42,122 nucleotides of DNA, from the NCBI GenBank assembly GCA_021849045.1, contig JAJZTK010000016.1, positions 1-42,122 of the forward strand, written 5' to 3'. Below the pieces are notes generated by a model. The model was given only the letters and a program-made list of their open reading frames with translations, was not told the DNA's origin and ran no database searches. Made by a program: the position numbers and the translations under genes. Source of the DNA: Deltaproteobacteria bacterium (GTDB taxonomy: Bacteria > Desulfobacterota > Desulfuromonadia > Geobacterales > DSM-12255). The number at the start of each line of letters is the position of its first letter. Position 1 is the first letter of the stretch. Shown one piece after another: positions 1 to 42,122 of the stretch.

Positions 1-55
1 GATGCTCAGGATGATCAAGGAAAAGCTGGCCAAGGAGCGCAAGATCGTCCTCTGA
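1..55 (+). CDS. DUF507 family protein, C-terminal fragment
   Basis: Only the last 17 codons and the stop (TGA 53-55) are in the window; the gene begins upstream. The tail reads MLRMIKEKLAKERKIVL, a basic helical ending like the C-terminus of DUF507 proteins. The next gene is also DUF507, and such proteins occur as tandem pairs in Geobacter-type genomes, which supports the call. No function is established for the family. Confidence 0.6.
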   Translation, partial: MLRMIKEKLAKERKIVL

Positions 56-96
56 GCTTTGGTCCCGTTTATCAATTAACTGCTGGCAGGATACTC

Positions 97-369
97 ATGC
101 ATATCTCCGAAGACCGTATTTCCCATCTGGCCCACCGTGTCATGGAGAAGCTCTGGCGCGACGATCTTGCCGATTTCAGCGACGAGCCCCGCGCCCTCAA
201 TCGGGTTAAGGACTCGATAACCGCCTTTTTTGCGGTTTCCGAGGAAATCGACGAAGCGGTGCGCAAGAAACTTGCCTCCTACTCCCAGGCCAAGGTGCCG
301 GGAAGCCGGGAATGGGAGATTCTGTACCGGAAATTTTATCAGGAAGAGGCTGCAAAACGGAAATGGTGA
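97..369 (+). CDS. DUF507 family protein
   Basis: A 90-residue protein that is full length for DUF507. It opens with MHISEDRISHLAHRV and ends with a WEILYRKFYQEE-type segment, both typical of the family; the rest is charged and predicted helical, with no signal peptide or membrane segment, so it is probably cytoplasmic. It follows the preceding DUF507 fragment by about 40 bases, so the two probably form one unit. The ATG at 97 follows a modest GGCAGGA ribosome binding site. The stop overlaps the start of the downstream lipoprotein gene. Family function is unknown; the assignment rests on recognition of the sequence, not on a search. Confidence 0.85.
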   Translation: MHISEDRISHLAHRVMEKLWRDDLADFSDEPRALNRVKDSITAFFAVSEEIDEAVRKKLASYSQAKVPGSREWEILYRKFYQEEAAKRKW

Positions 370-947
370 TCCCGGGTAAGAGCGTCAGTATTAGAGGGAC
401 GGCAGTTTTGCTGCTCGCCGTGGTCTCCCTGCTCCTAGTTGGCGGCTGTGCCAGCGAAAACAGGGTGCTGGTTGCCAGATCCTTTACCGTTCCGGCTACC
501 CAGGAAGTGCTGCCCATCCTCCCCTTTGTCGGTACCCTGGTTCCCGAGACATTTTCCACGGCAGTCTTCGATAACTGTGTCGACATCCTCAACGACAACC
601 ACACTCAAACTTCTATCAAATGGTTTTCGATCATCAAGGACGATCTGCAGGAGGTGACCAAGGCCCTTCCTCCTGACCATCTGTATGTTGCCGGCGAGCT
701 CTGGAGCTATATCGAGAGCTCCGGTTGCTGTTCCACCGAACTTCAGGTCAAGGCCAGGGTCAGGGTACTGAAGGCCGGGACACAGGAACAGCTGTACGAG
801 GCTGAAATCCCCATGAGCAGTTTCTTCGAACACGATCGCTCCACCCTTACAACGGAGCGGAGCCGTCTGGCCATGCGCCTTTCAACGGAGATGGCAACCC
901 AGATTCTCAACGTACTGAAGGGCAGAGCGCCAGCACCCTCTCCGTAA
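363..947 (+). CDS. Outer-membrane-type lipoprotein of unknown function
   Basis: The best start is ATG 363, which overlaps the stop of the preceding gene and gives a 194-residue protein. An upstream in-frame ATG at 312 would add residues lying inside the DUF507 gene and is unlikely. Residues 12-28 are hydrophobic and end in a lipobox (LVGGC), so Cys29 should be lipidated by Lgt/LspA. No lysosome-like retention Asp follows the Cys (Ala then Ser), which suits outer-membrane sorting, as an inference. The mature part contains a CC pair near residue 126 and a charged C-terminus but no domain I recognise. It resembles small Geobacter lipoproteins with a beta-rich core. About 40 bases separate it from the groE promoter region. 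Confidence 0.7.
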   Translation: MVIPGKSVSIRGTAVLLLAVVSLLLVGGCASENRVLVARSFTVPATQEVLPILPFVGTLVPETFSTAVFDNCVDILNDNHTQTSIKWFSIIKDDLQEVTKALPPDHLYVAGELWSYIESSGCCSTELQVKARVRVLKAGTQEQLYEAEIPMSSFFEHDRSTLTTERSRLAMRLSTEMATQILNVLKGRAPAPSP

Positions 948-985
948 CCCCCCATGTCGTTTTCTAAATTTTTTTGCTTACGCCC

Positions 986-1014
986 TTGATTTTTGTCCAA
1001 GCCCTGTTTATATT
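986..1014 (+). promoter_or_regulatory. Sigma70-type promoter of groES-groEL
   Basis: A -35 box TTGATT (986-991) and a -10 box TATATT (1009-1014) are separated by exactly 17 bases. Transcription should start near 1021, immediately before the CIRCE operator, the classic arrangement for HrcA-repressed chaperonin operons. Confidence 0.8.
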
Positions 1015-1024
1015 GTGACCGTGA

Positions 1025-1051
1025 TTAGCACTCAACAGTTGTGAGTGCTAA
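1025..1051 (+). promoter_or_regulatory. CIRCE operator (HrcA binding site)
   Basis: A perfect inverted repeat: TTAGCACTC (1025-1033), nine-base spacer, GAGTGCTAA (1043-1051). This matches the CIRCE consensus without mismatch. HrcA bound here would block initiation from the promoter just upstream and release it on heat shock. hrcA itself is not in the window. Confidence 0.97.
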
Positions 1052-1101
1052 TTTTTTTCCAAATACAACTCGAATTTACACGAAGAAAGGAGAAGTACCG
1101 C

Positions 1102-1389
1102 ATGAAACTCAGACCTTTGCAGGACCGCATCATCGTAAAGAGGCTCGAAGAGGAGAGCAAGACTGCCGGGGGTATCTTCATCCCGGAGACCGCCAAGGAA
1201 AAACCTCAACGCGGTGAAATCATTGAAGTTGGCAATGGAAAGAAGACCGAAGACGGTAAGGTGTTGCCTCTGGACGTTAAAAAGGGCGACAAGGTGCTGT
1301 TCGGCAAGTATGCCGGTACCGAGATTAAGTTGGAAGGCGAAGAGTACCTGATGATGCGTGAGGATGACATCCTGGCAGTCATCGAGTAA
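1102..1389 (+). CDS. groES: Co-chaperonin GroES (Cpn10)
   Basis: A 95-residue Cpn10, standard length. The start at 1102 is fixed by a strong AAAGGAGA ribosome binding site (1086-1093) and by homology from [12 protein letters not shown] onward. The mobile loop that contacts GroEL is visible around residues 17-34 ([16 protein letters not shown]). The C-terminus has the usual [15 protein letters not shown] strand. The heptamer caps the GroEL cavity during ATP-driven folding in the cytoplasm. It is first in an operon with groEL (102-base gap) under CIRCE/HrcA control. Confidence 0.99.
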
Positions 1390-1458
1390 TTCAAGCAATC
1401 TGATAGGGTCGTAGGCCGGCCCCGCAAGGGCTGACAGACGTTTGTCCCTAAAAGATAA

Positions 1459-3135
<1,677 letters not shown>

Positions 3136-3215
3136 GAACTGCCCACACAGAGGACAAATCAAAAGGTAGTAGTTTTATCAGTAGGTGAGTTTTCGACCAC
3201 AAGATGTAGTGTTCG

Positions 3216-3254
3216 CAGCCCTCATTCGACTTCGGTCGGGTGAGGGCTGTTTTT
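3216..3254 (+). terminator. Rho-independent terminator of groES-groEL
   Basis: CAGCCCTCA (3216-3224) pairs with TGAGGGCTG (3241-3249). Two G-U pairs extend the helix into an inner CGAC/GTCG stem closed by a TTCG tetraloop (3231-3234), and a run of five T follows. This is a continuous 15-pair stem, about 80 bases after the groEL stop. Confidence 0.95.
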
Positions 3255-3619
3255 GTTATGGGTGTGGTACCCCTCGTTAGCGCCAGACGTGGGTTTCGGG
3301 ACGGACACTATTTAATATACTTTTAAAAGCATTATCTATACTATTGGGGAGACTGAATAATGCTCCAATAGTATTCACAGCTCTTTAAGACTAATTATTT
3401 CTAACAACCCACCCCTGACAGTTGCACATATGGACTTTAATTTGTTCCAACCAATCTATCTTATTATCAAGTAACACTACCTCATAGTCATCCCACTAAA
3501 GCTGCAATACTGACATCCAACCTAAACCTGCAGATTGCGAACCGAGAAACATTCACGACCCATCGCCAAAACCGAAGCCGCCGAAATCCCAACAGCTTTT
3601 TTTCAGAAAAGGAAATCAT
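3255..3619. other. AT-rich intergenic gap with one inverted repeat
   Basis: No convincing gene. The stretch is visibly more AT-rich than its surroundings. It holds a perfect 10-base inverted repeat, ATACTATTGG (3338-3347) and CCAATAGTAT (3365-3374), with a 17-base loop and no T-run. On the minus strand between about 3600 and 3400 there is a weakly protein-like reading frame interrupted by stops, possibly an old gene remnant. The lpxD promoter should lie near the right end, but I see no clear boxes. Confidence 0.4.
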
Positions 3620-4675
3620 GTGAATAAAACATTGCAGGAGTTGGCCGATTATCTGGACGGCCACATCATAGGTGATCCTACGGTTATCATCAGAGGCCTC
3701 GGCACCCTGGATGATGCCGGTGAAGGACAGATATCCTTCCTCGCCAACAGGAAATACGCCCTGAAGGTACAGACAACACGTGCAACAGCTGTCATCATCC
3801 CCCCTGACACGGACCCTTTTGACCACAATGCGCTTATCGTGGCCAACCCATACCTTGCCTTTGCCAAACTACTTACCTTATTTTCCGCTAAGCCGAGAAA
3901 AGCCCGGGGGATTATGGCTGGTGCTCATGTCGATGAAAGCGCCGTCATCGGCAAGGAAGCGTCCGTCTACCCTGGCACCTATATTGCCGAGGGGGTTCAC
4001 ATTGGAGACCGGGTAACGCTACATCCGAATGTCACTCTGTATGAAGGGGTCGTTGTAGGTGATGACGTTACGCTGCACGCAGGGGTGTCTGTACGGGAAG
4101 GGTGCCGGATCGGCAACAGAGTCACCATCCATAACGGCACGGTCATCGGGAGCGACGGCTTCGGGTACGCACCGGATGGCACTTCATGGTTCAAAATTCC
4201 GCAGATCGGCAATGTTATCATAGAAGATGATGTGGAAATCGGCGCTAATGCCGCCGTTGACAGGGCGGCCCTCGATACGACCCGCATCGGGTACGGCACG
4301 AAAATAGACAATCTCGTCCAGGTGGCTCACAATTGCACCATCGGCAATGAGTGCATTATTGCAGCACAAGCCGGCATTGCCGGCAGCGCCAAGCTCGGAC
4401 AGCATGTAAGCCTCGGTGGACAGGTCGCCATTGTCGGCCACGTCACGATTGGTGATAACGCCATGATTTCCGGTCAGTCAGGAGTGTTTGGCAGCGTGGC
4501 ACCACGTGAGATCCTGAGCGGAACACCGGCCATTCCTCACCAGGCAAGACTCAAAGCAGCCGCCGTCTTCCCCCATCTGCCCGAAATGCGTAAAAATATT
4601 GCGAAGATAGGTAACCGATTGGCCAAGGTGGAGGAACAACTGGAGCCACGTCAAACAACGCCCCTGGCAGTTTAG
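3620..4675 (+). CDS. lpxD: UDP-3-O-acylglucosamine N-acyltransferase (LpxD)
   Basis: A 351-residue LpxD-type enzyme that transfers a 3-hydroxyacyl chain from acyl-ACP to the 2-amino group of UDP-3-O-acylglucosamine in lipid A synthesis. The N-terminal substrate-binding domain (about 1-100) is followed by a left-handed beta-helix of hexapeptide repeats (about 100-310) and a C-terminal helical tail. His237 in QVAHNCTIG is the expected catalytic base. The start is GTG 3620 with AAAAGGAAA upstream. It stands alone, between groEL and a transporter, rather than in the lpxD-fabZ-lpxA cluster usual for this gene, so it may be a second copy or serve another amino-sugar acylation. Confidence is high for the family and lower for lipid A being the only role. 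Confidence 0.9.
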
Positions 4676-4733
4676 CCGGCTGCTGAAAACCGTTACGAGA
4701 AAGGCAGCGAATGCTCGGCGTACCCAACATACA

Positions 4734-5738
4734 TCACATATTCCCAGTGAACACCATGATGAGAAAGAGAAAGTAAAACGCACCGCCCACGAGCAGCGTC
4801 GAGGGGGTCAGCCGTTTTTTAACCCGGATCTGGCCATAGGCCAGCCCCACCGAGGCAAAGGTCAGCGCAGCGGTCACGAAGGCGGCGTGGGAAAGCTTCC
4901 ACTCGGTCATCATGATGCCGATGGCCGTGATAATCGACCCCTGAAACACCATCGCCCCGGTTATGTTGCCGATGGCCAGGGTATCCTTCCCTTTGTTGAT
5001 CCAGATAACACTGTTGAACTTCTCGGGCAGCTCCGTGGCGATCGGAGCGATGATCATGGCGAGAATGAACGGCGATATACCGAACTGCAGCGACAGGACC
5101 TGCACCTTCTCCACAAAGATGTACGCCCCCCAGACAATCAGCAGCAGCGAACAGACCACCTGGGCAAGAATGATGAAAAAATGCGGGTCGTGGGACCTGG
5201 GCGCAAAGTAGCACGGATCGAGGTCCGCCTCCTCTACCGGCTCGTGGCCGTTCCCCTTCAGGGTCTTCAGCACGTAAGCCATGTAGGAGAGGACCAGCGT
5301 CACGGCAATGACCAGCTTGAACACAGGATGGGTCAAAAACGTGGCGACCATGGCGGCTGCGTAGGTAATGAGAAAATATTCCATATCCCGCCGCATGACC
5401 ACGGTATCCACCCGCATGAACGGGTAATCGTCCCGCTTCTTCCGGTTGACCATGACGGCAACACCACTGATGAAGAGTGCCAGGGTGCCGAGCATGAACG
5501 GGGCGCCAATGATGGCGCCGACCCCGATATGGTGTCCGGTGTCCGCTGAGCCGAACAGGATGGCGATGATCGGCACCAGGGTCTCGGGCAGGGCGGTGCC
5601 GACGGCGGCAAAGATGCTGCCCACGGCACCATCGGAAAGGTTCATTTTCTTCCCGAACCATTCGAGACCATTGGTAAAGACAGTGGCGCCGAGCAGGATG
5701 ATGGCGAGCGCCACCAGCAGCATAAGGGCATTGAACAT
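4734..5738 (-). CDS. Sodium/calcium exchanger family membrane protein (CaCA, YrbG-like)
   Basis: A 334-residue integral membrane protein with about ten hydrophobic segments and the duplicated alpha-repeat architecture of the CaCA superfamily. The alpha-1 region carries GTALPET (Glu52) and the alpha-2 region carries ATELPEKFNS (about 235-243), where acidic residues coordinate the cation. A hydrophilic loop around residues 160-185 separates the halves. It probably exchanges Ca2+ or another divalent cation for Na+ or H+ in the inner membrane; the ion cannot be read from sequence. The ATG at 5738 has a clean AAGGAG ribosome binding site. It converges on lpxD with a 58-base gap. Confidence 0.88.
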   Translation of the reverse strand: MFNALMLLVALAIILLGATVFTNGLEWFGKKMNLSDGAVGSIFAAVGTALPETLVPIIAILFGSADTGHHIGVGAIIGAPFMLGTLALFISGVAVMVNRKKRDDYPFMRVDTVVMRRDMEYFLITYAAAMVATFLTHPVFKLVIAVTLVLSYMAYVLKTLKGNGHEPVEEADLDPCYFAPRSHDPHFFIILAQVVCSLLLIVWGAYIFVEKVQVLSLQFGISPFILAMIIAPIATELPEKFNSVIWINKGKDTLAIGNITGAMVFQGSIITAIGIMMTEWKLSHAAFVTAALTFASVGLAYGQIRVKKRLTPSTLLVGGAFYFLFLIMVFTGNM

Positions 5739-5862
5739 GGGGGATCTCCTTCCAAAGCAAGATTAGATATATCATTTGCCCTGAAACCGCAAACGATATC
5801 ATACCCCGGGACCGGTTTCTTCTGGCCTGAAGCACGCCGGTCGGCTATGGGCGACTAATCCC

Positions 5863-5892
5863 TTGACAAGGCACGGGACTAGAACATATAGC
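5863..5892 (+). promoter_or_regulatory. Probable sigma70 promoter of the ExeA-like gene
   Basis: A consensus -35 box TTGACA (5863-5868) is followed after 18 bases by TATAGC (5887-5892), matching the -10 consensus at four of six positions. It lies about 60 bases upstream of the start codon at 5951. The -10 is imperfect, so this is a moderate-confidence call. Confidence 0.6.
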
Positions 5893-5950
5893 TGATGGGG
5901 TAACGCCGTCCACTACCTCTTGCACGCCCTGTCGGGCCCAATGGCTACCC

Positions 5951-7612
5951 ATGTACTGGGAACATTTCGGTTTCAGCGAACCGCCGTTCGCCCTCACGCC
6001 CAATCCGCACTTTCTCTTCCTCAGCTCCAGGCACCAGGAGGCGTTTGCCCACCTGCTCTACGCCATCGACGCGCGGGCCGGATTCATCGAACTCTCTGGT
6101 GAGGTCGGCACCGGTAAGACGACCATCATCAGGACCCTCCTCAACCAACTGGATCCGGAAACGCACCGCTCGGCCCTCATTTTCAACCCCACCCTGTCGC
6201 CCATCGGCCTGCTCCAGGCGATCAACCGCGAACTCCGCCTGCCCTCTACCGGCAGCGAAACCAGCGAACTTCTGGAGACGTTGAACGTCTTTCTGCTGGA
6301 GGAGAACCGGGCCGGCCGGGCTGTCGTGCTTGTCATCGACGAGGCCCAGAACCTCTCTATCGAGGTACTCGAACAGATCCGCCTCATCTCCAACCTGGAA
6401 ACCGAGCGGGCCAAGCTGATCCAGGTCGTCCTGGTCGGCCAGCCCGAATTGAAAACCCTGCTGGCAAAGAATGAGCTGCGCCAGCTGGATCAACGGATCA
6501 CCGTCCATTATCACCTGGAGCCGATGGGGTTCGCCGATACCCGCACCTACATCCGGCACCGGATCTCCGTGGCCGCCGGCGGTCGCGAGCCGCTCTCCTT
6601 TTCGAACAGTGCCGTTAAGCGGATTTACCGGTTTTCCGGGGGCATTCCCCGTCTGATCAACGGTGTCTGCGACCGGGCGCTGCTCCTGGCCTATACGAAG
6701 GAGGCCCGAACGATTACCCCGGCCATGGCGTCGCTGGCCATAGCCGACATGCGCAAGGGGGACGGCCCACCGCCGTTAGGACCCCGCTTCACGTTCAGGG
6801 CTACCCTGATCGCCCTGGCTGTAGCGGCCGTCGGGGTAGTCGCCTTTTCCCGGTACAACAACCAACCGCCGGCCGAGACGACAGTGAAGCAGAGCATCAC
6901 CCCCCTCACCAGGGAAAGCACCCTGGAAGGACTTGCCGCCGCCCCTGAACAGGAGAACCGTCTGGCAGCAGCAAACGCCATCCTCAAGGCATGGCAGATG
7001 CCGGCAGCGACAATGGGGACCGGGTCAATGGAGATCCGCTCCATTGCCCGGCAACGGGGTCTCACGGCAACCGAGGTAACCGGCACGCTGGACTCCCTGA
7101 CCCGGCTCGACACGCCGGCTCTTCTCCGGATACCGCTTCCCGGCGGTGGCAGCCGGCTTCTGGCTCTGGTCAGTATCGACCGGAACGGTGCCACCATTGC
7201 ACCTGCCGTCAACGGCCGTTCCTCCCTCACCAGGCCGGAACTGGCAGCCGTCTGGACTGGCAATGCCACGCTGCTGTGGAAAAACTTCCACGATATCTCC
7301 CCACGGCTGAAGACGGGAAGCAGGGTAAACGGGGTCAAGCAACTGCAGGAGCTGCTGAAAGGTGCCGGGCATTACGATGGCACGGTAAGCGGCGTCTTCG
7401 ATCCGATGACGGACAGGGCGATTCGTACCTTCCAGCGGGCAGAGGGGCTCGCAGCCGATGGCAAGCCTGGCGAGCAAACCCTGCTCCTCCTTTACCGGCG
7501 GGCAGGCGGCTTTTTCCCGCCCGGATTTTCACAATATACCGGGCAGAAGCAGCCGAACACGGGGCTTAACGGGGGATCGACCACAATCTTGCAAACGGAG
7601 CAGAACCGATGA
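5951..7612 (+). CDS. ExeA/GspA-like AAA ATPase with peptidoglycan-binding domain
   Basis: A 553-residue protein close in length and design to Aeromonas ExeA. The N-terminal cytoplasmic AAA domain has a Walker A (GEVGTGKT, 50-57) and a Walker B (VVLVIDEAQ, 125-133). One membrane segment spans about 283-300. The periplasmic part ends in a PG_binding_1 domain (about 457-516, with QLQELLKGAG and FQRAEGL). ExeA with ExeB binds peptidoglycan and helps the type II secretion secretin (GspD) assemble in the outer membrane, using ATP. The next gene is an ExeB-like partner overlapping by 4 bases, which strengthens the assignment. No other type II secretion gene is in the window, so the pair is detached from its machine. 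Confidence 0.88.
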   Translation: MYWEHFGFSEPPFALTPNPHFLFLSSRHQEAFAHLLYAIDARAGFIELSGEVGTGKTTIIRTLLNQLDPETHRSALIFNPTLSPIGLLQAINRELRLPSTGSETSELLETLNVFLLEENRAGRAVVLVIDEAQNLSIEVLEQIRLISNLETERAKLIQVVLVGQPELKTLLAKNELRQLDQRITVHYHLEPMGFADTRTYIRHRISVAAGGREPLSFSNSAVKRIYRFSGGIPRLINGVCDRALLLAYTKEARTITPAMASLAIADMRKGDGPPPLGPRFTFRATLIALAVAAVGVVAFSRYNNQPPAETTVKQSITPLTRESTLEGLAAAPEQENRLAAANAILKAWQMPAATMGTGSMEIRSIARQRGLTATEVTGTLDSLTRLDTPALLRIPLPGGGSRLLALVSIDRNGATIAPAVNGRSSLTRPELAAVWTGNATLLWKNFHDISPRLKTGSRVNGVKQLQELLKGAGHYDGTVSGVFDPMTDRAIRTFQRAEGLAADGKPGEQTLLLLYRRAGGFFPPGFSQYTGQKQPNTGLNGGSTTILQTEQNR

Positions 7613-8229
7613 GCCTGATACTCGATGCCTTGAGAAAGATGGAAGAGGAACGCGCGGCCCGCCGCGGAGGCTCGGTGGATATCCGCCCCGCGGTGTTGAG
7701 CAGGCATGGCGATGAGCCACCGAAAAGCGGCAAGCTGATCACACCTGTTGTGGCAGGGACGCTTCTGCTCCTGGCCGGTATCGGCGCCGGCATGCTCCTG
7801 AAGGGGACCGGGCCGGCGGCGCCACCACCGCATCCGGTCGAGAACAGTGCTGCCGGGACTGAGGAGAGGCCGGCATCGCCACTGCCACCGGCAGTTCCAC
7901 AGACACGTCCAATGCCGGTAGAACCGGTCCGGACCCTGCCAACAGCAACCGTTTCTCCCGTGCCAGCGACAGTGCCACCGCGCAAGACAATGGCCAAAGA
8001 CCCGCCAGCCACGGCATTCGAGCCGGCTGACCCGGCAATCAACATCTCCGGCATCGCCTGGCAGGAGGAACGAGCCCTGCGGCGGGCAGTGGTCAATGGC
8101 GCCCTCGTCGGCGAGGGGGCTGAGGTTGCCGGTGCCCGCATTATCGAAATCAGGGAACGCAGCGTAAAGTTCTCTCGGGGGGGACGGACCTTCGAGGTTT
8201 CCTACGCGTCAGCCTTTCCTTCCCGCTGA
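7609..8229 (+). CDS. ExeB/GspB-like type II secretion assembly protein
   Basis: A 206-residue membrane protein overlapping the ExeA-like gene by ATGA (7609-7612), so the two are probably translationally coupled. It starts with MSLILDALRKMEEER, the conserved opening of GspB-like proteins, has one membrane segment at about 44-64, a Pro/Ala-rich periplasmic linker (about 66-140), and a C-terminal domain with the GIAWQEER...VVNG pattern (about 146-206) that recalls the GspB/PilP-type fold. In the ExeAB complex this subunit stabilises the ATPase and links to the secretin. Known from family: ExeAB forms an inner-membrane complex. Inferred here: the same pairing. Confidence 0.85.
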   Translation: MSLILDALRKMEEERAARRGGSVDIRPAVLSRHGDEPPKSGKLITPVVAGTLLLLAGIGAGMLLKGTGPAAPPPHPVENSAAGTEERPASPLPPAVPQTRPMPVEPVRTLPTATVSPVPATVPPRKTMAKDPPATAFEPADPAINISGIAWQEERALRRAVVNGALVGEGAEVAGARIIEIRERSVKFSRGGRTFEVSYASAFPSR

Positions 8230-8435
8230 CGCACACCATTAGAATTAAATTTTTGCACATGCTCTCCGATAAAATGATAGATGTGCGGTAAATGTGGGCC
8301 GAGGAACCGTTCTCGCAGTAAATTCACGCCAAGGCAGCTTCTGGCAGTATCCATCCGTCGTCTCCAGCATGAGTGCGGCAATATCATAGGCAGTGTAATG
8401 CTCTCGTCTGCCCAGGACTTTGGGAAAACAGCATC

Positions 8436-9404
8436 ATGAAAGACCGCTATTTCCGGCCAATAACCGTCGAATGCATCGACCCCGCCTACTTTCCCGAAGT
8501 TGCCCTGTTCGTCAAGAACAACGGAAACTATATCCTCTACAAGAACCATGACCGTAAATTCACCGAACTGGACCGCGCCCGGCTGCAGAGGACCAATAGC
8601 GATTTTCTCTACGTCCGGGCCGGTGACATGGATCTCATCACCGAGTACCTGGAGGACAACCTGCACTCGTTGCTGGCGCGCAACGATATCAGCAACAACA
8701 CCAAAGGGATTATCCTGTACCAGACCGCCGCGAACTACGTTACCGATGTGCTGGACAGTCCGGAAAAAGTGGCGAATCTGGCCCGCTGCCGCAGCCTGAT
8801 CCGGCACCTGATGAAATACGTCGCCAACTCGGAGGATAGCCTCAAGGCCTTTCAGGCCATCATCGCCAACAACTACTACATATTCGCCCATAGCGTCCAG
8901 GTCGCCGCCCTGACCATGCTGGCCCACGACAAGCTGTTCGACCTGAACCCCGACGAAATGATCGATGTCGGTGTGGGCGCTCTTCTCCACGATTTCGGCA
9001 TGATCTTCATTTCCAGCGATATCCTGGAAAAACCCGATGCCCTCTCCGATATCGAATATCACAAGGTGAAGCAGCATACCCAGAAGGGGTACGATTTCCT
9101 GAAAGGGATCGGCGTCTTCAATGACGTCTCCCTGACCATCGTCCGGCATCATCACGAAAAGTACGACGGCAATGGCTATCCGACCGGCCTCAAGGGAGAC
9201 AACATCCCCCGCAGCGCCCAGATGGCCGCCCTGTGCGACACCTATTGCGCAATGACGACCGAGCGCCCCTACCGCAAGGGGCTATCCCATGCCGACGCCA
9301 TGAGGGTCATGCGGGATGAATCCTCCGGGGCATTCAACGTTGAGCTGTTCAAGCGATTCGAAGCGATACTGAGCGGACGGACTAAAGCGGAGGCAACGTC
9401 GTAA
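8436..9404 (+). CDS. HD-GYP domain phosphodiesterase-like protein
   Basis: A 322-residue protein. The N-terminal region (about 1-130) resembles the DUF3391-like or PilZ-like leader of many HD-GYP proteins; the C-terminal half is the HD-GYP domain. Visible metal and substrate residues: His152, His185-Asp186, His214, the HHHEK segment at 238-242, DGNGYP (244-249) and Asp268. HD-GYP enzymes hydrolyse cyclic di-GMP. One oddity is HDFGM in place of the usual HDxGK, so the Lys is replaced by Met. The start at 8436 (MKDRYF) is preferred over an upstream ATG at 8373 because residues before it are not family-like; its ribosome binding site is weak. Its 3' end overlaps the LysR gene by 23 bases, tail to tail. 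Confidence 0.85.
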   Translation: MKDRYFRPITVECIDPAYFPEVALFVKNNGNYILYKNHDRKFTELDRARLQRTNSDFLYVRAGDMDLITEYLEDNLHSLLARNDISNNTKGIILYQTAANYVTDVLDSPEKVANLARCRSLIRHLMKYVANSEDSLKAFQAIIANNYYIFAHSVQVAALTMLAHDKLFDLNPDEMIDVGVGALLHDFGMIFISSDILEKPDALSDIEYHKVKQHTQKGYDFLKGIGVFNDVSLTIVRHHHEKYDGNGYPTGLKGDNIPRSAQMAALCDTYCAMTTERPYRKGLSHADAMRVMRDESSGAFNVELFKRFEAILSGRTKAEATS

Positions 9405-10308
9405 CGACGCCGGTCGGCGGGAACAGTTCCCTGGCTGCGGCACAGAACGCCTTGGCCGCGGGAGACAGGTCGCGCCCCCTGCGATGGGCGAGATACAGCA
9501 TCCGTTCGATGGCAACTTCGCTGATCTCGACCACGGAGAGTTCCCCCCGTTCCAGTTCGCTCAGGACGGACAGGTCCGAGAGGAACGAAGCGCCGATACC
9601 GAGCATTACCGCCTGCTTGACAGCCTCACTGCTCCCCATCCAGGCTCGCACCCGCATTCTGCCGGGGTCAAACCCCACCTCATGCAGTGCCACCTGAACG
9701 GCCTTGCCGGTTCCGGACCCCTCTTCCCTGAGCACCAGCGGCTCTGTCTGCAAATCGTCCAGGCTCAGACGGTCAACACCGTACCACGGATGCTGCCGAC
9801 CGACCACGAGACGGATCGAATCCTTTGTCAGCGGTTCGAAGGTCAGGGCATCGTTGTCCGTCAGGCTGCCGACCACTGCAACCTCCACCTCTTCCCTGAC
9901 CAGGAGTTGCGCGACCTCACGGCTGTCTCCCTGCCTGGTTCTGACTACCAGCGTTGGCGCACTGACCATGAGCTGTCTGATGATCCGTGGCAGGAGGTAG
10001 GTGCACGGGATGGTACTCCCGCCAACGGCCAGCTCGGCCTCATGGCCGCCCACGAACCTAGCCATTGCCGATTCGGTCTTTTTCATGACCGACAGGAGTT
10101 TTCGACCGTGCTGCAGGAGCAGCTTTCCTGCCTCGGTGGGGACGGCCCCCTTGCCGGTCCTGTCCAGCAGCCTGACGCCACAGGACTCTTCCAGGGCAGC
10201 AATATGCTGACTGGCTGTCGACTGACTGATACATGCCGCATCGGCGCCTTTGGAGAAGCTCCTGGATTCGGCAACGGCAACGAACACCTCCAGCTGCTTA
10301 AAGTTCAT
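9382..10308 (-). CDS. LysR family transcriptional regulator
   Basis: A 308-residue LysR regulator. The N-terminal winged helix-turn-helix (about 1-60, MNFKQLEVFVAVAES... to PTEAG) is followed by a substrate-binding domain of two alpha/beta lobes. The start at 10308 fits the family; an in-frame start 24 bases upstream would only add residues. The sequence recalls the CysB/CbbR-type and selenium-metabolism LysR groups, but I cannot assign an effector. It is divergent from a small exported peptide gene, and LysR proteins commonly regulate their divergent neighbour, so that gene is the natural first target to test. The 3' end overlaps the HD-GYP gene by 23 bases. Confidence 0.9.
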   Translation of the reverse strand: MNFKQLEVFVAVAESRSFSKGADAACISQSTASQHIAALEESCGVRLLDRTGKGAVPTEAGKLLLQHGRKLLSVMKKTESAMARFVGGHEAELAVGGSTIPCTYLLPRIIRQLMVSAPTLVVRTRQGDSREVAQLLVREEVEVAVVGSLTDNDALTFEPLTKDSIRLVVGRQHPWYGVDRLSLDDLQTEPLVLREEGSGTGKAVQVALHEVGFDPGRMRVRAWMGSSEAVKQAVMLGIGASFLSDLSVLSELERGELSVVEISEVAIERMLYLAHRRGRDLSPAAKAFCAAARELFPPTGVVTTLPPL

Positions 10309-10354
10309 ATCGGCTCCTGTCGCTCTGGACAACTCTTCTTTTCGGAATGAATAC

Positions 10355-10383
10355 TTGACCTGAATGAATCAGCCAAGGATAAT
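10355..10383 (+). promoter_or_regulatory. Strong sigma70-type promoter divergent from lysR
   Basis: TTGACC (10355-10360), a 17-base spacer, then GATAAT (10378-10383): five of six matches in each box. Transcription should begin near 10390, about 30 bases before the small exported peptide. A LysR operator could overlap it, but I cannot pick out a certain T-N11-A site. Confidence 0.75.
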
Positions 10384-10420
10384 GCAGTGCCATTCCGCAC
10401 TGTCAGGAGGTCACGCATTC

Positions 10421-10552
10421 ATGGCCCGTCGTTTCATTTTTTTGATCCTGCTGGGAGTTCTCAGTACCGCCACAGCAGCATGGGGTGCCCGCAAGACCCA
10501 TCCGTTTCCCGATGAACCGCTCTATCTCGCCTGCCCGGCTGGGGCCCATTAG
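10421..10552 (+). CDS. Small exported peptide, 43 residues
   Basis: A short gene with an ideal AGGAGG ribosome binding site (10403-10408 region) and a strong promoter 40-65 bases upstream. The product has a textbook Sec signal: MARR, then a hydrophobic core (residues 5-19), then small residues AAWGA. Cleavage there would leave only about 21 residues, containing HPFPDEPLY and a single Cys. I recognise no family. It lies between a divergent lysR and truC, 43 bases before the truC start, so it could be a secreted signal or ligand, a lipid-associated peptide, or a leader peptide for truC. Longer in-frame starts at 10364 exist but have poorer signals. Confidence 0.55.
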   Translation: MARRFIFLILLGVLSTATAAWGARKTHPFPDEPLYLACPAGAH

Positions 10553-10595
10553 TCCGTTACCCTCTATTCTTCCCCAGGATGAACGGCATGATACT

Positions 10596-11408
10596 ATGAC
10601 AATTGCTGTCAAAGAACGCGGCCGCGCACAACTGGCAATCATCTACCAGGATGACGTCATGGTCGCCGTCAACAAACCGTCCGGGCTGCTGGTCCACCGC
10701 AGCCCCATCGATCGGCACGAGACCAGGTTCGCCCTCCAGTTGGTCCGCGATCAGGTCGGGCGCAGGGTCTATCCTGTCCACCGGCTGGACAAACCGACAT
10801 CCGGGGTTCTGCTCTTCGCCTTCTCCCCCGAGACTGCGCGGCAGTTGGTGGAACATTTCGCCGCCGGCACGGTCGCCAAGAGCTATCTCGCCGTGGTCCG
10901 CGGCTATGCGCCTGACGAGGGAACTATCGACTACCCTCTGGTGGAGGAACCGGACAAGTGTGACTATCCATCGACAATGGCAGCAAAAGAACCACAGCAG
11001 GCGGTAACCGGTTATCGCTGTCTGGCGCGGATCGAGCTCCCCTCTGCCGTCGGCCGCTACCCTTCCGCACGGTATTCCCTGGTCTCTGTATCACCGCGCA
11101 CCGGCCGCCGCCACCAGCTCCGTCGTCACTTCAAACATATCTTTCATCCGATAATCGGCGATACCCGCTACGGCGAGGGACGTCACAACCGTTTCTTCCG
11201 CCAGGAATTTGACAGCCACCGGCTGCTGCTCCATGCCGCGGAACTCACCGTTCCCCACCCCGTTACCGGTGCCCCGGTAGAACTCATCGCACCGCTTGGC
11301 CGCGACCTCATGGAACTGCTGACACAGCTCGGCTGGCTGGCCTGCCTGCCTGAGCATTGGCACGATTCTCCCCAACCCTGCCGTCCCTCATTTCAAGAGC
11401 TTCACTAA
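10596..11408 (+). CDS. truC: tRNA pseudouridine synthase C (RluA family, TruC type)
   Basis: A 270-residue RluA-family synthase without an S4 domain. The catalytic motif HRLDKPTSG carries the nucleophilic Asp65. The overall pattern, IIYQDDVMVAVNKPSG, LVHRSPIDR, VRDQVG, IDYPLVEE, AVGRYPSARY, TGRRHQLRRH, HPIIGD, matches my recollection of E. coli TruC (YqcB) along its length. TruC makes pseudouridine 65 in tRNA-Ile1 and tRNA-Asp. The start at 10596 is where similarity begins; in-frame codons upstream to 10485 lie inside the small peptide gene. The end overlaps the convergent PHP phosphatase gene by 21 bases. Confidence 0.88.
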   Translation: MTIAVKERGRAQLAIIYQDDVMVAVNKPSGLLVHRSPIDRHETRFALQLVRDQVGRRVYPVHRLDKPTSGVLLFAFSPETARQLVEHFAAGTVAKSYLAVVRGYAPDEGTIDYPLVEEPDKCDYPSTMAAKEPQQAVTGYRCLARIELPSAVGRYPSARYSLVSVSPRTGRRHQLRRHFKHIFHPIIGDTRYGEGRHNRFFRQEFDSHRLLLHAAELTVPHPVTGAPVELIAPLGRDLMELLTQLGWLACLPEHWHDSPQPCRPSFQELH

Positions 11409-12164
11409 CGCTTTTTTACCCACCGTCTCCTCGATGACCTGAAGCCCCCGCTGGAGTGTCTCTGCCAGTTCCGTGGACCGATGGGCATCGCTTCCCAGGT
11501 TGGTGTAGATCCCCTTGTCAAGAAGCGTGAGCGCCCGGCGCTGCACCTCGCCACCAAATTTCCCGGCAAAACTCCCAATATCGGCCTGAAACCGGCACCC
11601 CATCTCCGTGATGCGCTCTAACAGAGAAACGTTCGGTTGGATCGAAACGGGCCGGGCGCCCCTCCCCGGAAGCAGGCCGCTCAGGGTCTGGCGCAGATTC
11701 AGGCCTGCAGCTGGCTTTACCCCGTCGTTGGTAAAAAACACCTGACAACGCTCGGGATGGGCAATAAGCGGCGTGAATCCGGTATCCTTCACCTGCCGGA
11801 GTGACCGTTCCAGGGCCGGTGGGACCGCCTGTAGCGGCGCCTCGATCAGCAGCAGGGAGGAGTTACCGAGCGGCAGGGGTGTTTTCAGGTTATACAGGAG
11901 GAATTCGTCCAGGTAATACTCCATTCCCGGCAGGAGTTGCACAGGAATACCCGCAGCATCCACGGAGCGTTGCAGGGCCGCCACCTGGACGGCAACCTGG
12001 GCCGGCGTGGCCTCAAAGGCACCAACCAGCCGGTGCGGAGTGCAGTGTACCGTCTGAAATCCGGCGGCAGCGAGGATTGCAGCCATCCGAAGGGATTCCT
12101 GGACGTCGCGGGCACCGTCGTCCAGAGCTGGCAGGATATGGGAATGATAATCGGTAAACCCCAA
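11388..12164 (-). CDS. CpsB/CapC-type PHP protein-tyrosine phosphatase
   Basis: A PHP-superfamily phosphatase of the CpsB/CapC/YwqE type, which dephosphorylates tyrosine kinases controlling polysaccharide export. Motifs: DYHSHILPALDDGARD at the N-terminus with metal ligands His7 and His9, an LIEAP segment, IAHPERC in the middle, and GSDAH near the C-terminus. I chose TTG 12164 because GGAAAGG lies 5 bases upstream and it starts three residues before the conserved DYHSH, as in the family. Alternatives are ATG 12224 and TTG 12260. No partner tyrosine kinase or capsule genes are adjacent. Confidence 0.82.
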   Translation of the reverse strand: MGFTDYHSHILPALDDGARDVQESLRMAAILAAAGFQTVHCTPHRLVGAFEATPAQVAVQVAALQRSVDAAGIPVQLLPGMEYYLDEFLLYNLKTPLPLGNSSLLLIEAPLQAVPPALERSLRQVKDTGFTPLIAHPERCQVFFTNDGVKPAAGLNLRQTLSGLLPGRGARPVSIQPNVSLLERITEMGCRFQADIGSFAGKFGGEVQRRALTLLDKGIYTNLGSDAHRSTELAETLQRGLQVIEETVGKKALVKLLK

Positions 12165-12304
12165 GAGAACCTTTCCGCGGACAGCGCACAACTGCCGGCT
12201 GAATCTGGCGTCGTGCGCTGGCATTGCTTTATTTTTACCGGATAATGTGCTAAATAGCAATCTCCCGCGCTGGCACGTAGCCAGAGAGCGCGGCAGGACA
12301 ACCC

Positions 12305-13570
12305 ATGTTAACAGCCATCCTCATCGCCGACCAGCAACGCCTTCATGCCCTTGTTGCCGCCTCTCTGGGAGGCAGCGGTGTGCAACTGACCATTATCAGC
12401 AGCCTGGCCAGCGGCATTGAGCAGGCTGCCGCAACGCCTCCCGACCTACTCTTCGTCCAGGGCCGTCTTTCCGGCCTCTCAGCCGGGATTGTCTCTCGCC
12501 ACGTGGCGACCCACGTGGACCAAGCCCGCACCAAGCTCATCATCTTCGTCGAGCCCGGAGAAGAGCCGGCTCTCGCAAGGCCTCAGCTTCATCTCGATCT
12601 CGCCCTTCCGGATTCGGCGCTGGAAAGTATGATTTCCGCCTTGGTGAAGTCAGCACAGCCAGCAGCTGCTACCGGCGGCGATGAATTCATTCCCGACCCT
12701 GCTCTTGCCGGACAGAGGCCCAGCCACGATGCCACAGCACCGGCAACTGCCAGCCAGGAATCCGCTGGCATGTCGCCTCTTCCATCCACAGAAAGCACCG
12801 TTGCCACAAGGTTTGAAGAGGAATTGGATACGGAGTTGGCACGACGCGAGGAAGATCTGCGCCCGGTCAAGGCTCAAGTGCACGCAGAACCGGAACGACA
12901 GCGTTCCGGCCAGCCCAGTGTCGGTCAGGCTGAAGCAAACGAACTCGCATCAAAGTCGCGCCGCCGTGCAGTGGTGATCGTAGCGGTCGTTTTACTGCTG
13001 GCAGCCACCGTTGCCGTTGTTCAACAGATGCCTGCACCCAAAACAAGCGCGCCGGGCAAGCCGCCAGCAACGATACCGTCCGCAGGTCCCGCCCGGTCAA
13101 AGCCGGCACCCGCGAGCACCAAGACCGTCCCGTTGCCACCCACCACCTCCCCCCCTCCGGCGCCTGCAGCCACGGCCAAGCCAATTGAAGCTCTTCGCGA
13201 CCCGCTCCCCTCCTTTGTCCCGGCTGATCGGCGCGACCCGGCTTATGCCGCGGCCAATCCGGGCTGGGAACGGTACCGGGACGCAGGGCACGAGTACAAG
13301 GTCTTTTGGGAGAACGGCAAGCTGAAGGCCGTGCAGATCATCGACCGGAGCGGCTCAGGCCTGTCTCCAACGTTCTTTACGACGGCGATGAAGGAACTGG
13401 CCGGAGTTCGGGATTATCAGCTGGTCAGCAAAGAGGTGAAGGACAATTTCCTGGTCAAGAAAGGCACCATGGGTAAGACCGGCAGCATCATCATCTACAA
13501 GAACAAGGCCGACTCGGTTCTCCAGGCCTTTGTCATCCACTTCGATCAGGGTCAGGACCGCCGCAGATGA
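12305..13570 (+). CDS. Membrane-anchored protein with a degenerate receiver domain
   Basis: A 421-residue protein of unusual design. Residues 1-115 look like a response-regulator receiver, but the phosphorylation site is lost: where receivers have the acceptor Asp this one has Gln52 (LLFVQGRLSG). A charged linker follows, then one membrane segment (about 222-239), a Pro/Ala-rich stretch (about 240-300), and a C-terminal domain (about 300-421) with GWERYRDAGHEYKVFW, presumably periplasmic. The last 4 bases overlap the next gene, a LysM protein, so they form a unit. I know no family with this architecture. A role in envelope sensing, independent of phosphorylation, is inference. Confidence 0.7.
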   Translation: MLTAILIADQQRLHALVAASLGGSGVQLTIISSLASGIEQAAATPPDLLFVQGRLSGLSAGIVSRHVATHVDQARTKLIIFVEPGEEPALARPQLHLDLALPDSALESMISALVKSAQPAAATGGDEFIPDPALAGQRPSHDATAPATASQESAGMSPLPSTESTVATRFEEELDTELARREEDLRPVKAQVHAEPERQRSGQPSVGQAEANELASKSRRRAVVIVAVVLLLAATVAVVQQMPAPKTSAPGKPPATIPSAGPARSKPAPASTKTVPLPPTTSPPPAPAATAKPIEALRDPLPSFVPADRRDPAYAAANPGWERYRDAGHEYKVFWENGKLKAVQIIDRSGSGLSPTFFTTAMKELAGVRDYQLVSKEVKDNFLVKKGTMGKTGSIIIYKNKADSVLQAFVIHFDQGQDRRR

Positions 13571-14709
13571 TGCCAACGCAATCACTACACATGGCCATAA
13601 TTCTGGCTGCCGCGCTCAGTCTATCCGTAGCGAGCGGACAGGCGGCAGATTCCCGCTTCGAGATCGACCTGAAGGAGCTCCCCAAGGCCATAGCGCCCCA
13701 TCCCGCCAAAAGCGGGCATCTGCCATCGCAGGCCGGCAAAAAACCCGCCCCGACGGCTTCCGTACGGCATGTCAGCACGAACGGCAACGTCCGTTACACG
13801 GTCAAGCCCGGGGACCATATCTTCAAGGTCCTGATGCGGAATTTCGGCCTTTCCAACCAGCAGGCCGAGCGGATTATCCCCGAAATCGCCCGCGTGAACG
13901 GCATTGACGATATCCGCCGACTTCGGGTAGGTCAGGAACTGCTAATACCCCTTACCCAGTCAAAGGGAACCGTAAAGCACGACACACGGTCAGGTACCGA
14001 ACCCAAGCCGGCGCAACTGCCGGCACAGACAGCAGAGTCCTCGGTAGCGGAACAGCCAACACCGCCGGAGACCTCGCCATCGTCGCAACAACAGCCAAGT
14101 ATAGCACTGCCGGCAGTGCAGCCCGCTGTATCGCCTGCGCCCGAACAGGCCATCGCACCAGCACAGCAGACTGCTCCGCACCCTGACCGTCCGGCCCAAT
14201 CGATACGGGTCGCAGTCCATCCGGTACCAGCCAAAGAGATGAACGGTATTGTCGACATCCTGCTCGATCTCCTGGCCCCGGGGTGGGAACGAAACCGGAT
14301 CGTGGAAACCGGCAGGGAGAGCACTGACGGCTCGTATATGAGCATCAAGGTGGACCGTTACTTCGAGCAGTCGGGGCATCGCTACATTGTCAACAGCGAG
14401 AGTGACCCCCTCACCCTGACAATGCTCCGTCTGCTTGAAGTGAATGGTGATCGGGTGATCAACATAGGTCGCGAGGAGGGAGTTACCGCCGTCACCTCAC
14501 GTCTGGTGGCAAAAATGGAGATCCCCCGACGTGAAGGGAGTTTCAGGGTTAAATGCCTTGATCTGCCTGGCGGGGACTTTCAACTGCAAGGGGTCTGGGT
14601 TTCTCCGGCCGCCCCCTATGGCCAGCAGTTGCTCATCACCGGGGATCAGGTGCCGAAGTGCACGGCAGAACTACTGAGCGGTGGGGAACTGCCATTGGCG
14701 GGGAAATAA
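13567..14709 (+). CDS. Exported LysM-domain protein
   Basis: A 380-residue protein with an N-terminal Sec signal (hydrophobic 9-22, ending SGQAAD). One LysM domain lies at about 75-127 (RYTVKPGDHIFKVL to RVGQELLIP), which should bind peptidoglycan. A Gln/Pro/Ala-rich linker (about 130-220) leads to a C-terminal domain (about 220-380) I do not recognise. It overlaps the upstream pseudo-receiver gene by 4 bases (ATGA), so the two are probably translationally coupled. No catalytic residues were identified, so a structural or scaffolding role is more likely than hydrolase activity. Confidence 0.82.
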   Translation: MMPTQSLHMAIILAAALSLSVASGQAADSRFEIDLKELPKAIAPHPAKSGHLPSQAGKKPAPTASVRHVSTNGNVRYTVKPGDHIFKVLMRNFGLSNQQAERIIPEIARVNGIDDIRRLRVGQELLIPLTQSKGTVKHDTRSGTEPKPAQLPAQTAESSVAEQPTPPETSPSSQQQPSIALPAVQPAVSPAPEQAIAPAQQTAPHPDRPAQSIRVAVHPVPAKEMNGIVDILLDLLAPGWERNRIVETGRESTDGSYMSIKVDRYFEQSGHRYIVNSESDPLTLTMLRLLEVNGDRVINIGREEGVTAVTSRLVAKMEIPRREGSFRVKCLDLPGGDFQLQGVWVSPAAPYGQQLLITGDQVPKCTAELLSGGELPLAGK

Positions 14710-14737
14710 TGTTGTGCCAGAAGCGGCTGGAGGGCTT

Positions 14738-14753
14738 GCCGAGAGATCTTGGC
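14738..14753. repeat. Short palindrome between convergent LysM genes
   Basis: GCCGAGA and TCTTGGC form a small hairpin with one G-T pair; flanking GGCTT and AAGCC could extend it loosely. It lies between two convergent gene ends and may act as a weak bidirectional terminator, though it lacks a T-run. Confidence 0.3.
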
Positions 14754-14770
14754 GACTGTAAAGCCTGACG

Positions 14771-15445
14771 TTACTGAGGTTCCTCGGCCTGCTTCAGGAG
14801 GCATTCGGCCTTGTAGAGTGCCGCGTCGGGCGCGAGCGGCGATGACGAGTAACGGTCAAGGAACGTGGCAAAGGTCTGTTGGGCCTGGCCGTATTGACTG
14901 GCACGGTATTCGGCAATAGCCTTTTCATAAAGCTTCTGCTCCGCCGTCGGGGCCTGGGTAACCGGCGGCGCGGTCATGTCGGCAGCACGCGAAGCAGCCG
15001 GCAAGGGAGCAACCTTGTGGGGGGCGGCGGTGACGGGCAGAGGGGCCGTTACCGCAGTTTTTCGTGATTTCTTCCGTTTGGCAGCCGGCGCCTGCCTGGT
15101 ACTGGTCGTTGTCTCATCGCTCCTGTTGAGACCCGACTCGGTGGTGACCGGCACCTTCAGCTCTTTCCCTGCGTAAATCAGGTTGGGATTCATTATTTCA
15201 TTGAAGAGCAGGATCTGCGGGAAGTAGGAACCTTTGCCGGCATACTTGCGGGAAAGAGCAGAGAGGGTATCGCCCCGCTTGATGGTAATGCTCCGTACCA
15301 GCACACCATCACCCGGTTCAGCCAAAGCCGCCGGCTTATCCACCGGCTTCGGCTCGTACAGGTAGAATTCACCGGCTCCCTGGGCCGCTGGCACCAAAGC
15401 CAGCACCAGCAGCGCAGCCCCCGTCATCCGCAGAAAAGTTCCCAT
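14771..15445 (-). CDS. Exported LysM protein with TPR-like C-terminus
   Basis: A 224-residue protein. Start ATG 15445 follows AGGGGG closely and yields a Sec signal (hydrophobic 6-20, ending AAQGA); an in-frame start at 15472 would overlap the upstream gene. A LysM domain (about 48-98, ITIKRGDTLSALSRKY to AGKELKVPV) binds peptidoglycan. After a Lys/Ala/Pro-rich linker, the last 60 residues (YEKAIAEYRASQYGQAQQTF...LAPDAALYKAE) match the tetratricopeptide repeat of CpoB/YbgF and BamD-like proteins. It follows the giant helical protein by 16 bases on the same strand, so they are probably co-expressed, and the N-terminus of that protein carries a similar TPR. Confidence 0.82.
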   Translation of the reverse strand: MGTFLRMTGAALLVLALVPAAQGAGEFYLYEPKPVDKPAALAEPGDGVLVRSITIKRGDTLSALSRKYAGKGSYFPQILLFNEIMNPNLIYAGKELKVPVTTESGLNRSDETTTSTRQAPAAKRKKSRKTAVTAPLPVTAAPHKVAPLPAASRAADMTAPPVTQAPTAEQKLYEKAIAEYRASQYGQAQQTFATFLDRYSSSPLAPDAALYKAECLLKQAEEPQ

Positions 15446-15461
15446 ACGCCCCCTAGCACAC

Positions 15462-18400
15462 CTAATACACATTCCCCAGTCGATCCTGGTATTTCAGTAC
15501 ATTCTTCAACTGCAGGTTCGTCCCAACCGCAGTACCGCTCTTGACGCGATAGGTGACCTTGATGCTCCGCTTTTCTCCGGCACCGAGCTCTTCGAACTTC
15601 CAGATGAAGGTGCCATCGCTCCCCTTGCTGAAACCTGGGTCAGAGGCGACCAGTTCGATCTGTTCCGGCATGAGACTCTGGATTTCAACGATCTTGGCCA
15701 GGCTGGAACCGCTGTTGCCGCAATCCAGCTCAAAGGTTGAAACCTGGCCCGGCTTCATTTTACCACCCTTGCCAGCCATGGCAAGATTGACCACGGGCCG
15801 CGAATAGATCATGCTGACCGCAACGGACGCCCCTTTTGCCTTGTCGCTTTCAGGCTCGAAGGCGAGGGTAAGCGGTACGGTTACGCCATCCTTTTCCGTT
15901 GCCGATGAAGATATTTCCAGCACCACGTTGGCTACCTCTTTCGGCGCCAATGGCCCGACATGATTGATGATCGGCTCGTTTGCCTGACGCACGCCGTCCC
16001 GGTTCAGGTCCAGGTAGAAGGCATAGACAAGTCCCTGCGGCACCACCGGCTTGAGGGAGAAGTCGTCCCTTATATTGCCCGTGTTGGTGACCGTGAGCGG
16101 AATGGTCGCGGTCTGGCCCGGGATCACCACCACCTTGTCCGTATGGGCCGCTACGGCCACGCCACTGACCGGTTGTACAATCGCCGCGGCCGAAAGGAAG
16201 GCATCCGTGCGTTTCAGGGACAGGTTGTCGGTCACGGCACGGACAAACAGTTCCTGCCGGGCCAGTGCCTCATCCTTCAGCTTAAAGGCGATTGAGAACT
16301 CTTTACTCTCACCCGACGCAAGCTGGAGCCCTTCAACGGCTACCGCCCCCTTCCCTTCCTCGCGGAAGCCGCTGGCAGAGAGGTCAACCGGTTCGTACTG
16401 GGGCGGATAGGTGAGCCGCATGGTCAACTGCCGGGCAGCGGCAGAGCCGATGTTAAGGAGGGTCACCTTGTACGGTACCCGCTCACCCGGCAGGACCTGG
16501 ACCTTGTCGGTCTTGATAACTGCCCTGAGCAGCGGTGACGAGGCGATCAGGCTGATACCGCGGGACTGGGAAACGACCGGATCGAACTCGGATGCGGCCT
16601 TTACCGGGAAGATGACCTTCTCGCCGTCAATATAACGGGACGGGATGGTGAAGAGCGCCACCCCTTTGAATTTCTCCCCGGCATTCAGTGGCGGGGTCCT
16701 GGTCAGCAGTTTGTCCGGTGCGCCAGCGGCAACGAACCGGAGCCCGTACTCGGCCGGGAACGACGACTCCAGCATGAAGCTGTCGCGGGAGTTGCCCCGG
16801 TTAGTGATCTCGAATGGAATGCTAAGCTGTTTCCCAACCTCATAGGAAGGGGCATCCGGAGAGACTGCGAAGTCCAGATCGCTGTACTGGCCCACTTCGA
16901 GGCTGAGCACCTTGGCGTTTTCACCTACAGAGGCAACGGCGGCCCCGGATTCGACCCCGGGCTTGGCGGCGCCTGCGGGATAGGCGATACCAAGCTCCCG
17001 CAGCTTGGCAGTGGCAAGCGCGGCCGCCTTGCTGCCGGGATACCGGTCGACCAGGGACTTGTATTCGGCAATTGCCCGGTCGCGCAGGGCTGTGCGCTTG
17101 GCAACATCGTCCTTCCGTGGTGCAGCCTGCTTCTTGGTGATAACGGTTTTGGGCGCCGCATTCGGTGCCTGCTTGACCGGAGTCGCTGGTACCGGCTTCT
17201 CGGCAACGGCACTAACCGTGGGTGCTGTCCGGGCCGCGGCCTGTCCCTTGGGAACAGCCTTTTCGGCAGCCAACCGCTCCTGTTCCGCTTTCTCTTTAGC
17301 CGCCTTCTCCCTGGCAGCTTTATCCGCTGCTGCCAGACGTTCCTGTTCCGCCTTCTCTTTGGTCGCTTTTTCGGCAACCAGACGCTGCTGTTCCTCTTTT
17401 TCCCGAGCCAGCCGCTCAGCGTTGGCCTTGGCCGCCTTTTCGGTCGCGAGCCGCTCGGCCTCGGCCTTTTCCCTGGCAACCTTCTCGGCAGCAAGGCGCT
17501 CGGCTTCCGCTTTCACGTTGGTCTGCTTTTCCGCAGCCTGCTGCCCCTTTTCCTCTTGCTCCCGAGCGATGCGGAGTGCATCTCTGCGGGCCTCTTCGGC
17601 TGCGGCCTCGTCGTCGGCCTTGAACCGGGCCTCGAGTTCAGCCTGCTTGCGGGCCTTTTCCGCAGCCTTGCCCTTGCTGACCTCCAGCAGGATCGCCGCC
17701 TGGCGGGCCTGCTCGGCCACATCCTTCTCCTCGGCCAGCCGCTCTTCTTCGGTCTTCCCTTTGATGATCCGCTCGGCAGCCTGCTTGATCGCCGCAGCCT
17801 CCTCGGCAGCACGCTGCTCTTCTTGCGACTTTGCCTTAGCCGCCTGCTCAGTGGCGACCCGCTCGGTCGCGGCCTTTTCACGGACTGTCTTCTCGGCAGC
17901 AAGGCGTTCGGCTTCCGCCTTTTCCTTGGCCGCCTTCTCCATGGCCAGCTTTTCAACTGCAGCTTTTTCCCCGGCCAGTTTCTCGGCAGCCTGGCGTTCC
18001 GCCTCGACCTTTGCCTTCGCTGCCTGCTCGGCGGCACGCCGGTCCGCATCAGCCTTGGCCTTGACAGCCTGTTCAGACGCGACTTTTTCAAGGCGAACCT
18101 TCTCGGCAGCCAACCGCTCTGCTTCAGCCTTTTCCTTTGTCGCTTTCTCAAGGGCGAGGCGCCCGGCTTCCGCCTTCTCCCCGGCCAGTTTCTCGGCAGC
18201 CTGACGCTCTGCCTCGGCCTTTGCCTTTGCCTGCTCGGCGGCCATCCGCTCTGCCTCAGCCTTATCTTTCGCAGCCTTCTCAAGAGCCAACCGCTCGGCA
18301 TCAGCTTTAACCTGGACCGCCTTTGCAGCAGCCAGTCGATCCGCTTCAGCCTTCTCCTGCGCAGCCTTAGCCGCTCCCTGGGCTTCAGCACTCGGTTGAG

Positions 18401-19832
18401 CAACCTGAGCCACCGGAGCCTGACCGGCCAAGGCACGATCCAAGGCACTCCGGGCATCGGCCAGATCCTTTTCAGCAGCTGCTTTCTCGGCAGTGAGCCT
18501 GGCAGTGGCCTCTTTCCGGTAAGAACTCCGCTCGCGCAGGAACATACCGGTCAGCCCCTTTTTCTCGGCAGGCTCCTGCAATTCAACCAGCGCCCTGCCC
18601 TTTTCGGCCACGAGCTTTTCAGCAGCCTCCTTGGCTGCCCGCAGCTGATCGACAGTTGCTGCCGGGATAGCAGCAGTAGTGGTGACAACTGCGGCAGCGG
18701 CTGCTTTTTCCGCAGTAACAGGCGCTGCTGCCGCTTTCTCCAGTGCGATGCGCTCCTGGCCGGCCTTCTCCGCTGCGGCCTTTTCTGCTGCCAGCCGCTC
18801 CTGTGCCGCCTTTTCCCTGAACGCCTTTTCAACAGCCAACCGCTCGGTTTCGGCCTTTTCCCTGAACGCCTTCTCGATGGCCAACCGTTCTGCTTCAGCC
18901 TTTTCCTTTGCCGCTTTCTCAAGCGCCAGCCGTTCGGCTTCCGCCTTCTCCCGAGCCAGTTTCTCGGCAGCTTGGCGCTCTGCCTCTGCCTTCGCCTTCG
19001 CAGTCTGCTCGGCGGCCAGCCGGTCCGCTTCAGCCTTGGCCTTGGCAGCCTGCTCAGCAGCGACCTTTTCCCGGCCAGCCTTCTCGGCAGCCAAACGCTC
19101 GGCTTCCGCCTTTTCCTTTGCCGCTTTCTCAAGCGCCAGCCGTTCGGCTTCCGCCTTATCCCGTGCCAGTTTCTCGGCAGCCTGGCGCTGTGTCTCGGCC
19201 TTCGCCGTCGCAGCCTGCTCGGCGGTCAGCCGGTCCGCTTCAGCCTTGGCCTTGGCAGCCTGCTCAGCAGCGACCTTTTCCCGGCCAGCCTTCTCGGCAG
19301 CCAAACGCTCGGCTTCCGACTTCTCCTTTGCCGCCTTGTCCTGGGCGAGGCGCTCGGCTTCAGCCTTCTCCCGGGCAACCTTTGCCGCTGCCCCCTTGTC
19401 CTCGGCCGGCGCTTGGGCGACAAGCGGCGCCTGCACCTTGTCGACAATCGGCTCGCCCTTCTGGAACTTGCCAACGAGCGCGACCAGGTCCTCTTCGACC
19501 GTGCCCTTCAGGGGTGAATCGGGATATTCCTTGAAAAACTGCGCCATGTACTTGGCCGCGTCCTTGTTATACCCGGCCTTGAAGTTGGAGCGGGCTAGCC
19601 AGAAGATCGCCATGTCCCTGAGCGGAGAGTCGGGGTACTTCTGGAGAACCTGCGACATCTTGTCGATGGCAGCTGTGTAGTCTTTTTTCTGGTAGGCGTT
19701 GAAACCGGAGATAAAAATCTGGGAATCCTGGGTGTCAATGGCAAAGGCCGGACCGGGGAGAAGGGAAAGGATCAGCAATCCCCCCAAAAGGGGTCTGACC
19801 AGGATGTTCCTAAAATAATTCGCAAAAACCAC
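15462..19832 (-). CDS. Giant exported helical (TolA-like) protein with TPR and Ig-like domains
   Basis: A 1456-residue protein starting at GTG 19832 behind AAAGG. It has a Sec signal (hydrophobic 15-30, ending PAFA), a TPR-like region (about 35-125, FNAYQKKDYTAAIDKM), then roughly 700 residues (about 150-860) of Ala/Glu/Lys/Arg-rich repeats such as AEAERLAAEKA, similar in style to the helical rod of TolA. The rod is broken near 370-490 by a segment with TGMFLRERSSYRKE. A second TPR-like piece (DRAIAEYKSLVDRYPGSKAA, about 925-945) and four or five beta-sandwich, DUF11/CARDB-like domains (about 985-1456) follow. The rod could reach about 100 nm if fully extended. It probably spans or organises the envelope with the LysM neighbour; function is not known. 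Confidence 0.85.
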   Translation of the reverse strand: MVFANYFRNILVRPLLGGLLILSLLPGPAFAIDTQDSQIFISGFNAYQKKDYTAAIDKMSQVLQKYPDSPLRDMAIFWLARSNFKAGYNKDAAKYMAQFFKEYPDSPLKGTVEEDLVALVGKFQKGEPIVDKVQAPLVAQAPAEDKGAAAKVAREKAEAERLAQDKAAKEKSEAERLAAEKAGREKVAAEQAAKAKAEADRLTAEQAATAKAETQRQAAEKLARDKAEAERLALEKAAKEKAEAERLAAEKAGREKVAAEQAAKAKAEADRLAAEQTAKAKAEAERQAAEKLAREKAEAERLALEKAAKEKAEAERLAIEKAFREKAETERLAVEKAFREKAAQERLAAEKAAAEKAGQERIALEKAAAAPVTAEKAAAAAVVTTTAAIPAATVDQLRAAKEAAEKLVAEKGRALVELQEPAEKKGLTGMFLRERSSYRKEATARLTAEKAAAEKDLADARSALDRALAGQAPVAQVAQPSAEAQGAAKAAQEKAEADRLAAAKAVQVKADAERLALEKAAKDKAEAERMAAEQAKAKAEAERQAAEKLAGEKAEAGRLALEKATKEKAEAERLAAEKVRLEKVASEQAVKAKADADRRAAEQAAKAKVEAERQAAEKLAGEKAAVEKLAMEKAAKEKAEAERLAAEKTVREKAATERVATEQAAKAKSQEEQRAAEEAAAIKQAAERIIKGKTEEERLAEEKDVAEQARQAAILLEVSKGKAAEKARKQAELEARFKADDEAAAEEARRDALRIAREQEEKGQQAAEKQTNVKAEAERLAAEKVAREKAEAERLATEKAAKANAERLAREKEEQQRLVAEKATKEKAEQERLAAADKAAREKAAKEKAEQERLAAEKAVPKGQAAARTAPTVSAVAEKPVPATPVKQAPNAAPKTVITKKQAAPRKDDVAKRTALRDRAIAEYKSLVDRYPGSKAAALATAKLRELGIAYPAGAAKPGVESGAAVASVGENAKVLSLEVGQYSDLDFAVSPDAPSYEVGKQLSIPFEITNRGNSRDSFMLESSFPAEYGLRFVAAGAPDKLLTRTPPLNAGEKFKGVALFTIPSRYIDGEKVIFPVKAASEFDPVVSQSRGISLIASSPLLRAVIKTDKVQVLPGERVPYKVTLLNIGSAAARQLTMRLTYPPQYEPVDLSASGFREEGKGAVAVEGLQLASGESKEFSIAFKLKDEALARQELFVRAVTDNLSLKRTDAFLSAAAIVQPVSGVAVAAHTDKVVVIPGQTATIPLTVTNTGNIRDDFSLKPVVPQGLVYAFYLDLNRDGVRQANEPIINHVGPLAPKEVANVVLEISSSATEKDGVTVPLTLAFEPESDKAKGASVAVSMIYSRPVVNLAMAGKGGKMKPGQVSTFELDCGNSGSSLAKIVEIQSLMPEQIELVASDPGFSKGSDGTFIWKFEELGAGEKRSIKVTYRVKSGTAVGTNLQLKNVLKYQDRLGNVY
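18901..19320. repeat. Two tandem 210-base repeats inside the giant helical gene
   Basis: Positions 18901-19110 and 19111-19320 align without gaps; I count 10 mismatches in 210 bases (about 95% identity). Each unit encodes 70 residues of the helical rod. The surrounding rod is also repetitive but more diverged, so these two copies are the most recent duplication. Confidence 0.9.
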
Positions 19833-20063
19833 AGGTTATACCTTTCGCAGGGCTCCGGTGGAGTAGATGAATAAACGCTTGGATAAATACCATCTCAGGG
19901 GGGGCTTGTCAACGGTGAATGGCGGCGGAAAGCCCCATAATTCCTAAATTTTTTCAAGCCGAGACATGCTGTTGATGGCCAGACTTAAGGATGGTTCATC
20001 AGGCGACCTCTTTGCGAGGAGAATTAACTTTTGCCAACAGGTTGAAAACGCTATACTTGCCCC

Positions 20064-21899
20064 ATGCTTACTACCGATGTAATTGCCCATTTCCCCGCCG
20101 CCCCCGGCGTCTACCTGATGAAGGACAACACCGGAACGGTCCTCTACGTGGGAAAGGCCTGCAACCTGAGGAAGAGGGTGCGCGCCTATTTTGGCAAGGA
20201 GCAGGACGCCCGCTACCAGATACGCTTCCTGATGGGAAAGGTGACCAGCATCGACTTCATCGTCACCGATACGGAGAAAGAGGCGTTGATCCTGGAAAAT
20301 TCCCTGATCAAGGAGCACCGCCCCCGCTACAACCTGGATCTGCGGGACGACAAGACCTACTTCTCGCTTCGCCTCGACCCCCGCGAAGAGTTCCCCCGCC
20401 TGACCATCATCCGCAAGGTCCCCCACGACGGCGCCCGTTACTTCGGCCCCTACTCTTCGGCGGCCGCGGCCCGGGAGGTGCTGAAACAAATCTACAAACT
20501 TTTTCCCCTGCGCCACTACCCTCTGGCCACCTGTCGCCAGCGGAAACGCCCCTGCCTTTACTACCAGCTCCGCCAGTGCTCGGCCCCCTGCCATGGCAGG
20601 ATCAATGCAGACGAATACGCCGGGCTGGTGGAGGGAGCCTCATTTTTCCTGGCCGGCCAGGGACGCGAGATCGTCAGGCTCTTCAAGGAACGGATGGCGA
20701 CCGCAGCCGCTCGCCAGCTTTACGAGGAGGCGGCCCGCTATCGGGACCTGCTCCGGGCCATCGAGGTGACCGTCGAGAGACAGAAGGTGGTGACTAGCGG
20801 AGGCGACAGCGATGTGCTCGGCCTGCACCGCGAGGGTGACCACCTCTACCTGAGCATCCTGTTCTTCCGCCACGGCACCCTCCTGGACCGCAGGACCTTC
20901 GACTTCGCCTGGGAACTGGATAACGAGGAGGCGATCAGCTCTTTTCTCAACGAGTACTATAACCGGGACGTAGTGATACCCGACGAGATCCTCCTGCCGC
21001 TCGCCACCGACGTTAGCGAAGCCCTGGCCGACCTGCTCAGCGAGCGGCGGGGAAAAAAAGTAACCGTTCTCACCCCGCGGCGGGGGGCAAAGGTGGAACT
21101 GGTGCGGATGGCAGGCAAAAACGCCGAGAGCGCCGCCCTGCAACAGCGAAAATCCCGGGAAACCGCGGCAGCCATTCTACAGGAGTTGCTGGAGCGGCTC
21201 CATCTGCGCCGCATCCCCCGGCGGATCGAGTGTTACGACATCTCCAACTTCCAGGGACAGACCGCCGTGGGAAGCCGGGTCTCCTTCCTGGACGGCCAGC
21301 CGGACAAGGACCACTACCGCCGCTACCGGATCAGGACGGTCGACCGGGCCGACGATTTCGGCATGATGCGCGAGGTGCTGTTCCGTCGTTTCCGCCAGGA
21401 GATAGCAGACGATCCCTTTCCGGACCTGATTGTGGTTGACGGCGGCATCGGCCAGTTGAACGTGTTGTCAGCCGTACTGGAGGATTTGGGAATTGCTGAA
21501 ATCGACCTGGCCGGACTGGCCAAGAGCCGGGTGGAGCGGGACATGGTCGCGACTGAGGTAGAGCGGAGCGACGAGCGGGTATTCCTGCCCGGGCGAAAAA
21601 ACCCCGTGGTGCTTCGTCAGAACGCACCGGCACTGCTGCTCCTGGCCCGCATCCGCGACGAGGCCCATCGCTTCGCCATCACCTACCACCAGAAACTGCG
21701 CGGCAAAAAGGCCCTAGCCTCGGCCCTGGACGCCATTGCCGGCGTGGGGCCAGCCAGACGGAAGGAATTGCTCAAGACCTTTGGCAGTCTGGAGGCACTG
21801 CAGCGGGCAACGGTAGAGGAGATCGCGGCGGTGAAAGGGATTGGACAGGGGCTGGCTGCGGAGATCCTTGCCGCCTTCACGGCACGGAACGAGGAATGA
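20064..21899 (+). CDS. uvrC: UvrABC excinuclease subunit C
   Basis: A 611-residue UvrC of standard length and domain order: a GIY-YIG nuclease (about 10-90, PGVYLMKD... VLYVGKA) that makes the 3' incision, a Cys-rich stretch, a UVR motif (about 200-235) that contacts UvrB, the RNase H-like 5' nuclease (about 380-535, [10 protein letters not shown] and DLIVVDGG), and tandem helix-hairpin-helix DNA-binding motifs at the end (about 555-605, IAGVGPARR and VKGIGQGLA). With UvrA and UvrB, not in the window, it performs nucleotide excision repair. The ATG at 20064 has no strong ribosome binding site. It stands alone and converges on glnS. Confidence 0.97.
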
Positions 21900-21975
21900 G
21901 GTACACGGAACAAGTTGTAAATCTATCCTTGTCGATTCATCCTCGAACATCGCTCCGTGGACCCCGACCCTGTTG

Positions 21976-23652
21976 TTATTTTTTCACCCACGAATCACGC
22001 AGGGTCACCGTCCGATTGAAGACCGGTCTGCCCGGCTGAGAATCCTTGAGATCGACGCAAAAGTATCCCTGGCGCTCGAACTGGAACCGCTCCTCAGCCC
22101 CTGCCGCGGCCAGCAAAGGCTCCAGCTTGCAGTCGGTCAGCAGTTGAATGGAATCGGGATTAAGGTCACCCTTCCAGTCGTCGCCGGATGGGCTGGGGAC
22201 GGAGATGAGCCGGTCGTAGAGGCGCACTTCGGCGGTCACGGCGTGCCGCGCCGACACCCAGTGGATGACACCCTTCACCTTCCGCTCCGCGCCGGGAAGG
22301 CCGCTCTTGGTCTCCGGGTCATACGTGCAGCGGACCGCCACCACGTTGCCGTCGGCATCCTTGTCCGCACCAATGCACTTGACGATGTAAGCCGCCCGCA
22401 GCCGCACCTCAGCCCCTGGGGTGAGGCGCTTGAACCCCTTTTCCGGGATCTCCTGGAAGTCGTCCGCCTCGATCCACAACTCCTTGCCAAACGGCACGGC
22501 CCGACTCCCCAGCTCCGGCTGCTGGGGGTGGTTGGCCACCTGGAACTCCTCGGTCCCGTCGGCCGGATAGTTGTCGATGATCAGCTTCACCGGGCGCAAC
22601 ACCCCCATAGCCCGCGGCGCTTTCTGGTTCAAGTCTTCCCGGACGCACTCCTCAATGATGCTCATGTCGATCCAGGAATCGCTCCGGCCGACGCCGATCC
22701 GCTCGCAAAAGGTGCGGATCGCCTCCGGGGTGTAGCCCCGCCGCCTTAAGCCCACCAGGGTCGGCATACGCGGGTCGTCCCACCCGCTCACGTCGCCGTC
22801 CTGGACCAGTTGCAGGAGCTTTCTCTTGCTCATCACCGTGTAGGTCAGGTTGAGGCGGGCAAACTCGTACTGGCGTGGCCGGTTCGGTACCGGCAGGTTG
22901 TCCAGGAACCACTCGTAAAGCGGCTTATGGTCCTCGAACTCCAGGGTGCAGATGGAGTGGGTTATCCCCTCGATGGCGTCGCTCTGGCCGTGGGCGAAGT
23001 CGTACATGGGATAGATGCACCACTGGTCCCCGGCGTGGGGGTGGACGGCATGCAGAATCCGGTACATGACCGGGTCCCGCAGGTTGATGTTGGGGGAGGC
23101 CATGTCGATCTTTGCCCGCAGCACCTTGGCACCGTCAGGGAACTCGCCACCCCGCATCCGGCGGAACAGCTCCAGGTTCTCTTCGACAGAGCGGTTGCGA
23201 AAGGGGCTCTCCTTGCCCGGCTCGGTCAGGGTGCCACGATGTGCGCGGATCTGCTCGGCGTTCAGGTCGTCCACATAGGCCTTGCCGCTTTGGATCAACT
23301 GTTCGGCCCACTGGTAGAGCTGCTCGAAGTAGTCGGAGGCATAGTACATATGCCCGCCCCAGTCGAAGCCGAGCCAGCGGACGCTCTCCTTGATCGACTC
23401 GCTGTACTCCACCTCTTCCTTGACCGGGTTGGTGTCGTCGAACCGGAGGTGGCAGCGACCGCCGAAGTCCCGGGCCAAGCCGAAGTTGAGACAGATCGAC
23501 TTGGCGTGACCGATATGCAGGTACCCGTTCGGCTCGGGCGGGAAACGGGTGACGATGGTCTCATGTTTGCCGCTCGCCAGGTCGTCGGCAACGATGTTCC
23601 GAATGAAATTGGCCGGCTGGACCGGGGTAGTTTGTTCGCTATTGTTGGACAT
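21976..23652 (-). CDS. glnS: Glutaminyl-tRNA synthetase
   Basis: A 558-residue class I synthetase. The HIGH motif is at 46-49 ([12 protein letters not shown]), the KMSKS equivalent is VMSKRK (274-278), and the C-terminal anticodon-binding beta-barrels follow (about 345-555). It charges tRNA-Gln directly. Such enzymes are found in a subset of bacteria, the rest using the GatCAB route. The ATG at 23652 has GAGG 6 bases upstream; a TTG four codons earlier is unlikely. Single gene, convergent with uvrC (76-base gap). Confidence 0.97.
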
Positions 23653-23760
23653 GGGGAACCTCAATCTAGGGAGAATGTGAGAAGTGTTCTGGAAAAGTGA
23701 AAATAGTCGCAGATTTTAGCCAGGCTTTCAATGGACATTTTTGCCGGTCAACGCCTTTGC

Positions 23761-24756
23761 TCAATCATTCTTCCGGTTGATCAGATTCACAATCACTTTG
23801 ACGATGGTTTCTTTCTCCTCGGGCCGGCTCTCGGCAATGAGGAGGGTCAGCGCCACCAGGGCGTTGTCGGCCAAGCGTTTGGAACCATCTGGACGATAGA
23901 GAATGCCGTTCATCCCGAGCAAATGGATGAAAAGAGCGGCGGCAATCCGCTTGTTGCCGTCGCTGAAGGCGTGGTTCTTGACGACGAGGTAGAGGAGATT
24001 AGCTGCTTTTTCCTCGACGCTGGGGTACAGCTCCTCGCCGCCAAAGGTCTGGTAAATGACCCCCAGTGCGCTCTTGAACCCCTGGTCTTTTTCGATGCCG
24101 AACAGGCCGTCAAACTCCCCTTTCATCGATGCGACAATGCCGATTGCCTCGTCATAGTCGATGACGTGCAGCGCTAGTCGGGTAGTTTCCTCGATGGTCA
24201 GGGTGCCGTGGTCGTAGCGGTCCAGCAGGTTCAGGGCATAGGCATAGTCGGTGATGACCCGCAGCACGTCTTTGCCGGTATCGTTGACCAGTTCCTGATT
24301 GGCCAGAGTGCGGGCCAGCAGTTCCACAGTCCGACGCATGTCGGTCAGTTTTTCGGCCTGTTCCCGGAAGCGCTGTTCGTTGATCGTGTAGCCCTTGACG
24401 ATGTGGTCGCGTAAGACACCTGTGGCCCACTGGCGGAAGCGAGTGCCCTGCCGTGACTTAACCCGGTAGCCGACGGAGATGATGACGTCGAGGTTGTAAA
24501 AACGTATTGTCCTGCGAATCTGTCGTAGGCCTTCATGTTGAACTACCGAGGACTCCTCGGCAGTTCCTTCCTCTGACAACTCTCCCTCTTTATATACATT
24601 CCGAATGTGCAAACCGATAGTGTCACTATTCTTGCCAAACAGTTCCGCCATCTGCCTCTGGGTAAGCCAGACCGTTTCATGGTCCAGTCGAACTGCTAGA
24701 GCATTTGAGCCGTCCGGGCTTTGGTAAAGGACGACTGCATTGTCAGAAGGGGTCAT
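23761..24756 (-). CDS. RhuM-type N-terminus fused to a Doc-type FIC domain
   Basis: A 331-residue fusion. Residues 1-135 match the RhuM virulence-protein family (AVRLDHETVWLTQRQMAELF, YNLDVIISVGYRV, RFRQWAT), probably a DNA-binding or regulatory module. Residues about 165-331 are a FIC/Doc domain with the active motif HAFSDGNKR (262-270), which has the Lys of Doc rather than the Gly of AMPylating Fic (HPFxxGNGR). Doc proteins phosphorylate EF-Tu; Fic proteins add AMP. The target here is unknown. The start at 24756 has GAGG 6 bases upstream; an ATG at 24768 has none. It sits next to a VapBC-like pair. No separate antitoxin is evident, so the N-terminus may restrain the FIC domain (inference). 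Confidence 0.85.
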   Translation of the reverse strand: MTPSDNAVVLYQSPDGSNALAVRLDHETVWLTQRQMAELFGKNSDTIGLHIRNVYKEGELSEEGTAEESSVVQHEGLRQIRRTIRFYNLDVIISVGYRVKSRQGTRFRQWATGVLRDHIVKGYTINEQRFREQAEKLTDMRRTVELLARTLANQELVNDTGKDVLRVITDYAYALNLLDRYDHGTLTIEETTRLALHVIDYDEAIGIVASMKGEFDGLFGIEKDQGFKSALGVIYQTFGGEELYPSVEEKAANLLYLVVKNHAFSDGNKRIAAALFIHLLGMNGILYRPDGSKRLADNALVALTLLIAESRPEEKETIVKVIVNLINRKND

Positions 24757-24803
24757 TCCGAGCCTCATAAATCAGGTGAAATTGGCAATATGCATTTTTT
24801 ACC

Positions 24804-25232
24804 TCACCCAAACTCAGACAACAGCACCGCATGCCCCAACTTCCCCGCCCTTTTTATGTACGCAGCGTCCGCCGTGACCAGCATCCCCCTGCGTTCAAGA
24901 GCAACGGCATGATACACGGCATCGTAAAACGTGACCCGGCTCTTCGACATGATCTCCAGTGTGCGGTTGGCGATCGCGGAGGTTACCGGCGCTTCCGTAA
25001 AGCGATACCCGATCAGCAGCCCCATCACCTCGGCAGCCTTCTCCGGCACATTCCTGCCGACGATGTTGCCGACCTCGTACAGCCAGAGCGAAGGGAGAAC
25101 GAATTCGCACTCGCCCGCAACCCAGCTGTCCAGCAGCATGAGCGCAGCGTCCCTGCCTGCCTCCTCCGGGATGTCGAATACCCACTTCAGGATGACCGAG
25201 GCATCAGGAACGTAGACTTTGGAGGTAACCAC
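24804..25232 (-). CDS. PIN-domain toxin (VapC-like)
   Basis: A 142-residue PIN-domain protein with the acidic metal-binding residues in place: Asp10 (VPDASVILKW), Glu53, Asp104 (FYDAVYHAVA) and Asp122 (VTADAAY). VapC toxins are endoribonucleases that cut initiator tRNA, other tRNAs or rRNA; the target cannot be predicted here. The start is GTG 25232 behind a GGGGG-rich binding site, one base after the stop of the upstream antitoxin, an arrangement that couples the two. The fold is complete, with no truncation. Confidence 0.88.
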   Translation of the reverse strand: MVTSKVYVPDASVILKWVFDIPEEAGRDAALMLLDSWVAGECEFVLPSLWLYEVGNIVGRNVPEKAAEVMGLLIGYRFTEAPVTSAIANRTLEIMSKSRVTFYDAVYHAVALERRGMLVTADAAYIKRAGKLGHAVLLSEFG

Positions 25233-25233
25233 A

Positions 25234-25473
25234 TTACCCCCTTTTTCGGTCTTCAGCGAGATTGGCCTGCAGCTTCTCGGCGCTCACCATCGGCAGCTGA
25301 GAACGAAGCTCCCGTAACCTGGAAGTAATGCTCCGGCGGCGCTGCAGTGCCAGCTCGTTGGCGATTGCCTGGCTCACGACCCTGCTGCGCTGGCCCGATG
25401 GAATCAGTCGTTCAAGTTCGTCGGCAACGTCATTGTCGATCATGAAGTTCAGTTTACGTGCATTTTGTGCCAT
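25234..25473 (-). CDS. Ribbon-helix-helix antitoxin (VapB-like)
   Basis: A 79-residue protein. The first half (KLNFMIDNDVADELERLIP, SRVVSQAIANEL) looks like a ribbon-helix-helix DNA-binding domain; the basic, charged C-terminus (about 45-79) should wrap the toxin. It precedes the PIN toxin with a 1-base gap and has its own strong promoter immediately upstream, so autoregulation is likely. Start ATG 25473 follows AAGGGGG. Whether it is VapB strictly or another RHH class is not certain. Confidence 0.8.
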   Translation of the reverse strand: MAQNARKLNFMIDNDVADELERLIPSGQRSRVVSQAIANELALQRRRSITSRLRELRSQLPMVSAEKLQANLAEDRKRG

Positions 25474-25505
25474 GGCATCCCCCTTGAATATAGGTAACTG
25501 TGATA

Positions 25506-25534
25506 AGTATACATGGCAGCCAAAGTTTCGTCAA
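25506..25534 (-). promoter_or_regulatory. Sigma70-type promoter of the antitoxin-toxin pair
   Basis: Read on the minus strand: TTGACG (25534-25529), a 17-base spacer, TATACT (25511-25506). Five of six matches in each box. Transcription should begin near 25499, about 26 bases before the antitoxin start. An RHH operator may overlap the AT-rich TATACTTATCACAG region, but no clear palindrome is visible. Confidence 0.75.
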
Positions 25535-25560
25535 ACCAACCGCCATCATCCATCCACTCT

Positions 25561-26979
25561 TCACCACTTCTGTTTCAGCTCAAACCTAAGGATCTCCGGC
25601 AGGTTCCGCAGGAACATCGCCACGCTCTGGGGCGATTTCCAGAGCATGGTGGTGTAACCCCAGTGGATGCGGGTACGGCGGTAGAAGCGGCTGATGAACT
25701 CGTTGTAGAGCCGTTCCAACTGCTCCATGGTCATGCCGTGGGGAATGAAGACGAAGTTCACGCAGTTCATCAGGGGCCACTCCTCGTTGAATTCCCCGTG
25801 GTCGCGGATGTTGGCATACACCGGCGCGCCCGGAAATGGCGTGAACTTGGTAACGTTGATCTCGTCCAGGGGAAGGCTGAGGGCATAGTCAATGGTCCGG
25901 CGGATCGACTCTTCGGTCTCTCCCGGCAGCCCCACCATGAAAAGCCCCTTTACCCGCATCCCGGTCCTTTTGACCATCGTGAGCTTCTGCTGCACCTCGT
26001 CCAGCCCGTAAAACTTCCGGTGTTTCCTGAGGACCTCCGGATCTCCGGACTCGATACCGAAGTTCACCTGCCAGCAGCCGGAGCGCTTGAGCAGGTGCAG
26101 CAGTTCCGCATCCACATGTTCCAGCCGGGCGATGCAGTTGTAGGTGACCGGTAGCCGCTCCCGCTCCTTCAGTTCGCAGAAACGGGCCACCCGGCTGCGG
26201 TCGGTGGTGAACAGGTCGTCGTAGAAAAAGACATGGCGGATGCCGTAGTCCCGGTGCAGCATCTTCAGGTGCTCGACGATGTACTCGGGCGAGTTGAAGC
26301 GAAACCCACGGGAAAAGACCGAACGGTCGCAATAGGAGCATTGGTACGGGCAGCCACGGCTGGAGATGATGCTGGTGTTCGGGGCCGTGGGAAAGCTGAA
26401 GAGCGGCAGGGTATAGCGCCGCGGGAACTGGGGAAGGCGGTGGTAGGCCGGGAAGGGGAGGCTGTCCAGATCGGCGATCAGGTCCCTGACGCCCGAAAGG
26501 GTACCGACCCCGTCCTTGCGAAAACCGATGCCGGGAATCGCCTCGACATCACGGCAGCCGGCAGCGACCAGCTCATAGAAGGTCTGCTCCCCCTCGCCGA
26601 TTACCAGGTAGTCTATGGCCGGGAAGCGGTCCAGGAGCCCCACCCCGACCGAGCAGGCATGGGCGCCACCAAAGACGGTGACGATGCCGGGCGCCCGCTC
26701 CTTGAGCAGGGCGGCAAAGCCGTATCCTTCGAGAAACGACGAAGTGGTACAGGAGAAGCCGACCACGTCCGGCCCGCGCCGGATGATCTCGGCCACCAGC
26801 GTCTCTGCCGTCATGGGGCTGGCGTAGCAGTCGATGATCTCCGCCTCGACGCCACGCTGTTCGAGGAAGGCGACAATACTCAGCATGCCGAGGGGGGGCA
26901 TCAGGTTGAAGATGGTGGTGATGTCTTTACCACTGCCCATCCAGTTGCTGCCGTACGGATGGACGAAAAGGACTTTCAC
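25561..26979 (-). CDS. Radical SAM protein with N-terminal B12-binding-like domain
   Basis: A 472-residue protein. Residues 1-150 form a Rossmann-like cobalamin-binding domain (MKVLFVHPYG, VVGFSCTTSSF, VFGGAHACS, IGEGE), but the base-off DxHxxG motif is absent. The radical SAM domain has the 4Fe-4S motif C210xxxC214xxC217 (GCPYQCSYCD). The layout is that of BchE/HpnR-like or class B methylase-type enzymes with unknown substrate. Start GTG 26979 follows GGAGG. It lies 99 bases after the kinase gene of the corrinoid operon and on the same strand, so it may be part of that unit. Substrate cannot be inferred. Confidence 0.85.
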   Translation of the reverse strand: MKVLFVHPYGSNWMGSGKDITTIFNLMPPLGMLSIVAFLEQRGVEAEIIDCYASPMTAETLVAEIIRRGPDVVGFSCTTSSFLEGYGFAALLKERAPGIVTVFGGAHACSVGVGLLDRFPAIDYLVIGEGEQTFYELVAAGCRDVEAIPGIGFRKDGVGTLSGVRDLIADLDSLPFPAYHRLPQFPRRYTLPLFSFPTAPNTSIISSRGCPYQCSYCDRSVFSRGFRFNSPEYIVEHLKMLHRDYGIRHVFFYDDLFTTDRSRVARFCELKERERLPVTYNCIARLEHVDAELLHLLKRSGCWQVNFGIESGDPEVLRKHRKFYGLDEVQQKLTMVKRTGMRVKGLFMVGLPGETEESIRRTIDYALSLPLDEINVTKFTPFPGAPVYANIRDHGEFNEEWPLMNCVNFVFIPHGMTMEQLERLYNEFISRFYRRTRIHWGYTTMLWKSPQSVAMFLRNLPEILRFELKQKW

Positions 26980-27078
26980 GAGGGAGCCTCCGGGTGTGAT
27001 CGGTTACCCGGCGGGTATGCTAAACGGTTTGCAGTTGGAAAGCAAACGGAAAGGGGTGCGGGATATGGGCACCGACCC

Positions 27079-28428
27079 CTACTGATTCAGGGAGAAATAG
27101 AACGTCGCCCCCTCCCCGACCTTTCCTTCGGCCCAGACCGTACCACCGTGGCGGTGAATGATCCGCTGGACCGTGGCCAGGCCAATGCCGATCCCTTCGT
27201 ACTCTTCCGACCGGTGAAGCCGCTGGAACGCGCCGAAGAGCTTGTCGGCATAGATCATATCGAACCCTGCACCGTTATCGTGGACATAACAGACCGTTCG
27301 CTGGTCCTCCCGGTAGGCGCCGAAGTCAATGACCGGATCCGGATTACGCCGGGTATATTTCCAGGCATTGGCGAGCAGGTTTTCCAGGGCGGCCCGCATG
27401 AGTATCGCGTCACCGTCAACCGTGACGCCGTCGGCAACGGACACCCGGACCTGCCGGCCGGGGTCGCTGCCCTGCAATACCGCCAGAATCTCCCGGACCA
27501 TGTTGCTCAGATCCAGGTGATCGATGGTCATCTCCCCCCTGCTGAGCCTGGAGAGTTTCAACAGGGCATCGATCAGGTCGCCCATCTTTCCACTGGCAAC
27601 AACGACCCGCTGCAGGTAGTCGTGGGCCGTTTCATTCAGCATGCTGCCGTAGTCTTCCATGAGCGCCGTGACAAAACCGCTTATGTGCCGTAGCGGAGCC
27701 CGCAGATCGTGGGATACGGAGTAGCTGAACGATTCCAGCTCACGATTGGCCACTTCCAGAGCGGTTTTCTGACTGACCAGACTTTCGTTCAACTGGTCTA
27801 CCTCCTCCTGTGCCAGCTTCCGTTGTTCAACCTCCCGCAGCAACGTCCCGTTGGCAGCAGCCAGCTGGGCGGTCCGCTCCAGTACCCGCTGTTCGAGCTC
27901 GGCATTGAGTCTGATGAGATCCTGATAGTTGTTGATGGCATTAAGGAGCACCAGGGCGGCGTACCGGAAGAACGGTTCCAGGTCTTCCCGGATGTTCGCA
28001 CCGGTCAGGATCATTCCTTGCATCCGGACCACGCCAACCACGGATCCCTGGTACAGGAGCGGGAAATTCCAGTTTTCCGTCGAGGAATCGACCAGTGCTT
28101 CAGCAACACTCCCGACAAAGTCACGGCTGGCTATGGCCTGGCAGACCAACGGGTCGTCCGGGTCACCGCTGAACGATCTGGCAGCGAACAGCCCCTTGCA
28201 GTGCCACGCCTCACCGAGCCGGTAGTAGACCGAGATATCCGTTGCGCCGATGGTCTCCATGAGGATATCCAGTATGTTCTGCAGTGTCTCGTCCAAACCG
28301 CGACCAGCTGCCAGGCGTTCGAGCATCCGTACCTTCAGCTCCAGTTGTGCCTTGGCCCTGGCAAGGTCATCGACTCTCCCCTGGAGCCGTTCATGCTCCT
28401 TGCCAGCTATGGGAATCTTCCTCGTCAT
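27079..28428 (-). CDS. GAF-domain sensor histidine kinase (soluble)
   Basis: A 449-residue kinase with no membrane segment. Order: short coiled coil (about 10-40), GAF domain (about 43-165), second coiled coil (about 168-232), HisKA with phosphorylated His240 (SYSVSHDLRAPLRH), and HATPase with N-box (ENLLANAWKYT, 349-359), G1 (DNGAGFD, 384-390) and G2 (GIGIGLA, 412-418). The style is that of phytochrome-like kinases, but no bilin Cys motif is evident; Cys77 and Cys96 are in the GAF domain. It overlaps DUF1638 by ATGA and ends a run of methyltransferase genes, so its GAF domain may sense a corrinoid-linked signal (inference). No response regulator is adjacent. Confidence 0.85.
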   Translation of the reverse strand: MTRKIPIAGKEHERLQGRVDDLARAKAQLELKVRMLERLAAGRGLDETLQNILDILMETIGATDISVYYRLGEAWHCKGLFAARSFSGDPDDPLVCQAIASRDFVGSVAEALVDSSTENWNFPLLYQGSVVGVVRMQGMILTGANIREDLEPFFRYAALVLLNAINNYQDLIRLNAELEQRVLERTAQLAAANGTLLREVEQRKLAQEEVDQLNESLVSQKTALEVANRELESFSYSVSHDLRAPLRHISGFVTALMEDYGSMLNETAHDYLQRVVVASGKMGDLIDALLKLSRLSRGEMTIDHLDLSNMVREILAVLQGSDPGRQVRVSVADGVTVDGDAILMRAALENLLANAWKYTRRNPDPVIDFGAYREDQRTVCYVHDNGAGFDMIYADKLFGAFQRLHRSEEYEGIGIGLATVQRIIHRHGGTVWAEGKVGEGATFYFSLNQ

Positions 28429-29027
28429 GGGACGGCACCGAGACGGTCAAGGGCGGTTCTCAGACACTGTTCGAGCTTGTCCAGGGTAACGTCGATCCAC
28501 TCCAGCGCGAGACCGGTTATCTCAGCCACTTTCTTGGCCTTTGCGGTGAAGTCGGCCGAACAGGGGGTTCTGATGGCCAGAAGTCGCCTGTGTTCGCTGG
28601 TAAAAATGGCTCTGATTGCTTCCTGATTGCTCCCGAAGACCGGATGGATAACCTGCTCCCAATGCACGGCCCAGTCCTCCAGGAGAAAAAAAGCGCCCGT
28701 AGCGAGTTCCCGCGTGAAGCGCTCTCTGCCGAGCAGCATGTCGATGCAGTTCTGCCCTTCCGTCCGCACCACGGCACCGGTGCCGATCAGGGAATCCATC
28801 AGCGGATGACAGGTGCCGTAAAAGATCACCTTCCGCCTGCCGGGGTGAAGCGCCAACGCCTTTCTCAGCGAATTTTCAAGCTGTTCGAAATCCACATGCA
28901 GGGACGATGGCAGGAAGACGGCCTCCAGAGGCCAGTGGTTTTTTTCGATCAGAAAAAGGATCTCGGCCCGGAGGATGCCGCAACCGATCAGAAGCGTGAG
29001 TTCAGCGTCATTCCCCGACATGGTCAT
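28425..29027 (-). CDS. DUF1638 family protein
   Basis: A 200-residue cytoplasmic protein with the DUF1638 signature (LIGCGIL at the N-terminus, VIFYGTCHPLMD near residue 75). The family is usually found beside corrinoid methyltransferase genes; its biochemical function is unknown to me. It overlaps both neighbours by 4 bases, the methyltransferase upstream (29024-29027) and the kinase downstream (28425-28428), which argues strongly for co-translation. Full length, no oddities. Confidence 0.85.
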   Translation of the reverse strand: MTMSGNDAELTLLIGCGILRAEILFLIEKNHWPLEAVFLPSSLHVDFEQLENSLRKALALHPGRRKVIFYGTCHPLMDSLIGTGAVVRTEGQNCIDMLLGRERFTRELATGAFFLLEDWAVHWEQVIHPVFGSNQEAIRAIFTSEHRRLLAIRTPCSADFTAKAKKVAEITGLALEWIDVTLDKLEQCLRTALDRLGAVP

Positions 29028-30073
29028 CCCTCTACCGAGTCGCCGGCATAGCTTCCGTAGCGACTCGCCGCCTTCAGGAGCAGGTCTATTTTCTCGTCCG
29101 GGACCAGATAGGGGGTCATAAGCGTGCCAAAGGCAAATCCACCGCCAGCAGCCCCTTCCGCCATAATGCGGGCCACCTCGCGGTCAATCGTCGCGGCATC
29201 CCACTCCAACAGCCGCACATCGTTGATGGTGCCGACGATCAGCGCCCTCCCTGCGACATCGGCCTTGGCCCGGCGGATATCGTCCTGGGGGCTCAGATAG
29301 TAGGCGGCAAAGGGGACGGTGTCGGCCAAGCGGGCGATCTGAGGGCCGATCCGGCCACCGCCGTTGAAATAAACGACGTCCCCGGTCCGGCCGTCGGCAA
29401 AGTCTCGTTGCACCCACGGGAGCGCCAGATCTGAGAACTGGCGGTCACTGAGAAAGGTTGCCGAGGCGACCGGGTTCACGTAAGTGATCAGGTCGGCACC
29501 GGCCGCCCGGAGGGCCGCCAGATAGCGCCGGCAGAACAGTGAGCACTTCTCCAGCAGTTCTTGGCAGAGGGCGGCCGGTCCATTGAAGAGAAGGTTAAGC
29601 CAGCGGTCCATGCCGATCAGGATCGGCGGCAGGGAAAACGAGGCGGTCATGGAAGCGAGCACCGGGTAGCGGCCACCGGCCCCGGCCTTTATCAGCTGGA
29701 TGCAGCGGCTCACATCCCGGCAGTGGGGGTTGTCATCCAAGTTGTCGGGAATGGCAAAGGTCTCGATCCGTTCATAGCTGTCGAGCACCAGGTGGCCAAC
29801 GTTGGGCGGCCCATCGGCGGAGTAGATCACCCTGCGGCAGCCGAGCATCTCAGCCTCTTTGGCCACATGATAGAACCCCAGCAGGGCGTCGTACCCAAAT
29901 CGATCACGCAGGCGGAGCTGTCCCTCGGCCACATGTTCCGGAGAGGCGTAATACTCCCTGATCGGCATACCGACGATGCGCGCCCCGTGCTCGCAGAGAT
30001 TGCAAATCTGCGGCACCCGGTCCGGCAGCTTGCCGGCCATGAGTGCGCCAAACCTTTCCATGCCGTTGTTCAT
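29024..30073 (-). CDS. UroD-fold corrinoid methyltransferase (MtaA/MtbA-like)
   Basis: A 349-residue protein of the uroporphyrinogen decarboxylase superfamily. The start at 30073 overlaps the corrinoid-protein stop by ATGA; longer in-frame starts lie inside that gene. Context (corrinoid protein upstream, DUF1638 downstream) indicates methyl transfer to or from a corrinoid rather than heme synthesis. An oddity: MtaA-type enzymes bind zinc with HxC plus a later Cys, but here the corresponding stretches read VVYFNGGGR (233-241) and GGFAFGTL (311-318), without those ligands. The N-terminus has CNLCEHG (24-30). Either the zinc site is elsewhere or the enzyme is zinc-independent; the substrate is unknown. 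Confidence 0.82.
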   Translation of the reverse strand: MNNGMERFGALMAGKLPDRVPQICNLCEHGARIVGMPIREYYASPEHVAEGQLRLRDRFGYDALLGFYHVAKEAEMLGCRRVIYSADGPPNVGHLVLDSYERIETFAIPDNLDDNPHCRDVSRCIQLIKAGAGGRYPVLASMTASFSLPPILIGMDRWLNLLFNGPAALCQELLEKCSLFCRRYLAALRAAGADLITYVNPVASATFLSDRQFSDLALPWVQRDFADGRTGDVVYFNGGGRIGPQIARLADTVPFAAYYLSPQDDIRRAKADVAGRALIVGTINDVRLLEWDAATIDREVARIMAEGAAGGGFAFGTLMTPYLVPDEKIDLLLKAASRYGSYAGDSVEG

Positions 30074-30747
30074 GGCTTTTGTGCTCCCAGAAGCCGTGTG
30101 ATCACCCGCACCGCCTCCATGCCGTTTTCTCCCCACGCGTCGGCTCCTACCGTCCGGTAGAGCTCCGGATCGAAGCGATACGGTGCACCGCCGACCACCA
30201 GCTTGATCCGCTCTTCCAGCCCCCGCTCGTGCAGCAGTTGGCGGACCCGGCGCGGTCCCTGGTCGCTCAGCGCCGTATGGACCATCATTGAAGAAACGCC
30301 AATAATAGCTGCCTGCTGACTGACCGCCTCTTCCACGAACCGTTCCGCAGTAACGTTGATTCCCAGATCAACCACCGAAAAGAGACTTGCGCGCAAGCAA
30401 CCACGTACAATCTTCTTGCCGAGCCCATGGTAGTCGCCGCAGGAGGTACCGAGGATCACGGTCCCCTGAAAGCTTGGCGCACCGCTGAACAGTGGAAGCA
30501 ACAGGTCGATGACCTCCTCGCAGATCTGTGAGGCAATGAAATGCTGGGACAGGTTGGTCTTTTCCGTATCGACCATTGAGTCGGTCATGCGCTCGATGCC
30601 GGGCAGCACCACCGAGAACACCAGATCCTCGGGAGCAATATTCCTGCCGATAGCACGGTTGATGACCGATAGCGCCTTTGGGCGGTCCGTGTCAAACAGG
30701 GCATCGAAGAAGCTTGATGCAATATGGGCAATAGAACTGTTTGTCAT
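30070..30747 (-). CDS. Corrinoid (cobalamin-binding) methyltransferase subunit
   Basis: A 225-residue protein of the MtaC/MtbC class. An N-terminal helical cap (about 1-90) precedes a B12-binding Rossmann domain with the lower-ligand motif DYHGLG (105-110), in which His107 should coordinate cobalt. Further motifs are VDLGINV, GVSSMMV and VVGGAPY. It would carry the methyl group between a substrate-specific methyltransferase and an acceptor. First gene of the leftward unit and divergent from the S4-protein gene. A TTGACA on the minus strand at 30816-30811 could be its -35, but no good -10 follows at the right distance. The ribosome binding site is weak. Confidence 0.9.
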   Translation of the reverse strand: MTNSSIAHIASSFFDALFDTDRPKALSVINRAIGRNIAPEDLVFSVVLPGIERMTDSMVDTEKTNLSQHFIASQICEEVIDLLLPLFSGAPSFQGTVILGTSCGDYHGLGKKIVRGCLRASLFSVVDLGINVTAERFVEEAVSQQAAIIGVSSMMVHTALSDQGPRRVRQLLHERGLEERIKLVVGGAPYRFDPELYRTVGADAWGENGMEAVRVITRLLGAQKP

Positions 30748-31001
30748 CTGAACTCTGCTCTAACTAAAGGGGGGTTATGGTAATTATTAGCTTAGCTTGT
30801 TTTAATTTACTGTCAAGGTCGGTTGTGCGCACCCCAAAATCCGTCGCCACCCGCCTGAAGGCACCGCACGAAACGGTCAACTGCCCAGTGGACGGTCGGC
30901 ATCACGGCGCCGTCTCCCCGCTTGAACTTGCGTTGTTTCTGCTCTACTATGGCATCTTTCAACCGATGCAGCTTCAACTGGACCGAAACCGGAGGATGCC
31001 G

Positions 31002-31214
31002 ATGGAAATTTCAACGGAGTTCATAAAGCTGGACAGCTTCCTCAAAGCGGTCAATATGGTAGGATCAGGCGGAGAGGCAAAAATGCTGATCGCTGACGGG
31101 CAGGTGCTCGTCAATGGCGAAGTGGAGCTGCGGCGCGGTCGAAAGCTCAGGCCCGGCGATCGGGTGGAGGTGGCCGGCCACTGTTACCGTGTCGAAGAGG
31201 AGGGCAACCAATGA
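31002..31214 (+). CDS. S4-domain RNA-binding protein (YbcJ-like)
   Basis: A 70-residue protein made up almost entirely of one S4 RNA-binding domain (FIKLDSFLKAVNMVGSGGEAK, VLVNGEVELRRGRKLRPGDRVEV). GGAGG lies 6 bases before ATG 31002; an ATG at 30996 abuts the GGAGG and is less likely. YbcJ-like proteins bind RNA, with no well-defined role. The stop overlaps the MaoC gene by ATGA, so the two are coupled. Confidence 0.88.
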   Translation: MEISTEFIKLDSFLKAVNMVGSGGEAKMLIADGQVLVNGEVELRRGRKLRPGDRVEVAGHCYRVEEEGNQ

Positions 31215-31687
31215 GTGCTGTCCACGAACTGCTTCAGACGTACCGGGAAAAAATTGACGCCGAGGTCCATGTAGGCCCCTGGCTTACGGTGGATCAGGAG
31301 CGGATCGACGGCTTCGCCAGGGTGACCGGCGACCTGCAGTGGATTCACACCGATCCGGAGCGGGCGCGACGGGATTCTCCCTATGGCGCCACCGTCGCCC
31401 ATGGCTTCCTGACCCTGTCGCTCCTTCCGTTTCTTACCGAAAGCTTCGCCCCTGGCGCGTTCGAGCGGAACTACCCCGGCATGCGCCTGCGGGTCAACTA
31501 TGGCCTCGACCGGCTACGCTTTCCGGCACCACTGGTGGTCGGCTCCCGGATCCGAGCGCGGAGCACGGTGATCGGCGCGGAAGAGATCCACGGTGGAGCA
31601 CAGATCGTCTATCGGATCACCGTGGAGATCGAGGGGGAAGCGAAGCCGGCCTGCGTGGCCGATCAGCTGTTCCGGCTCTATCCATAA
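31211..31687 (+). CDS. MaoC-like (R)-specific enoyl-CoA hydratase
   Basis: A 158-residue single hot-dog domain with the hydratase 2 motif: TGDLQWIHTDPERA (catalytic Asp and His) and PYGATVAHGFLTLSL. Such enzymes hydrate 2-enoyl-CoA or related thioesters to (R)-3-hydroxyacyl-CoA. It overlaps the S4 gene by 4 bases and is 17 bases before an aminotransferase, so the three are probably one unit. The acyl substrate is unknown. Confidence 0.9.
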   Translation: MSAVHELLQTYREKIDAEVHVGPWLTVDQERIDGFARVTGDLQWIHTDPERARRDSPYGATVAHGFLTLSLLPFLTESFAPGAFERNYPGMRLRVNYGLDRLRFPAPLVVGSRIRARSTVIGAEEIHGGAQIVYRITVEIEGEAKPACVADQLFRLYP

Positions 31688-31704
31688 CTGTTGAGGAAAA
31701 GACC

Positions 31705-32886
31705 ATGAAGTTCGCGATTTCCGAACTGATCAGGGGAGTGCACTTCCCCCCCATTTCCGAAGTGCAGGGATGGCTGGCCGAAAGCAGTTTCCCGGCCGAC
31801 CGGCCGCTGATCGATCTCTGCCAGGCGGTCCCCGACTATCCGCCGGCACCGGCACTGATCGAGCACCTGAAAGAATGCCTGGACGACCCCCTGACCGCCC
31901 GCTACTCGCCTGACGAGGGGCTGGCGCCAGTGCGGGAGGCGCTCTGCGCCCACTATGCCCGAAGCTACGGGGCCAGTCTCACGCCGCGCCAGCTCTGTCT
32001 CACCATCGGCGCCAGCCAGGCCTTCTGGCTCGCCATGGTAACCCTTTGCCAAGCCGGGGACGAAGTGATCGTCCAGGTCCCCTACTACTTCGACCACGAC
32101 ATGGCCCTGGCCATGCTGGGGATCTCCAGGGTCTACGCCCCGTTCAGCGAAGAGAGCGGCGGCCTTCCCGATCCGGCCGCCATCGAACGGCTGATCACCC
32201 CACGAACCCGGGCGCTGCTCCTGGTCACCCCCAGCAACCCCACCGGCGCCATCATCCCCCCTGTCACGATCCGTGCCCTGTTCGATCTGGCCGCCCGGCA
32301 CGGCATCGCCCTGGTGCTGGACGAGACCTACGCCGCCTTCCTTCCCGGCGGCGACCGACCCCACGACCTGTTCACCGATCCGGCATGGAGAGACCACTTC
32401 ATTCACCTCATGTCGTTCGGCAAGACCTACGCCCTGACCGGCTTTCGCGCCGGCGCCCTGGTGGCGGGGGAGGAGTTCATCCACCACAGCCTCAAGGCCC
32501 AAGACACCATGTCGGTCTGCCAGCCCCGCATCACCCAGCACGCCATCCGCTTCGGCGCGGAGCAGCTCGATTGCTGGGTGGCCGGCAACCGGGAGATGAT
32601 GGCAAAGCGCCACGACCGGTTTCGCGCGGAGTTCACCAAACCCGGCAACCCGTTCGCCCTGGTGGCGAGCGGCGCCTTCTTCGGCTGGATCAGGCATCCG
32701 TTTCCCGGCCTCACCGGCCGGGAAACGGCGCGACGGCTGGTCAAAGAAGCGGGACTGCTCACCCTGCCGGGCGAGGTCTTCGGCCCGGGGCTGGAGGGGT
32801 ATCTGCGGCTGGCCTTCGGCAACATCGGCGAAGCGATGATTCCCGAGGCGTGCCAACGGTTCCGGGAGTTAGCGGGCGAGACGTAA
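31705..32886 (+). CDS. PLP-dependent class I/II aminotransferase
   Basis: A 393-residue fold-type I aminotransferase. Landmarks: substrate loop at the start, GASQAFWL, NPTGAI, the DET of LVLDETYAAF, and the PLP Schiff-base Lys in SFGKTYALTGFRAG. The start at 31705 follows TTGAGGAAAA; an in-frame start far upstream lies inside the MaoC gene. The group is the aspartate/aromatic family, but the amino acid cannot be told from the sequence. Last gene of the S4-MaoC unit; the downstream gap (272 bases) has no obvious terminator. Confidence 0.9.
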   Translation: MKFAISELIRGVHFPPISEVQGWLAESSFPADRPLIDLCQAVPDYPPAPALIEHLKECLDDPLTARYSPDEGLAPVREALCAHYARSYGASLTPRQLCLTIGASQAFWLAMVTLCQAGDEVIVQVPYYFDHDMALAMLGISRVYAPFSEESGGLPDPAAIERLITPRTRALLLVTPSNPTGAIIPPVTIRALFDLAARHGIALVLDETYAAFLPGGDRPHDLFTDPAWRDHFIHLMSFGKTYALTGFRAGALVAGEEFIHHSLKAQDTMSVCQPRITQHAIRFGAEQLDCWVAGNREMMAKRHDRFRAEFTKPGNPFALVASGAFFGWIRHPFPGLTGRETARRLVKEAGLLTLPGEVFGPGLEGYLRLAFGNIGEAMIPEACQRFRELAGET

Positions 32887-33158
32887 AATAGGAGACGTGA
32901 GACGTCTTACGTTATTTCTTGCTCTTGATTGATCTTGCCCATCATCGCGTGCAGCTATCGCCCATTTCAGGTTCGTGACTATAGACGACGGAAATGGACG
33001 TATCGCTAGAGTATTGACAGATATGGCGTTAGCCCAGGACGACAAGCAGCACAACAGATATTACAGCCTATCCACTCAGATCATGGCCTGAAATACCAAT
33101 AGATTCTTTTCGTGAGTTTCGTGGTGATGTATCTGCCGACGAACGTTAAAAAGGAACC

Positions 33159-34304
33159 ATGCTGATATCTTGTGGGAAAAAGTATAGAGGTTCACTAATC
33201 TGCTCACTGTTGCTTGCTGCGCTCTGCCTGATTCTGTCAGCGTGCTCATTCACCCATAGCACCATGGGTAGTGGGGACCCGATCTATGACAAGTATCTGA
33301 AATTGACCAGGGATCAGGCCGACAAGAACCCCTTGGTTGGTATTTGGCAGGGAAGCGATGCCGGGAAAGAGATCCTTTTGGCAGTTCACCTGAATGATGA
33401 AGGCGGGCAGGAGAAACTGAAGGGGGTTATTCTCAACGGCAGTGACTTTGAAATCGGCTACCTGCGGGAAGACCCCTGGTTCTATGTGTCGCCGATGGCC
33501 GACCAGGGGGTATATGCCGGAAGAACATCATTGAAGTTTTTCTTTGTGCCCCGTTGGTTCCCAACACGGATTGTGATGAATGGCCCCAACCAGTTCACGG
33601 CCTATGATGACATACCGCCGAACATGAAAGCACTGGGAGGCAATACCCATTCGTACCTGCGCAAGGAAGCGCAAACGGCTACCATAGATGATGTCATGCG
33701 GTCATCGGGAAGCGGTTTCCTTTTGTGGGGTAGTAATAAGGTTCTGACCGCCCATCATGTGGTCAAGCATGCAAAGAAGACGTCGGTTCGTTTCCCCGAT
33801 GGCAGGAGATATGAGGCTGATATTGTTGCCAGCGACCCGGCTAACGATCTGGCGCTCCTTGAATTGCGAGGGTTTATTGCCGCCGATGAACGGGGATTGC
33901 ATATCCTGCAGGGGGTACCGGTTGCTCCCGGTGAAGAGATCCATGTCATCGGTTACCCGCTTGGGGCGATTCTCGGCAATCGACCGAGTATCGTTTCGGG
34001 GCAGGTGACTGCAGCGGTCGGGATCAGAAACGCGGAGAATCAGTTCAGGATATCGGCATCCATCAATCCCGGTAACAGCGGTGGTCCGATATTGAATTCC
34101 CGTGGCGAGGTGCTCGGTATTGCCGTTTCAGTGGTTCGCCAGCAACAGATTGAACGGGTTGCCTTCGGGGTCAGGGTTGGTACCTCGCTGCCAATTCCTG
34201 TTGACGCCATACAGAAGGGGAGTCAATCGGTACGTCAGCCGCAGGGGGCTGAGGGTGTCTTCAGGGACTTCTCACGTGATGTTGTGTTGATAACAGTTGA
34301 ATAG
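33159..34304 (+). CDS. Trypsin-like serine protease lipoprotein
   Basis: A 381-residue protein. A lipobox (LSAC, Cys29) after a hydrophobic stretch marks it as a lipoprotein. Residues about 40-175 form an uncharacterised N-terminal domain; the C-terminal two-thirds is an HtrA/DegP-like chymotrypsin fold with the catalytic triad in place: His200 (LTAHHVV), Asp230 (PANDLALL) and Ser307 (GNSGGP). There is no PDZ domain. The start at 33159 follows AAAAAGGAA. It is a single gene; the downstream terminator at 34362 serves it and the tRNA on the other strand. A role in envelope protein quality control or processing is plausible. Confidence 0.9.
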   Translation: MLISCGKKYRGSLICSLLLAALCLILSACSFTHSTMGSGDPIYDKYLKLTRDQADKNPLVGIWQGSDAGKEILLAVHLNDEGGQEKLKGVILNGSDFEIGYLREDPWFYVSPMADQGVYAGRTSLKFFFVPRWFPTRIVMNGPNQFTAYDDIPPNMKALGGNTHSYLRKEAQTATIDDVMRSSGSGFLLWGSNKVLTAHHVVKHAKKTSVRFPDGRRYEADIVASDPANDLALLELRGFIAADERGLHILQGVPVAPGEEIHVIGYPLGAILGNRPSIVSGQVTAAVGIRNAENQFRISASINPGNSGGPILNSRGEVLGIAVSVVRQQQIERVAFGVRVGTSLPIPVDAIQKGSQSVRQPQGAEGVFRDFSRDVVLITVE

Positions 34305-34361
34305 GTGTTCTTGAGAGACTCAGGCTGTCTCACTAACCCCGGCCACCTTACAATGAAAAAG

Positions 34362-34390
34362 AAAAAGCCCTTGATTTCTCAGGGGCTTTT
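34362..34390. terminator. Bidirectional rho-independent terminator
   Basis: AAAAAGCCC (34362-34370) pairs with GGGGCTTTT (34382-34390), giving a hairpin with A-runs on one side and T-runs on the other, so it works in both directions. On the plus strand it ends the protease gene; on the minus strand it is the terminator of the tRNA-Ser. Confidence 0.88.
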
Positions 34391-34396
34391 GTTCTT

Positions 34397-34414
34397 ATCC
34401 GGACTGTACCGGAT
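34397..34414. repeat. Perfect 6-base inverted repeat beside the tRNA remnant
   Basis: ATCCGG (34397-34402), six-base loop, CCGGAT (34409-34414). It lies between the terminator and the tRNA 3' end and could be part of tRNA 3' processing or an integrase site. No specific function can be shown. Confidence 0.4.
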
Positions 34415-34421
34415 TATTTTG

Positions 34422-34480
34422 TGGCGGAGAGGTAGGGATTCGAACCCTAGGTGACTTGCGCCACACCTGATTTCGAGTCA
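34422..34480 (-). tRNA. tRNA-Ser(CGA) 3' half: attachment site of the element
   Basis: Read on the minus strand, this holds the anticodon loop CTCGAAA (anticodon CGA), the long variable arm typical of tRNA-Ser, a perfect T arm (TAGGG-TTCGAAT-CCCTA), and the acceptor CCTCTCC, discriminator G and encoded CCA. The 5' half is missing: the bases that should pair with the anticodon stem (CC before TGA) are AT. So this is a fragment left by an integration event. The intact tRNA, made of the chromosomal 5' half and the element's copy of the 3' half, should be at the other end of the element, to the right of this window. Confidence 0.88.
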
Positions 34481-34601
34481 ATTATTTTGTTGTTTCCAGC
34501 CGTTTCATACCTGATTTTCTATCCCATAAATAGCTTGACATTACCGTATGTTATCTGTATTCATTGTTCTCGTATGGTTTTTGTCGTTTCACATGCTGCA
34601 A

Positions 34602-34632
34602 ACCACACGGAGACCACACGAGAAACCACACG
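34602..34632 (+). repeat. Three direct repeats ACCACACG upstream of the integrase
   Basis: Copies at 34602-34609, 34613-34620 and 34625-34632, spaced 11 and 12 bases apart, close to one DNA turn. They lie between the attachment site and the integrase start and are good candidates for arm-type integrase or excisionase binding sites. Confidence 0.65.
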
Positions 34633-34653
34633 GTATATGGAGGGGGTGACACC

Positions 34654-36024
34654 ATGGGGAAAGAGAAGTTTACGGACAAGTTCATTGCGAACCTCAAGCC
34701 GGCTGGCAAGATTCAGGACATTCGGGAGGGGGACGGTTTTGGTGTCCGCGTTCTACCGTCCGGCATCAAGACGTTCTTCTTTCTCTACACCTTTGACGGC
34801 AAGCGCCGCTTTCTCAACCTTGGACATTACGGCACCGGCAACAATGGCGGCCTCACCCTCGCAGAGGCACGGAAGAAGTACAACGCTGCAAAGACGAAGT
34901 ACGACGGTGGCGTTGACCCACTAGGGGAGAAGGAACTTGCCCATATCGAGCGCAAGCGCACCCCTTTTGTTGCTGACTTCGTGGATGAGTACATCAACCG
35001 TCACGCCAAGGAGCACAACCGGGGGTGGAAGGAGATAGAGCGGGCACTGAAAGCCGAGATCGTTTCCAGATGGGGAAGGCGGAAAATAACGGATATTCGA
35101 CGCAGGGACTTGGTGGTGGTCCTGGACGAGATCATTGAACGTGGAGCGCCGGTCATGGCGAACAGGGTGCTGGCCTATACCCGTAAGCTGTTCTCCTATG
35201 CCGTCAAGCGTGACGTTCTGGAAGCGAATCCGTTCATGGGGATGGATAGGCCCGCGAAGGAGAGCGGCCGGGAGCGAGCACTATCCGCCAACGAGATCAA
35301 GACTCTTTGGGCCAACCTGGACAGCGCCAGAATGAGCGACAGCATCAAGCGCGCCCTGAAGCTCATTCTGGTCACGGCGCAACGACCGGGCGAAGTGATC
35401 GGGTTACACCGCAGCGAGATTGACGGCCAATGGTGGACGATCCCCGCCGAACGGTCGAAGAACAAGCAGGCGCACCGGGTATTTCTCTCACCGCTGGCCC
35501 TGGAACTGATTGGTGACAGGGATGGGTATATCTTCGAGTCTCCCGCCAACCCTGGCGTCGATGCAGAGGGGAAGCAACTCCCACCAACTCATTACGAAGT
35601 CCGCACCATGACCCGCGACATCAAGGCAAATTTGCCCCACACCCCCGAAAGCACGGTTGAAGACCGGCTGAAGATTGCCCACTTCACCCCGCACGACCTG
35701 AGACGGACGGCTGCAACCTGCATGGCGGAAATAGGGATTGCAGGTGACATTATCGACCGGGTACAGAATCACATCACGAAGCAGAAGCAGGGCGTTGGCC
35801 ACATCTACAACCGCTACTCGTATGATCGTGAGAAGCAGGCAGCTCTAGAGGAGCTGGAAATCAAGATATCCTGCATCCTTGCCGGCAAGGAGTACCGGAA
35901 CCGCCGCGAACGAGAAGAGGATGCGGCGAAATCGGCTGCTGAACAGGAAAACAATAGCACCGGCAAACAGTCTGCCACGGTCACGCCAATATCAGCAGGC
36001 CGAAAGGGAAGGAAGGTGGCATGA
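34654..36024 (+). CDS. Tyrosine recombinase integrase (P4-type)
   Basis: A 456-residue integrase. An N-terminal DUF4102-like arm-binding domain (about 1-95, LKPAGKIQDIREGDGFGVRV) precedes a core-binding domain (about 100-195) and the catalytic domain. Catalytic residues: Arg244 (TAQRPGEVIGL), His347 and Arg350 (HDLRRTAAT), and Tyr385 (HIYNRYSY). The start at 34654 follows GGAGGGGGTGACACC; an upstream in-frame ATG at 34564 overlaps the arm repeats. It mediates integration at the tRNA-Ser. The C-terminal 60 residues are a charged extension. The next gene overlaps by ATGA. Confidence 0.95.
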   Translation: MGKEKFTDKFIANLKPAGKIQDIREGDGFGVRVLPSGIKTFFFLYTFDGKRRFLNLGHYGTGNNGGLTLAEARKKYNAAKTKYDGGVDPLGEKELAHIERKRTPFVADFVDEYINRHAKEHNRGWKEIERALKAEIVSRWGRRKITDIRRRDLVVVLDEIIERGAPVMANRVLAYTRKLFSYAVKRDVLEANPFMGMDRPAKESGRERALSANEIKTLWANLDSARMSDSIKRALKLILVTAQRPGEVIGLHRSEIDGQWWTIPAERSKNKQAHRVFLSPLALELIGDRDGYIFESPANPGVDAEGKQLPPTHYEVRTMTRDIKANLPHTPESTVEDRLKIAHFTPHDLRRTAATCMAEIGIAGDIIDRVQNHITKQKQGVGHIYNRYSYDREKQAALEELEIKISCILAGKEYRNRREREEDAAKSAAEQENNSTGKQSATVTPISAGRKGRKVA

Positions 36025-36665
36025 ATACCAACAAGACCTTTGTCGCAGTGGGAGTCACGGACGCGGCGGAGTTGCTTGCCTGGAGGTTGCCACCCAAGAA
36101 TCGGGCTGCTTTACTGAAGGCTGTCAGCCTGGAGGAAGGTGAACCCGCAGCAGTGAGGTTTCTGGAGAGCATGGAGCATGCTATCCGTTCCGCCTTGTGG
36201 CGTGAAGACCTGAAGTCGCACCGGGCTGAGGTCAAGTTGGCATTGCTGAAAACAGCGGAGCAAGGCAAGGCACTCCTTGACGCACTCGACCAGATGCCGG
36301 AAGCCGGCCGGGCGTATTTCCGTCATGCAGGCATGCTGCTGGCCACCGCAAGAGAAAAGGCCTCCGAGGTATGGATGGTGACAGAACGTGCGGCCCTGCA
36401 AGCAAACAACGATCTTTCTGGACGGGGAGACGATCACGACAGTAACCCCGCCATTCTCGCAGCTGACATTGCACAAGCTATGCAGCAAGTTGGCATCAAG
36501 CCATCCTTGACCCGGCCCAAATACGACAAGGCCGGCAACCTGAGCGAACCACCTTTCTGGACCGTGACGACTATCTGTTTCCACCTTGCCGGGTTCCCCC
36601 ACAAAGACCCTTACCCTCACATGCGGGACGGACTCAAGCACGTCACCATTGGTTGCGAAGATTAG
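36021..36665 (+). CDS. Hypothetical protein in the integrase operon
   Basis: A 214-residue soluble protein overlapping the integrase by ATGA, so it is co-translated. The first 120 residues are helix-rich (AELLAWRLPPKNRAALLKA); the C-terminal part is different (PSLTRPKYDKAGNLSEPPFW). I recognise no domain. It may modulate integration or excision by position, but nothing in the sequence shows it. Confidence 0.75.
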   Translation: MNTNKTFVAVGVTDAAELLAWRLPPKNRAALLKAVSLEEGEPAAVRFLESMEHAIRSALWREDLKSHRAEVKLALLKTAEQGKALLDALDQMPEAGRAYFRHAGMLLATAREKASEVWMVTERAALQANNDLSGRGDDHDSNPAILAADIAQAMQQVGIKPSLTRPKYDKAGNLSEPPFWTVTTICFHLAGFPHKDPYPHMRDGLKHVTIGCED

Positions 36666-36752
36666 CCGCATTCCCCCCGAATCCCCGCAACGCTACAACT
36701 GACGGTCGTTTCACTATCCTTCATGACATAACACATCGTCATGGAGGTACCA

Positions 36753-36956
36753 ATGAAGCGCCAAGCTGTAGCATCCCACCAAACCATCTACCGCAACATC
36801 GACCTTGACCGGATCACCGGATTATCCCGGACGACTCGCTGGCGGCTTGAGCGAGACGGCCAGTTTCCCGCGCGCCGTTCATTGACCGGAAGCCGGGCTG
36901 TTGGCTGGCTGGCCGAAGAGGTGGACGCCTGGATTGCTGGCCGTTTGGCCGCATAG
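36753..36956 (+). CDS. AlpA-like DNA-binding regulator
   Basis: A 67-residue protein with a MerR/AlpA-type helix-turn-helix (ITGLSRTTRWRLERDGQFP) and the usual WLAEEVDAWI C-terminus. AlpA proteins activate integrase or excision genes in P4-type elements. The start at 36753 has GGAGG 5 bases upstream; ATG 36741 abuts that site and is unlikely. The position in the rightward operon, before the replication-type genes, fits. Confidence 0.88.
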   Translation: MKRQAVASHQTIYRNIDLDRITGLSRTTRWRLERDGQFPARRSLTGSRAVGWLAEEVDAWIAGRLAA

Positions 36957-36965
36957 GGGGCGGAC

Positions 36966-37202
36966 ATGCGACCATCGACCATCGAGACCCAGAACATTGA
37001 CCTTGCCGCCACCATCCAAGCCGTAACCGGGACGGAGCCAACCATTACCCAAGGCGGACCCCTGGCCACCTTCACCTTTCCCGCAGCTCAGATCGTCAAG
37101 GACGTGCTCGTTGGCTACGAGACCGGCCTACAGATCGAGGCCCGGCGGCTGTTGGCTACGCGCAACCAGTTATTCCGCCGGTTGAGAGGGGGGCGGGCAT
37201 GA
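36966..37202 (+). CDS. Small hypothetical protein (DUF5659-like)
   Basis: A 78-residue protein with a TFTFP...VLVGYETGLQIEARR pattern that recalls DUF5659 phage proteins, which have no known function. It lies 9 bases after the AlpA gene and overlaps the next by 4 bases (ATGA at 37199). Confidence in expression is good; the family is tentative. Confidence 0.6.
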   Translation: MRPSTIETQNIDLAATIQAVTGTEPTITQGGPLATFTFPAAQIVKDVLVGYETGLQIEARRLLATRNQLFRRLRGGRA

Positions 37203-37660
37203 GCGAGCTTACCGGCACCCCCGCAGGATTCAACCTTCGCCCGATACGAAAACGGCTGGGAAAACGCGGTGACAGCAAGTTGCCACCATCCCCCCCATTT
37301 GAATCACTCGTGGACTTCACGCCCTGGCAGACGCGCCCCTTGCCGTACTTCAGCACCGTCCCTGAACAGCGGTGGAAGGATAACCCGGCATGGTCCGGGC
37401 TCTCGTGGCAAGACAAAGGCCTGTTCATGATTCTCTGTGATTGGTGTTGGCTGTACGGCGGCGCGATCCGCACGGACGATTTACCCACCATTGCAAGAGC
37501 AATCAGGATCGACCCGGCTGAGTTGCAACAGGCGGTGGATAGGTTGCTTGACGCTGACCTGTTTTATGAGATTCAGGGCCGGCTGGTTCAACTGGAGTTG
37601 AGAGAGCAACAGATCGTGACTGCTCATGACCGGGGGGCTTCAGGGGACGTTCCCATATGA
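37199..37660 (+). CDS. DUF1376-like phage replication-region protein
   Basis: A 153-residue protein overlapping the preceding one by ATGA. Residues about 45-140 (PLPYFSTVPEQRWKDNPAW, LSWQDKGLFMILCDWCW, IRTDDLPTIARAIRI) match the winged-helix DUF1376/YdaU pattern found in phage replication initiators. It lacks the longer C-terminal part of those proteins, so it may be a short variant. It precedes the hairpin and hexamer region at 37685. Confidence 0.68.
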   Translation: MSELTGTPAGFNLRPIRKRLGKRGDSKLPPSPPFESLVDFTPWQTRPLPYFSTVPEQRWKDNPAWSGLSWQDKGLFMILCDWCWLYGGAIRTDDLPTIARAIRIDPAELQQAVDRLLDADLFYEIQGRLVQLELREQQIVTAHDRGASGDVPI

Positions 37661-37684
37661 TCTTAGCCTTTCCTCGCAACAACC

Positions 37685-37724
37685 AGACTTAGAGCTATAC
37701 CAGATAAGACTTAGACTTAGACTA
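37685..37724 (+). repeat. AGACTT hexamer repeats
   Basis: AGACTT at 37685, 37707 and 37713, then AGACTA at 37719; the last three are tandem with no gap. They lie just upstream of the alternative hairpins and the nuclease gene. They could be a protein-binding site or a small origin iteron, but the number and spacing do not settle this. Confidence 0.5.
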
Positions 37725-37728
37725 GCAC

Positions 37729-37767
37729 GCGGGCTGCAAACGCGGCCCGCACATGCGGGTAAGGAGA
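37729..37767 (+). promoter_or_regulatory. Two mutually exclusive hairpins before the nuclease ribosome binding site
   Basis: GCGGGC (37729-37734) can pair with GCCCGC (37745-37750); alternatively CCCGC (37746-37750) can pair with GCGGG (37755-37759) around a four-base ACAT loop. They share bases 37746-37750, so only one can form. The second ends directly beside AAGGAG (37761-37766). This is the layout of an attenuator or translational switch, but there is no T-run. Confidence 0.5.
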
Positions 37768-37774
37768 CACCACA

Positions 37775-38305
37775 ATGACATCATCAGCAATCACCACCAA
37801 CCACGCACCCGCCACCTTCAATGAAGCCGGTTGGCAGGAACGAAAGCGGTTCCTGGGCAACACGGCAGAGGAAGCATTTGAAATCGTGGCAGCGGCCAAG
37901 GGCATTGCCTTTGAACGCCTGGGGATGGATCGGCAAAGCCCGCTGACATACCGCAATCTGCACCCGTATATCACCAAACGCCCTGACTACCTGTGTCAGC
38001 GCGCCGGCAAGTCCTACTTCATGGAAGTGAAGGGAACCGGGACAGATGGCGTCGTCAAGATCAAGCTGGACTCCCTGGAGGTGGGCCGGTTCTGGTCGAC
38101 GCTCCACCCGGTCAACTTTTTCCTGTTCGACTCAACCCGGAAACAGTGGGCAATCATCGACATTGATGAGGTGTTGGCGATTATCCATCGGAACCGGCTC
38201 ACCACCACCTGCTTCAATGACGGCAACCAGTTCTACCCGGTACCGCGAGACTGCTTCTCCTGGCAACAGATGCCAGATACGGCAGCAAATCAACAGGCCG
38301 CATAG
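37775..38305 (+). CDS. PD-(D/E)XK-type nuclease-like protein
   Basis: A 176-residue protein with the core pattern of a PD-(D/E)XK nuclease: RPDYL (Asp71) followed by FMEVKG (Glu84 and Lys86), spaced as in Holliday-junction-resolvase and VRR-type nucleases. Flanking segments (FLGNTAEEAFEIVAAAKG, FFLFDSTRKQW) resemble the fold. The start at 37775 follows TAAGGAGA. It is preceded by alternative hairpins. A role in element replication, resolution or defence is possible; activity cannot be shown. Confidence 0.7.
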   Translation: MTSSAITTNHAPATFNEAGWQERKRFLGNTAEEAFEIVAAAKGIAFERLGMDRQSPLTYRNLHPYITKRPDYLCQRAGKSYFMEVKGTGTDGVVKIKLDSLEVGRFWSTLHPVNFFLFDSTRKQWAIIDIDEVLAIIHRNRLTTTCFNDGNQFYPVPRDCFSWQQMPDTAANQQAA

Positions 38306-38336
38306 ATACAAACCCCAGCCCGGCACCGTCTGGCAC

Positions 38337-38478
38337 GAAGGCCACAATGAACACCACGACGAACAGCACACGGGGGATGATCATAACTATCCGCCAGCAC
38401 AGCGAATATCAGAACCCGAACAACCACGAAGAGCACAATGAACCGCACAGCGAAGCCCACACGGGCAAAGGAGACCAG
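38337..38478 (+). repeat. Imperfect direct repeat in the leader of the next gene
   Basis: The stretch around 38337-38377 (GAAGGCCACAATGAACACCA) recurs imperfectly about 101 bases later near 38438-38478 (GAAGAGCACAATGAACCGCA), both followed by ACACGGG. The first copy contains an ATG at 38347 that opens the same frame as the next gene. It looks like a duplicated leader. Confidence 0.4.
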
Positions 38479-38481
38479 ACC

Positions 38482-38769
38482 ATGATGATCCCCATTCACG
38501 ACGGCAAGCAAGACCTGATGATTAGCAGCGACCTGTACAGCTTCACCCTCTGCGAGAAGCGCACGAGAGAGGGGGTCGTAATATGGGAGGCAACCAAGTG
38601 GTTTACCAACCTGGATGTCCTGTGTGGCCACCTTCTGCGCTCCAAACTCCGCAATAGTGACGCGCAGTCCATTACTGAACTCAGTGCGGACCTTGAACGG
38701 GCAAAGCAAGAGTTGAGCGATTTATGGACATGTGACCCGGCGAAGATTATGCCGCGTCGCGCAGCGTAA
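38482..38769 (+). CDS. Conserved phage-type hypothetical protein
   Basis: A 95-residue protein from ATG 38482, which has AAAGGAGA 8 bases upstream; an upstream ATG at 38347 would add a low-complexity His/Asn-rich stretch. The core (DLMISSDLYSFTLCEKR, WFTNLDVLCGHLLRSKLR, SITELSADLERAKQEL) resembles small phage proteins of unknown function with a strand-helix arrangement. Last gene of the rightward run; no clear terminator. Confidence 0.7.
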   Translation: MMIPIHDGKQDLMISSDLYSFTLCEKRTREGVVIWEATKWFTNLDVLCGHLLRSKLRNSDAQSITELSADLERAKQELSDLWTCDPAKIMPRRAA

Positions 38770-39005
38770 GCCTGGGGAAACGGGTTTTCCAGCTTTAGAC
38801 ATACTCAGACCTACTAGGGCCGGTGCTGAACATGGCCGGCCCGGATACAAAAACAGGGGGGGCGTTGGCGAGATAGAAATACCTCTCCGTGTGGGCGGGC
38901 TTCCTGGATTCTCTACCACATAATATTTCTATTAATAAAACATACTCTATTAGTTATATATACTACTGCACTGGCCGTGCCAATCTACCCGCCCCCGCAG
39001 TGAGC
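38770..39005. other. Convergent gap with hairpin and AT-rich tract
   Basis: No gene. GGGCCGG (38817-38823) and CCGGCCC (38836-38842) form a perfect 7-base stem with a 12-base loop. From about 38921 to 38970 the sequence is strongly AT-rich. It lies where rightward and leftward element genes meet and could hold terminators for both, although the T-runs are poor. Confidence 0.5.
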
Positions 39006-39206
39006 TTACTTGTCGTCACGCTGCTTCCCTAACCCTGCCAGCCTAAACGAGAAAAAGAACACCAGAATTGACGCAATCAGCATTAGAACATCAAACCATA
39101 GCGCGGTCGTTCCTCTGCTGCGCAGAACAGGATCAACGCGCGTCGAAATCAATCCAATTACCCAGAGTCCAACCAAAGACATAACAACGGCTTTAACCAC
39201 CTTCAT
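39006..39206 (-). CDS. Small membrane protein, two helices
   Basis: A 66-residue protein with two hydrophobic segments (about 4-22 and 37-56) and a basic, charged C-terminus (GLGKQRDDK). The start at 39206 has GGGGGAG upstream. It has no domain I recognise. Size and position in a phage-like element would suit a holin or lysis-linked protein, but this is only suggestive. Confidence 0.6.
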   Translation of the reverse strand: MKVVKAVVMSLVGLWVIGLISTRVDPVLRSRGTTALWFDVLMLIASILVFFFSFRLAGLGKQRDDK

Positions 39207-39244
39207 GTTTCGTCTCCCCCATATCGCTCGCCTTATCCAGCATG

Positions 39245-39592
39245 TCAGAATGAGATGAGAACGGCGTTCCCCTTTGCCGTCTCAACCGGGACGACCCGCA
39301 ATCGGATTAGATCGGACTCGCTTTTCGTGTCCCCCTTGTCCCTGATCAAGCAGTAAATCTCATAGCCCATGTCGCCAGACGGAGCGATACGCCCCAATCC
39401 ACTGCTGAGTTTAAAGGCCGGCACAAAGAGCACATCCCATAGACGGGCGTCCTCTTCCTGGTAGCCCTGGCGGTCGCTGTCGTCGTCTCCCCACTCGACG
39501 CATTTATCCCAAACTTCTTCAGATAGATAAACAGGGCAGGAGAAGCCCGCCTCATAAGCCGTTGATGTTACATCGATAAATTGAGATTCCAT
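39245..39592 (-). CDS. DUF6573-like protein
   Basis: A 115-residue protein. The run DVTSTAYEAGFSCPVYLSEE, WDKCVEW and EEDARLWDVLFVPAFKL matches the DUF6573 family seen in plasmids and integrative elements; function unknown. The start at 39592 has GAGG 5 bases upstream; ATG 39613 is an alternative that overlaps the stop of the neighbour. Adjacent genes on the same strand suggest an operon. Confidence 0.72.
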   Translation of the reverse strand: MESQFIDVTSTAYEAGFSCPVYLSEEVWDKCVEWGDDDSDRQGYQEEDARLWDVLFVPAFKLSSGLGRIAPSGDMGYEIYCLIRDKGDTKSESDLIRLRVVPVETAKGNAVLISF

Positions 39593-39612
39593 TTTTGCCT
39601 CAAACCACTCCA

Positions 39613-40029
39613 TCACTTATACTTAGAAAGTTCCATCCTTGCGGCTTGGAGTTCTTGTTTCAGCTTTTCATTAACTTCTAAACTCACCTTGATAGAAGCG
39701 TTATAATCTTCGATTGATGCAGATATTTTTTTAGCAGATTTATCTCGGGCTGCCTCTTTTGATTGGCCACACCTCTCTGCCAAGTCAACGCTTTCAGCAA
39801 TGTCAAGCGTTGCAGTTAGCTGGGTTCTTTGAAGAGCGCGGTAGGCGATGCGTATCATGAATTCATTCGAGGCAATAACATCTTCATAAGAAGTAACCTT
39901 TTTTTGCCAATAATCCTTTGGGAATACTGCTTTTTGAAAGGCTTCTGTCTTTCTAAGTTCATTGGCTCCCACAGCCGCCAGCACTAAGAGAACAATCAAA
40001 ATAAAACGATTCATAGAAGAACGCCCCAT
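39613..40029 (-). CDS. Membrane-anchored coiled-coil protein
   Basis: A 138-residue protein from ATG 40029 (CAGGTG just upstream); ATG 40014 is an alternative. Residues about 7-22 are hydrophobic (FILIVLLVLAAVGA), followed by a charged helix-rich body and a C-terminal coiled coil (about 95-138, LEVNEKLKQELQAARMEL). It resembles phage spanin or Rz-like proteins by layout, but no family is certain. It overlaps the next gene's alternative start. Confidence 0.6.
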   Translation of the reverse strand: MGRSSMNRFILIVLLVLAAVGANELRKTEAFQKAVFPKDYWQKKVTSYEDVIASNEFMIRIAYRALQRTQLTATLDIAESVDLAERCGQSKEAARDKSAKKISASIEDYNASIKVSLEVNEKLKQELQAARMELSKYK

Positions 40030-40067
40030 AAAAACACCTGAGCAGTAAAAAGGATTACGCGACAAAC

Positions 40068-40110
40068 AAAAAGCCCACTCAGAACGCAATTCTGCATCCG
40101 AGCGGGCTTT
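40068..40110 (-). terminator. Rho-independent terminator of the Cys-rich gene
   Basis: Read on the minus strand: AAAGCCCGCTC pairs with GAGTGGGCTTT (one G-T pair) around a loop with an inner AGAA/TTCT stem, then TTTTT. This ends transcription of the leftward genes from 40533 and above, so 40029 downwards may need its own promoter. Confidence 0.75.
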
Positions 40111-40254
40111 CCGGGGCCTGGGCATGCTCACCGGGGCGGCAAAGTACCTGCACACCCTGTGCATACCACAGTTTTGTTTCATGATCAAATTTTTATTGAT
40201 GAGAGATGGGGGGGCGGCTGGCATGTACGAGCGCGGCTCTGCGTGATGATCGAG

Positions 40255-40533
40255 CTACCCGTAGTAGACGTACCGGCGGTATGCGGCACATTCACGCCCG
40301 GTGCTGGAACAGTAGAGAATTGCAGCCGCTTCGCATGTCTTGCAAGGAGGGTCATTGAAGTGCACTGTTACCTGCTGGTCGACACCCCCCAGGTAAGTAT
40401 AGAAGCCCATCAACTGCCTGTCAGCGGCGAGATATTCGCGCTTCGCCTGCTTGGCGTCTGCCTGGGTGTGGCCACGGAGCGCAAGCCACAAGCGTGCGCG
40501 TCGGCATATCTGCTCCTTGGTCGTAAGTTCCAT
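40255..40533 (-). CDS. Cys-rich phage-type small protein
   Basis: A 92-residue protein starting at ATG 40533. The N-terminal half is helical and charged (QICRRARLWLALRGH, QAKREYLAADRQLMG); the C-terminal half has CKTCEAAAILYC and a later Cys, a possible zinc knuckle. I do not recognise the family. An in-frame upstream region to 40731 exists but is proline/arginine-rich and unlikely to be translated. Confidence 0.6.
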   Translation of the reverse strand: MELTTKEQICRRARLWLALRGHTQADAKQAKREYLAADRQLMGFYTYLGGVDQQVTVHFNDPPCKTCEAAAILYCSSTGRECAAYRRYVYYG

Positions 40534-40661
40534 GCCGCCACGGTAACGGGCCGGGGCATGTGGGGGAAGTAGGCTGCGGCGGGAAAATCTGCACCCCATC
40601 TGGGGGGAAGGCTGACCTTCATGCGGGGGTATACTGCGCGCGCAACAAGGAGGGGGCCGGA

Positions 40662-41315
40662 TTACGGCAAGTCCCCGCTGCCGGTGCCGAAGCGTATGGC
40701 CGAGTTTTCCGGCGCCATGGTGCCGTCCCAATTGAGGCCGTTACGCCAGTTAGAGACGCCATTGCTGATGCCGTTCCAGCCGCCCAGCTTGCGATAGGTA
40801 GCACCACCAGCTCCAACCAGCGCACCAATCGCGCTGCCATACAATCCGCTAGTAAACGCGCTGTTGTTCGCGTCGATCTGTGCTTGGTTGAGCTGACGAG
40901 AGAGCGCGTTGCCCTCGCTGCTGACCAGCGCCGCGTTTACGTTGGGCATCGTGCCGGAGATGGTATCGGAGAGTCCCCGGATCGCCCCTATGCGCGCATT
41001 CTCAATATTCTGAGAATCTTGCGGCGCAGCCATTGCCGCCGTAGTACCTGCCGCGCGCCACGCTTCCCGCGCTTTACCCGTATTCGGGTTGGCGATGGAG
41101 GCCGCCGGGGTGATGGTCGCAAGCGCGTCGGCACGTGATCGACCAAGCGCGGCCAATTTCTGCTCAAAGTCGGGCTTGGCGAGCGACTCCATAAACTGAT
41201 TCTCAAAGGTCCGGCCGTGGTTTGTCCACCAGTTCCATTGTTCGGCTAGAACGCGCTTTGCCGACCGTTCTTCCTGCGTGTACTGGAGGTTGCCTTGACC
41301 GTCCACATAAGGCAT
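40662..41315 (-). CDS. Candidate phage virion or internal protein
   Basis: A 217-residue protein with AGGAG upstream of ATG 41315. An N-terminal charged helical region (EERSAKRVLAEQWNWW) is followed by an Ala/Asn/Ser-rich middle and a Gly-rich stretch (YGSAIGALVGAGGATY) that may insert in a membrane. Composition recalls podovirus internal or ejection proteins, but no family is certain. It is the only virion-like gene seen in the element. Confidence 0.55.
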   Translation of the reverse strand: MPYVDGQGNLQYTQEERSAKRVLAEQWNWWTNHGRTFENQFMESLAKPDFEQKLAALGRSRADALATITPAASIANPNTGKAREAWRAAGTTAAMAAPQDSQNIENARIGAIRGLSDTISGTMPNVNAALVSSEGNALSRQLNQAQIDANNSAFTSGLYGSAIGALVGAGGATYRKLGGWNGISNGVSNWRNGLNWDGTMAPENSAIRFGTGSGDLP

Positions 41316-41337
41316 GTGCGACTCCTATGTCGTGGTA

Positions 41338-41487
41338 TTAAGCCGTTGCGGTTTGTCCATGGTAATGGTGCGTCAACGCTTCTTGCCAGAACTCTACATA
41401 CTCATGCGGTGAGCCCCCAACAAAGATGTTTTGGGGGCGCGGTCCGAAGCGAAATGCATAGAGCCTTGGTGATGATCCTGACGCCAT
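41338..41487 (-). CDS. Small hypothetical protein
   Basis: A 49-residue frame from ATG 41487 with AAGGAAA just upstream. It lies between the virion-like gene and the KilA-N gene on the same strand with short gaps, so it is likely expressed. Content is FRFGPRPQNIFVGGSPHEY then an acidic/His end. No known domain. Confidence 0.45.
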   Translation of the reverse strand: MASGSSPRLYAFRFGPRPQNIFVGGSPHEYVEFWQEALTHHYHGQTATA

Positions 41488-41510
41488 TTTCCTTACTGTG
41501 ACACCCTCCG

Positions 41511-41864
41511 TCACTTGGTGGAAGCAGCCGCGCCTTGCGTCATGGCATCGTAAGCGCGGATTACCTGGAGGTGGAACTTGGGGCTGATCCACATGGCATA
41601 GGCGTAGACGAGTTCCTTGCAGACGAAGGTGCCAGGGGTGCTGCCACCATGGAATGAGCTAAGTGGCTGTAATTGTTCCGTGCCGGGAATTCCCGGCTTG
41701 GTGAGTTCGTCAATTAATTCGACTGTTTGGCGGTTTCTTAGCCATTCATTTGGGGCGTGGCGCTTCTCCCCACCAGCCGCCCGGTGAAGATCGTTGAGAC
41801 AATAGCGTCCCTCGTTGTCCTGCCGAATCTCCGTGTTGGCGACGATTATTACGTGACAAATCAT
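41511..41864 (-). CDS. KilA-N domain protein
   Basis: A 117-residue protein that is essentially one KilA-N domain (RYCLNDLHRAAGGEKRHAP, WLRNRQTVELIDEL, ELVYAYAMWISPKFHLQVI). KilA-N domains occur in phage and DNA-virus proteins and bind DNA. The start at 41864 is ATG; GTG 41867 is adjacent. No clear ribosome binding site. It probably acts as a regulator or antirepressor in the element. Confidence 0.85.
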   Translation of the reverse strand: MICHVIIVANTEIRQDNEGRYCLNDLHRAAGGEKRHAPNEWLRNRQTVELIDELTKPGIPGTEQLQPLSSFHGGSTPGTFVCKELVYAYAMWISPKFHLQVIRAYDAMTQGAAASTK

Positions 41865-41886
41865 CACGAAGCAAAAGCGTTGGGGG

Positions 41887-42117
41887 TCAGCACACCGGCA
41901 GGGTGGTACTGGGGCAAATTGGAAAGTTCAAAAAATCCGAGAGGCTGCATGGTCGACTATGATGCATTCCGACCCGCCCGGCCAAAAACGGGGTATGGGG
42001 GTCTCCCCCCCTGGGGGTGTCGGCCTGGAACCGGGAGCGCACCGCGCGCGGCGTGGTCAATGTGACGCGCTCGCCCATCCTGCAAGGGTTTATGGCGTTT
42101 TTCATGGGCGGTTGCAA
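41887..42117 (-). CDS. Possible small phage protein (low confidence)
   Basis: A 76-residue frame just upstream of KilA-N, with RVTLTTPRAVRSRF and FLAGRVGMHHSRP segments of the kind I associate with small proteins of P4-like elements. The opposite strand also has an open frame to the window edge, so the coding strand is uncertain. Starts at 42117 and 42105 are possible. Confidence 0.35.
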   Translation of the reverse strand: MQPPMKNAINPCRMGERVTLTTPRAVRSRFQADTPRGGDPHTPFLAGRVGMHHSRPCSLSDFLNFPICPSTTLPVC

Positions 42118-42122
42118 AGCAG

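Follow-up and report, generated by a model that had tools for sequence, protein, structure and literature searches.

The DNA analysed here (the window, 42,122 nt) is the entire contig C22 of a Geobacter-related bacterium (the host) and carries a small mobile element inside a serine tRNA gene, an element whose far end is absent from the assembly. Across the 7.7 kb from its integrase-side attachment site to the contig end at 42122, the following features were recognised:

34422..34480, minus strand: displaced 3' fragment of tRNA-Ser(CGA), the integrase-side attachment site (59 nt)
34654..36024, plus strand: tyrosine integrase, 456 aa from ATG (Arm-DNA-bind_3 3e-16, Phage_integrase 3e-12)
36021..36665, plus strand: 214-aa gene with an ATGA overlap with the integrase stop; family matches at chance level only
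36741..36956, plus strand: AlpA-type excisionase/regulator, 71 aa (PF05930 7e-12; phrog_2790 2e-11)
36966..37202, plus strand: 78-aa signature protein of a wider family (phmmer 6e-9 and 4e-8 with two elements of genome G050)
37199..37660, plus strand: DUF1376-like protein, probable replication gene (22.8 bits against a Pfam cut-off of 30.1)
37775..38305, plus strand: 176-aa protein (tblastn matches in two phage records, 1e-8 and 3e-5)
38347..38769, plus strand: 140-aa protein, phrog_154, replication initiation (5e-8)
39006..40035, minus strand: three accessory genes, encoding a 66-aa membrane-type, a 123-aa DUF6573-like and a 140-aa protein
40255..40533, minus strand: 92-aa cysteine-containing ORF
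40662..41315, minus strand: 217-aa predicted phrog_611-family protein, podophage virion-cassette type (leave-one-out HMM E 1.2e-14)
41338..41592, minus strand: small ORF adjoining the 217-aa gene (phmmer 1e-4 to the 66-aa gene beside the counterpart in genome G199)
41511..41867, minus strand: KilA-N/antirepressor-type regulator (PF04383 2e-23; phrog_129 5e-48)

The initial annotation placed the break in tRNA-Ser(CGA) near the anticodon stem, with the integrase beside the displaced 3' fragment, and both statements are borne out. On the minus strand, the fragment reads TGACTCGAAATCAGG...CCTCTCCGCCA, covering the tRNA from the final bases of its 5' anticodon strand through CCA with the cut at the anticodon stem, and 173 nt separate it from the integrase, for which a TTG at 34564 offers a possible longer start. 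Neither ARAGORN (tRNA) nor Rfam (RNA) reported a gene in the window. The fragment is 90% identical over its 59 nt to the intact tRNA-Ser(CGA) of the congener G001 and is matched in 50 of 58 genomes searched, the host included, with 83-92% identity among the matches listed outside the host; its occurrence is not due to chance. The same fragment lies upstream of integrases 66-74% identical to that of the window in six relatives, and in three of these an intact tRNA closes an element of 3.6, 7.3 or 18 kb. Geotalea sp. SG265 likewise carries an element with AlpA at this tRNA. A contig profile search with the integrase alignment returned nine loci, seven of them with the tRNA fragment; it is missing at L234 (integrase identity 61%) and L235 (25%). 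Among ten window proteins compared with NCBIfam, only the integrase received a name.

Since the window is a whole contig, sequence past 42122 was not found in the host assembly. The extension proposed in the initial annotation, past 42122 to an intact tRNA-Ser(CGA), thus failed on both counts in the host's 271 contigs, where no intact tRNA-Ser(CGA) was found, the only serine tRNAs found are TGA and GCT, no far attachment site is assembled, and a search with the DNA around the G001 tRNA-Ser yielded no second junction. One candidate continuation, contig C168, shares 60 bp at 98% identity with the window (42055-42114 against C168:14-73), yet its flanks differ on both sides, and it was therefore interpreted as another copy of a short repeat and not as the continuation.

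The gene types named in the initial annotation were upheld in part: AlpA and KilA-N are clear Pfam matches, whereas DUF1376 and DUF6573 fall under the Pfam cut-offs (the latter with 24.9 bits against 27). The DUF1376-like assignment is backed by a homologue in a Geotalea element (phmmer 3e-22) and by a match in the element G050-A (3e-7). The neighbouring 176-aa protein, without relatives in an IMG/VR search, contains what we take by eye to be a nuclease-like motif. The phrog_154 protein is related to genes of 97 and 96 aa in the two G050 elements (3e-5 and 7e-5), and a search of phage records gave no relatives. A comparison of six element genes with PADLOC produced a single match, at 0.008. 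For the KilA-N protein, IMG/VR gave 599 relatives and 80 loci were retrieved, but the domain is too common for inference.

Together, the integrase, the ATGA-overlapping gene, AlpA, the 78-aa protein and the DUF1376-like gene form a satellite-type module. Its anatomy can be compared with that of phage-inducible chromosomal minimalist islands (PICMI) of Vibrionaceae and of PICI as given in the excerpted text of PMC10803314 and PMC11773190. In the PICMI account (PMC10803314), an integrase, a gene overlapping it by ATGA, AlpA and one small gene precede a replication-type gene, as they do here, and the 214-aa gene of the window is the positional counterpart of iolg. Integrase and AlpA, whose joint presence is a PICMI criterion, occur together in the window. 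So does an integrase-overlapping gene (bases 36021-36024), which the same excerpt reports in 21 of 35 published PICMI subfamilies, with ATGA as the commonest overlap. There are also differences. A DUF3987/DUF5906-type primase, mandatory in the published PICMI models as excerpted, has no corresponding Pfam family in the 7.7 kb up to the contig end; integration in fis, optional in the first model and mandatory in the Vibrionaceae search (PMC10803314), is replaced here by tRNA-Ser(CGA); and the window element carries a phage virion-type protein. Likewise, the order of integrase then AlpA, together with the DUF1376/phrog_154-type genes, resembles Gram-negative PICI, but these have a primase/helicase after AlpA, and none was recognised in the window's 7.7 kb up to the contig end.

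The virion-type protein is the 217-aa product, which shows 26% identity (E 5e-10) to its G199 counterpart and reaches the phrog_611 profile directly with an E value of only 0.002. Against an HMM built from six family members without the window, it scored 49.4 bits (the best of 1000 shuffles reached 12.1 bits), and on this similarity it is classed as a distant member of phrog_611, a podophage virion-cassette family. PHROGs annotates phrog_611 as 'unknown', and the member from G199 has a further match to phrog_8003 ('virion structural protein'). The G199 homologue matches 101 Vibrio phage records; in Vibrio phage K249, a tail fibre gene is followed by the phrog_611 homologue and then by a phrog_601 homologue and a 2502-aa gene. 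The family is sparse in the host's relatives. The phrog_611 profile matched 5 of 277 class genomes; among these, G050 alone combines completeness of 90% or more with contamination of 5% or less. A profile built for this analysis matched 3 of 395 phylum genomes, namely the host and two where the matches are phage cassettes by eye. No phrog_611-type relative was confirmed in IMG/VR, and the 217-aa protein had none in phage records or plasmids. In the host, no phrog_611 copy was seen besides that in the window, and hence no sign of a resident helper with such a gene. Satellite and phage members were not separated in a tree of 11 phrog_611 proteins, with five of eight inner branches open. The phrog_611 profile matched no solved structure, and single-sequence AlphaFold models (mean pLDDT 37.5 and 32.7) were unusable.

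Four bounded elements with an integrase and a phrog_611 gene, 9.7-10.4 kb long, were located in three genomes:

G199 element: 10.1 kb, perfect 34-bp repeats
G234 element: 9.7 kb, 40-bp repeats, tRNA-Arg(CCT)
G050-A element: 10.4 kb, 47-bp repeats, tRNA-Asn(GTT)
G050-B element: 10.1 kb, 28-bp repeats, 27/28 alike

The G050 elements run across contig ends, and a masked run lies beside one attachment copy in G234. The window shares with these elements the phrog_611 protein, an integrase, AlpA or another HTH gene, and a replication-type gene. Its integrase is 47% identical to that of G050-A and 41% to that of G234; the integrases of G050-B and G199 form a related pair. The window and both G050 elements have in common a block of integrase, AlpA/HTH, an 80-aa protein (78 aa in the window), a DUF1376/primosomal-type gene and phrog_154. 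Among the bounded elements, the 80-aa protein occurs only in G050, having no match in G199 or G234, and the G199 HTH gene, which resembles that of G050-B, replaces the Pfam AlpA. These core genes mark an element family in related bacteria. The bounded elements, with attachment repeats and a length of about 10 kb, differ from the window element in attachment site (tRNA-Asn, tRNA-Arg and others), cargo and the place of phrog_611, which lies inside the leading block in G050 but towards the right end, and on the other strand, in the window. G234 carries the defence-type cargo DUF4238-Pers and PDC-S50. For the four elements and the window, 94 ORFs were scanned (at least 60 aa, selected in order of decreasing length with overlaps of up to 50% allowed, giving 93, from which one ORF of the window was dropped and to which two AlpA genes were added; genes that are shorter or overlap lie outside this set). 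The complete list of 16 Pfam families at E<=1e-3 includes no capsid, portal, terminase, tail or relaxase family. With the PHROGs scan of the same ORFs, for which 25 of 51 families are listed, no particle gene was recognised in the bounded elements besides phrog_611 and, in G199, phrog_601.

By analogy with these elements, the one in the window is most likely a podophage satellite of roughly 10 kb similar to PICI and PICMI, and we consider it probable that it is a phage satellite of this kind in tRNA-Ser(CGA), with perhaps three quarters of its length inside the window. Of the two possibilities raised in the initial annotation, the satellite is thus the better supported, through the left module, the 217-aa protein and the four relatives of about 10 kb without recognised packaging genes. 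A hybrid of an undescribed type agrees less well with the resemblance to PICI/PICMI, although no name for this element family was found in the searched literature; open-licence full texts on phage satellites with Geobacter yielded only an antibiotics review.

A complete or trimmed podophage prophage, in which the 217-aa protein would be part of the prophage's virion cassette and the genes for capsid, portal and terminase would lie past 42122, is an unlikely alternative. In its favour, real phages hold phrog_611 and KilA-N genes, and the contig stops inside the element. However, a larger virion-type gene follows phrog_611 within about 2 kb in K249 and, judged by eye, in G609, G182 and G197, whereas a 92-aa ORF and the accessory genes follow it here, and the bounded relatives of about 10 kb likewise argue against a prophage. 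As the initial annotation had observed for capsid and terminase, none is recognised in the 7.7 kb, nor is a portal or tail gene. Less likely still is an integrative mobilizable element or a defence island that employs a tRNA-Ser(CGA) integrase, spreads by conjugation or other transfer and holds stray phage genes. The integrase lineage does bring different cargo to the same tRNA, including an 11.1-kb Geomonas oryzae element with a large protein resembling a relaxase by eye and the 18-kb G029 element with genes resembling restriction genes by eye; yet the 7.7 kb yielded no recognisable relaxase, the 16 Pfam families include none, and AlpA, the replication-type genes and the phrog_611 product all belong to phage types. 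A decayed mosaic of several insertions that has lost mobility, as might be suggested by the two convergent halves, the close DNA similarity of the KilA-N gene start to unrelated phages and the lack of any relative matching the whole element, is very improbable given that each recognised gene is an open reading frame, with the ATGA overlap after the integrase and AGGAG ahead of the 217-aa gene.

As a satellite, the element would be excised by AlpA and the integrase upon infection by a helper podophage, replicated through the DUF1376/phrog_154 genes and packed into the helper's particle. The KilA-N protein may act as a regulator, probably an antirepressor or helper sensor. The 217-aa protein might enter the helper particle, replacing or joining the helper's small ejection protein, and there secure or retune DNA delivery. 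Satellites described in the excerpted literature divert packaging, remodel the capsid, build one of their own or depend on a DNA motif. An ejection-cassette gene kept in elements where no capsid or packaging genes are recognisable would suggest the delivery step as a further target. A bolder proposal, which we regard as unlikely, is that a family of podophage satellites of Geobacterales practises 'ejection piracy', supplying its own version of a small internal or ejection protein, without capsid remodelling, for proper delivery of satellite DNA from the particles it fills, and that this virion part is exchanged among satellites to suit the helper. The closest precedent is EcCIMP1, a Gram-negative PICI of Escherichia coli whose DNA-transfer-protein-like genes, in the excerpted account, are similar to those of its helper; its virion-type family is a different one from phrog_611. 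Capsid-forming PICI, by comparison, have their own capsid genes, none of which was recognised in the window's 7.7 kb or in the scanned ORFs of the four relatives.

The 78-aa signature offers a simple marker for locating such elements, its profile matching 29 of 277 class genomes. For 20 further signature loci, picked from 36 match rows with the window and G050 excluded, the integrase lies upstream of, and on one strand with, the 80-aa gene in 14 and AlpA is adjacent in 11 (phmmer 1e-4); phrog_611 was not found in the fetched stretches, some of which stop at contig ends. Separately, an IMG/VR contig of 8.6 kb (L245), which is open and was left out of the evidence, combines an integrase 44% identical to that of the window, AlpA and a weak 78-aa match with genes that resemble a tail hub and spike by eye.

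In its gene order, the window element most closely recalls phage satellites. Its features, including the gene adjoining the insertion on the left, are as follows.

33159-34304, trypsin-like gene, left of the tRNA fragment
34422-34480, minus strand, 3' 59 nt of tRNA-Ser(CGA), spanning the end of the 5' anticodon strand, anticodon loop, variable arm, T arm and CCA
34654-36024, tyrosine integrase (int), right of the fragment
directly after int, with an ATGA overlap, 214-aa gene
after the 214-aa gene, AlpA (7e-12)
36966-37202, plus strand, after AlpA, 78-aa protein
after the 78-aa protein, DUF1376-like protein, below the Pfam cut-off
after the DUF1376-like protein, 176-aa protein
after the 176-aa protein, 140-aa protein (phrog_154, 5e-8)
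minus-strand half, three accessory genes
minus-strand half, 92-aa ORF
40662-41315, minus-strand half, 217-aa protein
minus-strand half, small ORF
41511-41867, minus-strand half, KilA-N regulator

Phage-inducible chromosomal minimalist islands (PICMI) combine int and a gene overlapping it with AlpA, one small gene and a primase; expressing AlpA is by itself sufficient to trigger their excision (available excerpts of PMC10803314). The window element would run on a similar logic (integrase, overlapping gene, AlpA, small gene, replication-type gene), but with different parts. Assignment to PICMI itself was rejected, since no PICMI-type primase was recognised in the 7.7 kb and the site differs from the published models as excerpted; the element is thus most likely satellite-like without being a PICMI. 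The initial annotation had suggested that it could be a satellite or a hybrid element of an undescribed type; the satellite character is retained. The nearest precedent is the Escherichia coli PICI EcCIMP1, whose DNA-transfer-like genes resemble those of its helper. In the portions available of the open-licence PMC literature (PMC11389934 and PMC6893505 included), nothing came nearer among satellites encoding DNA-transfer or ejection proteins, satellites combining AlpA and DUF1376, or satellites associated with Geobacter. A portion of the KilA-N gene shares 70-86% DNA identity, over 81-252 bp, with phages infecting Pseudomonas, Komagataeibacter, Vibrio, Escherichia and Salmonella (among the best 20 of 56 matching records), suggesting that the KilA-N domain has been exchanged.

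The annotated position of the integrase beside a displaced 3' tRNA-Ser(CGA) fragment was borne out, with 173 nt separating the two, and ARAGORN called no tRNAs in the window. The adjoining trypsin-like gene, of lipoprotein type, was matched in 57 of 58 genomes, the host included; its best matches outside the host are 35-36% identical, in the protease domain only. The host assembly comprises 4.33 Mb in 271 contigs, the window being one complete contig (C22). Because the only host serine tRNAs found are TGA and GCT, both on contig C76, the far junction probably falls within a gap of the assembly. A 60-bp stretch at the contig end (42055-42114) recurs, 98% identical, at the start of another host contig (G000:C168:14-73), about 600 bp from the 3' end of tRNA-Gln(CTG), and may represent both a short repeat common to mobile elements and one cause of the assembly break.

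The tRNA-Ser(CGA) site is a hotspot. The tRNA fragment was matched in 50 of 58 genomes, host included, and the integrase in 53 of 58. Integrases 66-74% identical to that of the window occur in six genomes besides the host, each with the 59-nt fragment upstream. Intact tRNA-Ser(CGA) genes close elements of 7.3 kb in G026 (Geotalea), 18.1 kb in G029 and 3.6 kb in G033, their exact repeats measuring 61, 65 and 60 bp, respectively. Copies of the tRNA lie 11.1 kb apart in Geomonas oryzae S43, and two fragments lie 7.0 kb apart in Geomonas limicola. A scan of named genomes placed the fragment at seven of nine integrase loci, the remaining two having integrases of 61% and 25% identity. As read by eye, elements at this site have few genes in common except the integrase, which therefore tracks the site and not the element content. 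The Geotalea element again starts with int, AlpA and a DUF1376-like gene, and encodes a protein weakly resembling a small terminase subunit (0.008, below cut-off); that of G. limicola starts with int and a gene of 153 aa, followed by an AlpA-like gene and one of 867 aa that by eye resembles a primase/helicase. An integrase of a second lineage, sharing only 27% identity with that of the window, adjoins the tRNA from the opposite side: it follows the intact tRNA-Ser(CGA) in the congener (G001:C8, L209 9850-11373) and has relatives in G130 and G036.

Searched alone, the 217-aa protein reached only 0.002 against phrog_611 and matched two of 195 class genomes, one being the host. Its G199 homologue (26% identity, 5e-10) belongs clearly to phrog_611 (4e-11) and has a further match to phrog_8003, a virion structural protein (2e-8). 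A phrog_611-family profile built without the window sequence and run on 439 window ORFs matched the 217-aa ORF only, which scored 49.4 bits (E 1.2e-14) against at most 12.1 bits in 1000 shuffled controls. In Vibrio phage K249, the head gene lies upstream of the phrog_611 homologue, which itself follows the tail fibre gene and precedes a phrog_601 homologue and a 2502-aa gene; similar cassettes were recognised by eye in G609, G570 and G182. This is presumably where small ejection proteins of podophages would be expected, and from this position we hypothesize an ejection role for the 217-aa protein.

The phrog_611 profile matched five of 277 class genomes, the host itself falling under its limit. 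Two of these (G182 and G197) resemble phage cassettes by eye, and the other three hold four integrated elements.

Integrated elements with phrog_611
G199: 10.1 kb; 34-bp perfect repeats; int, gene overlapping int, HTH gene, DnaD-like protein, 66-aa gene, phrog_611, phrog_601
G234: 9.7 kb; 40-bp repeats in tRNA-Arg(CCT); int, AlpA, replication-type protein, phrog_611, DUF4238-Pers and AlbA-type cargo
G050-A: 10.4 kb; 47-bp repeats in tRNA-Asn(GTT)
G050-B: 10.1 kb; 28-bp repeats, 27/28 alike

Each G050 element crosses a contig end, its halves being paired through att repeats and through overlaps between contigs (29 and 130 bp). Both share with the window the 80-aa relative of the 78-aa protein (6e-9, 4e-8) and a phrog_154-like gene (3e-5, 7e-5), and both carry an ADP-ribosylglycohydrolase gene. 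G050-A additionally has counterparts of AlpA, of the DUF1376-like gene and, at 47% identity, of the integrase, and carries an antirepressor gene close to its far att site; G050-B has a different HTH gene, a different integrase and a primosomal-type gene in those places. The phrog_611 gene lies within the leading block in G050 and near the right end, on the opposite strand, in the window. Among 94 ORFs from the window and the four bounded elements, Pfam returned 16 families, none of them particle families, and PHROGs returned no described structural family among the best 25 of 51.

The 78-aa protein delineates a wider family: its profile matched 29 of the 277 class genomes, all belonging to the host's order. 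The host has three such places; the two beyond the window, G000:C24 (L295) and G000:C165 (L294), comprise a 9.2-kb contig with int, AlpA-like and phrog_154-like genes and a place with AlpA near tRNA-Arg(CCT). Of 20 loci fetched from the matching genomes, 14 have int upstream of the 78-aa gene and on its strand, and 11 have AlpA next to it. Repeats of 46-51 bp close five loci of 7.3 to 15.8 kb (one at tRNA-Arg, two each at tRNA-Pro and tRNA-Asn); in a sixth, of 7.6 kb, the repeat measures 23 bp. In the five loci whose genes were read individually by eye, the 78-aa gene precedes a replication-type gene and then mixed cargo; phrog_611 was found in none of the 20 stretches. The wider family thus comprises compact elements, most of them integrated at tRNA genes and built around an AlpA-type core. 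The virion-type gene is carried by a few of them, and also by the G199 and G234 elements, which lack the 80-aa protein. An 8.6-kb viral contig (L245, IMGVR_UViG_3300003473_000018) has an int-AlpA-78aa-type start followed by genes resembling tail hub and spike by eye, and is possibly a satellite with a different virion part.
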